64,000 bases of DNA from Verrucomicrobiota bacterium (GTDB lineage Bacteria > Verrucomicrobiota > Verrucomicrobiia > Opitutales > Seribacteraceae). The stretch is taken from NCBI GenBank assembly GCA_028343845.1, contig JAOLZO010000011.1, forward strand, positions 1 through 64,000, written 5' to 3'. A program made the position numbers and the translations under genes. This document shows positions 1 through 64,000 of the stretch, one piece after another. The notes beneath the pieces were generated by a model. It searched no databases. It saw only the letters and a program-made list of their open reading frames with translations, and had not been told where the DNA came from. How positions within the stretch are numbered: position 1 is the stretch's first letter; each line of letters begins with the position of its first letter.

Positions 1-1030
1 CGACGGTCAACTTTACTGGATCTCCCAAGGAAACCCGATCCGCGTCTAACCTTGAGACCGAAGAGAAAGAGCCGATCGCGCCTTGAAAGTCCTGGGGTCT
101 TCCTTTCATCGGCAGCGACCTGACTTCAATGGTTTGTTTTTCACTCGAAGCAATCAAGGCTTGCTCCCGACCGAATCCGAAAAACGGGTCGCTCAGGAAG
201 GGATCATTGAAAGGCGAAGACCGGTTGTTTTTTACGCGGACCTGAATTGCTACCTCGAAACTTAATTCCTGGTTTCCAGCCATCGCTGCAGTCAAGCCAA
301 CAGGCCATGAAAAGACGGTGTATGATTTACCGTTTCTCAAGAAATTCCTTTTGATGTTCCGCTGACGAATCTCTGTCATGGAAAAAGAATCCCCAATCTT
401 TTTTGGAGGTGGGGGCAGGCGCGTGACTGGTAAGCCGTTCAGTAGAAAAAGGTTGATGGTCGCGGGGATGGTTTCTCCCTCGAAAAGGAAATCGCGAGGG
501 GTTTCGAATTCAACGAAAGCAGCCTGTTTTATGTCGTTTTGCCGCTGCTTCTCCTTTTCTTGAAGCAATAGGTCTTGCTGGCTTGGGCTGAGAACCTGAA
601 GCGCCGCGGCAGGCACGCGGACTGAGTTCCCTCCGATTTCGATGACCCATGAAGGCAGAGAGAAGGAGCCTTTTTTTGTTGGGCGGATCTGAAAACTCAA
701 TTCGGTTTTTACCGAGGGGACGCCGTTGATCAGGCTAGCCGAACGAAAAGCTTGTGGAGAGTTGGATATTGCCAAACCTGCCACGGTGGGGATTTTCCCA
801 GTGGGTAGTGCTTGGGTTCCGTAGATGATTACCTTGTATATGCTGTTATTGCCCAAACTCACGCTTGGAGGAGTGAAGGCCGCCTCGGCCCGGATAGCTT
901 GGTTCTGAGCAATCAATTCGATCGAATGAGAAAGGCAAAGCAGGGTTAGCAAAACCCCGGTTCCAATTATCCGGGCTTTTGCCTGAATTGCAGGAGGAAG
1001 GTGTGAAAACTTTTCAAATGTTTTGAACAT
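1..1030 (-). CDS. batD: BatD-like oxygen-tolerance protein (3' end outside window)
   Basis: Reading the minus strand from an ATG at 1030 gives about 343 open codons with no stop before the window edge, so the C-terminus is missing. The N-terminus has a hydrophobic export segment (around GTGVLLTLLCL), as expected for BatD, a membrane-anchored periplasmic protein with immunoglobulin-like folds. The Phe/Asp/Pro-rich stretch NDPFLSDPFFGF and the following beta-rich segment near VSLGDPVKLTV are typical of the family. The start lies one base after the stop of the batBC fusion, so the two are co-transcribed. The role in the Bat complex is inferred from the family and the operon. Confidence 0.85.
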   Translation of the reverse strand, partial: MFKTFEKFSHLPPAIQAKARIIGTGVLLTLLCLSHSIELIAQNQAIRAEAAFTPPSVSLGNNSIYKVIIYGTQALPTGKIPTVAGLAISNSPQAFRSASLINGVPSVKTELSFQIRPTKKGSFSLPSWVIEIGGNSVRVPAAALQVLSPSQQDLLLQEKEKQRQNDIKQAAFVEFETPRDFLFEGETIPATINLFLLNGLPVTRLPPPPKKIGDSFSMTEIRQRNIKRNFLRNGKSYTVFSWPVGLTAAMAGNQELSFEVAIQVRVKNNRSSPFNDPFLSDPFFGFGREQALIASSEKQTIEVRSLPMKGRPQDFQGAIGSFSSVSRLDADRVSLGDPVKLTV

Positions 1031-1031
1031 T

Positions 1032-3452
1032 CTAGTAATCTCTTCCGTTTGCTTTCGAGTCGATCACCCGTACTTCCTGTTGCAGGGGTTCGCTTTTGGA
1101 TTCCATTTCCTGAAGCAGTCTCTCGTAGAGAGCATTGACTTCCTGAGGGGGAAGTTCTTCAGCATCCTCATCGCCTTCACTTTCTTCACCGTTTTCAGGC
1201 GATTCTGGTTCGGATGGCTGGGGTTGGTTTTGTTCGGGGCTTGAAGGGCTTTCCTGATCATCTTGATCGGCTGGATTCTGAATCCCGAAGTTTAGGTTTT
1301 TGACAGATGATTCGAAGTCAACCCAAGACAGGTAAGCCTTCTTGGCCTCCAACGGGAAAGTGACGTTTGCCTCGGGGTTGTCGGGTTGAATGCAAAGCGA
1401 GTATTGTCCCGGCGGGACGATTTGCATGAACGAGCCGTCCTTTTCCGGTTTAAAAGAGGTTTCGTTCTCATCAGCCTGAAAATTCCCATTCTGATCAATG
1501 AAAAGTTTGGCCGATGCAGAACCACCTTCCGACTTCTCGCGAGTTCCATTGCCGTTTTCATCATTCCATACGATTCCCATAAGTGATGGAGCCGCCCGGT
1601 AAGGAATGCCGATGCGGAGCTTTCCGGGTTGTTCAATCGAAACGTAATGGTTACGGACGAGGGAGGGGTTTTCGGGGGGAGGCGGTTTGGTGAAAATGGG
1701 CAAAAGCGGTTCTTTCGAGCTCCGGTTGGAATCCAAGAGTTTGGAGCCTAGTCGAATCGGGCTTGGGTATTTGTCGGAAATCCATTCGAAAGCAAAAAAG
1801 CCCGTTTGATCAGTTTTAACCATTGGTTCCGAGGATGCGTTATGTTCTCCGTTTCCATCTTTGTCCCAATAGACGAAGCCTTGCAAGTCGGGCTCGTCCT
1901 TTTGTCTTTTCCCATCGCCGTTTAAGTCACGCCAAATTTTTCCGGTCATCAGGCAAATCATGGATTGGATCCTTTCAGCCAACTGTTTTTTCAAAGAATC
2001 CAAGTTTAGGTTTGCCTTGGGGTTGCCATCCAAAAGAGAGGCGGCTTCGTAATGCTTCATTGCTTGTTTCCAAGACTTGCGGGCCTGCTCTACGTTTTTT
2101 TGGTCGAGCCATTTGTTTGCCCGTTGATAGAAAATGTTCCCGAGGGCATTGAGTGTTGTGGACTGGAGTTGAGGGTCGTCGATGGATTCGTCAAGAGCCG
2201 ATTCCAACATCTCTTCAGCTTCCCGCAAAGAACCTGCCTCCAAATGGGCCAGACCGGCGTTGACGAAGAGCCGCGGGTCTGTGAAGGAGTTTTTCGAAGC
2301 ATTGATCTCGGCCATGTAAAAGCTTGCTGCCGTTGATGGATCGCCCTTTTGCATGGCGTCTTCGGCACGTTGGACATTGTCTTGCTTGAGGCAACCGGCA
2401 AGCAAGCACGACAGCACAACGATGCAGGGCATCCCTAGTCGGAGCAGATCCCTCTTTCCTGATGACGTAAGCATTTCAACTAAGAGAAAAAGAAGTGCAA
2501 CTATAGCCAATGGCTGGTAGCGATCAATCGGTAACTCAGTCGATAATTGTTCGCGTTTCTTTTGCTGGCCAATTTTTTGCAGCATGTCCAAAACCTCCGC
2601 CAAGCCTTCGCCGGTCGGACCAAGGGAGTAGTATTGACCATCGGTGACTTCTGCAATGTCCCGCAGAGATTTCTCGTCCATTCGACTCGTGATTGTTTGC
2701 CCTTGAGGATCCTTGAGGAAGTTGCGGGCTGGAGTTCCCAGAGGATCCATGGGGATTTGGGCTCCCTCAGCCGAACCTATTCCAATTGTGAAAACCCGGA
2801 TGCCTTCTTCCTTCGCCTGCTTTGCCCGCTTTAAACCTTTGCCCTCCAAGTCTTCCCCGTCTGAAAGCAAGATCAGGAAACGATCGCGGTCCTTTTTGGA
2901 AAAGGATCGCGAAGCTTCCTCGATCGGACCTGCCAAATCAGTCCCCGGCGTCTTTATTATTCCGATTTCAAGGTCATTGAGGGTTTTTGAAAAAGCCTGA
3001 TGATCGAGAGTCAGGGGGCATTGCAAGAAGGCGGTTCCGGAAAATGCAATGAGACCCAGTCGGTCTCCTTTTACCCGGTCAAGCAGGTTTGTGATTCCCA
3101 ATTTGACGCGTTCCAAGCGGTTCGGGCGAACGTCCCTCGCAAGCATGCTCTTCGATATATCCAGGGCAATGAGAACGTCGATGCCGGTTGGCTCGGTTTT
3201 CTTCTTTTCAGACCCCCATTGAGGGCGAGCCAGAGCAACGAATAATAGGGCGACGGAAACCAGTAGAAGTGTGCTCTTTGTCCATCGCAGCGGTTGGGAC
3301 AAGGATGGAACGAGAGTTGAATGCAGTTTCGCTGAAATCAAAAGGCTGATTCTTCTTTTTCGAACTTTCTGCGATTGCCAAAACAGAACCACCAATCCAA
3401 GCAGGGCTGCAAGGCCAATCCATATTACCTTTGGTTCTGCGAATACGTTCAC
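1032..3452 (-). CDS. BatB-BatC fusion: VWA domain, TPR region and two SdrD-like repeats
   Basis: This 806-residue protein starts at a GTG that overlaps the batA stop (GTGA). Residues 1-326 are BatB-like: two N-terminal membrane segments, a von Willebrand A domain with MIDAS residues D98-x-S100-x-S102, T171 and D198, and a C-terminal membrane segment near 312-326. A second hydrophobic stretch ends in LLAGC (C354), which looks like a lipoprotein signal. TPR-type helices follow at about 360-490. Two EF-like, SdrD_B-type repeats come next (N511-G-D513-G and D530-K-D532-G-N534; N630-D-E-N633-G-N635). An acidic Pro/Glu tail ends the protein. Stand-alone BatB is about 330 residues, so this looks like BatB joined to a BatC-type TPR protein. 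The SdrD-like addition is unusual. Confidence 0.85.
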   Translation of the reverse strand: MNVFAEPKVIWIGLAALLGLVVLFWQSQKVRKRRISLLISAKLHSTLVPSLSQPLRWTKSTLLLVSVALLFVALARPQWGSEKKKTEPTGIDVLIALDISKSMLARDVRPNRLERVKLGITNLLDRVKGDRLGLIAFSGTAFLQCPLTLDHQAFSKTLNDLEIGIIKTPGTDLAGPIEEASRSFSKKDRDRFLILLSDGEDLEGKGLKRAKQAKEEGIRVFTIGIGSAEGAQIPMDPLGTPARNFLKDPQGQTITSRMDEKSLRDIAEVTDGQYYSLGPTGEGLAEVLDMLQKIGQQKKREQLSTELPIDRYQPLAIVALLFLLVEMLTSSGKRDLLRLGMPCIVVLSCLLAGCLKQDNVQRAEDAMQKGDPSTAASFYMAEINASKNSFTDPRLFVNAGLAHLEAGSLREAEEMLESALDESIDDPQLQSTTLNALGNIFYQRANKWLDQKNVEQARKSWKQAMKHYEAASLLDGNPKANLNLDSLKKQLAERIQSMICLMTGKIWRDLNGDGKRQKDEPDLQGFVYWDKDGNGEHNASSEPMVKTDQTGFFAFEWISDKYPSPIRLGSKLLDSNRSSKEPLLPIFTKPPPPENPSLVRNHYVSIEQPGKLRIGIPYRAAPSLMGIVWNDENGNGTREKSEGGSASAKLFIDQNGNFQADENETSFKPEKDGSFMQIVPPGQYSLCIQPDNPEANVTFPLEAKKAYLSWVDFESSVKNLNFGIQNPADQDDQESPSSPEQNQPQPSEPESPENGEESEGDEDAEELPPQEVNALYERLLQEMESKSEPLQQEVRVIDSKANGRDY

Positions 3453-4510
3453 GGCACTTTAAGGAAAATGGTTCTGGAGAGGACAATCTCAAGCAAGAGG
3501 AAAACCAACCCAATGGCTAGAGCCCAAGGGAACAGTTCTTCAAAGAGTGCATTGACGCTAAGCTCGACTTCGGATTTTTCGAGTCGATCAATTTCATCGT
3601 AAATCACAGCTAGACCATCTTTGTTCTTCGCTTCGAAGAATTGGGCGTCAGTGGATTTGGATATTCTTTGGAGGATGTCCTTGTCCACTGGAAAATCGGC
3701 GACCCGAACGACGGCATTGCCGTTTGGGAACCGCCTGATGTCTCGAGTGCTCGGGTCAAAGAGATAAGTTCTTGTTCGGGAGTTGCTGCCAATAGCAATC
3801 GTGTAGATCTTAATGTTATCTTTCTTTGCGCCCTCTGCATATATCATTGGGCTGTGAGGCGGAGGAGGGTCGTCTTTGCCATCGGTTAGCAGAATGAGGA
3901 TCTTGGACTTAGACTCGAGGGAGCGAAGCCTGTTGATGCCTTCCGCCAAGGCAGATCCGATGTTGGTTCCGGTTTGGTGGGTAAGACCGACGCGCAAGCG
4001 ATCGAGGTTTTTCCTCAGGTGTTCCTTGTCCAGCGTCAGGGCGCTCACGAGGTAAGGGTTTACTGAAAAGGCAACCAAGCCTATCCGGTCGTATCGTCTT
4101 TTGTCGATGAAGTCACCGATTACCTCCTTGACCACGTCCAAGCGGGTGCGTTCTTGCCCCTTCCCTTCACTCATGTCAAGCGCTAGCATGGATGCGGAAA
4201 GATCGACCGCCAACACGATATCGACCCCACTGGAGAGGATGGTTTGCGTGCTTTGATCATATTGAGGTCTGGAAATGGCCAGAATCAGGCAGCAGATCGA
4301 AGAGTATCGAAGCCAATGAGGTATCCATAGCCTAATTCTTACCTTTCCACTTTTGATTCGTTCGATTTTCTCCAAGCTTGGGAATCGCAGAGCGGTCTCC
4401 CTGATTTTCGCCTTTCGTCGGACCAGGATGATCAAGGGAATGAGAACGAGCAAGAAAAGCCAATGCGGCTCTGCTATAGTGAAACGATCCCATTCTATGA
4501 ATTCGTTCAT
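3449..4510 (-). CDS. batA: BatA-like VWA membrane protein
   Basis: This 353-residue protein has two N-terminal membrane segments (about 17-31 and 68-80), a von Willebrand A domain and a C-terminal membrane segment near 325-345. MIDAS residues are visible as D103-x-S105-x-S107, T182 and D210. The ATG at 4510 has an AGGAG-type ribosome site just upstream. It overlaps the preceding gene by 4 bases and the following batBC gene by 4, so translation is probably coupled. In the family, BatA and BatB pair in the inner membrane with their VWA domains in the periplasm. Whether they serve oxygen tolerance here is not shown by sequence. Confidence 0.9.
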   Translation of the reverse strand: MNEFIEWDRFTIAEPHWLFLLVLIPLIILVRRKAKIRETALRFPSLEKIERIKSGKVRIRLWIPHWLRYSSICCLILAISRPQYDQSTQTILSSGVDIVLAVDLSASMLALDMSEGKGQERTRLDVVKEVIGDFIDKRRYDRIGLVAFSVNPYLVSALTLDKEHLRKNLDRLRVGLTHQTGTNIGSALAEGINRLRSLESKSKILILLTDGKDDPPPPHSPMIYAEGAKKDNIKIYTIAIGSNSRTRTYLFDPSTRDIRRFPNGNAVVRVADFPVDKDILQRISKSTDAQFFEAKNKDGLAVIYDEIDRLEKSEVELSVNALFEELFPWALAIGLVFLLLEIVLSRTIFLKVP

Positions 4511-5118
4511 TCCTTTTCTCCTGCCGGCGTTGATTCCGAATGAGCTTTTTCCTCCTCAAGCTTCAAGTGGGTATCCTTTACAAAATGAAGCGCCGTGGTG
4601 AGGAGTAGGTGCATCTCCTCCTGATTCATGCTTTCCGTCGAATACTTCACCTTGTCCCCCCTGTCCACGAATTCTCTCAAGAGATCTTCGTATCGATTTC
4701 TGAAGAACGTATGCGACACGATCTCTCGCATGAATTCCTCACTGGTTAATTCCATTGCCGGTACCTTGAATAGCTTTTCGACGTAAACGCGAAGAATTTC
4801 GGAAAGTCTGAAAACAAAGGGCTTGGGCTGTAGGCGGGGATGCCTTTGTTGAAGCTCGTCAATGCATTCAAGGGCTTCTGCGTACGGGTCAATCGGAGGG
4901 GGGGCGATTTGATCCTGCTCGGCCACCTTCCTTTTTCGCAGATAAAGCCAAAGCGCCAGTCCGCATACCAAGGCAAAAGCCATTAACCCTATTGTCAAAA
5001 GGTTTTCTCCGAGGAGTTGAGACAAAGGTTTGAACAGGGGGACCGGTTGATCCTTTTGAACTTCCGGATCGAGCCAATAAGTCTTTTTTGCGATTGTAGG
5101 GAACAGGTTCGAGTTCAT
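4507..5118 (-). CDS. DUF4381-like single-pass membrane protein of the Bat operon
   Basis: This 203-residue protein has a short N-terminal segment containing DPEV and PVPLF, one membrane helix at about 41-60, a basic stop-transfer (RKRK), then a soluble helical domain rich in charged residues. Its size, topology and place between the DUF58 gene and batA fit the DUF4381 family, whose members occur in MoxR/Bat operons. No enzymatic motif is visible. It overlaps both neighbours by 4 bases. The function is unknown; a scaffold for the VWA proteins is a guess from context only. Confidence 0.75.
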   Translation of the reverse strand: MNSNLFPTIAKKTYWLDPEVQKDQPVPLFKPLSQLLGENLLTIGLMAFALVCGLALWLYLRKRKVAEQDQIAPPPIDPYAEALECIDELQQRHPRLQPKPFVFRLSEILRVYVEKLFKVPAMELTSEEFMREIVSHTFFRNRYEDLLREFVDRGDKVKYSTESMNQEEMHLLLTTALHFVKDTHLKLEEEKAHSESTPAGEKE

Positions 5119-6047
5119 CGGTTTCTGCGGATTTCGCGCATATGGAAAAATTCCTGCAGGGATCGCACGTAATCGGAGTCGGTGGAGAATTCAAAATGAT
5201 CGACCCCTCTTCTGCGCAATCTTTTTTCGAATTCTTGGCGGTGTTCCTGGTTCAGTTTCTTATATTCTTCCCGAAAGTTTCGACTGGACGTATTGAGGTA
5301 AATTTTTTCACCGGTTTCGCTATCCTCCAGATGAACCATCCCAACGTTTGGGATTTCCAATTCGCAGGGATCGTGGATACGGGCGCAAACCAAGTCATGC
5401 CTGCGTCGGGTGGAGGCCAATTCCTTAAAGAACAAGTCTTCCACGGATTCCTCTTGGGAGTTATATTCGGAGATAATGAAATCGGAGAGAAGAAAAACGA
5501 CCGCTCTTCTTCTCATGACCCGGTTAATGAAACGTAGTCCTTCGTTTAAGTCCGTCTTTTTACTTTGGTTCGGGTGGAAGAGAATCTCCCTCAAGACCCT
5601 AAGCACATGCTTCTGTCCCTTGCTGGGGGGGAGGTACTGTTCAACTCGATCGGAAAAGAGAAGCAAGCCGACTTTGTCTCCGTTTCGATTTGCGGAGAAT
5701 GCCAACAGGGCACCCAGTTCTGCCAGTCTTTCGCGTTTGCTTCTTTTTGATGACCCAAAAGTTCCGCTGTCACTTACGTCAATGGCAAGCAGGATGGTAA
5801 GCTCTCTTTCCTCACGGTATTGCTTCACGAAAGGCGTTCCCATTTTTGCCGTTACGTTCCAGTCGATCGATCTGACTTCATCACCCGCCTGATACTCCCT
5901 TACCTCTTCAAAATCGATCCCTTGCCCTTTGAACGCACTATGGTAGGAACCAGCCAGAGCTTCTGAAACCAGGCGGTTCGAGCGGATTTCGATTTGCCTT
6001 ACTTTTCGAAGGATTTCCCGAGTGAACTCTTGATCCGGTTCGTTCAT
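5115..6047 (-). CDS. DUF58 domain protein (VWA-like), MoxR partner
   Basis: This 310-residue soluble protein shows the DUF58 signature region DEVRSIDWNVTAK at roughly residues 54-66, followed by a VWA-like fold beginning ILLAIDVSDSG. No membrane segment is evident. It lies between moxR and the DUF4381-like gene in the same operon, the usual MoxR/DUF58 pairing in which the AAA ATPase is thought to act on VWA-fold partners. The ATG at 6047 has no Shine-Dalgarno match; the complementary strand there reads AAGGAGG, which is on the wrong strand to help this start. Confidence 0.88.
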   Translation of the reverse strand: MNEPDQEFTREILRKVRQIEIRSNRLVSEALAGSYHSAFKGQGIDFEEVREYQAGDEVRSIDWNVTAKMGTPFVKQYREERELTILLAIDVSDSGTFGSSKRSKRERLAELGALLAFSANRNGDKVGLLLFSDRVEQYLPPSKGQKHVLRVLREILFHPNQSKKTDLNEGLRFINRVMRRRAVVFLLSDFIISEYNSQEESVEDLFFKELASTRRRHDLVCARIHDPCELEIPNVGMVHLEDSETGEKIYLNTSSRNFREEYKKLNQEHRQEFEKRLRRRGVDHFEFSTDSDYVRSLQEFFHMREIRRNR

Positions 6048-6090
6048 TATAAGGAGGTTGGCGGATGGGGGGAAACGAACGCCGGTTTAA

Positions 6091-7113
6091 TCAAGGTACT
6101 GGTACCGTTTCGAAAATTTTCTTGATGATGTCGTCGCTGGTAACGTTTTCCGCTTCGGCCTCGTAGCTGATGATTACGCGATGGCGCAAAACGTCGAGTC
6201 CCACGTCCTTGATATCCTGAGGGGTGACGAAGCTTCTCCCATGCATGAAGGCAACCGCTTTGGATGCCAAGGCCAGGCTGATGGTTGCCCGGGGTGATGC
6301 TCCAAACCGAATGAAGGCGGCTAGTTCGGATGCCCCGCATTGGCTTGGATCTCTAGTGGCAAGTACAACGTCCACGAGATAGGACTTGAGCTTGTCGTCC
6401 AGGTAGATTCCGTCGATTACCTTCCGCGAGCGAAAGATGGTCTCGGCATCTACAACCGGGTTGACTTCATGCATGACGGAAACGTTGGCGTTGGCTTCGA
6501 GAATTTTCAATTCCTCCTCCCGGTCCGGATAATCCACCAACAACTTGAGCATGAACCTGTCCATCTGCGCTTCCGGGAGCGGATAGGTTCCTTCCTGATC
6601 AATCGGGTTTTCGGTGGCGAGAACGAGAAAAGGCTGGGGCAGTGGAAAGGTCTCGTCTCCAATGGTTACTTGTCTTTCCTGCATCCCCTCAAGCAAAGCG
6701 CTCTGGACTTTCGCCGGTGCCCGGTTGATTTCGTCGGCAAGCAGTAAGTTTGCAAAAATCGGGCCTTTTTTTGTCGTGAATTCTCCCTTGTTGGGGCTGT
6801 AGATCAAAGTCCCGACCACGTCCGCAGGCAACAGGTCGGGAGTGAACTGGATACGCTTGAAATCCGCCCGCATGCATTGAGCGAGTGTTTTAACAGCAAG
6901 CGTCTTGGCGAGGCCGGGCACTCCTTCCAAGAGTACGTGACCATTGGCTAACAAGCCAACGATCAAACGATCGACCAAGTATTTCTGCCCGACGATTACC
7001 CGCCCCATCTCCTGACGGAGAAGGTCGACCCATGCGGCTTCTGACTTTATGCGTTCCTGCTCTTCGGGCGCAGGGGGTTGATTGTTGCTTTCTGATTCTT
7101 TACTTGAGCTCAT
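6091..7113 (-). CDS. MoxR-family AAA+ ATPase
   Basis: The 340-residue reading from the ATG at 7113 (MSSSKES) matches the usual MoxR length. An upstream in-frame start at 7197 would add 28 Cys-rich residues that do not look like MoxR. Walker A is GVPGLAKT (64-71), Walker B is LLLADEINRAP (about 123-133) and sensor 1 is ATENP. The family is a chaperone-like ATPase that matures or activates VWA-domain partners. As first gene of the operon it probably acts on the DUF58 and Bat proteins downstream. Its 164-base upstream region is shared with the divergent cyclase gene, and no convincing promoter was found there. Confidence 0.9.
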   Translation of the reverse strand: MSSSKESESNNQPPAPEEQERIKSEAAWVDLLRQEMGRVIVGQKYLVDRLIVGLLANGHVLLEGVPGLAKTLAVKTLAQCMRADFKRIQFTPDLLPADVVGTLIYSPNKGEFTTKKGPIFANLLLADEINRAPAKVQSALLEGMQERQVTIGDETFPLPQPFLVLATENPIDQEGTYPLPEAQMDRFMLKLLVDYPDREEELKILEANANVSVMHEVNPVVDAETIFRSRKVIDGIYLDDKLKSYLVDVVLATRDPSQCGASELAAFIRFGASPRATISLALASKAVAFMHGRSFVTPQDIKDVGLDVLRHRVIISYEAEAENVTSDDIIKKIFETVPVP

Positions 7114-7277
7114 TGCGATGTAATTTAGACAAACCTTTAAGCGTAAGCAAACCTCGCATTTGTCCAAGGCAAAAGAAAGGTATGCCGATCTATACATTCT
7201 TTTCGGTTTGCCATGATGCTTGCGTAGGGGATTGTATTAACTGAAAAAAATCCTTTAACCATCAATCGTACTATCGC

Positions 7278-10200
7278 ATGTCTAATTTAACTAAAGAGTC
7301 CAAGTTTACATTCATAGGTTTGTTGATCGTTCCTATCTCTTGTATCGTTCTTTATTTCGGAGGTTATTTTAACTTTATGGAATACAAGTCGGTTGACTTG
7401 AGGTTCACGGCTCGCGGGGATATTTCGCACCGTGCATCGGCTGATGCCGATGCACCGATAGTTGTCGAAGGCAACAAGACCGTACCCCGCATACCCAAGG
7501 TTATGTATGTCAACTTTGACACCAAAACATTAAGCAGGGATGAAGTCGGCGAAAGACCATGGTATCGGGATACTTTTCGTAAAGTCGGAGAAATTCTTCT
7601 GGAGGAGGGGCAAGCGAGGACTCTGAAATTCGACTTTATCTTCTCCCCCAAGAGTACTTCCCGAATGGTTGAGGAAAAGAAAGTCTATGAAAGTGATTTG
7701 GAGATTGCCCAGTTGATTTCCAAGTTTCCAAGCCAAGTAGTATGCGCAACAGCGTTCACCTCTGTGCAGACCCCCTACCTGAAAAATGAGTTCATTGACG
7801 CTCCTGCCAACCTGCCGCAATTAAAGAAAGGTTATAACCCATTGAAAATGGGTTATTATTACCCGGAAAGTCCCACTTATCCAATCTTCTCCTACAAGGA
7901 TGGCGAGTACGTAGGTTTGGATGGAAATATTTTGGTTGGGCCTAGCCCGGTGGACGGATTGCAAAGAGAGGTTCAACTGTGGTTCCCCGGCGGAGGGAAA
8001 GCCCATGCCTACAACGTTCTTGGAGGAAAGATGGCGAAGCTTGGATTGGAGGGTGTTGAGGCCAATGGCACTAAGCAGGTTACCCTCGTTGAAGTAGGCG
8101 ACGAACTTCGCTTGGTCTGGATGGACTCTAACAATACTTTAGTTGACAGCTTGCCCAACCGAATGCCTTTGGTCAGGAACAAGAATTTTTACACCATCGG
8201 AGCTGAGGTCCTGATGTCCTATTTTGGGGTGGATGAAAACTCAGTTGAAATGAGCGAAGGAAACAAGCGTTTTAGAATTAAGAACCTCGCTGGTGAAGTC
8301 ATGATTGATGCCCCCATGACCGCAGGGCAGGACATGGAAATCAACTGGTTTTCCAAATGGCAAAGGACAGCAACTCACAAAGCGCTCAGGGATGAGGCGG
8401 AAAACGCGTACATCGAGGGCAATTTGGAAAAGTATTTGCAGTTGGTGCTTCCTCTTCTCCGTTCCAATCTGGAGCTTATTGAGGGTCTGGAGTTGCCTGA
8501 AGCTGATGAGGACCTTCCACGCTTGCTTAGCGAATTGCAATTGGAAGAGAAAAACATCACAATTGTCGAGGAACTGATTCAAGCAAAGAAGGGACGTATA
8601 TCACCGGATGAAGCTCCTGACTTCGTCGATCTTCGGAGTGTGGTCGTTGAGATATCGAAGGAGTATCTTCCTCCTCTTCTATTTGATCCATTCAATCCGA
8701 TGTGTGAAATGGATGATGTTTTGGAATACAAGGAGTACCTGGAAGATAGAAGGAAACAGCTCAAGTCCATTGATGAGACTGTTATCCCATTGGTTGATTC
8801 GAACATCCAAAAGATCAGGACTTTGTTGTACGGAAACGTTCGGGACCAAGCGATGCGTGAAAAATGGCAAACCCTTGTAGCCCTCGATGAAAAGGTTTCC
8901 AACTTGGAGAAGGTACTCGCGCTAAACAGTCTTCCCCTGATCGAGAATCAACTCAAGCAAAGCCGCGAGGAGCTCACAGCCCTATTGAAGGCGATAGATG
9001 AATACGAAGAAGCCGTCTTTGCTGAAGATGGAAACATGACCCGCATAGTATCCAAGTCAGATGCTGAACAGGCCGGCTTGGGCTTTGCGAGTTTGGCTAA
9101 AGAGCTCAACGACATTAACAAAAAGATAGAAAATGCTAAACGTGATCCTGCCATCGCAAACCTTCGAAAAAGCATCGAAGACAACCCTTCTTTGGCCGCT
9201 ATTCTGCAGCCTCAACTTGATAAGAAGCTTGAGCTTACTAAGGACTTGGCATCCCAAATGGTTGAGAAAGCCATGGATTGCTTAAGAGTCCTGGATAACT
9301 TGGCTGCCTTCAACGAAAGGGAACGAAACGATATTGAGGCTGAAATCAAGCAATACCGAACTTTCTTTGATCAATTCAAGGACGCCGTCGTTCTCATTGG
9401 CCCCACTGAGTTCGTCTTTCAAGACATAGCCCCTTCCCCGATCGACAAGAAAGTAGTTCCCAAGGTGTCTCTTCATGGAAACGTCATCAAGACCTTGTCG
9501 AGCGGAGTCTACCTCAAAAGGCCTTTGGACGGTAACCTTTCGGTGTCTCTGCTCATTCTGGCTATCAGTTTGGTGCTTGGTTACCTTGCGGTCAACAGCG
9601 CCACTTGGTCAAGTTGGGTGGGAGCCATCATACTCTTGGCTTTCATCGGGGTGGCTTTCTTCCTTTTTGCCAAGCATCACATAGTCATACCCCTAGCCGC
9701 CCCTGCAACCGCCGGAGCCCTCACTTTCTTCATTGGGCTTATCGTCATGATGGTGGTCGAGCAAAAGGCCAAAGGTCGGCTCAAGGGGATGTTCGGGAGT
9801 TACGTTTCGGCGGAATTAGTCGACCAAATGGTGGACTCGGGCGAGGAACCACACTTGGGTGGTGAAGAGACTGCAATTACCGCCTTCTTCAGTGATGTCC
9901 AAGCATTTTCGAGTTTCTCGGAATTGCTTACCCCGACGGGTCTTGTTGATCTGATGAACGAATACCTCACGGCCATGACCGATATTTTGCAGGAAGAGCG
10001 GGGGACTCTGGATAAGTACATTGGGGATGCCATCGTTGCCATGTACGGAGCGCCCATCCCGATGGAGGATCATGCCTATCAATCCGTGAGAACCGCTTTG
10101 CGGATGCAGGAAAAGCAACTCGAGTTGCGCGACAAGTGGGCCTTGGAAGAGGGAAAATGGGGGAAGTGCTATGGTTTGGTCAAGCAAATGCAAACACGGA

Positions 10201-10715
10201 TTGGCTGCAATACGGGTACCGCAACGGTTGGAAATATGGGTGCGTTGGATCGTTTCAATTATACCATGATGGGAGATATGGTTAATTTGGCGGCACGATG
10301 CGAAAGTGGTGCCAAGGCATATGGCGCCTATATCATGATTACCGAGGAAACCAAGCTTGCATCCGAGCAGACTAAGCAAGACATTGCATTTCGTTATCTG
10401 GACAAGATTGTGGTTAAGGGCCGTTCTCAACCTGTTTCCATGTATGAACCGACCGGCTTTATGGCTGACCTATCCCAGGAAACCCAAGACTGCTTGGATT
10501 GCTTCAGCCAGGGCATCGATAAGTATTTGATCCAGGATTGGGACGGGGCGCTCAAGATGTTCGAGACAGCGAAGGACTTGGAACCCAACAAACCTGGCGT
10601 TACGCCCGGAGTGAAGGACAACCCCTCCATGATCCTCATCGACAGGTGTCAAGTGATGAAGGAGAATCCTCCAGGTGAAGATTGGGACGGAGTTTACGTG
10701 ATGACTAGCAAGTAG
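7278..10715 (+). CDS. CHASE2-domain class III adenylate/guanylate cyclase with large helical insert
   Basis: This 1145-residue protein has an N-terminal membrane anchor (about 11-30) and the start of a CHASE2 sensor (SVDLRFTARG; YVNFDTKTLS; LKFDFIF). A charged helical block of about 335 residues follows (362-698), then the CHASE2 end (FKDAVVLIG; GNVIKTLSSGVYL). Three membrane helices lie at about 755-830 and the class III cyclase domain at about 865-1060. Metal-binding D873 and D917 and catalytic N1003 and R1007 are present; K913 favours ATP as substrate. The C-terminal tail (GALKMFETAKDLEP) resembles the helical tail common in these cyclases. It should make cAMP in response to an envelope signal. 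The gene diverges from moxR. Confidence 0.9.
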   Translation: MSNLTKESKFTFIGLLIVPISCIVLYFGGYFNFMEYKSVDLRFTARGDISHRASADADAPIVVEGNKTVPRIPKVMYVNFDTKTLSRDEVGERPWYRDTFRKVGEILLEEGQARTLKFDFIFSPKSTSRMVEEKKVYESDLEIAQLISKFPSQVVCATAFTSVQTPYLKNEFIDAPANLPQLKKGYNPLKMGYYYPESPTYPIFSYKDGEYVGLDGNILVGPSPVDGLQREVQLWFPGGGKAHAYNVLGGKMAKLGLEGVEANGTKQVTLVEVGDELRLVWMDSNNTLVDSLPNRMPLVRNKNFYTIGAEVLMSYFGVDENSVEMSEGNKRFRIKNLAGEVMIDAPMTAGQDMEINWFSKWQRTATHKALRDEAENAYIEGNLEKYLQLVLPLLRSNLELIEGLELPEADEDLPRLLSELQLEEKNITIVEELIQAKKGRISPDEAPDFVDLRSVVVEISKEYLPPLLFDPFNPMCEMDDVLEYKEYLEDRRKQLKSIDETVIPLVDSNIQKIRTLLYGNVRDQAMREKWQTLVALDEKVSNLEKVLALNSLPLIENQLKQSREELTALLKAIDEYEEAVFAEDGNMTRIVSKSDAEQAGLGFASLAKELNDINKKIENAKRDPAIANLRKSIEDNPSLAAILQPQLDKKLELTKDLASQMVEKAMDCLRVLDNLAAFNERERNDIEAEIKQYRTFFDQFKDAVVLIGPTEFVFQDIAPSPIDKKVVPKVSLHGNVIKTLSSGVYLKRPLDGNLSVSLLILAISLVLGYLAVNSATWSSWVGAIILLAFIGVAFFLFAKHHIVIPLAAPATAGALTFFIGLIVMMVVEQKAKGRLKGMFGSYVSAELVDQMVDSGEEPHLGGEETAITAFFSDVQAFSSFSELLTPTGLVDLMNEYLTAMTDILQEERGTLDKYIGDAIVAMYGAPIPMEDHAYQSVRTALRMQEKQLELRDKWALEEGKWGKCYGLVKQMQTRIGCNTGTATVGNMGALDRFNYTMMGDMVNLAARCESGAKAYGAYIMITEETKLASEQTKQDIAFRYLDKIVVKGRSQPVSMYEPTGFMADLSQETQDCLDCFSQGIDKYLIQDWDGALKMFETAKDLEPNKPGVTPGVKDNPSMILIDRCQVMKENPPGEDWDGVYVMTSK

Positions 10716-10755
10716 CCGGACTTCCCGACCGAAATGCCTTGGTCAGAAGCGTTCC

Positions 10756-11337
10756 TTAGCTCTTGAAGTATTCCGGCTCGTTGCCGGGTTTCCATTTTAC
10801 GTTGCATCCCATGCTCGGTTCCTGCGGTTCGGGAGGAACGTCTCCGGACAGCAGTCGTCCGAGGGCTTCCTTGAGGTCGTTTCCCGTGACAGGCATCGAG
10901 TTTCCTGGTCTCGAGTCGTCGTACCTTCCCCGGTAAAAAAGGGAGAGTTCATGGTCGAAGATGAAGAAGTCAGGCGTGCATGCAGCCTGATACGCCTTGG
11001 CGACGCGTTGATCATCGTCAAATAGGTATGGAAACCGAAAACCGTACTCAGAGGCCAAATTCTTCATCTTGTCGGGGCTGTCGGCCGGATACTTGTCTAT
11101 GTCGTTGGAAGAGACAAGGTACACGGAGATCCCATCGTCGGCGAGCTGGTTGAAATACTCGGTCAGATGATCCAATAAGTGAATGACGTAGGGGCAGTGA
11201 TTGCAGATGAAGGCAATCAAGTGGGCAGGACTGCCGTTTTCTTCGATTTGCACGCTCGTGTCGTTCAAGACGTTTGGTAATGCGAATGGGGGAGCTTTCG
11301 TTCCCAACGGCAACATTGTAGAGGCTGTGGCGACCAT
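10756..11337 (-). CDS. Thioredoxin-fold / AhpC-TSA family protein
   Basis: This 193-residue protein has the redoxin fold opening LGTKAPPFALPNV, a CNHC active-site pair (C45 and C48) followed by PYV, and a later cis-Pro-type segment (AACTPDFFIFD). These features match the thioredoxin-like family often annotated as AhpC/TSA-family redoxin. It has no signal peptide, so it is probably cytoplasmic. It follows the PBP2 gene with a 23-base gap and may be the last gene of the mre operon. It converges on the cyclase gene 40 bases away. Its substrate cannot be inferred. Confidence 0.82.
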   Translation of the reverse strand: MVATASTMLPLGTKAPPFALPNVLNDTSVQIEENGSPAHLIAFICNHCPYVIHLLDHLTEYFNQLADDGISVYLVSSNDIDKYPADSPDKMKNLASEYGFRFPYLFDDDQRVAKAYQAACTPDFFIFDHELSLFYRGRYDDSRPGNSMPVTGNDLKEALGRLLSGDVPPEPQEPSMGCNVKWKPGNEPEYFKS

Positions 11338-11360
11338 GATGGAGTATTATGTTTTGAGAT

Positions 11361-13979
11361 TCATTCGGAACGGGCAAGCCTATTTCCAGGTCTTTCGAAA
11401 TAGGCCTTGAGAATATCCCGGGCAACGGGGGTTGCGGTGAGTCCTCCTTGTATCTTATCCTGCGGGATAATTCCCTCAATGAGTACGGCTATGGCAACTT
11501 CTGGGTTATCCAAAGGGGCAAAGCCTACAAACCAGGCGAGGTTTAGCTTCATGTTGTGGTTTCTCCATTGTCCGGTGCCCGTTTTCCCTGCCACGTCGAT
11601 TCCTTCGATCTTGCCTCGATGGGCAGTTCCGTCCGTGGTGGCCAAATGCATCCCATCGATGATCGCTAGCCTGTTTTCTTCTGTTATGCCCAATGGCGTT
11701 GAGACATCCGGACGTTTCTTGTCTTGATAAAGGATTGATGGTTGAAAGGAGAGATTGTTCGAGGCGAGTTTCGCTATCATGCAAGCCATTTGAAGAGGGC
11801 TTTGTCGGAGTCCTCCTTGTCCGATTGAAATATTAAAGGTGTCTTCCAATGTCCAACCGACACCGAGTGCCTTCTTTTTCCAATCCGGATCTGGCACGAT
11901 GGGCGACCCGGGAGGAGAGGGGAGCTCAACGGAGGGGGATGTGTGCATGTTCAGCCTGCGCGCTTCGGCTATCAAGTTTGCATGGCCGATTCTTTCGGCG
12001 ATTCGGAAGAAATAGACGTTGCAACTACGAGCTACTGCTTCCCTGAAAGTAAGCTCTCCATGAGTTCCCGGATGGACGTGGCAAATCATTCCCTTATGAA
12101 TACCTTCGCAAAGAAGCTTCTCCTCTGGGTCGATCACGCCCGATCTAAAACCGCTCATGGCTGTAATCAGTTTGAATGGCGAGGCTGGGGCGTATCCGAA
12201 GTTTAAAGCTCGAGGAAGCCAAGCTTCTCTCCTCTGGATGCGGTCGAAGGCAGATTGGGAGAGGGATGGAGAAAAATCCTGCAGGTTGTAGTTGGGCTTA
12301 CTTGCAAGAACCAGCACTTCCCGGCTTTTCAAGTGGATGAGTACGGCTGCTCCGGGAGGAGGAGGAGGGGGAGCCAGAACGTATTCGTCGGCTTCGGGCT
12401 TTGGCTTGGCCAGAACACCACGAACGTAAAGCAATCGGAGCAGGCGTTCGGCATCCTCAACCGTTCCCTTGAATCCGGCTACCGTTGACGCTTGCCGGCC
12501 ATCCAGTGGGAATGGAGCATTCTTGAATGAGTTCAGGAGAAGATCCGGCCCCAAGGCCTTTTCGTTCGCTTTCACTAATTCCTTGCGGGTTCTTTTCTCG
12601 ATTGTCTTGATCCAATCGGCATCTGGTAAGATCCGGTGATTTCGAACCCTGTTAGACATTTTTTGCAGAGCTTTTTCGGCTGTGCTTTGCAAATCTGAAT
12701 CGATGCTCAATTTAACGGTCGATCCTTTCTTCGCCGCGATCCTTTCCACTTGGTCGAACCTAAGACCTCCCGGGTTGATCCTCCAAATGTCTACCCCGTC
12801 TTTTCCACGCAGAAGAGAATCGAAGTACACTTCGATCCCTTCCTTTCCTTTTTTTCCCTTAATTTCGAAAGTTCCGAGGTCCTTGCCTGCCAAACCATCG
12901 GCATCCGCCTTGTATCCGCTTCCGACATGCCCTAGGACATGAGATGCAAGGTCGCCCATGGGGTAATGCCTGACCGCTTGTGAACTGACCTGTAAGGGCG
13001 AATCCGGATCAAGCCCGTCAATCAGCTTGGCGTATTCTTCAGGGCTTAGGTTTCCGGATATTTCAAGAGGGAAAATGGGGTTTCTTCTCCAATGAGACTT
13101 TAGTTTTTCGAAGGAAACGGTCTTCTCCCTGCCAGTAAGTCGATTTGCCAAATCCTGATATTTTAACATCACTGCGTAACGGGCTTCCCATTCGATCGAG
13201 GTATGGACTTTCGACCGACCGGCATTGTCCATCAATTTGATCGTGCTTGAACCGAACTTAGGTTCGGTATCCTCCTGCGCAAGGAAATCGGAGATGGAGA
13301 ATCCATTTCTTTCGGTTTTCTCTTCGTTCAAGCGGTAGCGACCATCCTTGTGTAGGTATAGATCGCACGTAAATAATCCAGCTACACTGAGTTTTAGCCG
13401 CTCTTTCGCCCCCTCGACTTTAAGTTGAATCCCTTCTTCAGTTCCTGACTCCGAAAGCAAGCAGTGCCAGAACCCCTTTGGCGTTTGGTTTACCGTGACT
13501 CTTTCCCCCTGGAAGAATAGCCTTACGCGTTCGGTTCCATTTCCTCCCTCTGCAGCTTTTCCGGTTATGATAATTCCCCGATTTCTTACGAATTCGTTAC
13601 TCATGCAATGACGGACCAGTTGGTCAAAGGTGGGATCGGGCAAATTACGCAATTCTTCCTTAAGCGACAAGGAAAGATCTCTTAGTGAAATGATTTCCTC
13701 CCAAATTTCATTCTTCAGGAATTCCAACTGAAGGACTGCAGAGAAATGGGCCTTGTTACCGATGAGCAAACGCCCGTTCCTGTCAAGAACGTCACCCCTG
13801 GCTCCGGGTCGAAGGATCCTTCGTTGACCTTGCTTCCTTTCCCTTTCCTCGAAAGTCTCGGTTTCGAATGCTTGCCGGACAAGAAGAAAGTAGATCAAGA
13901 CGAGAAACAAAACAGAGAATAGAGCTTTGAAAACCCTCAGTCTTCTGTTTTCGGGGTGATGTTTTTCAAGGATTTCCAT
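11361..13979 (-). CDS. mrdA: Penicillin-binding protein 2, enlarged
   Basis: This 872-residue class B PBP crosslinks the side-wall peptidoglycan made by the elongasome. An N-terminal membrane anchor lies at about 18-35, then the dimerisation-domain start RGDVLDRNGRLL. The transpeptidase motifs are S600-x-x-K603 (ASPFK), S652-C-N654 and K799-T-G801, so the enzyme looks active. PBP2 is usually 600-650 residues. The extra length lies in the N-terminal domain (about 85-265) and in a segment between 442 and 541 that ends in a run of six prolines just before the active-site lobe. It overlaps mreD by one base. No rodA follows in this operon. Confidence 0.9.
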   Translation of the reverse strand: MEILEKHHPENRRLRVFKALFSVLFLVLIYFLLVRQAFETETFEERERKQGQRRILRPGARGDVLDRNGRLLIGNKAHFSAVLQLEFLKNEIWEEIISLRDLSLSLKEELRNLPDPTFDQLVRHCMSNEFVRNRGIIITGKAAEGGNGTERVRLFFQGERVTVNQTPKGFWHCLLSESGTEEGIQLKVEGAKERLKLSVAGLFTCDLYLHKDGRYRLNEEKTERNGFSISDFLAQEDTEPKFGSSTIKLMDNAGRSKVHTSIEWEARYAVMLKYQDLANRLTGREKTVSFEKLKSHWRRNPIFPLEISGNLSPEEYAKLIDGLDPDSPLQVSSQAVRHYPMGDLASHVLGHVGSGYKADADGLAGKDLGTFEIKGKKGKEGIEVYFDSLLRGKDGVDIWRINPGGLRFDQVERIAAKKGSTVKLSIDSDLQSTAEKALQKMSNRVRNHRILPDADWIKTIEKRTRKELVKANEKALGPDLLLNSFKNAPFPLDGRQASTVAGFKGTVEDAERLLRLLYVRGVLAKPKPEADEYVLAPPPPPPGAAVLIHLKSREVLVLASKPNYNLQDFSPSLSQSAFDRIQRREAWLPRALNFGYAPASPFKLITAMSGFRSGVIDPEEKLLCEGIHKGMICHVHPGTHGELTFREAVARSCNVYFFRIAERIGHANLIAEARRLNMHTSPSVELPSPPGSPIVPDPDWKKKALGVGWTLEDTFNISIGQGGLRQSPLQMACMIAKLASNNLSFQPSILYQDKKRPDVSTPLGITEENRLAIIDGMHLATTDGTAHRGKIEGIDVAGKTGTGQWRNHNMKLNLAWFVGFAPLDNPEVAIAVLIEGIIPQDKIQGGLTATPVARDILKAYFERPGNRLARSE

Positions 13980-14506
13980 CAGGCTTGTTCAGTTTCAACC
14001 GGCAGACCTTTGACTAGCAGCATTGAGGATTTTGCGAAACTAGGGACCCAAATGGCAAGCGGGATAAGTGCGATCGTTGATGCGAGAAAGTCGAGGCTCC
14101 AACGACTGAAACTCCAATCCAGAGAATCTTTCCCTATTTTTATACAAAAAAACCAAAGAATAAAGCAGAAGACGTTTGCCGGAAGTTGAAAGAGGAGAGG
14201 GCTCAAGTCCTTTCTGAAATTGCTACCACGAACCCATCTTGATCCCAAGGCATGTAGTCCAGTCAGCACAAAGGCGTGGAATCCGAAGGGTGCTTGAATT
14301 TGTTGGTCCAGAAAGAGTCCTGTGAAGAAGGCGATTGGCATTCCCCTGAGGTGATCGAGGTAGAGGGCTCCAGGCAGAAAGAAAAGTCCGGGCAGGTAGA
14401 GGAAGGCACCGAATTGTCCCAGTTTGGAATTCACGCATCCAATCAAAGTGAGAGTGACCAGATTTGTGGTCAAAAGAACAAAGGCTATCCGGTTTTGTTT
14501 TTCCAT
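13979..14506 (-). CDS. mreD: MreD-like rod-shape membrane protein
   Basis: This 175-residue protein is almost wholly hydrophobic, with about five membrane segments and short polar loops. It sits between mreC and the PBP2 gene, 6 bases after mreC and overlapping PBP2 by one base. Sequence conservation in MreD is weak, so the call rests on size, topology and the mreB-mreC-mreD-mrdA order. It would help couple cytoplasmic MreB to the membrane elongation complex. Confidence 0.8.
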   Translation of the reverse strand: MEKQNRIAFVLLTTNLVTLTLIGCVNSKLGQFGAFLYLPGLFFLPGALYLDHLRGMPIAFFTGLFLDQQIQAPFGFHAFVLTGLHALGSRWVRGSNFRKDLSPLLFQLPANVFCFILWFFCIKIGKDSLDWSFSRWSLDFLASTIALIPLAIWVPSFAKSSMLLVKGLPVETEQA

Positions 14507-14512
14507 GTGGTT

Positions 14513-15367
14513 TCAGCGCGGAACCAAAATGGTTACTTCCTGAACTTGAATAAGCTTGGAGTCGAGGATGACATTGCCCGATTTGAAAAGTCCGTCTTCC
14601 CCGCCGATCAAGTTTTCGACGATTCCTATGGGGATTCCTTCGGGAAGCGAACCGCCGAGATCGGAACTCATTAACTGAAGCGGATTTTCGGGCGTCGGTG
14701 AAAGGTCGTGAGGCACGTCAAGAGCGAGCCCAAAGGGAGTCCCCCCGGGAGCGATCCCATTGCCCTGGAAGGTCACGGGTCTGTCGTCTCCCTTGAAGTG
14801 CGCGACGATGCGAAAAGTTGGGTTTGTTATGAGTTCGATTTCCGCAGACCTCGCATTGACCGATTTAATCCGTCCCATTACCCCTCCGTTGAAAATAACG
14901 CCGAATCCTGCTTGCAAGCCGTGGTTTTTCCCTTTCCGGATGGTGACTTTTTGCCACCATCCGCTCAAACTTCTTAGTGAAACTCTTGCCACGATTGGTT
15001 CGAAACTTTTGGCAGGGTCCAAATTCAAGCTGTTTTCAAGATTGCCGAGGGAATCCTTCAGGGCTCTAAGTCTGATAATTTCATTGTTTATGTCTTCCGT
15101 TCTTTTACCCTGAAGTCCCAAGTCGGATATCAGGCGGGAACTGTCTTTGCCCTTTTTGATCAAGGTTTGCTTCGAGTCGCTGAGATGACCCCAGTAATTG
15201 CTCAAATCTTCGACCCGCGAAGAAAGATCCCAAATCGGAGCTTGGAATTCAGAGAAAGCAGACTTCGTAGTTGTTTTCCAAAGGGTAGGTATGCCCCACC
15301 ATAAGATCAGGAAAAAACCGAGGAAAAGGAAGGGGTGGGATTTTCGCTTGTTTGTCTTATTGACCAA
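14513..15367 (-). CDS. mreC: Rod shape-determining protein MreC
   Basis: This 284-residue protein has one N-terminal membrane helix (about 11-29), a coiled-coil region (about 60-110) and a periplasmic beta domain containing WWQKVTIRKGKNHGL, GVMGRIKSV and NGIAPGGTPFG, all typical of MreC. The likely start is a TTG at 15367, 8 bases after the mreB stop, with a weak AGG upstream. MreC links MreB filaments to PBP2 in the periplasm, and both partners are encoded in the same operon. Confidence 0.9.
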   Translation of the reverse strand: MVNKTNKRKSHPFLFLGFFLILWWGIPTLWKTTTKSAFSEFQAPIWDLSSRVEDLSNYWGHLSDSKQTLIKKGKDSSRLISDLGLQGKRTEDINNEIIRLRALKDSLGNLENSLNLDPAKSFEPIVARVSLRSLSGWWQKVTIRKGKNHGLQAGFGVIFNGGVMGRIKSVNARSAEIELITNPTFRIVAHFKGDDRPVTFQGNGIAPGGTPFGLALDVPHDLSPTPENPLQLMSSDLGGSLPEGIPIGIVENLIGGEDGLFKSGNVILDSKLIQVQEVTILVPR

Positions 15368-15375
15368 ATCAGAAC

Positions 15376-16422
15376 CTATTGAGTAACCAAGCGGTCCACT
15401 TGTTCGCGGGTCAAATTATTAAGAAGGTTAAGGAATTTACCGGTTCCGTTGGCAACGCAACACAGGGCGTCTTCCGCCTGAATTACCGGCAAACGGGTCG
15501 CCTCGCTTATTACTTGATCCAACCCTCGAATAAGAGCGCCTCCGCCAGCCAGAACTATCCCACGGTCAATCAAGTCTGCCGAGTGTTCGGGCTGACAGCG
15601 GTCCAATGCGCTTTTGACCAAGTCGACAATTTGCGAAACTACCTCCCTCAAGGCTTCTTCGCGAATTTCCTGTGAGGTGATATGCACAGTGTTGGGCAAT
15701 CCATGAGTGGCTTCTCGTCCTCTTACGTCCATGCTCAATTCTCCACTTTCGATCGGTCCGGCCGAACCTACGGTAAACTTGATCTCCTCTGCAGTTCGCT
15801 CACCGATCAACAGACCGTATGCTCTTTTCATGTAGGCAATAATAGCCTCGTCGAGCTCGTCGCCTCCGACACGAATGCTTCTTTGATAGGAGACTCCTGA
15901 TATCGAGATGATCGCAACTTCGGTGGTACCACCTCCGATATCTACGATCATGTTGGCATATTCTTCGTCAATGGGGAGACCGGCTCCAATGGACGCGGCC
16001 ATCGGTTCCCCGAGTAGCAAGACTTCACGAGCTCCTGCCCGAATGGCCGAGTCCTTGACGGCGCGTTTCTCGACCGCCGTGATTCCGGAAGGAACCGCTA
16101 TGACGACTCTGGGGGGGACAAGTTTGCGTTTGTCAACCTTCTCGATGAAATACCTGAGCATGGCCTCGGAGATCTCAAAGTCGGCAATGACGCCGTCTTT
16201 CATGGGTCTGAGAGCCTCAATTGTCCCAGGCGTCCTGCCAAGCATCCTTTTGGCGTCTGCACCTACCGCACAGACTTTCTTGCTGGTCTTGTACCTGGCG
16301 ACGACGCTTGGTTCGCGAAGCACGATGCCTCTGTCTCGTACGAAGACCAAGGTATTTGCCGTACCCAAGTCTATCCCGATGTCATTTGAAAGTAACCCTA
16401 ATCCAAAGAAATTGCCGATCAT
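15376..16422 (-). CDS. mreB: Rod shape-determining actin homolog MreB
   Basis: This 348-residue actin-like ATPase begins with an amphipathic-type N-terminus and then the phosphate-1 motif GIDLGTANTLVF. The phosphate-2 motif VDIGGGTTEVAII and the adenosine motif LAGGGALIRGLD are clear. Length and motifs match typical bacterial MreB, which forms membrane filaments that orient cell-wall elongation. It leads mreC, mreD and mrdA. A TTGACA hexamer lies about 50 bases upstream (16475-16470, minus), but no good -10 box follows it. Confidence 0.96.
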   Translation of the reverse strand: MIGNFFGLGLLSNDIGIDLGTANTLVFVRDRGIVLREPSVVARYKTSKKVCAVGADAKRMLGRTPGTIEALRPMKDGVIADFEISEAMLRYFIEKVDKRKLVPPRVVIAVPSGITAVEKRAVKDSAIRAGAREVLLLGEPMAASIGAGLPIDEEYANMIVDIGGGTTEVAIISISGVSYQRSIRVGGDELDEAIIAYMKRAYGLLIGERTAEEIKFTVGSAGPIESGELSMDVRGREATHGLPNTVHITSQEIREEALREVVSQIVDLVKSALDRCQPEHSADLIDRGIVLAGGGALIRGLDQVISEATRLPVIQAEDALCCVANGTGKFLNLLNNLTREQVDRLVTQ

Positions 16423-16530
16423 TTAATTTTACAGTCTGTTAACTAGTTTTCTCTTTGTTTTATCTGTCCTGTCAAAGGTAATTAATTCACAGCAGTAAAA
16501 AAATTTTCATCTTTGCCTTGTTCGGTAATC

Positions 16531-17376
16531 CTACCGGAGTGATTTTTGGGCCTTTTTTTCGGCTATTCTTACGAGGACGATCCCTCCGAGGATCAGAAAA
16601 ATAGAATAGAATTGCCCCCGAGTCATTCCCATGATGAGCGAGGCATCGGGCTCTCGAAAGAATTCATTGCAGATTCTCGCGATGGAGTAAGCAATGAGGA
16701 ATTCACCTGCAAGCCTGCCGGGAACTCTTTGCGTCACGTCGGTTTTCCAAAAACGCCACTGCACGAATGCAAAAGTACATAAGCCCTCTAAGGTTGCTGC
16801 ATAAATTTGGGAGGGGTGCCTCGCTATTTCTTGAGCGAATCCAGGTGCTTTGGGAAACAGAACCCCCCAGGAAACGTCGGTGGTTCTTCCCCATAGTTCG
16901 CCATTAATGAAGTTTGCAATTCTTCCGAAGAAGAGCCCGGGCGGGACGACGCTGACGATGAGATCACCTACCGGGAACGGGGATTGCTTGGAGTACCGGG
17001 CATATAATAGGGCGGCTATGCAAACCCCGGCAAAGCCTCCGTGACTCGCCATGCCTCCCTCCCAAACCCTAAACAGCATGAACGGGTCTTGAAGGAATTC
17101 GTTCCCCCTGTAGAGCAAGGAATAACCGATCCTTCCTCCAAGCAATACGCCAAGGACCAGGAAGGTCATGAAATTTAAGATTTGCTCGCTGTCGTAAGGG
17201 CTTCTTTTGTTTTTGTAGTAGGTCTTCAGCAAAAAGTAAGCAAAGACAAATCCGGCAAGATAGGAAATGCCGTACCACCTGATGCCACCGGGACCCCAAT
17301 TACCGAAAGAATCGGGGAATTGCCAGAGGAACGGGCTCAGGTCATGTACCCAATATTTGGAAAGTGAAGGATTCAA
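16531..17376 (-). CDS. lgt: Prolipoprotein diacylglyceryl transferase
   Basis: This 281-residue multi-pass inner-membrane enzyme transfers diacylglycerol from phosphatidylglycerol to the lipobox cysteine of prolipoproteins. The start YWVHDLSPFLWQFP and the motifs GIRWYGISYLAGF, MASHGGFAGV and the Lgt signature GRIANFINGELWGR identify it. The in-frame start is a TTG at 17376, two bases after the CNNM/CBS stop; no better start is visible without losing conserved residues. Candidate substrates in this window include the two small lipoproteins. Confidence 0.94.
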   Translation of the reverse strand: MNPSLSKYWVHDLSPFLWQFPDSFGNWGPGGIRWYGISYLAGFVFAYFLLKTYYKNKRSPYDSEQILNFMTFLVLGVLLGGRIGYSLLYRGNEFLQDPFMLFRVWEGGMASHGGFAGVCIAALLYARYSKQSPFPVGDLIVSVVPPGLFFGRIANFINGELWGRTTDVSWGVLFPKAPGFAQEIARHPSQIYAATLEGLCTFAFVQWRFWKTDVTQRVPGRLAGEFLIAYSIARICNEFFREPDASLIMGMTRGQFYSIFLILGGIVLVRIAEKKAQKSLR

Positions 17377-17378
17377 TT

Positions 17379-18467
17379 CTAGTCGTCAGTTTGATTGTCA
17401 GAGTGTGTGTTTTCTTCCTTTATGCGAGCTTTGTGTTTTCGCATGGCAAATTCCCTCATGTCCACCGCCATATCGTCATGCTCGAAAATCTCCTGTCCGA
17501 TTATGGTCTCAATAATATCTTCCATAGCCAAAACTCCAGCCACCGAACCGAATTCATCTACGACAATTGAAAGTTGGCAGTGCTCGGAAAGCAAAAGCCT
17601 GAGGGCTTTGTCAACAGATGCATTCTCGGGGACGAACACCGCTTCTTTCCCCAGATCCCTTAGTCGTTGATCGGTTTTTTCTTCCACATTGGCATTGTAT
17701 AAATCCCTTCTACGAACAATTCCGCAAATGTGATCTATGGTTTCTCGGAACAGGGGGATTCGGGCGAAGGGGACGTTCGGGTGCATCTCGAAGACGTCTT
17801 GGACCGAAAGGTTTTGGTCGAGAGCGAGCATTACCGTACGGGGTGTCATGATTTCGTGCACCTGGACGTCGTTTAGGCGAAGGGCGTTCGTTACCCAATT
17901 GCTTTCTTCATCAGTAAGTGTTCCTTTGCTTGCTCCTTTCTTGGCGAGCAGGATGATTTCCTCTTCATCGCTATCATCCGAATCTTTTTTTTGTGGAACC
18001 ATGGCCTTTACGGTCACTTTGCAAACTTTAGAGAAGGGAAGCATCAGGATTCTGACAGCCCACAACGGAAAGACGAGTTTACCGAGCATATCTGCCCGGT
18101 AGCGAACGGTCATGTTCTTGGGCAGAATCTCCGCGAAGAAGAGAATTCCCAAGGTCATGCCACAAGCAAACCAAAGCATATCCGTCTGTCCGTCTCCGAG
18201 GTGCTTTTTTGCCAGTCCGCCTACCAAAGTCGCCCCAAGGGTGTTTGCGATTGTGTTGAGGCTGAGGATTGCGGATGACGTTTCCTCGATTTCATTGCGA
18301 AACTTTTCCATCAGAAGCCCTCTTTTTGGGGAGGTTTTCTTGTAGCTTTCCAATTCAGCGGAAGTCACGCTCAAGATCATGGCTTCGAGCGTCGAGCAGA
18401 GTGCGGAAATACCAACGGTCAGCGATATTGCTACGATTAACTCGGGATCCGAATACCAGGAATTCAC
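17379..18467 (-). CDS. CNNM/CBS-domain membrane protein (HlyC/CorC-related)
   Basis: This 362-residue protein has an N-terminal CNNM transmembrane domain (about 1-160, with AEILPKNMTVRY as a typical loop), then two CBS domains (about 200-330, with MTPRTVMLALD and VVDEFGSVAGVL). It ends soon after the CBS pair and lacks the C-terminal CorC_HlyC domain of the longer family members. Relatives are linked to magnesium or cobalt transport. The GTG start at 18467 has an AGGA ribosome site 9 bases upstream. It precedes lgt by two bases. Confidence 0.88.
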   Translation of the reverse strand: MNSWYSDPELIVAISLTVGISALCSTLEAMILSVTSAELESYKKTSPKRGLLMEKFRNEIEETSSAILSLNTIANTLGATLVGGLAKKHLGDGQTDMLWFACGMTLGILFFAEILPKNMTVRYRADMLGKLVFPLWAVRILMLPFSKVCKVTVKAMVPQKKDSDDSDEEEIILLAKKGASKGTLTDEESNWVTNALRLNDVQVHEIMTPRTVMLALDQNLSVQDVFEMHPNVPFARIPLFRETIDHICGIVRRRDLYNANVEEKTDQRLRDLGKEAVFVPENASVDKALRLLLSEHCQLSIVVDEFGSVAGVLAMEDIIETIIGQEIFEHDDMAVDMREFAMRKHKARIKEENTHSDNQTDD

Positions 18468-18630
18468 GCTTTTAAGTCCTGCCGGAAGTTTCTTCGAGCA
18501 GTTGGGAGATAGGCAGATGAATATGTAAGGATCGGCACGGTTTTGATTGATTTTTTTCTAATCATTGAGAGCATCTCGATAATCTAAAAAGAATGGAAGG
18601 CAAATAAGCAAGACAAGGTTACTGGAAATA

Positions 18631-19746
18631 ATGAACAATCTTCAAAAATTGGAACTTCACGAGTTTCACCTCAGGAATTGCGCAAAGTTTACCCCGTTTG
18701 CGGGGTGGAATATGCCAGTGGCGTTTGGGCGCTCCATTGAAGAACATATGCAAACACGGGAGAAAGCCTCCCTTTTTGACGTCAGTCATATGGGGGAAAT
18801 CAAGGTGCAAGGAAAGGACGCGGGCCTTTTTTTAGACTATGTCCTTACCAATGAAGTCAAGTCGATCAATGTCGGCAAGGCTTTGTATTCTCCGATTTGT
18901 ACGGATGCGGGTGGCGTTCTTGATGATCTGATTGTTTACAAGAGAAGCGAGAAGAGCTTTTTCCTGTGCGTGAATGCATCGAACGTGGCGAGTGACTTTG
19001 AGCATTTTCTTGAACAAAAGAAGAGGGTCGGGGCCGATTGCGAAATCTCCAACGTCTCTGCAAGTTGGGGCCAGATTGCGTTACAGGGTCCGGCTAGCGC
19101 TCAAGTTCTTTTTGCTGCTAGCGGGATTGAATTTAAAGACCTTCCCAAGATGTCCTTTCGTGAAGTCGATGCGTTTGGTGGTCTTTCCCTTGTTGCAAGG
19201 TCTGGCTACACGGGCGAAGACGGGTTTGAGATTTATTGCCCGGCGAGAAGCATTTTGGATTGGGCCAATTCCTTTGAGGAGCAGCGTTTGTCTGGCATGG
19301 TTCGCTGGGCTGGGCTTGCCTCACGGGATAGCTTGAGGCTGGAGGCGGGCTTTCCTTTATATGGCCATGAATTGTCTTTGGACATATCCCCCCTGCAAGC
19401 TGGAATTGGTTGGGCTGTAAAATGGCATAAAGACGATTTTCTGGGTAAAAGCGCTCTGCTTGTAGAAAAAGAACGGGGGTTGGCGGGCAAGGTGGTTTTC
19501 TATGAGGTGGACGACCGCAGAATTCCAAGGCAGGGAGACAAGGTTTTTTCTGGTGAAGTAGAGATCGGGAGAGTCCTTTCCGGAGGCTACTCACCTATGA
19601 TCGAATCACCAATTGGCAGCGCGTGGCTTGACATTTCGGTTGCCGGAAACAGCGAGGCCGAGCTATTTGCGGAAGTCCGGGGTAATCAAGTCGGGTTGCA
19701 ACAATCGATTCCCGTGCTAAGAAAGTTGAAAAGAAGCAACGCCTAG
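18631..19746 (+). CDS. gcvT: Aminomethyltransferase (glycine cleavage T protein)
   Basis: This 371-residue protein matches GcvT in length and motifs: FTPFAGWNMPV near the start, VLDDLIVYK with the catalytic aspartate, and RDSLRLEAGFPLYGHEL in the folate-binding region. It transfers the aminomethyl group from the H protein to tetrahydrofolate. gcvH and gcvP are not adjacent. The 163-base upstream gap shows no recognisable glycine riboswitch. Its stop overlaps the convergent Asp23-like gene through a shared CTAG. Confidence 0.93.
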   Translation: MNNLQKLELHEFHLRNCAKFTPFAGWNMPVAFGRSIEEHMQTREKASLFDVSHMGEIKVQGKDAGLFLDYVLTNEVKSINVGKALYSPICTDAGGVLDDLIVYKRSEKSFFLCVNASNVASDFEHFLEQKKRVGADCEISNVSASWGQIALQGPASAQVLFAASGIEFKDLPKMSFREVDAFGGLSLVARSGYTGEDGFEIYCPARSILDWANSFEEQRLSGMVRWAGLASRDSLRLEAGFPLYGHELSLDISPLQAGIGWAVKWHKDDFLGKSALLVEKERGLAGKVVFYEVDDRRIPRQGDKVFSGEVEIGRVLSGGYSPMIESPIGSAWLDISVAGNSEAELFAEVRGNQVGLQQSIPVLRKLKRSNA

Positions 19747-20180
19747 GACGCGGTCTGAAAACCTTTGATTATGATGTCAACTCCTCCAAAGTTGGAGAAG
19801 TTGAGGTTTTTAACCATGATCTCCTCAAGGCGTTCCCGGATCGAAGTGCGTGTCTCTTTGACATTGCAGTCTGGGTTGACCTTTAAATGAATATCCAGCC
19901 TTAACTCCCTTCCTTTTAGCCTGATGCGGGTTGAGGGTGAGTTTACCTCCGGAAAGACCTCGCATGTTTTTCTAACCAATTCATGTAAGGCGTGAGGGGT
20001 TATTTTAACCAGTCCTTCCTCATCTGCAAACACTGGGATTAATTCTTTTTTGAAGCTTCTTGCGACGACCAATACGATGATTAGGAAAACAAGGAGACAA
20101 AAGGCGTAGAGGTAGAGCGGTTCCTCGACCGCTTCCAGGAAAGTGGAATGATAAATTTGCTTAATTTTGGAAAGAGACAT
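19743..20180 (-). CDS. Membrane-anchored Asp23-like protein
   Basis: This 145-residue protein has one membrane helix near 24-40 (YAFCLLVFLIIVLVV), then a soluble part resembling the Asp23 fold (ITPHALHELVRKTCEVFPEV; LRLDIHLKVNPDCNV; IRERLEEIM). Its arrangement recalls AmaP, the membrane anchor of Asp23 in Firmicutes, and it directly follows an Asp23-type gene. The assignment is from pattern and context; sequence similarity is modest. It converges on gcvT. Confidence 0.65.
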   Translation of the reverse strand: MSLSKIKQIYHSTFLEAVEEPLYLYAFCLLVFLIIVLVVARSFKKELIPVFADEEGLVKITPHALHELVRKTCEVFPEVNSPSTRIRLKGRELRLDIHLKVNPDCNVKETRTSIRERLEEIMVKNLNFSNFGGVDIIIKGFQTAS

Positions 20181-20198
20181 GGCTCTGCCGTTGAACGC

Positions 20199-20654
20199 TT
20201 AACTTGTAGGCTCGTCTTCCCAGTTTTCCTCGTCCTTGTGAATCGAGTCCATCTTTATGTCATCGATTACCACATCGATGTTCTTGGCGTGATTTCCGGT
20301 CATTGCAAGTATCTGATCACGAATAGATTCTTGAATCGATAATCCGGTTTTAGCCAAGTCCACACCAAATTGAAGCACGACTCTCACTTCGATGTCGTAA
20401 CCACCTTCTCCACCCTCGCTTTCGGCTACTTTGACGCCTCTTTCGGATTCTTTTTTCGAGAAAAAGTCGGTTAATCCTTCCACGACTCCTCCTCCACCCA
20501 CGTTTACTACGCCACTGATTGACTGAGTGGCCAAACGGACTATCCCAGCAATGACACTGTGGTTTATCCGAATAGTACCAAGTTCGCTAGACTCTTCGGT
20601 AAGGGTCGGGATCGGTTCCGGATCCGGGAATTCTTCTTTTTTCTTTCTACTCAT
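20199..20654 (-). CDS. Asp23/Gls24 family envelope stress response protein
   Basis: This 151-residue soluble protein has the Asp23 core: [18 protein letters not shown], a Gly-rich VGGGGVVEG loop, a beta strand [12 protein letters not shown] and the helix [15 protein letters not shown], ending in an acidic tail. The ATG overlaps the accC stop by 8 bases, so it is translated with the acetyl-CoA carboxylase genes. In Firmicutes, Asp23 forms membrane-associated assemblies through AmaP; the neighbouring membrane Asp23-like gene could play that part here. The role in this lineage is unknown. Confidence 0.85.
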
Positions 20655-22038
20655 TGGGTTTGTCCTTGCTTGCTTGATCGAGAATGTCTTTGGGGACTCT
20701 GTCGAGAAAATCTTCGATGTATGAAGTCGTGGCTTCTCCTTGCCTAAAAGCTGGGTCCAACAGCACTGCCTTCAGAAATTCCACATTGGTGTCGATCCCG
20801 CGGATAAGATATTCGCTTAAGGCTCTGTACATTCGGTCCAGGGCAATCTTACGGGTCCTTCCATATGTGATGACCTTGCTGATCATGCTGTCGTAGTACG
20901 GCGAAACCGTGTAGCCCCCGTAAACATGGGAGTCCACCCGTACGCCATGTCCACCTGGGGCGGAATACAATCCAATGTCTCCGGGGGAGGGTATAAACCC
21001 CTTGGCCGGGTTTTCAGCGCATATTCTGCACTCGATCGCATGCTTGCTTAATGAAATGTCCTTCTGGGCAAATCCAAGCTTATTCCCCGATGCGATCTGA
21101 ATTTGCTCCTTGATCAAGTCTATGCCCGTGGCTTCCTCAGTGACTGCATGTTCCACCTGAATTCGGGTGTTCATCTCAATGAAGTAGAAATTCCCCTTTG
21201 CATCGACCAAGAACTCGATGGTGCCTGCATTCACGTAATCCGCAGCTTCCGTCGCCTTTATGGCCGCTTTACCCATTCTGTTTCTGAGGTTTTTATCAAG
21301 GAAGGGCGAGGGCGATTCCTCGATGACCTTTTGGTGCCTTCTTTGCACGGAGCAATCGCGTTCACCTAAGTGGACGATGTTTCCATGTATGTCCGCAAGA
21401 ACTTGGAATTCTATGTGTCGCGGATCCTCCAAATATTTTTCCACGTAGAGGGAACCGTCTCCAAAGGCTTTTTGGGCTTCCAAGCGAGCGGCTTGAAATT
21501 CCTTGACGAAAGTCACTGCATTGCGGGCAATGCGCATTCCCCTACCGCCTCCACCGGAAACCGCTTTGATGATCACAGGGAAACCGATTTTCTGAGCAAC
21601 CTTAGTTGCATCATGTTCGTTTTCAATCGGGCCGTCGCTTCCTGGAATGATAGGCACTCCAGCCTTGGAGACTGTTTCGCGGGCCTGGGCCTTGTTCCCC
21701 ATCTTATGGATGGTTTCTGACTTGGGACCGATGAAGGTGATGTTGCAAGACTCGCACTGTTCGGCAAATTCTGCGTTTTCGGACAAAAAGCCATAGCCTG
21801 GATGAATGGCGTCTACGTCACCAATTTCTGCGGCGCTAAGGATTCTGTCCGCTCGCAGGTAACTTTCCGAACCGGGGGCAGGACCAATGCAAATGGCCTC
21901 GTCAGCTAGTTGGACATGAAGTGATTGTACGTCAGCTTCGGAATAAACGGCCAAGGTTCGAATTCCCAACTCACGACAGGCACGGACAATTCGCAAGGCA
22001 ATTTCACCCCGGTTGGCAATTAGGATCTTTCGGATCAT
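20647..22038 (-). CDS. accC: Acetyl-CoA carboxylase biotin carboxylase subunit
   Basis: This 463-residue ATP-grasp enzyme carboxylates biotin on BCCP at the first step of fatty-acid synthesis. The N-terminus [19 protein letters not shown], the ATP-binding glycine loop [10 protein letters not shown] and the catalytic segment [14 protein letters not shown] are all present at expected places. Length matches the family. It follows accB by 8 bases and overlaps the Asp23 gene by 8, forming an accB-accC-asp23 unit. Confidence 0.97.
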
Positions 22039-22046
22039 GCGGGAGT

Positions 22047-22505
22047 CTAGCTTTTACGGACTTTGAATAGGGTTTGTCCGTACTCAATGCTGTTGGCATC
22101 CTCTACAAGAATTTCGACGATCTCCCCGGCAACGTCGCTTTGAATTTCATTCATCACTTTCATTGCCTCGACGATGCACAGGACATCACCTTTTTTAACT
22201 ACGTCTCCAACCTCCACAAAAGCGGCATCGTCTGGAGACGGCTTTCTGTAAAAAGTTCCAACCATGGGCGAGTCGAAAGGATGAAGTCCATCATCTTGCG
22301 GTGCTGGAGACGAAGGCGCGACGGGTTGAACTTGGGAGGTGATCTGTTGCTGAGGAACCTCCGACTTTATTACATTACCCGATGGCAATGAGGTTGCTCC
22401 CGGACGCGCCAATCTTAACTTCAGATCTTGTATCTCGATTTCAAGTTCGGTCAGATCGGATTTTTGCATCAAGGAAATTATTCCCTTTAGTTCACTTAAG
22501 TCCAA
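22047..22505 (-). CDS. accB: Acetyl-CoA carboxylase biotin carboxyl carrier protein
   Basis: This 152-residue protein has an N-terminal helical segment, a Pro/Ala/Gln linker (about 50-72) and a C-terminal biotinyl domain with EAMKVMNE, where K116 is the biotinylated lysine. The start is most likely the TTG at 22505: a TGA lies in frame just upstream, and a full AGGAGG sits 8 bases before the TTG. It leads the accB-accC pair. The biotin ligase gene birA is also in this window. Confidence 0.95.
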
Positions 22506-22513
22506 AATTCATT

Positions 22514-22519
22514 CCTCCT
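22514..22519 (-). promoter_or_regulatory. Strong ribosome binding site deciding the accB TTG start
   Basis: The minus strand reads AGGAGG here, 8 bases before the TTG at 22505. An ATG within the spacer is in another frame and meets a stop after six codons, so the TTG is the best start for AccB. Confidence 0.7.
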
Positions 22520-22570
22520 CTATCTAGGTTATGTTGCTTTGACACCATCAAATCCTATTTGGCGGATCAT

Positions 22571-22594
22571 GCAATGCTTGATTTCAGCATTTGC
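22571..22594 (-). other. Stem-loop in the accB leader
   Basis: GCAATGCT (22571-22578) pairs with AGCATTTGC (22586-22594) with one bulged base and a 7-base loop. It lies about 65 bases upstream of accB and 27 bases after the AsmA-like stop. No U-tract follows on the minus strand, so it is not a standard terminator. It could be a leader structure or chance pairing. Confidence 0.3.
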
Positions 22595-22621
22595 GTCCAA
22601 TGTCGAAAAAAATGCCCAAAA

Positions 22622-25291
22622 TTATTTAAATGGATTAACTATGAATTCCGTCTTCGGGTTTTTAACATCGCCGGAAATTCTGATCTCCGCGATTTTTGAG
22701 AGCGGATCCGCAAGATTGATAATCGTGGAAATGAGGGGTATTTTCAAGTTTCCGACGAGTTTGAGCTTTGCGGTGATGTCAATCTCATTGGAAATCAAGT
22801 TCATTTGCCCGGAAGCCTCCAACTTGGAAATTGGTCCAGTAAGCAGTATGTTATCGGAGAATATTTTTTCGTATTCGATTCGAAACGGAATCTCAAGTCT
22901 CTCGAAGGAGAAAGAGCCGGAGGGGATTGGTAATTTGGACATGTTGAGCCTTTGGGATATTTTCCCCAGTAGGTTGACCTGGCTCAAGCTTTCCTCAACC
23001 AAGCGCAGATGTCCCGTTCCCTCAAATTGCAAGCGGTTGTTGTGTGGGCCCTTTGCTTGCAGTGAAAGATCTACCGTGCCCGATGTGTTTTCGAGCGTTT
23101 TGACGGTTTTCTTTATCTGGTCCCTGTCCTCCGCCTCCAAAATGGACAAGTTTGAGATAATGGAAGAAATTGCATATCGGTCACCCTTCTGCAGGTGAAA
23201 TTTGAAGCTTAGCGAATCATTTCCCGGGGTGTTTTCCGATTGGAAATCCAAGGATGCCTTTCCTGCAGCTATTCCAATTGAAGGGAAACTGCCAATTGTA
23301 GCCGAATTATGATAGTTTAATTCTCCATGGATTTGGCTTACGGGAACGCCCCACAGGGATGCGTTGGTGTCTGTCGAGATTTTTATTTTGTAGGAAGACT
23401 TGTTCCCATCCGCAGAACCATAGGTTTCATTAAAGTAAATGCTACCCCCTGCTTCGCATGAGACTACTGAGGAGTTGAAATCTGATAGGATCTCCTCGAC
23501 CTCCTGCCCAAAGACCTTCTTCCCGTCGTCGAGTGGGAAATCTCCTTTGAATAGAAACCTTAGAGGGGTGTTTGTGAAGCTTGGGTTTCGGGGTATGCTC
23601 AAATTCCCGTTGAGGCTTCCTTTGTCATGGATTGCGGATGCTTCGATTTGCGTGCTATTCCCATCACCGAAAACCTTCAGGGTTGATTGCGTGAGTGGTA
23701 GTCCTCTGAAGACCACGGCTTTGCTTTGGACGATTCCTTCGGTGATCGTGCTTGCTCCGGAGTCTTGCCAATTGCCGGATATGGAAAAATCCCCATGTGG
23801 GATTGCTTCGCTAAATGCAAACTCAAGCCAAATTCGCTTCCACCAGTTTCCCAACCAGTTGTTGATGTCGGTGGGCAGACACTCGCCTTTCAATAGGAAT
23901 CTGAAGTTATGAGGGTTCCAGGATTGAGTATAGGTGCCCTTGACTTCACTACTTCCCAATTTGCCCCAAGCCGAATCTACGAAAATGGAATAATCGGGAG
24001 CGATCCGTCCCGAAAGATCAAAGGCTCCCTCAGGTGCTTCCATCACTGAAAGCCGATCGGTTGTTACTTTGAATGACATGGGCGCGGTTACCCTGCTTTC
24101 CATCTCGTTTCTGAAAAGGTAGGCATGCGCTTCATCCCCGTCCAGTACCCTTAGGTTGCCTTTTTTGGTGTCACAGTACAGATCGAAGTTCTTTGGCGTG
24201 ATCCGAGCCTCTCCATGAAGGGAGATGAAGGATGTGTACTTATAGCTCAAGGCTATGCGTGTACGGTTGGAATCAGAAAAGAGGATTCCTTCCGCGGGGT
24301 ATTCGGTGCTCTTGGAAATGACGTTGAAGCTAGGGAGGTGACCTTGGATTCTCCCGGCAAAACCAATTCTGCGAACACTGAGGTTGGTTCCTCCCAAGTC
24401 ATCCTTAAGGTCATTGAGTTTCTTGAATCTGATTGAGGGGTTTGCCAGGGATACGTCCTCGAAGGTAAGTTGAACCGACTTTGCTTTGAGCGAGAAATCG
24501 TCGATGCGCGATTTAATGGAAACGGAATGGTTTTCGCCTTCTTCGGTAGATATTTTCAAGAAAGTGTTCAATCCGTTTACTTGATTCGAGTGATTACCCG
24601 TTTCCTTGTTAGGTAAGGGTGCTTGGGAAATGCATAACATCCCGCTTGGGGTGGCATTTGCGAATGCCTGAAGGTGAAGGGGGGGCACGCCTTTGGTCCA
24701 TGAGACGATTTGATCGAGGTTGGCAAGTAAGCGATCTACCGGATTTTCAGCGCTCGTCTGCCCTTTCTTTGCGAACAAAGACTGAAGATAATGGAAGTCA
24801 ATCACGCCTCTTATGCTTATGATTTTTTGTTCAAGGGATAGGGATGAGGAAATGAGGTGCTGGCTTTTTCCATTCTTTTTTATCTGGGTGTTCGTGACAG
24901 ATAAAATGGGTCGATCCCTATCAGGCGAATAAAAGTGGATTTCTTCCGCTCGAACCCGCTCAAGATCTCCAAGCGCAAACCAAGCAAGGCGAAGGAGCGA
25001 ACATTTCAAGGAAAGATCTTTGACTTCAATGGCCGGGCGACCTTCTTTTCTAACAGTCAATCGCTCTACCTTAAGCTGATTGGGGAGAGAAAAATCAATG
25101 TTTGAATAGTGGAACGCAATACCGTTGGTTTCATATTTTTCGGACAGGTTTTTAGCAAAGGCTTCCGGAATGGCGATTGTCGTTTTGAGAAGACACAACA
25201 GAATGATTTGAAAAACCAAGAGTGCGAAGAGTGCTTTGTTTGGCTTGTCGCTTCCCTTGTACAGGGACATGTAGCTTTTGTAAGGTTTCAC
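22622..25291 (-). CDS. AsmA-like / DUF3971-type large envelope protein
   Basis: This 889-residue protein has one N-terminal membrane helix (about 24-40), then a long region of repeating beta-strand character with conserved-looking segments such as FHYSNIDFSLPNQLKVERL and SGTVDLSLQAKG. The C-terminus (GQMNLISNEIDITAKLKL; GDVKNPKTEF) resembles the AsmA C-terminal region. This layout suggests a periplasmic beta-groove protein of the AsmA/TamB type, a group that includes lipid-bridge proteins. The likely start is a GTG at 25291 with GAAAGG upstream; an ATG seven codons later is an alternative. It is the last gene after the DUF4340 gene, 16 bases away. Confidence 0.7.
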   Translation of the reverse strand: MKPYKSYMSLYKGSDKPNKALFALLVFQIILLCLLKTTIAIPEAFAKNLSEKYETNGIAFHYSNIDFSLPNQLKVERLTVRKEGRPAIEVKDLSLKCSLLRLAWFALGDLERVRAEEIHFYSPDRDRPILSVTNTQIKKNGKSQHLISSSLSLEQKIISIRGVIDFHYLQSLFAKKGQTSAENPVDRLLANLDQIVSWTKGVPPLHLQAFANATPSGMLCISQAPLPNKETGNHSNQVNGLNTFLKISTEEGENHSVSIKSRIDDFSLKAKSVQLTFEDVSLANPSIRFKKLNDLKDDLGGTNLSVRRIGFAGRIQGHLPSFNVISKSTEYPAEGILFSDSNRTRIALSYKYTSFISLHGEARITPKNFDLYCDTKKGNLRVLDGDEAHAYLFRNEMESRVTAPMSFKVTTDRLSVMEAPEGAFDLSGRIAPDYSIFVDSAWGKLGSSEVKGTYTQSWNPHNFRFLLKGECLPTDINNWLGNWWKRIWLEFAFSEAIPHGDFSISGNWQDSGASTITEGIVQSKAVVFRGLPLTQSTLKVFGDGNSTQIEASAIHDKGSLNGNLSIPRNPSFTNTPLRFLFKGDFPLDDGKKVFGQEVEEILSDFNSSVVSCEAGGSIYFNETYGSADGNKSSYKIKISTDTNASLWGVPVSQIHGELNYHNSATIGSFPSIGIAAGKASLDFQSENTPGNDSLSFKFHLQKGDRYAISSIISNLSILEAEDRDQIKKTVKTLENTSGTVDLSLQAKGPHNNRLQFEGTGHLRLVEESLSQVNLLGKISQRLNMSKLPIPSGSFSFERLEIPFRIEYEKIFSDNILLTGPISKLEASGQMNLISNEIDITAKLKLVGNLKIPLISTIINLADPLSKIAEIRISGDVKNPKTEFIVNPFK

Positions 25292-25307
25292 CTCGTTGAC
25301 CTTTCCC

Positions 25308-27092
25308 TCAAGGAGAGGGGGGAGGTTTTTGCTCTAGGTAGACGGTCAGGTACTCAATGATGCTGATTGGCAGGTTGAAGGTAGTGTCTTCCTTCTCGGA
25401 CCCGCAGTACCAGGTGGTTGCCCCTTTCTTTTCGCTGAGGTAAAAGTCGTATGCCGGCTCATCTTCCGAGGAACTGAGGAAGGTCAGCCTGTATTTCCAT
25501 GGAACCCAATCTCCTTCCACCCATGCTCCGTCCTTTTTGAATTTGTTGGAGATGTATTTCTCCACCTTAAACAAATTGATGAAGTTATTGTCAGGATCAG
25601 TGGAGTTGCGGTCACTCGAATAGATGGCGTCCTTGGCGTCACCGTCTATCATGGATATGTCATAGGCCGAAATCGGCGGTTCGGAGGGGAGCAATGATTT
25701 TGTTCTGAAAGGCAAGCTCTCGGTCGTTAGGATTCCAATCAGGTTGAGGTCCACCAAGCAAACCAATGCCTGTTCAGTGTTGTATATCTTCGAAAAGGAG
25801 GCGTCTTCGATTGATTCGCTGACGAGAATGGTCTGCTTGGTACTATCTGCTTTCAGGACGCTGAGTATGTATTTGGGCGGGGAAAACCCATTTTCTACCA
25901 GGTCGTTCTGCTCGGGATTGATTGCCAGGTATTCATTAACCCGCATTTGGTTAAGCGATCGAACGAACGTCTCGATCGATTCCTTTTCGGATTTGACCTG
26001 AGTTTTCGCGGTGGAGTTTCCTTCGATTACGAACCACTCCTGGCTTGATTTTATTAGTTTCAGGAAGTCATCATCTCGTTGAATTTCAATCTCCTTAAGG
26101 TTTTCCAATGAAAGATCAAAGACAGTTCTTTCTCTAAGTTGAGTGCTCAAGTCAGTCAGTTTCGTTACGAAATCTTCGTTGACGGTAAAAATAGTCGATG
26201 AAGCGGATGACTTCGCGGTTCTGGCAGATTTGTCGTTGCCGGTCGGAGGACTGAGGAAAATATGCTCTTCTTTACCCATGCTTTTGAGGTAAATCTTAAC
26301 CTCCCAGGAATCCTTTGCCTCTGTTGCGTTCTCTTCCTTCGGCGAATGCGCGAACCCTTTTATTTTTTCCGAAAGTAAACTGTTTAGGAAAAACAAGACT
26401 TTCTCTTTATTGGCCTGCGCTTCGGTAAAAGGCTTTACGAAGTTCCAATCCGAATTGACTTTTTCCAACCTTGTTTCACTGGTTTGGTTTCCGTCCCTTC
26501 GAAAGGTTACTGAGAACTCGTCAATGGAATAAAGCGGTTTGTTAACGAAAGTGGGCACTCCCCAGTGCACCGGATCTGCATTTGTAATATCCAGGATTTC
26601 TTTGGATACCGCCCAAATGCCCGTGTTTTTGTCCGATGTCCGCTCGATTTTCGCGTAAACAGATTCTTCGTCTCTGGTTTCTTTGCCGATCGTTAAACGC
26701 AGCGTGGAGTTCAATGCCTTGATTTCCACTATTGTCGAATTTTCATCCACACCATAATCGTCTGCGATTTCTCCTCGTTTTTCGATTTCCTCAACCGTGT
26801 ACAATTCCTTGAAGCTCAGATGGGCAAACTTTGTCGTGAAATTCGATAGAACGAGTTCTTCGGCTTCCCAGTAAAAAGGTTCCTTCAAAACCCAATCCTG
26901 TTCATCTTTTACTATTCTTACCTGCCCATTGTTTTTTGGCTCGGATATCGAAATGGAATGCAGGTTGGAAAGTAATTCGCTTATCTCGAAGACTATGTCT
27001 TTCTTTTGATCTTCCTTCTTGTTAACGATAACGAAAATGATGACGGCAATCACCAGGTTTGCTAGGAGGAGTAGTATCTTTGACTTTTTCAT
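25308..27092 (-). CDS. DUF4340 domain protein of a GldG-type ABC operon
   Basis: This 594-residue protein has an N-terminal membrane helix (about 7-22) followed by a long soluble region with DUF4340-like repeats, each with a strand pattern near LRLTIGKETRDEESVYA and FNLPISIIEYL. DUF4340 genes are commonly placed after GldG-like genes in ABC-2 operons, exactly as here, three bases after the gldG-like stop. The protein should face the periplasm. No catalytic motif is evident and no biochemical role is established that I can name. Confidence 0.85.
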   Translation of the reverse strand: MKKSKILLLLANLVIAVIIFVIVNKKEDQKKDIVFEISELLSNLHSISISEPKNNGQVRIVKDEQDWVLKEPFYWEAEELVLSNFTTKFAHLSFKELYTVEEIEKRGEIADDYGVDENSTIVEIKALNSTLRLTIGKETRDEESVYAKIERTSDKNTGIWAVSKEILDITNADPVHWGVPTFVNKPLYSIDEFSVTFRRDGNQTSETRLEKVNSDWNFVKPFTEAQANKEKVLFFLNSLLSEKIKGFAHSPKEENATEAKDSWEVKIYLKSMGKEEHIFLSPPTGNDKSARTAKSSASSTIFTVNEDFVTKLTDLSTQLRERTVFDLSLENLKEIEIQRDDDFLKLIKSSQEWFVIEGNSTAKTQVKSEKESIETFVRSLNQMRVNEYLAINPEQNDLVENGFSPPKYILSVLKADSTKQTILVSESIEDASFSKIYNTEQALVCLVDLNLIGILTTESLPFRTKSLLPSEPPISAYDISMIDGDAKDAIYSSDRNSTDPDNNFINLFKVEKYISNKFKKDGAWVEGDWVPWKYRLTFLSSSEDEPAYDFYLSEKKGATTWYCGSEKEDTTFNLPISIIEYLTVYLEQKPPPSP

Positions 27093-27095
27093 CGA

Positions 27096-28706
27096 TTATA
27101 ATTCTTTTCTTAACCACCCAACGAATATACCGAGCAAGGCTATGAGTCCCGGGATGACGGATAGGGAATAAAGAAGTTTTTCGAAGTTCTCACTACTCAT
27201 GGATACATGATAACTGTCGAGCGGTTTGGGCGGTATCTCAAGCATTTCATATGAGTTTTTTATCCAGTAAATCAAATTTTGGGCGAGGAATTGATTGCCG
27301 GTATTCGACCTGAGTCTCTTGTTGGAAAGAATTTTCGAACATCCAAGAACAACCAGCTTGCCTTTGGGGGAAAATTCATTGGGCGAATCACCTTCCTCGG
27401 CATAAGAAGAAAGTGATGCAATCGGAAGGGGACCTTCTACGTCGAGCAGAGGGTTCTTTTCCGGAGGGGTCTTTCGGTTTGCCCAACCGGAAACAGCCCA
27501 TGAAGTGCTGGAAGAATAAACCAACGAAACGGGATTAAGCCCCTTGGGATGTCCCGGGTCGACTTCTACCGGGCGACACCTGTCCGTCTGAATCGAGTAT
27601 CCCTGCTCGGCAAGTACCTTAACCGAGGGGTGCAAGTTTTCCCTGGAATAGGTTCTGAGTGAGTAGTCACCTGTAAATATGTCGAAGTTTTCTCGATTGG
27701 GATCGTAAACAAGCATGTCATGACATCTCAAACCCCATTCCTTGAACAAGGGGCGCAATCCAAATGCGGGACGATCAATGACGGCGAGGCTTTCCATCGG
27801 ATCCAAGGCCACAAGGAGGTTTCCGTCATTTTGATTTAGAAAGTTACGCATCAGGGAAACTTCCTCATCTTGGAAAGTAGCTTTTGGTCCTGCGATTATG
27901 ACTAGTTTTGCATCTTTGGGAATGCTTTCAGAGACGCTCAAGTCAATGGTTGAGACCTGAAGGTTCTTGTCTTCGAGAAGCCTTCTTAATTCGGAATACC
28001 CCTTTTCGGCATTTACGTCAGCGGGACTGCTCTCGCCATGCCCACGCGTGAAGTAAGCAACCCGTTTCAATTGAGGCTTCCCCGAAACTTCCAGAATAGC
28101 TCGAGTAATTACCTCCTCGCCTCTGAAGACTTTGGGCTCAAGCATTCCATTGGGTCCCTCGACCCACTCTCCGTAAAGGCCCGATTCCCACAATGATTCA
28201 CGGGCAAGGGAGTCCTTGGAGCGGAAAGATTCATTCGGGTCGTAGGGGTTGACTCCATCAGCATCCTCGTGCCTGAAAACGATTTTCTTGTCTCCTCTGG
28301 GCGATGCAACCATGATCAAGTTCGCTTCCGTGAGATTGTAGAGGTTGATTACGTCGGAAGACATGGTTGCCGAATTTACGTCAACCCTATGAACGCTTAT
28401 TTTCCTCGCGGATGCAGAGTTCTCGAAGCTTTCCAAAAGAAGATCGAGGTCATGCAGGAGCTTTTGAACGACTTTTGGCAAGGCGTTGTTGTCTTGGATC
28501 GTAATGATGACGTCGACCGGACTTTCCATTTGATTGAGCAAGGCCATAGTTTCTCTGGAAAGCGTGTGCTTCGAGTCGGGCGTGATGTCTATTTGACCGT
28601 CTATTCTGGATGCCAGGAAATTAAGTCCAATGGCAAATGAAAACAGCAGCAATACCAATAGCCAACTGTCGAACTTACGATTCCTCTTCGCCTGCTTGAA
28701 GTCCAT
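27096..28706 (-). CDS. GldG-like ABC transporter auxiliary protein
   Basis: This 536-residue protein has an N-terminal membrane helix (about 15-33), a large soluble domain with GldG-type features (LNFLASRIDGQIDITPDSKHTLS; AYFTRGHGESSP; LVIIAGPKATFQDEE) and a C-terminal membrane helix near 510-530. It matches the auxiliary component called gliding-motility-associated GldG in Bacteroidota, which occurs in many non-gliding bacteria. The ATG overlaps the permease stop by one base. The substrate of the system is unknown. Confidence 0.88.
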   Translation of the reverse strand: MDFKQAKRNRKFDSWLLVLLLFSFAIGLNFLASRIDGQIDITPDSKHTLSRETMALLNQMESPVDVIITIQDNNALPKVVQKLLHDLDLLLESFENSASARKISVHRVDVNSATMSSDVINLYNLTEANLIMVASPRGDKKIVFRHEDADGVNPYDPNESFRSKDSLARESLWESGLYGEWVEGPNGMLEPKVFRGEEVITRAILEVSGKPQLKRVAYFTRGHGESSPADVNAEKGYSELRRLLEDKNLQVSTIDLSVSESIPKDAKLVIIAGPKATFQDEEVSLMRNFLNQNDGNLLVALDPMESLAVIDRPAFGLRPLFKEWGLRCHDMLVYDPNRENFDIFTGDYSLRTYSRENLHPSVKVLAEQGYSIQTDRCRPVEVDPGHPKGLNPVSLVYSSSTSWAVSGWANRKTPPEKNPLLDVEGPLPIASLSSYAEEGDSPNEFSPKGKLVVLGCSKILSNKRLRSNTGNQFLAQNLIYWIKNSYEMLEIPPKPLDSYHVSMSSENFEKLLYSLSVIPGLIALLGIFVGWLRKEL

Positions 28707-29485
28707 TAGTGATTGAGCCTTTCTACTTGCAAAGTTGCCAGGCTCAGAAAGAGGAAGGAGAGGATCAACTGGTGGAAAATAGTACCGACGTCAATCAGCC
28801 CTACGGAGAAATGCTGAAGTTTGTGAAGTCCATGCCCAAAGGATCCAAGGCATGCGTTCCAAAAATCCGAAAAATTATCAATGGAGTTCAAGGAGGAAGA
28901 TTCTCCAAAGGAGAATGCCATGATGGAAAGGTAGAGGGTGAGAAGGGTGAAGGAAAGCATTCCTGCAACCATTTGGTTTTTTGTTATCGAACTGGCAAAA
29001 ATTCCGACTGACGTGAAGCTAGCACCGAAAATCATCAGGAAGGTCCAAGCACCGATCCATTGTTCGTATTGAGTGAAACCCAGGGTTTCCCCTTGCTCGG
29101 GAAATAAAAAGTGCAAAAGTGCCGGAAAGCAAAAGGCAAACCCACAGATTATGAGGAAAAACAGATAGCTTGCGCTCCATTTCCCAAGAACCAGAGAGAT
29201 GCTTCCGACTGGAGCGGACATAAGGGTTTCGAGGGTGCCGAGTCTTCTCTCTTCTGCAAAGGACCGCATTGTGAGGAAGGGTATTAGACCAGGTGAACCG
29301 AAGACGAGTCCTACGACCAAGGAGGAAAGGGGAGGGAGAATCCAATCGGTGGCGGTAAAGCTCTCGATGAAGAACCTAAATCCGATCGCAAGCAATGAAA
29401 GAAAGTAAAAACTCGCCACATAGGTAGCGGGAGAGATGAACAATCCGAAGAGTTCAGCCCTTAGTATGACCCAGTATTCACGCAT
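28706..29485 (-). CDS. ABC-2 type permease (GldF-like)
   Basis: This 259-residue membrane protein has about six membrane segments and the ABC-2 pattern near PFLTMRSFAEERRLGTLETLMSAP (positions about 70-93), where the EERRLGTLE loop is characteristic. It follows its ATPase by 12 bases. With the ATPase, the GldG-like and DUF4340 proteins it should form one inner-membrane complex. Calling it GldF-like reflects family and order, not a role in motility. Confidence 0.88.
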   Translation of the reverse strand: MREYWVILRAELFGLFISPATYVASFYFLSLLAIGFRFFIESFTATDWILPPLSSLVVGLVFGSPGLIPFLTMRSFAEERRLGTLETLMSAPVGSISLVLGKWSASYLFFLIICGFAFCFPALLHFLFPEQGETLGFTQYEQWIGAWTFLMIFGASFTSVGIFASSITKNQMVAGMLSFTLLTLYLSIMAFSFGESSSLNSIDNFSDFWNACLGSFGHGLHKLQHFSVGLIDVGTIFHQLILSFLFLSLATLQVERLNH

Positions 29486-29497
29486 CGTCCGAAATCA

Positions 29498-30532
29498 TTA
29501 GCTTTGTTCGTTGGCTACCTCGGCCCGCTTCTTCTTTCTGCCCAGGAAATCCTGATCTTCCCAATTTTTCTTGGTGGCCCGAAGGAAAATCGTCTCCAAG
29601 TCAGGTCGAGTGATCTGAAATTCGGAAACCTTGAATTGCTCAACTCCGAGGAGGCGCTTGAGTATGTTCTCCGCCACTTCGCTTCCCTTTCCCGTGGAAA
29701 AGGTGAACCTTCTTTTGCCCGTAACCTCAACCGGGTCGTCCTGGATCAGTTCGCAGGTTTCGTCGATCCTTCTGATTTCCCGTTGCAGGTCGATCCTGTT
29801 TCCGTGCGCCACGATCTCAAAGACGGTGTTGTGGATGAATTCTTTTTGCAGTTCCAATAACGTTCCTTCAGTTACGATTTGGCCGTGGCTCAAGATAATC
29901 ATTCTGTCGCAACAAGCTTCCACCTCGGAAAGAATGTGACTGGACAGAAGGAAGGATACTTCACCTCTTAATCTTTCCATCATTTTGCGGGTGATGGCGG
30001 ATTGCCTGGGATCCAGTCCGATGGTCGGTTCGTCCAGAATGACCAAGCGTGGTTCTGCAAGCAACGCGTCTGCAATTCCCACGCGCTGTCGAAACCCTTT
30101 GGAGAGATTGCCGATCTTTCTTTCGGAGACTTTCCGTTCCAAATCGCAAATATCCAAAACGATTCTGGTTCTTTCCCGTTTTCTGCTTCCCTCCAATCCT
30201 TTGAGCCTCGCTCGGAAGTTGAGGTATTCTATGACTCGCAGGTCTTCTGGAAGCGGGTTGTTCTCAGCCAGATAACCGATATGCCTTCTTACTTCGCCCT
30301 CTTCCTCTGCCAAGTCGACGCCACATACCTTTGCTTCTCCGGAGTCTGCAGGAATCAGACCGGATAAAATTCTCAGGGTCGTGCTTTTCCCAGCTCCGTT
30401 TGGGCCTAGGAAACCTACGATTTCACCCTTTCCTATTGAGAAACTGATTCCTTTGAGAGCCTGGATTGCCCCATATCTTTTTCTCAGGTTGAGAACTTCT
30501 ACAATGGGTAGCGGTTTCGTTTCAGAACTCAT
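29498..30532 (-). CDS. ABC transporter ATP-binding protein (GldA-like)
   Basis: This 344-residue ABC ATPase has Walker A GPNGAGKST (about 43-51), a signature in the degenerate form LSKGFRQRVGIA, and Walker B LVILDEPTIGLDP. The C-terminal extension of about 110 residues ends in a basic segment (GRKKKRAEV). It powers the adjacent ABC-2 permease. Its start overlaps the end of coaX by 11 bases, so this envelope module is transcribed with cofactor genes. Confidence 0.92.
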   Translation of the reverse strand: MSSETKPLPIVEVLNLRKRYGAIQALKGISFSIGKGEIVGFLGPNGAGKSTTLRILSGLIPADSGEAKVCGVDLAEEEGEVRRHIGYLAENNPLPEDLRVIEYLNFRARLKGLEGSRKRERTRIVLDICDLERKVSERKIGNLSKGFRQRVGIADALLAEPRLVILDEPTIGLDPRQSAITRKMMERLRGEVSFLLSSHILSEVEACCDRMIILSHGQIVTEGTLLELQKEFIHNTVFEIVAHGNRIDLQREIRRIDETCELIQDDPVEVTGKRRFTFSTGKGSEVAENILKRLLGVEQFKVSEFQITRPDLETIFLRATKKNWEDQDFLGRKKKRAEVANEQS

Positions 30533-31307
30533 TAGGATTTCTAGGTGTGGTATTTTCCAAATAGGCTAGTCCGATTCCTTCCAACGTGAGGAGTGGCCTG
30601 TGTTCGGAGTCGGGCAATTCTAGATGAAAGGATGCTCCTCCTGCGAGGATTACTTTTGGTTTGTTCTCACTGGTTTTCAAGAGCTCATCGCTCAACTCGT
30701 TTAGGATCCCCTTTACCATGGGGCCAAAGCCAAGATGAATTCCCAAAAGCATGGCATCCGTTGTTTTTTTTCCGATTGGGTTCGAGGGCATTTTGTCACC
30801 GATGCGTACTTTTGGCAAAAGGGCTGTGTTTTGATGGAGGAAATCGAGGAAACCTTGCGGCCCCGGGGCGATAACTCCTCCCATATAGCCTTCCTCCTTA
30901 CCCACGACGTCGAAGGTCGTGGCTGTCCCAACGTCAATTACGATGGCTGGCAGTTCACTTGTTCTGTGTGTGGCAAATGCATTTGCGATCCTATCCTGAC
31001 CTATTTCATCGGGAGAAGGATAACTGATGGGGAAATTTCCATAGGAATCGTTTGTCACATTGAACGATTTCGTTCCTGACCGGGAGCTCCATTCTTTAAG
31101 CGCGCTTTCGGCAAGGGTGGAGACGGAGCAGTAGGCAAGAGGTTCAGGGCAAGATACGATTGGACCGAGGAGGTCATCCGGGTTTTTGGCGAAGGATGAG
31201 GTGCTGACAAATCTTTCCTGAGTGATCCTGCCTTGCTCGAATAGTCCAATACGACAAGTGGAGTTCCCCAAATCTAGGGAGAAGACCCTGCTTTGCTCAT
31301 TATTCAT
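30522..31307 (-). CDS. coaX: Type III pantothenate kinase
   Basis: The start is the ATG at 31307, which overlaps the birA stop as ATGA; an upstream reading adds about 55 residues of basic, non-conserved sequence antisense in character. The resulting 261-residue protein shows the ASKHA phosphate motifs FSLDLGNSTCRIGLF and VIDVGTATTFDVV, and GGVIAPGPQG. It phosphorylates pantothenate, the first step of coenzyme A synthesis. birA-coaX is a common bacterial gene pair. Confidence 0.92.
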   Translation of the reverse strand: MNNEQSRVFSLDLGNSTCRIGLFEQGRITQERFVSTSSFAKNPDDLLGPIVSCPEPLAYCSVSTLAESALKEWSSRSGTKSFNVTNDSYGNFPISYPSPDEIGQDRIANAFATHRTSELPAIVIDVGTATTFDVVGKEEGYMGGVIAPGPQGFLDFLHQNTALLPKVRIGDKMPSNPIGKKTTDAMLLGIHLGFGPMVKGILNELSDELLKTSENKPKVILAGGASFHLELPDSEHRPLLTLEGIGLAYLENTTPRNPNEF

Positions 31308-32383
31308 CCTCGGAGAGTGACTTCTCCCGCTTGTATGGCGCGAAACCTTCCGTTCCTTAGTTTTACCTTCAGGGCCCCCGAAGCATCTATTCCTTTGGCT
31401 GTGCCGATGATTGTGTCCTTCCCTGATGATATTCCTACTTTTTGATCGGCCAGCGCATCGAATTCCTCCCATCTCTCCAAAAGATTTTTTTCGGCATTGC
31501 CTTTCAGGCAGTCACGGTAGGCGCCAAGGGAAGTTTTGATGATCTTTGCCGCGATCTCATGTATCCGGAAGCTTTCTCCTTTTAGCCCTTCTATCGAAGT
31601 TGCGATTTTAGAGAGGGACTTTGGGAATCTCGATTTTGGGTAGTTGACGTTTAGGCCGAATCCAAAGACCAAAGACCGAACCCGTTCGCAATCGATTGAA
31701 GCCTCGGTAAGCATTCCTCCCAACTTCTTCCCTTTGTGAACCAAGTCATTCGGCCATTTAACGGAGATATCGTTGATCCCGGTCAGAGATCTGAGGAGAT
31801 TTCCTATTTGTATGCCCTGCCAAAGTGTAAAAGAGCGAAGCTTGATTAAATCGACGTCCGGTCTCAAGCCGATGGACAAGTAGAGGTTTCCTCCCTTCGG
31901 GCTGTGCCAATTCCTTCCCAATCGACCCCTGCCTTCGTTCTGGGTGTTTGCGAGAACGGCAAAGGGTGCTTTTTCTCCATTTGCCAAGAGTCTTTCCGTA
32001 ACCGAATTGGTGCTGTCGACTTCATCAAAGACGAAGACTTTGCAACTTTTACGGCATTCCTTAATCCAGGCTTCAAGGAGTGGTTGGTTTAGCAGGTCTG
32101 GCTCTGCCGAGAGCCGGTAGCCACGGTTCTGAGAAGCATCGATTGACAAGCCGGCTTGCCTGAGTTTGTTGATCCTGGACCAAATCCCGACCCGTGACAT
32201 TTTCAGCTTTTGGGCAAGCATGCTGCCGGAGACATAGTATGGGGAAGCCGCAAGCAGCATGCGCAGAACGTAGCTGCTCGGGTTTTCGGAAGCTTTTGCC
32301 TTGGCTTTCCCCTTGGGTGGGGTGACGCTTTTTCTTTTACCTGTTGGATATTTTGACACGGTCAGAAAAGTATCTATTCCCAA
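31304..32383 (-). CDS. birA: Biotin--[acetyl-CoA-carboxylase] ligase with HTH domain
   Basis: This 359-residue protein has a basic Lys/Ala-rich leader, a winged-helix region (MLAQKLKMSRVGIWSRINKL) and the biotin ligase domain with GRGRLGRNWHSP and SVKWPNDLV. It activates biotin and attaches it to AccB K116. The HTH region suggests it could also act as a biotin repressor, as in group II BirA. The start is unclear: TTG at 32383, overlapping nadC by 10 bases, or GTG at 32359; neither has a good ribosome site. Confidence 0.92.
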   Translation of the reverse strand: MGIDTFLTVSKYPTGKRKSVTPPKGKAKAKASENPSSYVLRMLLAASPYYVSGSMLAQKLKMSRVGIWSRINKLRQAGLSIDASQNRGYRLSAEPDLLNQPLLEAWIKECRKSCKVFVFDEVDSTNSVTERLLANGEKAPFAVLANTQNEGRGRLGRNWHSPKGGNLYLSIGLRPDVDLIKLRSFTLWQGIQIGNLLRSLTGINDISVKWPNDLVHKGKKLGGMLTEASIDCERVRSLVFGFGLNVNYPKSRFPKSLSKIATSIEGLKGESFRIHEIAAKIIKTSLGAYRDCLKGNAEKNLLERWEEFDALADQKVGISSGKDTIIGTAKGIDASGALKVKLRNGRFRAIQAGEVTLRG

Positions 32384-33291
32384 TCCAAGCCAATATCAAG
32401 CCAACGACTTGCATGGATGGGCGCGCCACTGGAGATGAAGTGAGGTTTTGCCTGAGCATAGGCGGAAATGTTTTCTTCGTTAATTCCCCCGCTCGCTTCC
32501 AAAACGGCTCTGTTATCGTTTATGGCAGAGGCCCTATCGATTTCATCCGGAGAAAAATTGTCTAGCAAAACGGCATCCGCCCCACCTTCCAGGGCCGCTT
32601 CAAACTGTTCGAGTCCGTCCACCTCGATTTCGAGTAGAACACCGGGCTGACTGTCCTTCAGGGCCCTGACAAATTCAGTCAATGCAACTGGTGATGCGAT
32701 TGAGGCAGCGGCCAAGTGGTTATCCTTTACTAACATCCGGTCATACAGCCCCATACGATGATTATAACCTCCGCCACAAGCCGTGGCGTATTTCTCAAGG
32801 GACCTCATTCCCGGAGTCGTCTTGCGGGTGTCCAGTAGTCCTACGCCAAAAGGTTCAAGGATCTTTACGAAGCGATTTGCAACGGTAGCGATACCAGAGA
32901 GCTTTTGCAGGAAATTCAAAACGGTCCGTTCGATTAAGAGGATTTCAGGTTGAGGACCTTCCATCACGCCAATCGATTCTCCGGGTTGCAGAGGCGTTCC
33001 GTCCTCAACTTGCCGATCGAGCTTAACTTGAGGAACCCCGAAGGCATTTGCAACCAAGGGAATGAGACCGATTCCGCAAAGTATCATTGGTTCTCGCGCC
33101 ACGAGGCTTGCTTTGCCTAAGCCGGTGATCTTGCAAGAATCCGTAGTGACATCACCAAGACAGGAGTCAGAGTTTTCCCTTCCTCTCTCTTCGATTAAGC
33201 ACAGATGAAGAAGCGACTTGACTGATTCACGGTCGATCTCATCCCAAGCCAATCGACTTTTAAAGCGCTTGAAGGAGGAGGGAGCGGTCAC
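32374..33291 (-). CDS. nadC: Nicotinate-nucleotide pyrophosphorylase (carboxylating)
   Basis: This 305-residue enzyme converts quinolinate and PRPP to nicotinate mononucleotide in NAD synthesis. The motif LLDTRKTTPGMR, the following ACGGGYNHRMGLYDRMLVKDNH region (positions about 170-190) and the barrel end LLDNFSPDEI and SSGAPIH are diagnostic. It lies 5 bases after the purA-like gene and overlaps birA. No other NAD gene is nearby. Confidence 0.95.
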   Translation of the reverse strand: MTAPSSFKRFKSRLAWDEIDRESVKSLLHLCLIEERGRENSDSCLGDVTTDSCKITGLGKASLVAREPMILCGIGLIPLVANAFGVPQVKLDRQVEDGTPLQPGESIGVMEGPQPEILLIERTVLNFLQKLSGIATVANRFVKILEPFGVGLLDTRKTTPGMRSLEKYATACGGGYNHRMGLYDRMLVKDNHLAAASIASPVALTEFVRALKDSQPGVLLEIEVDGLEQFEAALEGGADAVLLDNFSPDEIDRASAINDNRAVLEASGGINEENISAYAQAKPHFISSGAPIHASRWLDIGLDWE

Positions 33292-33296
33292 GAATC

Positions 33297-34868
33297 CTAA
33301 GAGAGAGCGTTGGGAGCTAGGGTTTGATCGGCAGCAAGCTTCTGGGTAGAAGGGATGTCCGAAATGATTTGCCCCGGATCAGGGCCGACTCCGACAAATC
33401 TTATTTGTGGCAAACTAATACCTGAATAACCGTCTGGATAGGCAACTTCGAGCAGGCTGCCAACCATTCTCGAAACATACGCCTGGGCATTCAAGGGAAG
33501 CTTGTCGTAAGAAGTGATCGCGCTGATGTCTTCTTCCCATCCATCCAGCGTTTCGTAAACCGGGGTCAGGGTTTTGCGAATTTCTTCAATCCTGGGTACG
33601 TTTGTGGTCAATGATCCGTCAGGCAACTGATAGGCGGTGCAAATCTTTAGCTGGCAATCCAAACCGTCATCAAGGGTCAACGCATCGAGTTTATTGATGA
33701 CCAGTTCGTCAAAGCCCCCATATCTTAAGGCATTTCCCTTTTCCACCGCATCAAACCATCCGACCATTCTTTGCCGGCCCGTTGAGGTTCCGAATTCGAG
33801 CTTGGCCAGTTTTTTCCCCAAAGGGTCAGTCTCATGATCAATCTGAGTAAGAAAGTGATGAGTTCCGACCTTGGTGTCATAAGCTTTGCAGCACCCGATC
33901 TCTCTCGTCTTTTGAAGCGGGATTCCACCGGAATGAAAGAGTTCGGCGCTCGTGGTGTGAGATGCAGTGACATTGGGTGTGAATCCATGCCTTTTATCGA
34001 GCCAATATGCTTGTCCGAATTCGGAGACAACCGGGATTCCCGACTGTTTGCTTTCCAAGAGAACGGAACGAACGTCTCCGATGCAGGACGCAAGCTCGGA
34101 ACCTGCCTGCCAATAGACTTCCTCAAGCAAATCAAAATTCAACTCAAAGGGCTCGCTTGTCTTGAAACGGGTAAAATCAAACTCCTTTTGGTCAAAGATT
34201 CCATCTCGGATGGATTCCTGATTCGCTCTTGTCTCTGATTCGGTAAGGTTATCAAAAAAAGAATGCCAGTCTTCCACGGAAACCTTGCATACGTAGCGAA
34301 TGGTGTCGAGGGCCCGAAGGACGCGTCCCTTTAAGGCTGTTGCGAAGCATTTCCTGTCTTGCTTGAAGGCGAGATAGAATATTTGCCATTGGCTGGTCTC
34401 GTCGGAGTATGCGGGGCTTATTCCCCGTCCGGTTGATCCTCTGCTTTCCATTCCGAGTTGCTTGACCCGATAGTCTTCCCATGACAAGTCGAGCAGCCTG
34501 TGGGTCAAGTCGCTGACTTGGGTTTTCTCATCGATGAGCAAACGAGAAAAAACGGACAGGCTTCTAGCCTCCAAAGGCTTTGCTTCCCAGATGAATTTCC
34601 GAGGGTCGGCGACGACGCCGGCTCCGATCAAAAGTTTTGGGACGTTCGGGTTTCCGATTCCCGAGGGCAAGAGGTTTAGTTTTAACCCGGCTGCGGTGTG
34701 CCCAGCGTTTGCGCCTCCGTTCACTTTCATTACTCCGGCCGCAGGTTTTCCTGAGTCGCGTTCGATCTGTTCGAGAAGTTCATGGACGACTCGTCCCTTT
34801 CCTTCGTCCCCCATGCTTATCCCCATCACGGAAATAAGATTTGTCTTGTTGTCGTCGCCCGTTTGCAT
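33297..34868 (-). CDS. purA: Divergent, enlarged adenylosuccinate synthetase
   Basis: This 523-residue GTP-dependent enzyme joins IMP and aspartate in AMP synthesis. The start of the fold reads GISMGDEGKGRVV where most PurA proteins have a tryptophan before GDEGKG; here M19 takes its place. Catalytic D21 and H57 (NGGANAGHT), the IMP-binding SRGSTGRGISPAY and the late LEFGTSTGRQRMVGW are preserved, so activity is likely. The protein is about 90 residues longer than the usual 430, mostly in the central region. It lies 13 bases after guaB, so both branches from IMP share this operon. Confidence 0.88.
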   Translation of the reverse strand: MQTGDDNKTNLISVMGISMGDEGKGRVVHELLEQIERDSGKPAAGVMKVNGGANAGHTAAGLKLNLLPSGIGNPNVPKLLIGAGVVADPRKFIWEAKPLEARSLSVFSRLLIDEKTQVSDLTHRLLDLSWEDYRVKQLGMESRGSTGRGISPAYSDETSQWQIFYLAFKQDRKCFATALKGRVLRALDTIRYVCKVSVEDWHSFFDNLTESETRANQESIRDGIFDQKEFDFTRFKTSEPFELNFDLLEEVYWQAGSELASCIGDVRSVLLESKQSGIPVVSEFGQAYWLDKRHGFTPNVTASHTTSAELFHSGGIPLQKTREIGCCKAYDTKVGTHHFLTQIDHETDPLGKKLAKLEFGTSTGRQRMVGWFDAVEKGNALRYGGFDELVINKLDALTLDDGLDCQLKICTAYQLPDGSLTTNVPRIEEIRKTLTPVYETLDGWEEDISAITSYDKLPLNAQAYVSRMVGSLLEVAYPDGYSGISLPQIRFVGVGPDPGQIISDIPSTQKLAADQTLAPNALS

Positions 34869-34881
34869 GATTCGGGTTGAA

Positions 34882-36435
34882 TTAGGAGCGAGCGAAATCG
34901 CTACGTTTCACTTCAATGACGTCGTGAGGAGAAGATTCTTTTTGCCCAGCAGCGGTAACTTGGACGAATCTTGCCTGTTCTCGCAGCGCGGGCAAGTCTT
35001 CGGCACCTAGATAACCCAGTCCCGCCCGCAATCCTCCCGCGAGGCTTTCCACTGTTTCGTTCACTGAACCCGCTACTTCCTTAAGAGCCTCAATTCCTTC
35101 CGGCGTGCTTTTGGTATGCAAGTCTTCCTTCTTGTGCCCATAGCGAGCGGCCGAACCTTCCTTCATTGCTTCCATGCTCCCCATTCCTCGGTATTGCTTG
35201 TAGTACTTGCCTTCGATTTCGATGATTCTTCCAGGCGCTTCCTTGCAACCGGCGAGCAAACCACCGCATATGACGGCCTGGGAGATCGTGAGGGCTTTTA
35301 CGATGTCTCCGGACTTGGTGATCCCTCCATCAGCTATGATTGCGGCTCCTTTCTTGCGCGCTCCCAAGGATGCTGCGTGAAGGGCGCTCATTTGTGGTAC
35401 GCCTACACCGGCTACGACTCTTGTCGTGCATATCGATCCAGGCCCTTGTCCTACCTTGATGGCATCAGCGCCCGAATCCACGAGGAATTCGACTCCTTCA
35501 CCCGAAGTGACGTTTCCTGCAACAATGGTAAGATCGGGGAACGACTGCCTGATGAATTTAGTTGCTTCGCCCACCCCCTTGGTATGGCCGTGCGCAGTAG
35601 ATACGGCAATGATGTCCAATCCCTTTTCCGTCATCTCTTCAATGTGCTGGTGCAAGTTGTCCTTGTCCATTTCTCCGTCCGAGTTTCTGGGCACGGATAC
35701 TGCGGCTCCGCAAAGAAGCCTGAAATTCGAATCGCGGGCGGGTTTAACGTGATCCCGACTTTCCTCCATGATGCGTTCGATGTCGCTCAATGTGTAAAGT
35801 CCTCTTAATCGGTCTTCCTTATCTACAACCAAAAGTTTATGGATGCCCATGTGTTTGCTGAAGAATTGATCGGCCGTTGCGATCGGATCGTTCCCTACTT
35901 CATCTTCGCAAATCGTGTATACTTCGTTTCTCGCTACCATTCCTTCCGTTACCTTGCGTTCCCGATATCTCTTCTTGACAACTCTTCCGGGTAGCATGCC
36001 GAGCAATTTGCCTTTGTCGTCCACAATAGGGAAAGTTCGGAATTGGAATGTCTTTTCCCCGATTAGTTCGAGTACGTCCCCGATTAGCTTGTCCGCAGTA
36101 ATCGTTATGGGGTCTTGGATCAGGCCATGAACGTGATACTTGACTCGGGCGACTTCCTTGACCTGTTGACGATTGCTCATGTTGTAGTGAATCAAGCCCA
36201 CTCCTCCGCAACGAGCCATGGCTATTGCCATTTCTGACTCGGTTACGGTATCCATATCCGAGGACAAAATCGGGATGCTCAGGTTGATAGACTCCGAGAG
36301 CGAAGTCTCGAGACGGACTTCCCGAGGCGTGACTTCCGAATAACGGGTCGCCAGGGAAACGTCGTCAAAGGTTAGGCCCGTGGGCATGCATCTATGAAAA
36401 AAGTCGTCAGCCTTAAGGTAAAAGTCATCATCCAT
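34882..36435 (-). CDS. guaB: IMP dehydrogenase
   Basis: This 517-residue enzyme oxidises IMP to XMP, the first committed step of GMP synthesis. The barrel carries two CBS domains as an insert (about 100-230). The active-site loop GPGSICTTR holds the catalytic cysteine, and the flap region contains [10 protein letters not shown]. The ATG at 36435 has AAGGA six bases upstream. It is the first gene of the long minus-strand run down to 22622 and diverges from menC across 71 bases. Confidence 0.96.
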
Positions 36436-36506
36436 AATTCGTCCTTACGTCATCGTATGAGTATGTTGTATATGATAGAAACCACTTATTCTCACAAGTA
36501 TATTCC

Positions 36507-37457
36507 ATGAGTTTTAACCGTCAGTTTCGCATTTACGAAGAAAGATTCAATCAGCCTTTCCTGACCGGGCATGGATTGTGGGAGCGTCGAAAGAGTATTA
36601 TTCTTCGCGAGGAAAGGGAGGGCGGGGGCATTGCTTATGGTGAAATTGCCCCGACCCCAGGTTTTTCTGAAAATGAAATTGAGAGTTATTCCGATGAGGC
36701 GAGGGCATGGGTTGATGGCGAAGATCTCTTTCAGAGCCCCCTTTTTCTCTCAGCTCTTTCCTGCCTTTCTTGCGAAATTTGGGAAAATGAAAGAAACATG
36801 GAGGAAAAGCCGGTTTTTAGCGCTGTTTTAAATATTGACGAAAAAAATGAGGATCCCTTTTCCAAAACGATCAAGAGAAAGATCGGATTGAGACCGATTC
36901 GCCAAGAGATCGAAGAGGTTCTAAGTTGGATTTCGGGTTTGTCGGATTTGCATCGGGTACGACTTGATGCAAATGAATCTCTAGATCTTGAGTCATTGCG
37001 CTTGTGGGTTGATTCGCTGGAGGGCGAATCGAAATTGGAATTTATCGAGCAACCGCTCCATCGAGATCAATTGGATGAAATAATTGATTTTTCGCAGGAG
37101 ACGTCCGTTTGTTTCGCTTTGGATGAGAGCGTTTCGTCATCTGGAGGACCCGGGGTGCTTCGAAAGAGGGGATGGCAGGGATGCTGCGTAATCAAGCCTT
37201 CGTTGATGAAAGATTGGAAGGATACAATCCGTTTCGTTCGTTCGGAGCCCGAAAAATCATTCGTTTCAACGGTTTTCGAAAGCCCTTTTGGTTATGAGGC
37301 GGTTTGCAGATGCGCGGGGTTTTCAAGTGTAGTGGCAGGGTTGGACAGATCGTTGTTCAAGGGGGGTGCAAAAGAGTTTTCCGAGCATCACGAGTTCCCG
37401 TTAATACCTTATTCTGTCAATTCGGCTCGATTGGAAGAGTTATGGCATTCGCTATGA
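36507..37457 (+). CDS. menC: o-Succinylbenzoate synthase
   Basis: This 316-residue enolase-superfamily protein dehydrates SHCHC to o-succinylbenzoate in menaquinone synthesis. The catalytic set is visible: the IKRKIG lysine pair, metal ligands in RLDANES, EFIEQPL and ALDES, and the second lysine in CVIKPSL. The protein is slightly short but complete. Its stop overlaps the menE start as ATGA. The rest of the menaquinone pathway is not in this window. Confidence 0.9.
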   Translation: MSFNRQFRIYEERFNQPFLTGHGLWERRKSIILREEREGGGIAYGEIAPTPGFSENEIESYSDEARAWVDGEDLFQSPLFLSALSCLSCEIWENERNMEEKPVFSAVLNIDEKNEDPFSKTIKRKIGLRPIRQEIEEVLSWISGLSDLHRVRLDANESLDLESLRLWVDSLEGESKLEFIEQPLHRDQLDEIIDFSQETSVCFALDESVSSSGGPGVLRKRGWQGCCVIKPSLMKDWKDTIRFVRSEPEKSFVSTVFESPFGYEAVCRCAGFSSVVAGLDRSLFKGGAKEFSEHHEFPLIPYSVNSARLEELWHSL

Positions 37458-38584
37458 ATAAGACGGAATCCATGTGTGATCATCCTTGGGTTGACCCGCA
37501 AAATGATCCCGCGGATCCGAGGCTCCTTTTTGCGAAGGCCATGGTTGAATTGCTGCAAGAAGGTCATTGCGTTGATTTTTCCTCTGGAAAACCCTTTGTC
37601 ATGGATCGGGACGAGCCCTTCCTCTCGAACAAGGGATCGCTTTTGTCGTTTCAAACGGGAGGAACCTCTGGCAAGCCATCGCAAGTCATTCATTCTTTGG
37701 ACAATCTTTTTCATGCGGTGAAGGGTTTGCAGGAGAAGATCGGTTCCGATCCGATTTCGTCCGTTTGCTGCCTGCCTCTTCATCATCTGGGCGGATGGAT
37801 GCAAGTCCATCGCGCAATGAAAACGCAGGGTACGGTTTTCTTTTGCTCCTATCATGACTTGGTACGTGATACTTTTGCCTTAAAACTCAAAGGCCGCTGG
37901 CTGTCCTTGGTTCCGACCCAATTGCATAAGTTAATTAAGTCGGCACAGGCACTTGAAAATTTACGATCGGCCCGGGGGATCTTTGTTGGTGGGGCAGGGA
38001 TTACTCCAAGGTTGTCGGCTTTGTGCCGTCAAGAAGAGCTTCCCGTGTGGCCAACTTATGGGATGACTGAGACGGCCGGTATGGTCACCTTGTTGTCCTC
38101 CGATGAATTTCTTCAGGGGAGGGAGGGGGTGGGGCAGGTCCTCTCCCATGCAAAACTCTCATTGACGGGTCAAGACGGGAAGATTGGAGTGAAATGCCAA
38201 AGCCTTTGCGTATCGAAGCCTCCGAGGCAATTCCATCCAGGGGAATGCCTGCAGACCGAAGATTATGGAGAAGTCGATGAGGATGGTTATTGGAGGATTT
38301 CCGGCAGGGCGGACAGAATCATTGTTTCGGGTGGTGAAAACTTGGATCCTGAAATTGCCGAGCGAGCCATAATGGAAACCGGTCTGGTTGAAGAATGCGT
38401 CGTCGTTGGGATCAAGAACGAAGAGTGGGGGCAATTGGCGAGGGCATATTTGACGCCCGCATCGGTCAACTTGAGCGAAGTGAAAAGGCTTGCCAAGAGC
38501 TTGTTGCCCGGAGCGGGTTATCCCAAAGAATGGATCGCTACCGACAAACTTCCTCTAACCGAGATGGGGAAGACGAAGAGTTGA
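37454..38584 (+). CDS. menE: o-Succinylbenzoate--CoA ligase
   Basis: The start is the ATG at 37454, overlapping the menC stop; a longer reading from 37304 would lie inside menC. The 376-residue acyl-adenylating enzyme shows the nucleotide-binding loop SFQTGGTSGKPSQV, the YGMTETAGMV motif and the hinge region GRADRIIVSGGENLDPEI. It is short for the family because the N-terminal domain is compact. Pairing with menC supports the MenE role over other acyl-CoA ligases. It ends one base before the convergent clpP stop. Confidence 0.87.
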   Translation: MNKTESMCDHPWVDPQNDPADPRLLFAKAMVELLQEGHCVDFSSGKPFVMDRDEPFLSNKGSLLSFQTGGTSGKPSQVIHSLDNLFHAVKGLQEKIGSDPISSVCCLPLHHLGGWMQVHRAMKTQGTVFFCSYHDLVRDTFALKLKGRWLSLVPTQLHKLIKSAQALENLRSARGIFVGGAGITPRLSALCRQEELPVWPTYGMTETAGMVTLLSSDEFLQGREGVGQVLSHAKLSLTGQDGKIGVKCQSLCVSKPPRQFHPGECLQTEDYGEVDEDGYWRISGRADRIIVSGGENLDPEIAERAIMETGLVEECVVVGIKNEEWGQLARAYLTPASVNLSEVKRLAKSLLPGAGYPKEWIATDKLPLTEMGKTKS

Positions 38585-38585
38585 C

Positions 38586-39161
38586 TCAGATTTTATCTAC
38601 AATCTTATCAGCCAAACCATACTCGATCGCTTCCTTGGCATTGAGATAAAAATCCCGATCCGTATCGAGCTGGATTTTTTCCAAAGGTTGACCGGATGTT
38701 TTGGCTAGAATGCCATTTAGTTCCTCTCTCAACTTCTCCATCTCCTCTGCCTGAATGTTAATGTCGACGGCTGCCGCGACCATTCTTCCGGTGATTAGAG
38801 GCTGATGGATAAGAACTCTCGAGTGAGGATAAAGGAAGCGTTTTCCTTTGGTAGCCCCGCAAAGAAGGATCGACCCCATGCTGGCGGCCATCCCCGTAAC
38901 AACCACCTTGATCGGGGAACTGATAAGCTGCATGGTGTCGAATATAGCCATGCCCGCAGTAATTGAACCACCTGGTGAGTTGATGTAAAAAGTAATTTCC
39001 TTGCCGGGATCAGAGGTTTCCAAAAAAAGGAGTTTTTCGGTAAGGTCTCTTGCCGAACGATCACTTACTTCTCCCCAAAGAAAGATTTTCCTTTCTTCGA
39101 GAAACTTACTTTGAATCATCTCTGTGACTGAATCACGTTTCTTGTCTTTTTCTTCGCTCAT
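38586..39161 (-). CDS. clpP: ATP-dependent Clp protease proteolytic subunit
   Basis: This 191-residue serine peptidase has the oxyanion region NSPGGSITAGMAIFDTMQ, nucleophile S94 in GMAASMGS, H119 in RVLIHQP and an acidic residue in the LDTDRDF segment. Length fits ClpP. Neither clpX nor tig is adjacent; instead it follows rpiB by 21 bases. Members of this lineage may have several ClpP copies, so this may be one paralogue. Confidence 0.92.
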   Translation of the reverse strand: MSEEKDKKRDSVTEMIQSKFLEERKIFLWGEVSDRSARDLTEKLLFLETSDPGKEITFYINSPGGSITAGMAIFDTMQLISSPIKVVVTGMAASMGSILLCGATKGKRFLYPHSRVLIHQPLITGRMVAAAVDINIQAEEMEKLREELNGILAKTSGQPLEKIQLDTDRDFYLNAKEAIEYGLADKIVDKI

Positions 39162-39182
39162 GTAAATTGTATGTTACGGGAA

Positions 39183-39626
39183 TTAGCTGGAAGAGTCGAG
39201 CATCTCAATTCGCCTCTTGTGCCTGCCTCCTTCAAAAGTCGCATTCAGCCAGGCATCGACAATTTCGAGCGCGAGCTCCTTGGATATTTGTCTTTGGCCG
39301 AGTGAGAGAACGTTTGCGTTATTATGCTGCTTGGCGAGCTTGGCGGTGTCCACGGACCAGCAGAGGGCGCATCGTACGCCCTGAACCTTGTTTGCCGCCA
39401 TTGCTTCTCCGTTTCCACTGCCTCCAAGTACGATGCCCAGGTCGCACAAGCCTTCGCCAACCGCCTCCGCTGCGGGACGAACGAAATCAGGGTAATCGAC
39501 GGATTCTTCGGAAAAAGTCCCAAAATCCTTTGTTTGGTAGCCTTTTTCGAGCAAAAAGATATTGATCGCTTCCTTGTAGGCGAAACCTGCATGGTCGGTA
39601 CCGAGTGCAATTTTCAAAGTTTTCAT
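39183..39626 (-). CDS. rpiB: Ribose 5-phosphate isomerase B
   Basis: This 147-residue protein matches RpiB: LGTDHAGFAYKEAI at the start, DYPDFVRPAAEAV, and the phosphate loop GSGNGEAMAANKVQGVR. It interconverts ribose 5-phosphate and ribulose 5-phosphate. A related LacAB-type isomerase is possible, but nothing here suggests sugar catabolism. A hairpin lies 11 bases upstream of its ATG, and no ribosome site is evident. Confidence 0.9.
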   Translation of the reverse strand: MKTLKIALGTDHAGFAYKEAINIFLLEKGYQTKDFGTFSEESVDYPDFVRPAAEAVGEGLCDLGIVLGGSGNGEAMAANKVQGVRCALCWSVDTAKLAKQHNNANVLSLGQRQISKELALEIVDAWLNATFEGGRHKRRIEMLDSSS

Positions 39627-39636
39627 TTGTTTGTAT

Positions 39637-39660
39637 TCTATTCAGCCTAGCTTGAATAGA
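39637..39660 (-). other. Perfect inverted repeat just upstream of rpiB
   Basis: TCTATTCA (39637-39644) and TGAATAGA (39653-39660) form an 8-base stem around an 8-base loop, 11 bases before the rpiB ATG. There is no U-tract. It might be an operator or an RNA structure that affects rpiB translation. An 8-base match in this small gap is suggestive but unproven. Confidence 0.4.
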
Positions 39661-39694
39661 GGTAAGTGCCGGAAGGACAAGAAGAAAACCATTC

Positions 39695-39712
39695 GGGGCT
39701 CAAATTAGCCCC
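39695..39712 (-). terminator. Weak terminator-like hairpin at the sufT stop
   Basis: GGGGCT and AGCCCC form a 6-base stem with a 6-base loop spanning the sufT stop codon. On the minus strand the sequence after it is T-rich (GGTTTTCTTCTT) but begins six bases later. It may attenuate transcription between the suf genes and rpiB-clpP. Confidence 0.4.
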
Positions 39713-40263
39713 AATTCCATTTTTCCTTCTTCGGAAATCAGTTCCTGAGTCCATGGGGGATCCCAAACGATTTCCACTTCCGCGTCATCAATTCCGGGGA
39801 GCTCCAGGATTTTGCCTTTTACGTCCTCTGCAATCACGGGACCCATTCCGCAACCGGGCGCCGTCAAGGTCAGGTCGACGAAAGCAACCCGACGTTTTTC
39901 CTCCCGTTCCTCAATTTCAATCCGATATATCAGACCCAAATCCACTACGTTGACGGGAATCTCAGGATCAAAAACCGTTTTTAGGCGCTCCTTGATTTCC
40001 TCGACACTCACTGGTTTCCCCAGGGCGGAATCAGGAGGGCCTTCCTTTGATGAGTCAGTTTCACCTTCGGTCTCCCCAAGGGCATCCGCGTCCTTGGCGG
40101 CAATCCTGTACATTCCTTGGAGCGTCATCACCGTAAAGTTTCCACCGAGGCGGTGGGTGATGGTTACTTTTTCCCCTTTTGACAAAGTGAAGTCTTCACC
40201 GTGAGGAATCAAGGTGGCGGTTACGTCCCTGATCAATTCGATTTCTTCTTGGTTGCCGGACAT
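39700..40263 (-). CDS. sufT: SufT-type Fe-S assembly protein (DUF59/MIP18)
   Basis: This 187-residue protein has an N-terminal domain with a GGNFTVMT strand and a C-terminal DUF59/MIP18 domain. The latter contains [28 protein letters not shown] with the conserved cysteine, and [18 protein letters not shown]. Length and layout match SufT, an Fe-S maturation factor. It follows sufD by 14 bases, which supports the call. Confidence 0.9.
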
Positions 40264-40277
40264 GAATTATTTGTGGT

Positions 40278-41522
40278 TTAGGTGCCAAACGATTGGGCGA
40301 TGCTCTCTCTTACCTCCTCCAAATGGCTGTCCAGGTTGATCTTCTCGATCACTTCCTCGAAAAAGCCAAGGACGATCAATCGTTCGGCAACGGATCTGGA
40401 GATGCCTCTGCTCAGGAGGTAAAAAAGTTCCTGTTCATCGATTTTGCTCGTCGTCGCGCCGTGACTGCACTTGACCTCGTTGGCAAGAATTTCAAGGCCA
40501 GGCATGGAGTCGGCTTCGGCATTGTCACTCAAGAGCAGATTCCGGTTCGTTTGATAGGCATTGGTGTTTTGGGCGTCGTTTTCGACCTTGATCAAGCCGG
40601 AAAAAACAGACTTGGACTTGTCGAGCAATGCGTTTTTGAAAGTAAGCGTGCTTTTCCCGTTTCTCGAAAGATGCTGCTGCATAGTCCTTTGGTCGAACAA
40701 CTGATTTTCCCGGCCCAGGGTGATCGAGGAGTTTTCAAATTCCGCTCCATCCTCCGTCAGGGATCCTTTGGATTCAACCCTCGTTTGTTCTGAACCCAGA
40801 TGCACTGCAATATTGGACAGGAGAGCATCCTTGCGGACAATCATGTTTTCAAAGTTGTGCAAAGAGCTTTTCAAGTTGAGGTCTTGAACGAGGATTCTTT
40901 GGATCTTGGCACCTTCACCAACTTCGACATGAGTGAGGTTGGTGAAAAAGCCTCCCGATCCATCATCGGCGGAGTTGATTTTCTCGATGAGAATGACTTC
41001 CGAAAATGGTTCCAACACGATGAAATTGTGGTGAAACCTAGCGAGCCCGTCACCATCTGCAGTGTGGTTTATGATCAATGGGCGATCAATGCGTTTATTT
41101 TTCTCAATCCGAAGATAAAACCCGGTTGCTGAAAATGCCCGAGCGAAGAGATAGCTTTCCTCGGCTCCCATTCCAGGGCCGGAGAGGTTTGAAACTTCGC
41201 GTAAGGCATTTGGGTTTTCAAGTATCATCCTCTCCATTTTCTCAAGGATCAAACCATTTCGATCGGGGCTTTCGAAGGACAGACTCTCTTCGGATTGAGC
41301 CAGGCCTAATACTTTTGAGTATCCTAATCGTCCTTTTTGGGAAAAACGCCACCTTTCGTCTTTTGGGTTGGATTGAATGGCTATTGCCTCTTCCCATTTC
41401 TCCTTGCGGAAATCGGCCAACCAACCAGGTTCCCAAGAACGCCGATCTGCGAATTCGTTAAAAAAAGAAGGGGAGCAAAAAAGGGAATTGCTCGCTTGGT
41501 TTTTTTCGGAAGAGAGGTTCAC
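40278..41522 (-). CDS. sufD: Fe-S cluster assembly protein SufD
   Basis: This 414-residue protein has the SufB/SufD beta-helix core, with LTHVEVGEGAKIQRI, HNFENMIVRKDALL, and a C-terminal LEILANEVKCSHGATTSKID that carries the conserved Cys-Ser-His. The last part (ELFYLLSRGIS) is diagnostic. It pairs with SufB in the SufBC2D scaffold. It lies 11 bases after sufB. Confidence 0.93.
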   Translation of the reverse strand: MNLSSEKNQASNSLFCSPSFFNEFADRRSWEPGWLADFRKEKWEEAIAIQSNPKDERWRFSQKGRLGYSKVLGLAQSEESLSFESPDRNGLILEKMERMILENPNALREVSNLSGPGMGAEESYLFARAFSATGFYLRIEKNKRIDRPLIINHTADGDGLARFHHNFIVLEPFSEVILIEKINSADDGSGGFFTNLTHVEVGEGAKIQRILVQDLNLKSSLHNFENMIVRKDALLSNIAVHLGSEQTRVESKGSLTEDGAEFENSSITLGRENQLFDQRTMQQHLSRNGKSTLTFKNALLDKSKSVFSGLIKVENDAQNTNAYQTNRNLLLSDNAEADSMPGLEILANEVKCSHGATTSKIDEQELFYLLSRGISRSVAERLIVLGFFEEVIEKINLDSHLEEVRESIAQSFGT

Positions 41523-41533
41523 GACTACCTAAG

Positions 41534-42940
41534 CTATCCAACTGAGCCTTCCATCTCCAAATCGATAAGCCTTTTGAGTTCAACGCTGTATTCCATGGGG
41601 AATTCACGGATTAAATCGTTTACGAATCCATTTACGCACAAGCTCATGGCCTCGGCTTCATTCATCCCGCGTTGTTGCATGTAAAATATTTGTTCAGCAC
41701 TCACTTTGGAAACGCTTGCTTCATGCTGAACCGAATTGTCGCTCCCTTTCACCGTTATGGCAGGGTAGGTGTCAGTTTCACTTTCCTTGTTAATAAGCAA
41801 GGCGTCGCATTCGGTATTGTTTCGGCAATGTTTGAGATTTCCGGGTATTTGAACCAACCCGCGATAAGATGAACGGCCTTTTCCGATGGATATCGATTTG
41901 GAAACGACGTTACTTGTCGTCTCGTCCGCGGCATGTATCATCTTGGCTCCGGTGTCCTGATGCTGTCCCTCATTGGCCAAGGCAATTGATACGACTTCCC
42001 CACGTGCTTTTCTACCCTTCAGCACTACGGCTGGATACTTCATCGTTAACCGAGAACCAATGTTGCAATCAATCCAGCGAACCTCCGCTTCCTCGTGGGC
42101 AATGGCTCTTTTGGTCACTAGATTGAAAACGTTGTTGGACCAGTTTTGGACGGTAATGTACTGGATCTTGGCACCCTTGAGCGCAACCAGTTCCACAACA
42201 GCGCTGTGAAGGGTCGAGGTTTCGAATTTAGGTGCCGTGCAACCTTCCATGTAGGTTATTTCAGACCCTTCGTCGGCTATGATCAAAGTTCGTTCGAATT
42301 GACCGAAATTCTCAGCGTTAATTCGAAAATATGCTTGCAAGGGTTGCTGGAGCTTAACCCCAGGTGGAATATAGATGAAACTGCCTCCGCTGAACACGGC
42401 GCTGTTCAGTGCGGAAAATTTGTTGTCGGACGTAGGAATGACCTTCCCAAACCATTTCTTGAAAATCTCGGGGTGGTCTTTGAGCCCTTCGGTGGAACCC
42501 ACGAAAAGAACGCCTTTTTCCGACAGTTCATCATTCATCCTCGAATAAGCAGCCTCGCTATCGAATTGGGCTTCCACGCCGGCAAGGAATTTTCTTTCCT
42601 GTTCAGGGATGCCCAGGCGCTCAAAGGTTTTCTTGATGTCATCAGGGACTTCGTCCCATGTTCTGCTAGGTGTTTGCCCTTTCGACAAGTAATAGCGGAT
42701 TACGTCGAAATCGATGTTATTCAAATCCTGGGTAGCCCAATGAGTGGGCATCGGTTTTTTTCTGAAACTGGCGAGAGCTTTTAGCCTGAAATCCAATAAC
42801 CAGTCTTTTTCTTTCTTAATGTCGGAAATGTACCGAACGACATCTTCAGACAAACCCACGCCAGCATCGAAAGAGTAGTCCGTGTCATAGTGGAAGTTTC
42901 CCTTTTCTCGATCGATGTCAATCTTGCTTTCGGTGGTCAT
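41534..42940 (-). CDS. sufB: Fe-S cluster assembly protein SufB
   Basis: This 468-residue scaffold protein matches SufB throughout: [31 protein letters not shown], and the core [12 protein letters not shown] and HAAD region. The C-terminal [17 protein letters not shown] is also typical. It assembles clusters together with SufC and SufD. It follows sufC by 39 bases. Confidence 0.96.
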
Positions 42941-42979
42941 TTCTTTTCGGGAATATAGATGTTTTGGCTAAAGCTTTTT

Positions 42980-43732
42980 CTATGCGGCAACTTCATCGCG
43001 AATCCAATCATAGCCTTTGCTTTCGAGCTCAGCAGCCAATTCTTTGTCTCCTGACAAAACTATTTTGCCTTCCCACATTACATGTACTTTGTCAGGTACG
43101 ATATACTCCAAAAGCCTTTGGTAATGGGTAATTACCAAAATCCCTCTTTCGGGGCATCTCATCCGGTTTACGCCAAGGGAAACCTCTCTAAGGGCATCGA
43201 TATCCAAACCGCTGTCCGTTTCGTCCAAAATGCAGTATCTCGGGTTGAGCATAGACATTTGAAGGATTTCGCATCTCTTCTTTTCTCCTCCCGAAAAACC
43301 ATCGTTTAGAGATCTTGCAGTGAATTTTCTGTCCATCCCGATCTCGTCCATTTTCTCGTACAGTTCCTTGTAGTAATCAACTGCCTTGACAGTCTCGCCT
43401 TCAGGCATTCGAGCTTGGAGTGCGGACCGGATGAAGTTGGCGATGCTTACGCCAGGAACTTCAATGGGGTATTGAAAGGCTAGAAAAAGACCGAGTCTTG
43501 AAATCTCGTCAGGTTCCAGACCAAGAAGTTCCTGCCCGTCAATCGTTGCGCTTCCTTCGCTAACTTCAAAGTCGGGATGTCCGGCAAGTACTTTGGATAG
43601 CGTGCTCTTGCCACTCCCGTTGGGGCCCATAATTGCATGCACTTCCCCAGCGGGGAGATCAAGGCTCAGGTTTTCCAGAATGGGTTTCCCATTGATGGAA
43701 GCGGATAGGTTTTCTATTTGAAGTGAACTCAC
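42980..43732 (-). CDS. sufC: Fe-S cluster assembly ATPase SufC
   Basis: This 250-residue ABC-type ATPase has Walker [10 protein letters not shown], the signature [11 protein letters not shown] and Walker [13 protein letters not shown], the last being characteristic of SufC. It drives conformational change of the SufBCD complex. It follows the fur-type gene by 26 bases. No cysteine desulfurase (sufS) or sufU gene is found in this block. Confidence 0.96.
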
Positions 43733-43758
43733 TTTGTTAATGAACGGCTTGTGTTTAA

Positions 43759-44199
43759 TTAGTTTTGGCGCCCTTGGTTACTGGTTCCAATGAATGAGAG
43801 ATCGAATCTTTCAATTGAATAGCCTTCGGGTAAGATCGATTCCAGTGAGGAAATCGTTGCTTTATCCAAATCGAAATCGTGGATTTCCCCAGTCTTCTTG
43901 CATTTGAAATGAGCATGTGGTCCCAAGTTTGGGCAAAAGAGTGAGGGCGACCGATCAAGGTTAACCTGTCTGACCAAACCGCAATCAACGAGAGTCTCCA
44001 GACAATTGTATACGGTAGCCAAGGATATGGTGGGCAGAACCCGCCGGACTCGGAGCAAGATTTCCTCTGCGTTGGGATGGTCTTTTTTCCCTAGAATGAC
44101 TTCATAAACCGCAGACCTCTGCTTGGTAGGACGAAACCCCTTCCGTTTCAAAGCGGAATCCAAGGTTTGTTTTTGCCGGGACTTTAGGGAATATCGCAC
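43759..44199 (-). CDS. Fur-family regulator beside suf, missing usual zinc cysteines
   Basis: This 146-residue protein has the Fur winged helix ([34 protein letters not shown]) and a metal-site region with H41, H95, H97 and D108. The usual CxxC is C100-K-K-T103, and the C-terminal CxxC is absent; C89 lies nearby. It starts at a GTG. Its place directly before sufC suggests that it controls Fe-S assembly in response to iron or peroxide. Whether it is Fur-like or PerR-like cannot be settled here. Confidence 0.88.
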
Positions 44200-44205
44200 A
44201 GGGAA

Positions 44206-44233
44206 GTTATATAGGACGAATGAATTCTCTCAA
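44206..44233 (-). promoter_or_regulatory. Candidate promoter for the fur-suf operon
   Basis: On the minus strand, TTGAGA (44233-44228) and TATAAC (44211-44206) are separated by 16 bases. The -10 box ends 6 bases before the GTG start at 44199, so transcription would begin at or near the start codon, giving a leaderless mRNA. No ribosome site is visible, which agrees with that. Confidence 0.4.
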
Positions 44234-44244
44234 CTTAAAAATGG

Positions 44245-44257
44245 AATTATTCTAATT
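44245..44257. promoter_or_regulatory. Inverted repeat upstream of the fur promoter (possible operator)
   Basis: AATTA-TTC-TAATT is a perfect inverted repeat 12 bases upstream of the -35 box. It is AT-rich and has the approximate size of a Fur/PerR half-site pair but does not match the full consensus. A 5-base arm can arise by chance, so this is weak evidence for autoregulation. Confidence 0.3.
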
Positions 44258-44323
44258 ACAAAAAGGGAGACAAGGATTCGTATCAGAATGTATTCAATCG
44301 AAATTGAGAAAGAAAAGGCTTCC

Positions 44324-44599
44324 TCAATAGTCCGTGAAAGTAAACAACCCCCAGAGAAAGGTGGTTTTGTTGCCGCTGAAATCTCTCCTGTACCACAATT
44401 CCTCCGATCGAAGTCGAACGGTTCCCGTTTCCACGGGGGCGAAGGAGTCAGGAGAATGCGTCAGCGCGCCTGCGACGTTTATATTCTTGGAAAAATACTT
44501 TTGAGCGCTTGAAAGGATGCAACCCGTGTTAAAAAGACAAACGCAAGCAAGTACGAATAAAACAAGTGTTCTTTTTACAACGAGGGAAGAGTCTTTCAT
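44324..44599 (-). CDS. Small predicted lipoprotein
   Basis: Read from the ATG at 44599, this is a 91-residue protein with a basic n-region, a hydrophobic core (TLVLFVLACVCLF) and NTGC, placing the modified cysteine at residue 27. The -3 residue is Asn rather than Leu, so the lipobox is slightly atypical. The mature part ends in FLWGLFTFTDY. I do not recognise a family. It lies on its own, diverging from glyS and upstream of fur on the same strand. Lgt, which would modify it, is encoded in this window. Confidence 0.65.
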   Translation of the reverse strand: MKDSSLVVKRTLVLFVLACVCLFNTGCILSSAQKYFSKNINVAGALTHSPDSFAPVETGTVRLRSEELWYRRDFSGNKTTFLWGLFTFTDY

Positions 44600-44605
44600 G
44601 CCAAA

Positions 44606-44634
44606 ATTCAAATGGGTAAACATTCAGGAGTCAA
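44606..44634 (-). promoter_or_regulatory. Candidate promoter of the small lipoprotein gene
   Basis: TTGACT (44634-44629) and TTGAAT (44611-44606) lie 17 bases apart on the minus strand. The -10-like box ends 6 bases before the ATG at 44599, the same spacing as in the fur promoter, and no ribosome site is visible. Four of six bases match in the -10. Confidence 0.3.
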
Positions 44635-44716
44635 TTCGCAATATTGCGGATTACGATTGAAGAGTTCATAGTTGAAGCACGCCGACAAGTCCGATAGTTT
44701 TGGAGGTTTTATTCTT

Positions 44717-46222
44717 ATGGCAAAGGAAAGTAGCTTACTCGACGAAATCGTATCACTTGCAAAGCGAAGAGGTTTCGTCTTCCAATCCTCCGAAATCTAT
44801 GGAGGGATTAACGGTTTTTTCGATTATGGTCCTCTCGGAGTGGAATTGAGAAAAAACATCAAGGACGCGTGGTGGGAGGATATGGTTCGGCGTAGAGACG
44901 ATATGGTCGGGTTGGACTCTGGAATCATCATGAATCCGAAGATTTGGGAAGCTTCTGGGCATGTTGATGGGTTCACCGATCCGATGGTTGACTGCAAAGA
45001 GTCAAAAATGCGTTACCGGGCTGATCAACTTTTTGCCGCGGAGGTTAAGGTCGAGGGGGATAGTTTGGGATGGGTCTCGCTGCTTGAGTCCGAAAGAATG
45101 GACGAGGACGCCCTCAAGATGGCTGATTCCCTGAAGAGAAAGCAAGCGAAGCAAGGGGATCTCGAACCCCTCTCTTTAAAGCCATATGACGAGCTTGACC
45201 CAGATGAACAGACCTTGGTTCCTTCGCCCGCTACGGGAAAACCGGGTTCTCTCACGCCTCCCCGTGAATTCAACATGATGTTCGAGACTCATGTCGGCGC
45301 GCTGAGGGATGCTTCCTCTGCTTGCTATTTGCGTCCCGAGACGGCTCAGGGAATCTTTGCTAATTTCAAGAATGTTGTGGATACCGGGCGGGTTAAAGTT
45401 CCTTTTGGCATTGCCCAGATCGGAAAGGCTTTTCGTAACGAAATCACCCCTCGAAATTTCATCTTCCGTTCCCGAGAGTTTGAGCAGATGGAAATAGAGT
45501 ACTTTATCCCACCTGGCGAAGAAGAGTGGGTTCGCTACCATCGCGAATGGATTGACACTAGAAAATCCTGGTTCGGGAGCATTGGCTTGACGGAAGAGTT
45601 TTTAGGTGAGGAAGTTCACCCGAAGGAAAAGCTCGCTCATTATGCCCGTGCGTGTACGGACATAACTTTCAAGTTTCCATTTGGAGAACATGAGCTTGAG
45701 GGAATTGCCGCCCGAGGCAACTTTGACCTTACCCAGCATCAGGAGCATTCGGGGAAAAAGCTCGAGTATTTTGATGAATCGCTCAAGAGTAGATATTTGC
45801 CTCATGTCATCGAGCCTAGTCTGGGAGTTGACCGAACTTTTTTGGCTGTATTGTGTTCTGCTTACCAAATTGACGAGGTGGAAGGAGAAAAACGGACGGT
45901 TCTGCGTTTCCATCCCAGGGTCGCTCCCGTAAAAGTTGGGGTTTTCCCTTTGGTAAAGAACAAGCCTGAATTAGTTGAGCGAGCTAAGAACCTTTACCAT
46001 AGGTTGCAACGGAAATGGAATGTCGTTTACGATCAAGGCGGGGCAATCGGAAGGCGATACCGAAGGGTTGATGAAATCGGAGTGCCGTTTGGTGTGACCG
46101 TTGATTTCGATACGATCGAAGGTGACGGTTCCGTTACCCTGAGGGATCGTGACTCGACCAAGCAGGAAAGGATTTCCGAGGACGAACTGATCTCCTTCCT
46201 TGACGAAAGAATCGATCCTTAG
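44717..46222 (+). CDS. glyS: Glycyl-tRNA synthetase, single-chain class II
   Basis: The start is the ATG at 44717, 10 bases after a clear GGAGG; an in-frame ATG at 44672 lacks one. The 501-residue protein is the homodimeric (GlyRS-2) type, with [22 protein letters not shown] at its start (about 18-39). Motif 2 appears as [20 protein letters not shown] (about 233-252) and motif 3 as [15 protein letters not shown] strong terminator lies 17 bases after its stop, within the end of recJ. Confidence 0.95.
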
Positions 46223-47940
46223 CTGCTGATCTTCCAATCCTGCAAATCCATTTGCAGGTTTTTTCGCCCGTTCCAGTTGTTCCATCGTAGTCGGAAGGCC
46301 AAATCCAAATTGGTATGATTCGGTGGAACTCGATCACCCATTTTCCATGCGATTCCTGCAATTTGACTGGATCCATTGAACACGGAAAATTGGAAGTGAG
46401 CCCCCGAACCAACCATTCTTGGCGCCTGAGCAAGTTGAACGCTTTTTAGGGCTAGAATAGGTTCCGGGTTTTCTTGTCCGAACGGGGCAAGTTGAGCGAG
46501 TTCGGCAAGAAGTTCAGGCCTTAGCTCGTTTTGCTCGATGGTCGCGGCAATTTTCAAGGAAGGGGGAGGGATCTTTCCACCCGAGAGCATGTCGATGGAC
46601 TCTACGAAAGCTTTTGTAAAGGGCTCGAGGTTTTCCGTTTGCAGGGATAGTCCTACGGCAACCGGGTGCCCGCCCCAATGAGTGAGGAGCTCTTGGCATT
46701 GAGACAGGGCATCGACCAGGTTCAAGCCTTGAATGCCTCTTCCTGAACCGCGGTACGATGAGTCATCTGCCTGAGCCAAGACGATACATGGTTTTCCTAA
46801 TGAATTTGCCATCTTTCCCGCAACGATTCCGACAACCCCCGGATTCCATGCTTCTCCTTTTCCGCAAACCACGACGGCAGGCTTGTCGGAGAAATGTGTT
46901 TTTGCCTGGGCAAGCGCCTCTTCCGTTAATTGAGCTTCGATTTCTTTTCGCTCTTCGTTATAGGCATTCATTTTCTTTGCCAGGATCTGACAAGTCTTCA
47001 AGTCCTGCTCAAGCATCAGAGATGAAGCGGTTTCCGGATCATCCAACCTGCCGCATGCATTAATTCTTGGGGCAAGCTTGAAGGTTATGTCTTCACTCTC
47101 AGGGAGGATGCCCGGTTGGAGACCAGATTCTTCGAGTAACGATCTTAAGCCTGGGCTGGGATTGTGTCCCAAATGCTTTAATCCGAAGCGGGCAAGAATC
47201 CTGTTTTCCATGTTTAGAGGCACTAAGTCCGCAATCGTGCCCAGAGCGCTAAGAGCCAAGCTTTCTTTTGGGTCGACTTCAAAGGCTCGTTCGACGTTTA
47301 TCTCGCGTAAGTGCTTGAGCAGACCATGAATGAGCTTGAAGGCCAATCCTGCGGTGCACAGGTTTCTCCAAGGTTCTCCATCGTCAGGATGGAGATGTGG
47401 GTTGAGCAAGATTGCTCCTTCAGGCAAATCCCCCTTGGCCTGATGGTGATCGACGATGATCAGATCGATACCCTTTTCTCTCAACTCTTCTGCTTCCTCG
47501 CAAGAGTTGGTTCCGCAATCAAGGGCAATGACCAAGTTGATTTCTCCCAAAGACAGCCCTCGGCTAAGAACCTCGGACGTTAATCCGTATCCTTCGTCCT
47601 TTCTTTTCGGAATGACGTAATGAGGATCGTTTCCCAAACGGCTGAGGTTTTGCTTTACGATTACCGTTGAGGTTATTCCGTCTACGTCGTAATCGCCGAT
47701 TAAAAGGATTTGCTCTTGCTCTTCCAGTGCACGCGTTATTCTCACTACAGCTTCCTTCAAGCCTTTGAGATCAAAAGGGTCACGTAGATGCGCGAGTTTT
47801 GGATCGAGAAAGAGCTTCGCTTCTTCGGGGTTTTCGATTCCCCGGTGGATTAGCAGACGCGACAAGAGGTTGGAGGCTGAAAGGGAATGACTGAAAAGAT
47901 TGATCTTCTCTTCGTCTGCCTGCTCTTCAACCCAGAGCAT
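46219..47940 (-). CDS. recJ: Single-stranded-DNA-specific exonuclease RecJ
   Basis: This 573-residue protein shows the DHH-family motifs: [43 protein letters not shown], and the DHHA1 glycine motif [11 protein letters not shown], followed by [12 protein letters not shown]. It is a 5'-3' single-strand exonuclease in recombination and mismatch repair. Length fits the family. Its stop overlaps the convergent glyS stop, so its last codons contain the glyS terminator on the other strand. Confidence 0.95.
46239..46264 (+). terminator. Rho-independent terminator of glyS, inside recJ
   Basis: CCTGCAAA (46239-46246) and TTTGCAGG (46251-46258) form a perfect 8-base stem with a 4-base loop, followed by six T residues (46259-46264). 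It starts 17 bases after the glyS stop and lies entirely within the coding 3' end of recJ on the other strand. Confidence 0.85.
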
Positions 47941-47987
47941 GAGGAGTTATCCAGTTGTGCGGTGAATCCAATATCTTCCGGCTAAAT

Positions 47988-50930
47988 TTAGCTTTTGGCC
48001 TTAGGGCTCGAAGTTTGCCAATCGTATTTGGGCAAAAATTCACCTTCTTCGACATGTTTCCTGTCGCCCCTGTGCCAAAGGAAGAAAATCGGGCTTGCGA
48101 TAAAAATGGAAGAGAACGTGCCCGTTAGAATCCCGATCACGAAAACGAAAGCGAAATCATTGATTACTCCTGCTCCAAACACCCATAGGGAGACGGCTGC
48201 GAGCAACGTGGTTATACTTGTCAGAATGGAACGCGAGAGCACCCTGTTAATTGCAATCGTGATGATTTTCCTCAAGTTCGTCACCGGGTTCATTTCCAAC
48301 TCTTCGCGTATCCGGTCAAACACGACGATCGTATCGTTGATTGAATACCCAACGATCATAAGAATCGAGGCGAGCATCGGAGCTGTGAACTGGCCCGAAC
48401 AGATTGTTCCCTCTGATAAATTCCCGAGCAACACGAATAGTCCCACTGTCATGAGAACGTCATGAACCGTTGCGATTACCGCCCCTACCGCATATCCCAT
48501 TTCGAAACGGAACGCCACATAGAGGAGAATGCCCAGAAGGGCAACGCAGACGGAGAGGATTGCGTCGGATTTGATGGTTTCGCTGACCGACCCGCTGATC
48601 TCTGTCAACCCCTCTTCGGAGAAGTCCTTAACTGCAGTGATGATGGCCCCGGCTCCTTGTGCAGAGGTGATTTCCACGGTTGGGACGGAGGTGAATCCTT
48701 CACCTACCAAATTCAGCGGGCTTACTTCTTTACCCTCAAAAGCGATACTTTCTATGCTGCCCGTATCCTCATTAACTTGAGATACGGAGCCGATCGCGGG
48801 CGATCCTCCTTCTCCAGATATGGTTACCGTATCATCGATCGAATAATCGACTCCTCCAGAGTCAATGGCCAACTTGTGTACTGATGCACTCGGGAACTTG
48901 GAATTCAAAAGAGCCAAAGCCTGCCTCGACTTGCCTAGTTCTGTCTGAAGAATCAAGCGGTTCGCCTCTTCCTTGCCCAGTTCGGAGCGGTAGAAATGTT
49001 GTACTTCTCCAATTTCCGAATCTTCTCCAAAGGCCTTATCCAATTCTGCCGAGTCAATGGCGTCGGGGAAGGATGCAATGAGTTCCTCTCCACCCCGGAA
49101 ATCGATCCCCAGAATGGTGTCCTTGTTCTTGTAGACAGAAAAAATTCCAATACCCACAATGATCCATGAAAGGAGAAAGGCAGTGTGTCTGAATCTTAAG
49201 AACTCAATTTCCAAAGAAGGTTTCTTCTTTTCGAGGGCGGACAGGCTGATCAGGTTTTTGAAACCGACTTGGAGGAGTATCCGAAGAAGAGTCTTGCTTA
49301 CGAACAAGGCGCAAAAGACCGATGTGACAATACCGATTGCCAGTGTGATTCCGAAGCCTTTGACCGGACCCGTGCCAAGCCAAATCAGGATGGTTGCGGT
49401 GATCAATGTCGTCAAGTTGGCATCGATAATGGTGGAGAACGCCTTTGCGTAACCGCCTTCGAGGGCGTTTTCCGAACTTTTGCCCGCCCTTAATTCTTCA
49501 CGGATTCGCTCGAAGATCAAAATATTGGCATCCACTGCCATCCCAATCGTCAAAACGATGGCGGCCATGCCGGGCAGAGTAAAAGTTGCTTGAAAAATTC
49601 CAGCAAGCAAAGCTACGACCAAAAGGACGTTTGTGCCTACTGAAAAAACGGCGACAACGCCCCCAATCTTGTACCAAAGGACCATAAACGAAATTACAAG
49701 GATCGATCCGAGAATGCATGCGTTCAGGCTGCTGTCCAAGGCTCCGGCGGCGAGGGTGGGGGAGACTTCGTACTTTTCCCCAATGGTAAGGGAAACTTTT
49801 AAGGGGTTGTTCAAAATATCAGCGAGCATTTTTGCTTCTCGATAACTGAAGTTTCCACTGATTACGGCACTCCCTCCGTCAATTTTCTCTTTTACCGTAG
49901 GAGCGCTTTCAAGCTGTCCGTCCAATACGATGGCGAGCCTTCCGGAGGCTCCGGTGGTTGGATCCGCCATTTGAGCAATCTCGCCAGTCAATTCGCCAAA
50001 TTCGTCTCCGCCTTCCGACGTGAAGTCCAACCCGACTTCCCATCCGCCTGATTCGTCAGGCCTGGCATAAGCTTTCTCTACAATTTCTCCATCTGCCGAC
50101 CATAAGCGGCGCACCCATATCGGGGATTCGTCTGGCTGAGCGTCGCTTCTTAGCATGGCAACGTAAGGAATGTCCTCGTCGTCCGTCTCTTGCTGGCCTT
50201 CTTGAGACGGAGGAGGGAAGTTCGAGTTGACGTTGACAATTCGGAATTCGAGCTTGGCGGGTTTTTGCAGCCCTTCGATGATCTCCGGGTTTTCCTTGGA
50301 GGTCTTGTCTGGGATTTGGATCTCGATGGCGTTGTCTCCTTTTTTGCGAACCAGAGTTTCCGCAACTCCAAATGCGTTGAGACGCTCGCTCATGATCTCG
50401 ACCACTTTGTCCATGGGAGATGCCCCTGACTGCTCCCCTGTGCTCTCATTCAAGTCACTCACTTCCATGGTGAATGCAACCCCTCCGCGAAGATCCAAAC
50501 CCCGTTTAATGGCAGCTTGAGAGTTTGTTAGCAGAGTGCGAAGAACCAAATCGTTCCTGTTATTCCTATCTTTGACGTGACCGGCTCTGATTCCGGGGTT
50601 TTTCCAAAAGGGAAACAAACGGGATAAGATTGTATTGACCACTCCCTTTGGCGGTTGGAAATAAGCCGCATAGTCGAGTTGGTTTCTTTTGCCGTATTCC
50701 CGCAGAGCTCGGTAATCGATCTGCTGGCCTTCATCCAGTTCGTCGCTCAGTTTGGCATAAACGTCTGAGAATGATTCGTGTTCAGGATATTTCGATGCAT
50801 CCGCTGAAGTGCTGGCTTGGGAATTAGCATAGTCGCCCAGATTTTGATCCTCGAACGGTGTGATGAGCGAGAAGCTGATTACCGCGAGGAGAAGGATGAA
50901 AATGATTTTCCAGATGGAGGACTTGGTCAT
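47988..50930 (-). CDS. secDF: Fused protein translocase subunit SecDF
   Basis: This 980-residue protein joins SecD (about 1-560) and SecF (about 580-980), giving about twelve membrane segments. SecD features include GLDLRGGVAFTMEV and GMAVDANILIFERIREEL; SecF features include GIDFRGGEELIASF and YSINDTIVVFDRIREEL. It uses proton motive force to aid protein export through SecYEG. The SecF periplasmic domain holds an extra segment at about 690-768 with glycine-rich repeats (GEGFTSVPTVEI). yajC is directly upstream. Confidence 0.96.
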   Translation of the reverse strand: MTKSSIWKIIFILLLAVISFSLITPFEDQNLGDYANSQASTSADASKYPEHESFSDVYAKLSDELDEGQQIDYRALREYGKRNQLDYAAYFQPPKGVVNTILSRLFPFWKNPGIRAGHVKDRNNRNDLVLRTLLTNSQAAIKRGLDLRGGVAFTMEVSDLNESTGEQSGASPMDKVVEIMSERLNAFGVAETLVRKKGDNAIEIQIPDKTSKENPEIIEGLQKPAKLEFRIVNVNSNFPPPSQEGQQETDDEDIPYVAMLRSDAQPDESPIWVRRLWSADGEIVEKAYARPDESGGWEVGLDFTSEGGDEFGELTGEIAQMADPTTGASGRLAIVLDGQLESAPTVKEKIDGGSAVISGNFSYREAKMLADILNNPLKVSLTIGEKYEVSPTLAAGALDSSLNACILGSILVISFMVLWYKIGGVVAVFSVGTNVLLVVALLAGIFQATFTLPGMAAIVLTIGMAVDANILIFERIREELRAGKSSENALEGGYAKAFSTIIDANLTTLITATILIWLGTGPVKGFGITLAIGIVTSVFCALFVSKTLLRILLQVGFKNLISLSALEKKKPSLEIEFLRFRHTAFLLSWIIVGIGIFSVYKNKDTILGIDFRGGEELIASFPDAIDSAELDKAFGEDSEIGEVQHFYRSELGKEEANRLILQTELGKSRQALALLNSKFPSASVHKLAIDSGGVDYSIDDTVTISGEGGSPAIGSVSQVNEDTGSIESIAFEGKEVSPLNLVGEGFTSVPTVEITSAQGAGAIITAVKDFSEEGLTEISGSVSETIKSDAILSVCVALLGILLYVAFRFEMGYAVGAVIATVHDVLMTVGLFVLLGNLSEGTICSGQFTAPMLASILMIVGYSINDTIVVFDRIREELEMNPVTNLRKIITIAINRVLSRSILTSITTLLAAVSLWVFGAGVINDFAFVFVIGILTGTFSSIFIASPIFFLWHRGDRKHVEEGEFLPKYDWQTSSPKAKS

Positions 50931-50966
50931 GACCGTACGCAGGTTTGGGAATTCGTAGAAGGAGTC

Positions 50967-51296
50967 TTACTCGATCTTCGAGGCAACGGCATCCTTTGCT
51001 ACCTCAATCTTGACGTTTTCGGAGATGCGCAGGACGAAGCGATCATCCTTGACACCAGTCACGGTACCGAAAACTCCTCCTATTGTCTTGACCTTGGCAC
51101 CTTTTTCCAACGCTTGGAGCATTTTTGCATGCTGCTTCTGCTTCTTGCGCTGAGGAGCGATCAGCAAAAACCAGAAGGCGACGAAGATCAGGATCATGGG
51201 GCCGAAGCCACCTAGTATGCCAGCACCCCCAGATTGTCCTTCTTGCGGGGCCATGGCTAGTATTTCCTGAATGAGATGTAATTCTGTAGTAGGCAT
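50967..51296 (-). CDS. yajC: Preprotein translocase subunit YajC
   Basis: This 109-residue protein has one membrane helix (MILIFVAFWFLLIAPQRKKQ, about 33-52) with the conserved PQRKKQK motif and the small domain ALEKGAKVKTIGGVFGTV. It is the usual partner of SecDF and is 36 bases upstream of secDF, forming a yajC-secDF operon. Confidence 0.94.
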   Translation of the reverse strand: MPTTELHLIQEILAMAPQEGQSGGAGILGGFGPMILIFVAFWFLLIAPQRKKQKQHAKMLQALEKGAKVKTIGGVFGTVTGVKDDRFVLRISENVKIEVAKDAVASKIE

Positions 51297-51319
51297 AAAA
51301 GTAGAAAAAAGGAGCTATC

Positions 51320-51334
51320 AAAACCCGAAACGGG
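51320..51334 (-). terminator. Weak terminator candidate between mscS and yajC
   Basis: On the minus strand CCCG-TTT-CGGG is followed by TTTTG, with AAAA before the stem (after a 3-base bulge) able to extend the pairing. It is 29 bases after the MscS gene stop. The core stem has only four base pairs, so termination would be modest. Confidence 0.35.
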
Positions 51335-51362
51335 CAATTTTGCAAGCTTGGAAGGGGCGCTT

Positions 51363-52766
51363 CTATTCTTGCGAGTTCTTGGGGTTTTCTTCGCGTGGAA
51401 GAACTTCCGCTTGGGCTGGCAGCTGCTTGATGTGGACATCGCGTTGCGGATAGGGGATTTTGATTCCGTTTTCCTTGAATTTGTCCCAGATTGCGAGCAT
51501 GACAGCGCTCCTGACGTTACCTACCCCGTTGGACGGGTCGTCGATCCAAAACCTCAGTTCCAGATCGATCGAATTGTCACCGAAACCGGTTACCAGGCAT
51601 CGGGCTTCAGGATCCTGCAAGGCGCGTCCGACGGAAAGAGCGGCATTTAGGCAGAGGTCGATCGCTTCGTGTGGATCGCTGTCGTAGGAGATGCCCAACG
51701 GCACCCGGACACGGACGTTCCGGTCGCTGAATGACCAATTAACCACTTTGTTGGCAATGAGATCCTCGTTGGGTATGAGATGTTCCTTCCCATCTCGCGT
51801 GATGACGGACGCATAGCGCGCCCTTAACGAGTTGATCCATCCATAGGTTCCGTCGATCTCGATGACGTCTCCGGGTTTGATCGAACGATCGAGCAGTAGG
51901 ATGAGCCCGCTCACCAAATTGGATACGACCTTTTGAAGCCCGAATCCGATACCCACGCCAATGGCTCCTCCAAGAATGGCGAAGGAGGAAAAATCCAAAC
52001 CGATTGTGGAAAGAGCTACCACGAAGCTAAGAAAGACAAGCAAGACCCTTAGTATCTTGGCCAAGAGAACCTGAAGGGATGGAGGCAGGTTATGGAGTTT
52101 GCGAATTTTCTTCTCCCCGGTGGAACCGATGATCGAACTGATCCAAAGTAAAAAGAGAAGAATTACCAAGCCGTTAAGGATATCAAGGATTGAGATTCTT
52201 CGGTCTCCGACCCCGAAGTCCAGTTCCTTGAGAATCCGAATGGTAGATTGCAGGGGACCTGCGAGGTGCCCGAAGCTGTGCAGGACGGCCATGCCAAAGG
52301 CCACGCCGGCAAAAAGTCGTAGCCACGCCTTGCTCTTTATAAATCCTGAAACCAATCGATAAGTTGCCCAGGCAGTGGCTAAGCTTGCAATGGGATGAAA
52401 CACGTTGTCCTCTGCTAATTCAAACCGATCGACGACGATCAGGCTCGAGAGAGCTCCGACAATTAGGTAGATCGGGGCGATCATCCTTTCCAAGTGCCTC
52501 AATGCCTTGGATCTCCAATCTTCCTTATTCGATTTTTCGACCAAAGTCTTGAGCGGGATATGCGTCAACTTTGTCAGCAAGAGCACGCCCAAAACCAAGC
52601 CTAGAAGGATCCCTCCTTGCATTTGAATAGATGGATCCATCCAAAATACCCGCATTTTTTCCCAATCCAGGTTTGCTAGAAAAATTGAAGAACTCAAGAC
52701 ATTCAAAGTTGAGTGCATTGGGTTATGTGGCAACAAGGAATTTCGAAGGATTCGAACTTCCGGCAA
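51363..52766 (-). CDS. MscS-family mechanosensitive channel
   Basis: This protein of up to 467 residues has several N-terminal membrane helices and the MscS core. The pore-lining helix contains FAILGGAIGVGIGFGLQKV, and the beta domain contains SIKPGDVIEIDGTYGWI and LIPNEDLI. It opens under membrane tension to release solutes. The start is uncertain: TTG at 52766 has no ribosome site, and ATGs at 52718 and 52655 (MRVFW) are possible; the last is preceded by GGGA. Confidence 0.9.
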   Translation of the reverse strand: MPEVRILRNSLLPHNPMHSTLNVLSSSIFLANLDWEKMRVFWMDPSIQMQGGILLGLVLGVLLLTKLTHIPLKTLVEKSNKEDWRSKALRHLERMIAPIYLIVGALSSLIVVDRFELAEDNVFHPIASLATAWATYRLVSGFIKSKAWLRLFAGVAFGMAVLHSFGHLAGPLQSTIRILKELDFGVGDRRISILDILNGLVILLFLLWISSIIGSTGEKKIRKLHNLPPSLQVLLAKILRVLLVFLSFVVALSTIGLDFSSFAILGGAIGVGIGFGLQKVVSNLVSGLILLLDRSIKPGDVIEIDGTYGWINSLRARYASVITRDGKEHLIPNEDLIANKVVNWSFSDRNVRVRVPLGISYDSDPHEAIDLCLNAALSVGRALQDPEARCLVTGFGDNSIDLELRFWIDDPSNGVGNVRSAVMLAIWDKFKENGIKIPYPQRDVHIKQLPAQAEVLPREENPKNSQE

Positions 52767-52787
52767 AGAACGGGGGAGACAAAACCG

Positions 52788-53462
52788 TCAACTTCCAGCC
52801 AGAGTCAATGCAACCTGTATGCATCCGATGAGGAAACCGAGGAAGGCCCCGACCCATTCGATGAAGCGAAATTCCTTTTTCATCAGAGAGGTAAGCAATT
52901 CTTCCAGTTTCTCGGTCGAAAAGGCCTCGACCTTTACCGTTACCATCTCGCGAACGTCTAGTTCTGCCTCAAGCTTTTGAGTGAGCGAATCTGCAGACTC
53001 GAGAATGAAATTCTGCAACTCCACTTTAAAGATGCCAGTTACTTTCGCAATCATTTCGTCCGTTAAAAACATGGAGAGCATGGGAAAACTTTTGACCAAC
53101 TTTTCCCGAATCGTTTTTTCGATCTTCTCCCCGATCAGTTCCATGGATTCGGGACTGGTCGAAAACTCCTTGATCTTGGTGGAAATCTCTTCAACGGAAA
53201 ACAATTCATCAGAAACCAGATCCCCTAGTTTTCTTGCAAGTTGAGCTTGGCGTTTGGGGAAAACTCCCTGTACGGAAATGCCGAGAATCGAGATGGGGAG
53301 TTTTGGGTGAAAAAGCATCTTCACCGCCAGGTAATTAGTGATCCAGCCAATTAACGCAGCAATGAGCGGTAACAGGTACAGGTAGTAGTTACTTTGGGTG
53401 TCAACGCTCGCGAAGCATATGAAAAGATTCGAGTTCAAGCAAAAATTATGGAGTGCGGGCAT
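52788..53462 (-). CDS. DUF445 family membrane protein
   Basis: This 224-residue protein has an N-terminal membrane segment with the DUF445 signature IGWITNYLAVKMLFHP, then QGVFPKRQAQLARKLGDLV. Charged helices follow, with a C-terminal membrane segment (FIEWVGAFLGFLIGC). Function is unknown. The only in-frame ATG before the conserved part is at 53462. It diverges from a small lipoprotein gene whose possible 5' codons adjoin or overlap this start. It lies 21 bases before the MscS gene. Confidence 0.87.
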   Translation of the reverse strand: MPALHNFCLNSNLFICFASVDTQSNYYLYLLPLIAALIGWITNYLAVKMLFHPKLPISILGISVQGVFPKRQAQLARKLGDLVSDELFSVEEISTKIKEFSTSPESMELIGEKIEKTIREKLVKSFPMLSMFLTDEMIAKVTGIFKVELQNFILESADSLTQKLEAELDVREMVTVKVEAFSTEKLEELLTSLMKKEFRFIEWVGAFLGFLIGCIQVALTLAGS

Positions 53463-53465
53463 GGA

Positions 53466-53723
53466 ATGGATTTAGTAGTTGATGAGCGGGGCGGTTTACT
53501 ATGTAAAAAGTCCGTGGGCAAGTTTCTTTTACCTGTATTACCGCTCTTCCTTACCGGAATTTTCTGCGGTTGCACTCAAGTCGTGACCTTACCTGTCAGG
53601 ACGGTCATCGACCTTACCGAGAGACCTATCACAATAGAAACAGGGTCGACCATTGACTTGATCGAACAATCTCGAGGAGAAGAAGAGCTTCCTCGTTCCC
53701 CCTCAGATCTTTCTTCGGAGTAA
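53466..53723 (+). CDS. Small predicted lipoprotein, divergent from DUF445
   Basis: This short protein has a hydrophobic signal (FLLPVLPLFLTGIF) ending in CGC, followed by a short mature part with a repeated TVIDL/TIDLIEQ pattern and an acidic tail. The start is uncertain: ATG at 53466 gives 85 residues, but a GTG at 53514 gives a more normal signal peptide of about 18 residues. No ribosome site is visible for either. I do not recognise a family. The shared 5' region with DUF445 is unusually tight. Confidence 0.55.
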   Translation: MDLVVDERGGLLCKKSVGKFLLPVLPLFLTGIFCGCTQVVTLPVRTVIDLTERPITIETGSTIDLIEQSRGEEELPRSPSDLSSE

Positions 53724-53740
53724 ACCTTAGGCATAGACAC

Positions 53741-53763
53741 AAAAAAACCGCCGATGGCGGTTT
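53741..53763 (-). terminator. Rho-independent terminator for the DEAD-box gene
   Basis: AAACCGCC (53745-53752) and GGCGGTTT (53756-53763) form an 8-base stem with a 3-base loop. The plus-strand A-run (53741-53747) gives seven T residues on the minus strand. It lies 87 bases beyond the helicase stop. It also follows the plus-strand lipoprotein gene, but only three T residues lie on that side. Confidence 0.8.
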
Positions 53764-53849
53764 GATGCTGATGGCAAAGCTTTTTAGTTCAGAAGTTGTC
53801 GATTGTCGAAAAGCAAGAGAAACTCATTCGCTTGCCATGATGGTATGGT

Positions 53850-55067
53850 TCACCGGCGTCTCCGTGATCCGAAGGATACCTGCTTGCCGAATCCACGGTT
53901 GCGTTTTTTTGAAACTTCCGCCCCGGTGGGCACCATTTCGGAAGGCGAGTCACGATAAGAGAAATCATCGACGAACTTTCGAGGCAAGGGATTGCCCAAT
54001 AATTTTTCAATCGATTGAACCAAGGGCAATTCCTCCGGTTTGCAAAGGGTAAAGGCTTCCCCTTCGGTTCGAGCTCTTCCTGTTCGGCCAATTCTGTGAA
54101 CATAGTCTTCGGAGTGCTGGGGAACGTCATAGTTGATAACGTGCGTGACGTTTGATATGTCGAGTCCGCGAGAGGCAACGTCGGTTGCCGAAAGGATTTT
54201 CACTTTGCCATCCTTGAAGTCCTGCAGGGCGGACATTCTGTCACGTTGTTTGAGGTCGGAATGAAGAACGCGGACATCTTGTCCATGCTCAGTCAGCCAG
54301 CGACTGATCTTGTCCGTTCCCCGTCTCGTCTGGAAGAAGATGATCAAATTCTCAAACTCGATATTTTTGAGCAAGGCGATGAGCAGATCGAATTTTTGAA
54401 TCGCAGGGACTGGGTAAAGGGCATGACTGACCGTGTCTGCGGCTGAAATCTTTATGTCGATTTTGGCTTCGGCAGGGTTGTCCAAAGCCCAATCGGCCAA
54501 GCGCACGACGGAATCCGGAATGGTTGCTGAAAAAAGCAGAGTTTGGCGTGACCTGGGGGTTTTCTGAATGATTTTGGTCACGTCCTCGATAAAGCCCATG
54601 TCCAGCATCCGGTCTACCTCGTCGAGGATCAAGATTTCAATATTACTCAAATCCAGGTTCCGTTGCCCAATGTGATCAAGCAAGCGGCCTGGGGTTGCGA
54701 CCACGATATCGGGGTTGTTTCTCAACTGGTCGAGTTGCTTTCCATATTTTACTCCTCCGTAAAGGAGCGCCATGTTAAAGCCCATCTGATTTCCATACTT
54801 ACGAAAATTTTCTTCGATTTGAATGGCGAGCTCACGAGTAGGAGCCAAGGCCAATGCCCTGCACGCGCCGGGCTTAGCTAGCCTGTGTAGGGTGGGAAGG
54901 GCGAAGGCCGCCGTTTTCCCGGTCCCGGTTTGGGCTGAACCAACCATATCCCTTCCCTCTATGATTGGAGGGATAGCTTTTACTTGGACAGGGGTTGGTT
55001 CCTCATAACCGAGTTGCTCGACCGTTTGGAGGAGTTCAGGGCAGAGCCCTAAGTCTTTAAAGTTCAT
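53850..55067 (-). CDS. DEAD-box RNA helicase (RhlE-like) with DEVD motif
   Basis: This 405-residue protein has the complete helicase set: Q motif (YEEPTPVQVKAIPP), motif I AQTGTGKT, Ia PTRELA, Ib TPGRLLD, motif III SAT, and motif VI HRIGRTGRA. Motif II is D149-E-V-D152 rather than DEAD. The basic C-terminal tail (KKRNRGFGKQ) fits RhlE-type helicases, which unwind RNA in ribosome assembly or decay. It diverges from the GluQRS gene and ends at a strong terminator. Confidence 0.92.
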   Translation of the reverse strand: MNFKDLGLCPELLQTVEQLGYEEPTPVQVKAIPPIIEGRDMVGSAQTGTGKTAAFALPTLHRLAKPGACRALALAPTRELAIQIEENFRKYGNQMGFNMALLYGGVKYGKQLDQLRNNPDIVVATPGRLLDHIGQRNLDLSNIEILILDEVDRMLDMGFIEDVTKIIQKTPRSRQTLLFSATIPDSVVRLADWALDNPAEAKIDIKISAADTVSHALYPVPAIQKFDLLIALLKNIEFENLIIFFQTRRGTDKISRWLTEHGQDVRVLHSDLKQRDRMSALQDFKDGKVKILSATDVASRGLDISNVTHVINYDVPQHSEDYVHRIGRTGRARTEGEAFTLCKPEELPLVQSIEKLLGNPLPRKFVDDFSYRDSPSEMVPTGAEVSKKRNRGFGKQVSFGSRRRR

Positions 55068-55133
55068 AATCTTGTAGTTCTTGAGAAGATCTTCTCATTG
55101 CGTAAGGGATTATCTAAAGCTTACTTTTGACAA

Positions 55134-55943
55134 ATGAGCGAGGAGAAAGAGAAAAAAACCTATCGCGGTCGTTTAGCCCCTACGCCATCAGGTTACCTGC
55201 ATGAAGGTCATGCTCGTACCTTTAAGGTTGCTTGGGAGCGAGCGATGGCTCGCTCCGGGGTTTTGATTTTTCGTAATGACGATTTGGATGCCATGCGTTG
55301 CAGGCAAGAGTTTGTCGATGCGGCCATGGATGATTTGCGGGGTTTGGGCTTGAATTGGAGTGAGGGCCCGGACTGCGGTGGGGCCTACGGTCCATATGAT
55401 CAAAGCCAGAGAACGGATTTATATATTTGCGCTCTTCGCAAATTGGTTGAAGGAGGCTTTGCCTATCCATGCCTGAAAAGCCGCAGTGAAATCCGTGAGG
55501 TAGGCTTGATTTCGGAGGAAGGAGATGAAAGCATTTTCCCTCAAAAATTCAGGCCTATAACCAACGTTTCTATTCCAGATGATTTTCCTGGGGCGGTAAA
55601 TTGGCGATTTCGGGTTGAGTGGGGCAGGCTCGTTTCCTTTGTGGATCAGTCTGAAGGGTTGCAGGAATTTCGCACAGGCAATGATTTTTCCGATTTTCTA
55701 GTGTGGCGAAAGGACGGAGTCGCCTCTTATGAATTGGCCACGGTGGTCGATGACCATACGATGGCAGTTACTGAAATCGTGCGAGGGGAGGATCTTTTGG
55801 TGTCAAGCGCAAGGCAGTGTGCGTTGTTCGATGCCTTGGGTTGGTCTAGACCGGATTTTTACCATTGTAAGCTTATGCTCGACGAGGAGGGGATGAAGCT
55901 TTCCAAGTCGGAAAGAAACCTACCCCGTCTTTTCCCTTCTTGA
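55134..55943 (+). CDS. gluQ: Glutamyl-Q tRNA(Asp) synthetase-like protein, short C-terminus
   Basis: This 269-residue protein is the catalytic part of a glutamyl-tRNA synthetase: HEGH at 23-26 (PTPSGYLHEGHA), the glutamate-binding RNDDLDAMRC region and KLSKS at 255-259. It lacks the anticodon-binding domain, as in GluQRS, which glutamylates queuosine in tRNA-Asp. Only ten residues follow KLSKS where E. coli GluQRS has about 60. The gene ends in a 24-base convergent overlap with the first polysaccharide gene, so C-terminal loss at a rearrangement edge is possible. Confidence 0.82.
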   Translation: MSEEKEKKTYRGRLAPTPSGYLHEGHARTFKVAWERAMARSGVLIFRNDDLDAMRCRQEFVDAAMDDLRGLGLNWSEGPDCGGAYGPYDQSQRTDLYICALRKLVEGGFAYPCLKSRSEIREVGLISEEGDESIFPQKFRPITNVSIPDDFPGAVNWRFRVEWGRLVSFVDQSEGLQEFRTGNDFSDFLVWRKDGVASYELATVVDDHTMAVTEIVRGEDLLVSSARQCALFDALGWSRPDFYHCKLMLDEEGMKLSKSERNLPRLFPS

Positions 55944-56777
55944 ATGTTCCTTGGCTTTGACTACGGAGAGGAACTCGTACTGGGCGTGAAGTTTGGCGAA
56001 GACGTATCCAGGCCAACCGTCAAGCCAACCTCCTTGCCAAAGAAATACGTACAGAAACCGAAGGGTGGGTCTGAAAGGCAACTTTCTGAAGATTCGACGC
56101 AATAATCTTTTGCCTCTTACTCCTTTGTGCTGGAGAGAACCTACTTCGTCCTTGCCAGTGCTTTCCACGACCGCCTCCCAGTTGGAGTAGCGGTTGTGTT
56201 TTTCCACGAAGCTTTCGATTGTCGGGAAAGCATGATGGTCCATAATGATGCTGAGTTTGCCTGTCGCCCCTTCCACCACGACATGTTCGTGGATTTCGTG
56301 GTCTCCACTGTCGGTATCGTTTTCCGTGATCTTTTCGTATCTGCCCAGACGATGTTTGAACAAGCGGAGGTTCCAGTTCGGGAAATAGGCATGCTTAAGG
56401 GCTTTCCCCATAAAAAAATAACGACGGTTGATCCAATATCCCGCAGAGGGTTGATCCGCGTTTTCAACGACCTTGCGAATTTCATCCTCAGCCTCAGGAG
56501 GCAGGCATTCGTCCGCATCGAGAATGAGAACCCATTCGTTTCGAAAAGGAAGGTTTTCAAGGGCCCAGTTCTTTTTCTTCGGCCATCCTCCTTTGTATTC
56601 GAATTGAACTACCTCGGCTCCGGCTTGCGTTGCAATCCTTTCCGTCTGATCAGTGCTTTGAGAATCAACGACGAATGCTTCGGAAACCCACGGGACTGAA
56701 TTCAGGCAACGAGCGATGTTGGCCTCTTCGTTCTTACAAGGAACAATGAGGGAAACGGAAACTTTAGTCGAACTCAT
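55920..56777 (-). CDS. Family 2 glycosyltransferase (WaaE/KdtX-like)
   Basis: The start is the ATG at 56777, which overlaps the FkbM-type gene stop (ATGA); the 285-residue protein begins SVSLIVPCKNEEANI. GT-A features are present: VDSQSTDQTERIA, KKKNWALENL, the DADE metal motif in LILDADECLPPE, and a later EIHEHVVVEG. The pattern resembles lipopolysaccharide core glucosyltransferases of the WaaE/KdtX type. A basic/aromatic C-terminal part suggests membrane association. Donor and acceptor are unknown. Confidence 0.87.
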   Translation of the reverse strand: MSSTKVSVSLIVPCKNEEANIARCLNSVPWVSEAFVVDSQSTDQTERIATQAGAEVVQFEYKGGWPKKKNWALENLPFRNEWVLILDADECLPPEAEDEIRKVVENADQPSAGYWINRRYFFMGKALKHAYFPNWNLRLFKHRLGRYEKITENDTDSGDHEIHEHVVVEGATGKLSIIMDHHAFPTIESFVEKHNRYSNWEAVVESTGKDEVGSLQHKGVRGKRLLRRIFRKLPFRPTLRFLYVFLWQGGWLDGWPGYVFAKLHAQYEFLSVVKAKEHSRREKTG

Positions 56778-57625
56778 GATTCCAGAATTTTGCAAATTTC
56801 TAATTTTGAGAGCGGTCCGTCGGAGTGCCAAGCAAATATATTATTTGTTCGTGATCCCAAGGGTTTTCCGCTTTCCGCATCCAAGAGTTCATACCCCATT
56901 TTTCTGAGATAATCGATAACCAGTTCTTGCTTGGGCGGGAAAGATTCAAGGATCAAGATAGGTTTGTGGTCCCGCAGGCAAAGCTCTCCTCCGCGAAGTA
57001 CCTCCGCTTCATGGCCCTCGACGTCGATCTTGACAAGGGCAGGGACGGATTCCGGGGTACAGTAGGAATCCAGAATCGTTCTCCTCACCTCAATCATTTT
57101 CGATTTTCCGCCCAGGTATTTTTCAATCCATGGAGTCTCTCCGTCCTGTATCATCCCGGTGGCAGAGGTTAATGGGTCTTGGTGGAAGGAAACCCTGCCG
57201 TCTTCGTCACTCAGAGCGGTCTCCACGATTCTAACCCGATCAAGCTTGGAGTGGTTGACGGTAAGCTTGAGCAATTCAAGGTTTTCGGGGTCGGGTTCGA
57301 AAGCGATCACTTTCATCTCAGGACATTCCGATTGTGCTATCCATGCATAATGTCCATGGTTGGCCCCCACGTCAAAAAAGGGTCCGCAAGAAGGTTTGTT
57401 ACTCAGAAACTTGATTGTCCGGATGAATAAATCCGTAATTTCCGGTTCTTGTCTGCGATGCCGCCATCGGATCGAAGCATGAGTAAGGGGTCGGAGTGCC
57501 ACTGGGAAGGGTAATCCCAAGTTAGAAAGACAGGGTCGATTGAGTCCAGTCTTGAGAAGAAAGGCGTAAAGCCTCGTTTTGCGAATGCTGTGTAAGGGAG
57601 CTCGGAACAGAAGGGATAGGCTCAA
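56774..57625 (-). CDS. FkbM-family methyltransferase
   Basis: This 283-residue protein has the class I methyltransferase fold of the FkbM group: FFDVGANHGHYAW for SAM binding, VIAFEPDPENLELL, and VKIDVEGHEAEVLRGG. Such enzymes often methylate sugars of surface glycans. It overlaps both neighbours by ATGA, so it belongs to the polysaccharide operon. The acceptor sugar is not predictable. Confidence 0.88.
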   Translation of the reverse strand: MSLSLLFRAPLHSIRKTRLYAFLLKTGLNRPCLSNLGLPFPVALRPLTHASIRWRHRRQEPEITDLFIRTIKFLSNKPSCGPFFDVGANHGHYAWIAQSECPEMKVIAFEPDPENLELLKLTVNHSKLDRVRIVETALSDEDGRVSFHQDPLTSATGMIQDGETPWIEKYLGGKSKMIEVRRTILDSYCTPESVPALVKIDVEGHEAEVLRGGELCLRDHKPILILESFPPKQELVIDYLRKMGYELLDAESGKPLGSRTNNIFAWHSDGPLSKLEICKILES

Positions 57626-58770
57626 GTGGGGACTTGGTTTTTGATCGTTTGAAGGTAAAGCTTCGAGTAATTTTCAATGCAGTCGTCGATTGTCGGGATG
57701 GCTGCTGAGGTTTTTTGCTGTTCTTCACCTCTCACGACCATCAGAATGGCTTGGTTCATTTCCTTTTGGTTTTTCGGATCAACATAGGTTGCGCTCTCAC
57801 CTAAGATGTCATGAATGGCACCCGTTTTCGAAGTGATGACGGGGCAACCTAAAGCTTTCGCTTCCAAGGGAGGCCAACCAAACCCTTCGGTGAAAGAGGG
57901 AAAAATTGTGGCCATTGCGTTCTTATAGAGCCTTGCCAAGCTCGATTCACTTACTTTGTCCAATGTAATTATGCTTTTGACGAGATCATCCAAAGCATGG
58001 TTTTTCAAGCCTTTCGTTTCTTCGGGTTTGAGTTCGGGACCAACAAAAACGAGGCGAGCATCTTTGGAATCGCTTTCCTTTTTCAAGTGGATAAAGGCCT
58101 CCACTACGCCTTTTCTATTTTTATACCACGAGGAACTGCCTACGTGCAGGACGTAATTTTTTTTCGCTGGTTCGAAAGGCAGTTGATCTTGTTCGCCCTC
58201 CTTTGCTTGAACTCTGTCTACCCCTAAGTGAATGACTTTCGTTCGATCTTTGGAGTGTGGTACCAATCGGTGTAGGTCTTTTTCGGTATCCGATGAATCA
58301 CAGGCATAAATATCGGCATTTCCCATGGATGCCCGGATCCATTTCTGTAACTTTTTCCCGGAACTTGAAACCTCAGGGGCTTGCTTGAATTCATTTAGAG
58401 ACATCCTCAAGGCAATGAGGTCATGGCAGGTAATGAATTTTCTAGTTTTGGAATCCGGAGGCACATGGTTCAGGTAGACGGCATTGGAGTGGTCGATTAC
58501 GTGAAACAGGTCAGGGCTTCTTTCACGATCACGTAGAGCCTTCTTGAGCCTGCGTGGAAAGATCAAATACTTGTCGACGTACCCGCCCCATTTTTTAAGT
58601 GATGCGGTGGTTGCAAGAGGTAAGAAACAGGCCTTGGGGAAAATCTCCTTACTGCTAATCGCTTCGGGGTCAAGCCCTTCGGTCAATAGTTTCCCGAAGC
58701 GGAGCATGCTTCTTTGTCCGTCTTCTCGGTAGTTGGTCAACAAAAGGACCTGAGGTCTGCGGGAAGGCAT
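57622..58770 (-). CDS. Family 4/1 glycosyltransferase
   Basis: The start is the ATG at 58770 (MPSRRPQVLLL), one base after the neighbouring polymerase stop; a longer reading overlaps that gene. The 382-residue GT-B protein has the donor-site region KNYVLHVGSSSWYKNRKGVVE and IFPSFTEGFGWPPLEAKALG, with a late GCPVITSKTGAI. It should add a sugar to the growing glycan at the cytoplasmic face. Its sugar specificity is unknown. Confidence 0.88.
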   Translation of the reverse strand: MPSRRPQVLLLTNYREDGQRSMLRFGKLLTEGLDPEAISSKEIFPKACFLPLATTASLKKWGGYVDKYLIFPRRLKKALRDRERSPDLFHVIDHSNAVYLNHVPPDSKTRKFITCHDLIALRMSLNEFKQAPEVSSSGKKLQKWIRASMGNADIYACDSSDTEKDLHRLVPHSKDRTKVIHLGVDRVQAKEGEQDQLPFEPAKKNYVLHVGSSSWYKNRKGVVEAFIHLKKESDSKDARLVFVGPELKPEETKGLKNHALDDLVKSIITLDKVSESSLARLYKNAMATIFPSFTEGFGWPPLEAKALGCPVITSKTGAIHDILGESATYVDPKNQKEMNQAILMVVRGEEQQKTSAAIPTIDDCIENYSKLYLQTIKNQVPT

Positions 58771-58771
58771 A

Positions 58772-60118
58772 TCAGGCAAAATTTCTTGCCCTAGCCGCTG
58801 CGAGGCATAAGCCTCCGCCAAATGCGGCAAACCCGAGATTGGTTGGCTGACCTAACAAGCCGAACAAGATAATTGGTCCGGCGGCGCCAAAGAGGAAAAT
58901 CGCAAGGTAGTTTCCTCTTTTTATTGATCGAATGCACGCCTTGAGCAGGTCAATGGCAACCCATATCCGCCAAAAAATGAAGAGTGAACCAACAGCCAAT
59001 CCATTCTCAATAATCGGGCGAGACCAGGAGATTTCTGCACCGCCCACCCAACCGCCTGACCCGAATCGGCGAGCGAGTTCCGACCCGCCCCTAGTTGCGG
59101 ACCCCAATCCTTCATTGCCGAGGTGAAACCACCCTTTATTGTATTTATATGGAGCTGAAATGATGTCCCAGTAACGATTGAAATAGGCTTCGATCGGGTG
59201 TCCTTCGACATTCTCCGCTTCCTTGAAGCGAGTTCTCAAGTGGTCGATTCCTTGAATGAAAATATCGATTTGCGTCCAAAGGAATATCGTGATCGCCGTT
59301 AAGCCGAAAACAAAGAGAGTTATCTTCCCAAATTCTTGAGGGCGGATGTAGGCGAGAAACCCAAAACAGGCTACAACCTGCAAACACTCGGCTACAACAG
59401 CCCTGCTGCCGGCAATGGCCATGGCGGTAAGAGTAAGACCGAAACTAACTATGAGTATAGGTAGCCAAAAGGTTTTTAACCGCAGGAATCCGTATATGAT
59501 GAAGGCTACCGCAAAACAGTAGAAAAAAACAATTCCACTGACGAAGGAGAAGGTGCCGGATGCTCTGACCTTTCCTCCCGAAGTCTCCAGTTGAGTACCC
59601 ACTCCACCTGCGTTAACGTTCGACCAATCCCCCGCTTCACCTTGAAATTGAAGTCGGCAGAAAAAAGTCATTGGGAGAGAGAGGAAGAGGATGGCGTAGC
59701 CGAATCGAATTACGTCCTTCCACCTCAGTACGTGACCGATTACAAAAATCAGAGGGAAGTGGAGCAGGTTTGTGTGAATGCCATAAGCGATTACCGCAGG
59801 ATGAGTTTGATTAAAGATAAGCGATATGACACAGGCTAGGATTGTCCACCCGTAGAGCCTGTTTAAATATTTGTTTTCAGTAGGAAATACGTTTTGCGAA
59901 TAGGCTAAGTAGTATATCCAAATGACAATAGGGTCCCGAACGAGCAATAGAATATCGGACTGACCGGGGAAAACCCATTTGCGTAAAGCTCCCTCGAAGA
60001 TCAAAAGGATGAAGTAGACCCAAATCCAAGCTCGAATCAATGCATAGTCGGCAGTTCCTGCATCTGACAGGTTCCTGGCATTTTGCATACTCGCAACCGA
60101 TGTTTCAGTAGCACTCAA
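58772..60118 (-). CDS. O-antigen polymerase/ligase-like membrane protein
   Basis: This 448-residue protein has about eleven membrane segments and a large extracytoplasmic loop (about 275-345) containing EAYFNRYWDIISAPYKYNKG. The GSRAVVAECLQVVA segment near the middle resembles Wzy/WaaL-type proteins. It is the only polymerase or ligase candidate in the visible locus. Which reaction it catalyses cannot be decided from sequence. It overlaps the preceding glycosyltransferase by ATGA. Confidence 0.75.
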   Translation of the reverse strand: MSATETSVASMQNARNLSDAGTADYALIRAWIWVYFILLIFEGALRKWVFPGQSDILLLVRDPIVIWIYYLAYSQNVFPTENKYLNRLYGWTILACVISLIFNQTHPAVIAYGIHTNLLHFPLIFVIGHVLRWKDVIRFGYAILFLSLPMTFFCRLQFQGEAGDWSNVNAGGVGTQLETSGGKVRASGTFSFVSGIVFFYCFAVAFIIYGFLRLKTFWLPILIVSFGLTLTAMAIAGSRAVVAECLQVVACFGFLAYIRPQEFGKITLFVFGLTAITIFLWTQIDIFIQGIDHLRTRFKEAENVEGHPIEAYFNRYWDIISAPYKYNKGWFHLGNEGLGSATRGGSELARRFGSGGWVGGAEISWSRPIIENGLAVGSLFIFWRIWVAIDLLKACIRSIKRGNYLAIFLFGAAGPIILFGLLGQPTNLGFAAFGGGLCLAAARARNFA

Positions 60119-61332
60119 TCTCTTCGAGTATCAATTGACTCGGAACGAATTCGCAAGCAAAAGTTGATGATTGAGCTGGCATATTCGCTCCATTGATACT
60201 CCTTGGCCTTTTTGTGACAATACTCCGACATTTCGTCGATTTTTCGCAAGTTTTGGCTAAACCAGTCTATCCTTTCCGCAATTTCCTCAGGCTTTCGGAT
60301 GGAAACCAGAAAGCCGGTTCTTTCTTCTTCGATCAAATCCTCGCCCCCTGCGTTTCGGGTGACGATCAATGGTAGACCGCAAGCGAGCGCTTCCTGCTGA
60401 ACCAAGGCCCGTCCTTCGATTATGGAAGGGAGGATCAAGACGTGATGTTCCTGCATGACCTTTCTAACCCCTTTGCTGGAACGGGGACTGAAGTATTCGA
60501 AATGAGAGTATGCTTTTTTGTAGAAGGACATGGGAAGGGATGGAGTCCCGAGGATGCTTAGGGAGACATGGGCGCTGTTGACTAATTTCATTGCCTCAAA
60601 AAGGTCAGCCAATCCCTTCCGCTGACTCATCGAACCGACGAAAAGCAACTTTAGCTTATTGCTTCGATCCACTTTCTTGGGGTGAAAGACTTGATCAGAG
60701 AATGTGCTTCCGAAGGGAGCTATTTGGCATGGCGTGTTTTGCCTGATTTTGTCAGGTATCGATTCCAATACGAATTTACTCGGGCAAGTAATGCAATTGG
60801 CCAATGCCAGTTCCTGCTCCTTTCTTACCAGTTTTTCTTCAGGTTCGCGTGTGCTCTCCAATGTCGGTTCCCAACTCGGAAACCGTTCCGCTTCTTGAGC
60901 GAGCAAAAGACGAGCCGTGGTCCAGTGAGCGATGGGTAGCTCGTAAGAGCGAAAAATTCCGAGTTCTTTTGCCCGAGCGAAACTGTTTAGCGCACCATCC
61001 TCGTAGGCATGAATAAAATCAATTTCGTTGCGCAGGTCCGAAAGCGATCCGGATACCCGAATGTCCATCGATTGGTACACGCGATCTACCTCCGCCCTTT
61101 TCACTTCCTGCGATTTTCTCCCGAATGAAAGCAACCTCATTATCTCAGGGAAAAAATGCGTGTTTAATTGCTGTGAAGTTATACTGTAACGCCTTCGGTT
61201 ACCAAAAAGCATGGGAATCAAGCGTGACCCTTGTCCTGTCCCGATGGTAGTGAAGAATTTTCCTAAACGATTTTGTTTGTCCAGTTCGGAAAGGAGGGCG
61301 CGCACGAAAGTGTTCCCCGTAGGATGAGACAC
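60115..61332 (-). CDS. Family 4 glycosyltransferase
   Basis: This 405-residue GT-B protein starts with a GTG and the segment SHPTGNTFVRALLSEL, a substrate-side motif seen at the N-terminus of related enzymes. The donor side shows KLLFVGSMSQRKGLADLFEAM and LILPSIIEGRALVQQEALACG, ending with GGEDLIEEERTGF. It lies 23 bases after the acyltransferase gene and overlaps the polymerase gene. Substrates are unknown. Confidence 0.88.
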   Translation of the reverse strand: MSHPTGNTFVRALLSELDKQNRLGKFFTTIGTGQGSRLIPMLFGNRRRYSITSQQLNTHFFPEIMRLLSFGRKSQEVKRAEVDRVYQSMDIRVSGSLSDLRNEIDFIHAYEDGALNSFARAKELGIFRSYELPIAHWTTARLLLAQEAERFPSWEPTLESTREPEEKLVRKEQELALANCITCPSKFVLESIPDKIRQNTPCQIAPFGSTFSDQVFHPKKVDRSNKLKLLFVGSMSQRKGLADLFEAMKLVNSAHVSLSILGTPSLPMSFYKKAYSHFEYFSPRSSKGVRKVMQEHHVLILPSIIEGRALVQQEALACGLPLIVTRNAGGEDLIEEERTGFLVSIRKPEEIAERIDWFSQNLRKIDEMSEYCHKKAKEYQWSEYASSIINFCLRIRSESIDTRRD

Positions 61333-61355
61333 TAAGAATTGTTCAGGTTCGATGA

Positions 61356-62462
61356 TTATTTGCCGACCTTTTTTTTAGACCAGAGGTGAACGGGACGCTC
61401 CACGGTTCGATAAAAGATCCATCCAAGTACGCATACGAGCAGCAGGTACGCTAAGGGAATAAGGAAATTAGCTGGTTTCTCGCCGAAGAAGGACTGGTGG
61501 AGGTATCCGACCAACTTGAACAGCGGGAAATGAATCAGGTAGACGGAAAAGGAAATTTGACCTAACCAGGAAAGAAACCCCAGGGGCAGGCGAATCCGGC
61601 GTTGCTTCTCAAGGACTCCACTCTGCTTAAGTGTAAATCCGAATAGGCAGAGATAAAACCCAGTCCAAAGAAAATATTGTAACCATGGTTGCCAATTTTG
61701 CAGCTTGCTTGTCAGAGCGAACGCCATGCTTAGTCCTGCCCCTGCCAGGATTAGTGAAACCGGGACTTTTTTCAGTCTGCCATCTCGATAGGTTTGTGCT
61801 AGCCATGCGCCTAGCAACCAAACCGGCCAAAAAAACAAGGCGGTGAAACTCGGCCATATTACTCCCTTATTCGAAAGCCAGATGCTCCAACCGCAAAGGG
61901 ATAGACTGATTAGCCACAAAATGGGCGAGCGCACGGTCGAGAAACAAATAAATGCAATTGGATAGAGAAGGTAAAATTCCATCTCCAGAGGAATGGTCCA
62001 AAGAGACGGATTACTTAGTAATTGCCCGGAATCGGGAGGATAATTTTGAGTCAGCGTCAAAACCCTCCAAATTCTTTGAACGTTCCAAGTGTTATCACCC
62101 CATTGGGTATGAGCTATGTAAGTGATTATTGCGGTAAGTCCGACCGCGATCAAGTAGGGCGGGTAAATCCGTAAGAATCTTCGAAGGAAGTAATGTTTCC
62201 ACTCGGGCCTGCATTGAATCGTTTGCGGATAGTGTATGCAGAATCCGCTGATCAGAAAGAAAAGCAATATGGCATAGCCGAGAAAAGGAGAGGGGACGGA
62301 TAACCAAGCCGCGGCTTTGTCAAAAGTCGAGTATTCTTCAGGGTAGCTTCGTATGCGCCACCATCCTATCCACAGATCGACTCTTACATGGTAAAGCAAG
62401 ATGCCAAGGCAAGAAAGGCCTCGCAAAGCGTCGATCAAGGGTATGTGTTCTCCTCGCTTCAT
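61356..62462 (-). CDS. Acyltransferase family 3 membrane protein (OafA-like)
   Basis: This 368-residue protein has about ten membrane segments and the acyltransferase 3 opening IPLIDALRGLSCLGILLYHV with the catalytic-type His near residue 22. FLRRFLRIYPPYLIA is the second family hallmark. It likely adds acetyl or another acyl group to the glycan made by this cluster. Its start overlaps the preceding glycosyltransferase stop by ATGA. Confidence 0.88.
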   Translation of the reverse strand: MKRGEHIPLIDALRGLSCLGILLYHVRVDLWIGWWRIRSYPEEYSTFDKAAAWLSVPSPFLGYAILLFFLISGFCIHYPQTIQCRPEWKHYFLRRFLRIYPPYLIAVGLTAIITYIAHTQWGDNTWNVQRIWRVLTLTQNYPPDSGQLLSNPSLWTIPLEMEFYLLYPIAFICFSTVRSPILWLISLSLCGWSIWLSNKGVIWPSFTALFFWPVWLLGAWLAQTYRDGRLKKVPVSLILAGAGLSMAFALTSKLQNWQPWLQYFLWTGFYLCLFGFTLKQSGVLEKQRRIRLPLGFLSWLGQISFSVYLIHFPLFKLVGYLHQSFFGEKPANFLIPLAYLLLVCVLGWIFYRTVERPVHLWSKKKVGK

Positions 62463-63562
62463 CTTTTTCCGACAAGCTTCAAGTATTCTTCGGCATATTC
62501 GTCAAGCGGGCGGACATAGTCCTCCAGTCTTTCCTTCGCCAACAGACTCATCCGTTCATATTCGGACTCCTTCATGTTCACCGATCTTTGCAAACATGAC
62601 AAAAGAGATTCCACGCTATTTGGTTCGCAACGCAACGCATGCACTCCTCCTGTTTCGGGTACTCCGCCATCTTCACTTACTATGCATGGCACTCCTACGG
62701 ATCGAGCCTCCAAGGGGGTAAGCCCCAAGTCTTCATTCGTATGAGGAGGGGTGACCATCCATTTCGCCTGACGGGTCCTGTGAAGTCTTTCTTCTTCTGA
62801 AACAAAACCGTGGAGAATCACTCCCTTGACCTTCTTATCCGTTATTACTTTCTCGACTTCGGGGCGCAATGGACCATCCCCGACCAAGTTCAGAGGCCAT
62901 TTCTCCGGGTCGGGCGCAAGTTGGCGATAGGCTTCAATCAAAATACGCAACCCTTTGTTTGGGATCCATCTGCCTAAAAAAAGGAATCCTTTTCTTTGGT
63001 TAGCCGGAATCTCTCCGCTTGGCATTCGCGAAACCACCGGTAGGCGGGCGCTTCCCTTGCGGCGTGTTCCTTCCCAGCTATTCCAAACGAACTCCGAAAT
63101 ATACCATCTCCGGTCAGCCGATCGCACGGCCCAGTTCCACGCAAGCAAGCGTGGGTGAAGCCCTCGCCTTCTCCAATTGTATATCGTCATCGCACTTGGC
63201 AGGTTGCGTCGCTTGGCCATCCAGATTCCCTCAACTGAGGGGTTGTGCAGGTGAACGAGATCACAGTCATCAAATGCTCTTTTTAGAGATGTGGAGGTTC
63301 GTTCGATAAACTCGCTTTGAAATCTCTTCTGTGCATCAATACTCAAAGTTTCTCGAATTTCCGACTCGGTTTTTTCGATCGAGCCGTCGGGGGCGAATCC
63401 CTTTACTTTCTTACGAAGCAATCGAACGGAAGCCCCTCGAGCGAGAAGGTCTTCTATGAGGGTGAGGCAAAAGGTTTCGATCCCACCGAATTTCCCTAGA
63501 CAGGGCGCCAGCATCAGAATACGCATCCCGGAGAGATTTTCGTTGTTGGTAGAGGTTACCAT
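62459..63562 (-). CDS. Family 4 glycosyltransferase
   Basis: The best start is the ATG at 63562, which overlaps the upstream gene's TAA as ATGGTAA; an ATG at 63526 (MRILML) is also possible. The protein of about 367 residues has the N-terminal LAPCLGKFGGIETF and the donor-side FLFLGRWIPNKGLRILIEAY and LGLTPLEARSVGVPCI. It is a GT-B enzyme with unknown sugar specificity. Confidence 0.87.
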   Translation of the reverse strand: MVTSTNNENLSGMRILMLAPCLGKFGGIETFCLTLIEDLLARGASVRLLRKKVKGFAPDGSIEKTESEIRETLSIDAQKRFQSEFIERTSTSLKRAFDDCDLVHLHNPSVEGIWMAKRRNLPSAMTIYNWRRRGLHPRLLAWNWAVRSADRRWYISEFVWNSWEGTRRKGSARLPVVSRMPSGEIPANQRKGFLFLGRWIPNKGLRILIEAYRQLAPDPEKWPLNLVGDGPLRPEVEKVITDKKVKGVILHGFVSEEERLHRTRQAKWMVTPPHTNEDLGLTPLEARSVGVPCIVSEDGGVPETGGVHALRCEPNSVESLLSCLQRSVNMKESEYERMSLLAKERLEDYVRPLDEYAEEYLKLVGKR

Positions 63563-64000
63563 CGATTGAGGCGGGTGTTGATCCAGCGCTTGGCTTGGTT
63601 GGTCGCGTATGCGAGAGGGCCTCTCAATCTGCAAGACTCGAAAAGCACTTCAGTCGTAGGTTGTGCATCAGGCATTTTTTCAAGGTATTCTTCTGCTCTT
63701 GGCAGCCATTCCTTGCGGTATGAGCCAAGTAGGTGGACGCCGAAGTTTTGTTCGCCGATGGAAGAGTTGGGGTATAGATTGGCTAGCTGTGAAGGTTTGA
63801 CGAATCTGGATCTGCATTTCGAAGCCAAACCTGCCTGGGCGGTCGGCATAATCCATTCGGGGATGCAATGGAATTTGCATTGGCTCAGAAACCATTCGAG
63901 GTAATCCCAGTCAATAGCCCGCTTGTCCCAGCATACCAGTGCGGTGGTTATGCCTTTGACGATGACCGGTCTCTTGCCAAAGCCGAATAAATGCCATGGT
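63556..64000 (-). CDS. Polysaccharide-locus protein, 5' part outside window
   Basis: The minus frame is open from the window edge to a TAA at 63558-63556, giving 147 or so C-terminal codons. The visible part includes HLFGFGKRPVIVKGITTALV, WFLSQCKFHCIPEWI and a basic aromatic end (AKRWINTRLNRW). I do not recognise a family. Its stop overlaps the next glycosyltransferase start, so it belongs to the same operon and is probably another glycan-synthesis protein. Confidence 0.7.
   Translation of the reverse strand, partial: PWHLFGFGKRPVIVKGITTALVCWDKRAIDWDYLEWFLSQCKFHCIPEWIMPTAQAGLASKCRSRFVKPSQLANLYPNSSIGEQNFGVHLLGSYRKEWLPRAEEYLEKMPDAQPTTEVLFESCRLRGPLAYATNQAKRWINTRLNRW

Follow-up and report, generated by a model that had tools for sequence, protein, structure and literature searches.

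An operon of five genes, encoding relatives of GldA, GldF and GldG together with a DUF4340 protein and a large AsmA-like protein, is present in most of the Verrucomicrobiota lineages that we examined. The module looks like an AsmA-like bridge with a dedicated ABC transporter. We tentatively propose that it is a five-component envelope transporter, in which ATP would drive the loading of lipid, most likely phospholipid, onto the AsmA-like bridge. The five-gene module seems to be undescribed in the literature that we searched, where no account of it was found.

Gene layout of the locus

We analyzed a stretch of 64,000 nucleotides (the window) from a verrucomicrobial genome of Opitutales type, which is 64% complete and comprises 2.5 Mb in 107 contigs. 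The five genes lie on the minus strand and encode, in operon order, a GldA-like ABC ATPase of 344 amino acids (29498..30532), a GldF-like ABC-2 permease of 259 amino acids (28706..29485), a GldG-like protein of 536 amino acids (27096..28706), a DUF4340 protein of 594 amino acids (25308..27092) and an AsmA-like protein of 889 amino acids with a GTG start (22622..25291). An earlier note on this DNA had described tight packing with gaps of up to 16 bases, and the intergenic gaps from the GldA gene to the AsmA-like gene are indeed 12, -1, 3 and 16 bases. The AsmA-like gene is followed by a gap of 116 bases (median of 114 across loci), which also separates the five-gene module from AccB. Promoter- and terminator-like sites did not exceed their frequency in shuffled sequence, and no promoter-like site of the minus strand was found between the DUF4340 and AsmA genes. 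The five-gene operon contains no outer-membrane component.

The flanking genes are on the minus strand as well. Upstream (30522..33291) are CoaX (type III pantothenate kinase), named by Pfam Pan_kinase, and a BirA-like biotin ligase and a NadC-like protein, both named from the sequence. The downstream flank as a whole (19743..22505) encodes AccB (22047-22505), AccC (20647-22038), Asp23 (20199-20654) and an AmaP-like protein (19743-20180), Asp23 being named by Pfam and the others from the sequence. In the window's family, the module thus sits inside a long housekeeping run that extends from NadC to AmaP.

The GldA, GldF and GldG relatives and the DUF4340 protein

The identities that the earlier note had given to the first four proteins are supported by Pfam and NCBIfam models. 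The GldA-like ATPase matched Pfam ABC_tran (E 2.3e-29), and its Walker A motif, LSKGFRQ signature and Walker B motif are all intact; the top NCBIfam model was GldA_ABC_ATP, at 258.2 bits against a cut-off of 402.6. The GldF-like permease, which has six hydrophobic segments, matched ABC2_membrane_2/3 and scored 86.6 bits with its top NCBIfam model, GldF (cut-off 288.5). The GldG-like protein matched DUF7088 and Pfam ABC_transp_aux (E 4.8e-19), and scored 42.9 bits with its top NCBIfam model, GldG (cut-off 389.85). N- and C-terminal helices flank its ABC_transp_aux/GIFT-type domain, and the family profile matched the GIFT domain of IFT52 in the PDB (5fms, E 9e-10); the GldF profile matched no PDB sequence. 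Since the scores fell below the cut-offs of all the equivalog models tested for the gliding ABC transporter (TIGR03522, TIGR03518 and TIGR03521), we did not file the ABC part as a gliding transporter. Judged from sequence, the ABC trio is homologous to GldA, GldF and GldG but not equivalog to them. With regard to MCE/Mla membership, none of the five proteins matched MlaD or MlaE in Pfam.

The DUF4340 protein matched its Pfam family (PF14238) in two stretches at 78 bits, well above the gathering cut-off of 25, and is therefore a member. It has a predicted N-terminal membrane helix followed by repeated alpha/beta domains, in an AlphaFold2 model with a pLDDT of 87.9. The profile matched no PDB sequence. 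Two candidate likenesses of the fold were rejected: the sliding clamps, which were the top Foldseek matches, because the TM-score was about 0.1, and YycH, the best match by VIA-align, because a Z-score of 5.4 over 105 residues is below a trustworthy level. A literature search for DUF4340 in combination with GldG found nothing. TraDIS has shown a DUF4340 protein to be essential in Verrucomicrobium spinosum (PMC12283558), although it may be a paralogue other than that of the module. This essentiality fits an essential envelope function. It is to be read with caution, as other orders of that class have their AsmA homologue at a separate location.

The AsmA-like protein

The proposal of an AsmA-type beta-groove protein of 889 residues, made in the earlier note, held up on two grounds, homology to E. 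coli AsmA and a groove in the AlphaFold2 model. On the evidence of profile alignment, the protein is distantly homologous to E. coli AsmA: a profile built from 48 homologues aligned to residues 291-581 of AsmA with an hhalign score of 60 (E 7.5e-7). None of 30 shuffled versions of AsmA scored above 19.7, and reversed AsmA scored 17.6. The profile also aligned to the YhdP C-terminus (score 38.9, E 0.001; shuffles at most 22.0), and TamB, YdbH and unrelated proteins were not clearly above the controls. Against Pfam, the 889-amino-acid protein matched the C-terminal part of YhdP only (E 3e-8), at 32.5 bits with a curated cut-off of 46; none of the Pfam AsmA, YhdP and TamB models was matched above its curated cut-off, and PF05170 was unmatched. 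The YhdP model was matched individually by 29 of the 48 members from the order. Our filing of the protein as AsmA-like thus follows its profile homology to a proven member, and not a Pfam cut-off. The TamB domain (PF04357) had no match in the window's genome at E 0.001, and the AsmA-like family profile matched neither E. coli TamB nor any PDB sequence.

The protein is predicted to carry a single N-terminal membrane helix at about residues 16-35. In the AlphaFold2 model (pLDDT 84.2), this helix precedes about 49 beta strands that make up one long run, forming a long predicted groove. The nearest solved structures by Foldseek were the lipid-carrying beta belt of apolipoprotein B and LptD, with TM-scores that were low, as expected for long curved sheets; TamB entries were absent among the structural matches listed, which excludes nothing. 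Hydropathy alternation in the strands, averaged over the alignment, was 2.22 compared to 1.19 in shuffles (sd 0.14; 0 of 2000 reached 2.22), suggesting that the sheet has an apolar face, and we take it as supporting evidence only because such alternation is expected of other beta folds too. By prediction, the protein has the features that mark AsmA-like proteins, an N-terminal inner-membrane helix and then a long beta groove that is apolar on one face. We dropped the idea that it is the sole AsmA-like protein, as several genomes carry further long AsmA-family proteins.

Conservation of the five-gene unit

The earlier note had asked for a survey of the five-gene order and had named, as grounds against the module, an AsmA-like gene with its own promoter and no conserved neighbourhood with the ABC genes. 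This situation did not occur, and the neighbourhood proved to be conserved. We used GldF as bait in 80 named genome loci, so that loci were not selected for AsmA. GldG, DUF4340 and AsmA were held by 67 loci of the order, and all five genes were labelled, in the same order, in 62 of them. The gap from DUF4340 to AsmA had a median of 15 bases and was at most 60 bases in 60 of the 67 loci. We also searched the same 288 Verrucomicrobiota genomes (at least 85% complete, the window's own excepted) with AsmA and DUF4340 profiles, and counted just those genomes with listed matches for both. The best AsmA match lay immediately downstream of the best DUF4340 match and in the same orientation in 40 of 43 genomes from the order and in 42 of 58 genomes from other classes of Verrucomicrobiota, compared to 0 of 9 genomes from the other orders of the window's class; part of the non-adjacent cases sit at contig ends. 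Among 20 loci fetched from other classes, 14 had all five genes in order. The remainder mostly had a label displaced by overlapping ORFs, and the AsmA gene was missing at that place in at least one locus (L194).

The five genes were also found together without the window's flanks, for example in L067, L073, L078, L082 and L083. BirA was upstream in 30 of the 31 loci of near relatives but in 9 of 36 elsewhere in the order, and AccB was downstream in 26 of 31 and 7 of 36, respectively. Since the flank frequencies drop outside near relatives, it is the five genes, and not the flanks, that constitute the unit, and the recurrence of their order over many families and several classes is not due to chance. 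A paralogous system in relatives served as an internal control. It comprises GldA, a protein of roughly 1000 residues that unites GldF and GldG, and a remote DUF4340 protein or one resembling it, and it had no AsmA gene alongside (L091, L093, L094, L095). The union of the ABC and AsmA genes is strong but not obligatory, given that the ABC, GldG and DUF4340 genes occur without an adjacent AsmA gene in the paralogous system and in other orders of the class.

Outside the order, at a threshold of about E 1e-20 or better, 68 genomes had both profiles, 15 had AsmA only, 30 had DUF4340 only and 132 had neither (Fisher p 3e-22, a value that ignores shared ancestry and is not to be taken as a probability). 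A reduced genome of 1.3 Mb (G047) retained GldG, DUF4340 and AsmA on separate contigs, and G040 had the same pattern, less certainly. In G041 (0.9 Mb), GldG was retained and DUF4340 and AsmA were not detected.

Other lipid routes were assessed in 27 genomes. LptF/G was present in all 27, separate from the module, suggesting that LPS is served by its own Lpt route. MlaD-type (MCE) proteins were likewise found in 27 of 27 genomes tested, so that retrograde transport is probably served. TamB-like proteins were not found in 20 of the 27, suggesting that another bridge is needed.

Proposed mechanism and alternatives

We propose that an ABC-2 transporter made of the GldA ATPase and GldF permease would sit in the inner membrane, and that GldG (a GIFT-like domain and two helices) and DUF4340 (repeats and one helix) would make up its periplasmic part. 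The AsmA-like protein, held by its single N-terminal helix, would be the groove bridge that reaches the outer membrane. ATP hydrolysis would lift a lipid from the inner membrane into the AsmA-like groove, the cargo most likely being a glycerophospholipid bound for the outer membrane. We thus infer a physical complex, a lipid substrate, an outward direction and coupling to ATP. A phospholipid is favored because AsmA-like proteins elsewhere, those of E. coli and Pseudomonas, have been implicated in phospholipid transport (PMC12800296, PMC10900882), because these genomes have a separate Lpt for LPS and MlaD while TamB is mostly unfound, and because the neighbours of the module include fatty-acid and cofactor genes (accBC, birA, coaX) in some members of the order. 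The evidence here lends no support to a glycan route, the other option raised in the earlier note. Detachment of AsmA in several lineages and the unequal presence of AsmA and DUF4340 weigh against the loading model, as do the lack of an outer-membrane component in the operon and the further long AsmA-family proteins of some genomes. We know of no need for an ABC transporter among AsmA-like proteins elsewhere.

The ABC transporter and the AsmA-like bridge might share a lipid pool and work in opposite directions or independently, with the operon just setting their dosage. There is a precedent in Veillonella, where mlaEFD, tolC and tamB are in one operon and Mla and TamB are antagonistic (PMC10665443), and other orders of the class, like one reduced genome, have AsmA apart from the ABC genes. 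We nevertheless consider this arrangement unlikely, as the MlaD-type proteins in 27 of 27 genomes indicate that a retrograde system is probably already there, and the ABC genes of the module are of the ABC-2 (GldF) type and not the MlaE type. It is similarly doubtful that the AsmA-like groove exports another cargo, such as an outer-membrane lipoprotein, a glycolipid, a hopanoid or a polyprenyl-linked molecule. Conservation across the phylum, and in reduced genomes too, points to a general component of the envelope more than to a special product, and special-lipid biosynthesis genes do not accompany the module in the loci read; on the other side, in Flavobacterium johnsoniae stable GldJ and GldK require functional GldA, and stable GldK requires GldF (PMC9127263).

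The same observations in F. johnsoniae, that the homologous GldAFG affect the stability of other Gld proteins and not a known substrate (PMC9127263), would agree with a role of GldA-F-G-DUF4340 as a mechanotransmitter or regulator (cf. FtsEX and MacB, which work across the inner membrane) of the assembly of outer-membrane or secreted proteins, with the AsmA-like protein as an assembly factor. The large periplasmic parts of GldG and DUF4340 would suit such a role, but GldF is in the ABC-2 family and did not match the permease family of FtsX and MacB, and the model of the AsmA-like protein is groove-like with an apolar face; we consider the role improbable. Finally, the position of the module within the NadC-AmaP housekeeping run in the window's family could point to a neighbourhood of convenience, in which unrelated housekeeping envelope genes share an operon. 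We reject this reading as highly improbable because the five genes outlast the flanks across families and classes; moreover, the paralogous ABC/DUF4340 locus has no adjacent AsmA gene in the loci read.

The lipid-loading model that we prefer offers a first functional hypothesis for DUF4340 and for relatives of GldAFG in non-gliding bacteria. In its most specific form, for which our confidence is low, GldAFG-DUF4340 would be a dedicated inner-membrane extraction machine that loads the AsmA-like protein with phospholipid destined for the outer membrane in Verrucomicrobiota. If true, this would be an extraction machine of a kind that E. coli and Pseudomonas are not known to have. A 2024 study of the Pseudomonas AsmA-like proteins left dedicated extraction machinery, if needed, unidentified and considered LptBFG and LolCDE unlikely to fill that role (PMC10900882). 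An ABC transporter genetically joined to an AsmA-like protein across many families and in several classes of a single phylum bears on whether AsmA-like bridges have a loading machine at the inner membrane, on what that machine is, and on whether energy is spent. Named genes are now available for study in culturable, transformable Verrucomicrobiota.

Comparison with known systems

The module shares three protein families with GldA-GldF-GldG of gliding Bacteroidota, and the ATPase signature is LSKGFRQ in the module and LSKGYRQR in F. johnsoniae GldA. It differs from the gliding transporter by the addition of DUF4340 and the AsmA-like protein, and by scores far under the equivalog cut-offs. AsmA, YhdP, TamB and YdbH of E. 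coli and Pseudomonas likewise have an N-terminal inner-membrane helix and a long predicted periplasmic beta groove, and the AsmA-like protein of the module has detectable homology to AsmA and the YhdP C-terminus. Unlike these bridges, it is encoded in one operon with an ABC-2 transporter, and this operon has no TamA-like partner. To our knowledge, the AsmA-like proteins of E. coli have no dedicated transporter. In Veillonella and other Negativicutes, the mlaEFD-tolC-tamB operon also places an ABC transporter and an AsmA-like protein together (PMC10665443), but its ABC part is of the Mla/MCE type and probably retrograde, and it is without GldG or DUF4340. The Lpt system (LptB2FGC-A-DE), in which an ABC transporter feeds a periplasm-spanning beta groove, differs from the module in its permease family and provides a working analogy only for the way in which the GldAFG-DUF4340 proteins might load their AsmA-like partner.

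Features of the module and its flank

The AsmA-like protein of the module (window 22622-25291, minus strand) contains a WW motif at residues 473-487, with the consensus PxxxNxWLxxWWxxxW. The motif lies in the middle of the protein, where it is predicted from the model to form two short helices. Within the order it is characteristic of the AsmA-like proteins; those of other classes of Verrucomicrobiota lack it.

Relatives carry a second, paralogous system, in which an ATPase resembling GldA is combined with a ~1000-aa GldF-GldG protein and with a third protein that is either a distant DUF4340 member or similar to one. We located it in four loci (locus-internal positions L091:6622-12385, L093:3573-9576, L094:4093-10002 and L095:3299-8999), none of which has an AsmA neighbour at this system. 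The module is split up in three strongly reduced genomes of the phylum (G041, G090 and G111; 0.9 Mb each): G041 retained GldG, with DUF4340 and the module AsmA not detected, and G090 and G111 retained an AsmA-like protein without GldG or DUF4340.

Downstream of the module (window 19743-22505), the AccB and AccC genes precede those for Asp23 and an AmaP-like protein; this cluster was found again in several families of the order. Asp23 and AmaP are better known from Gram-positive bacteria. The GldG-like family (window 27096-28706) matched eukaryotic IFT52 in its GIFT domain (5fms; E-value 9e-10).
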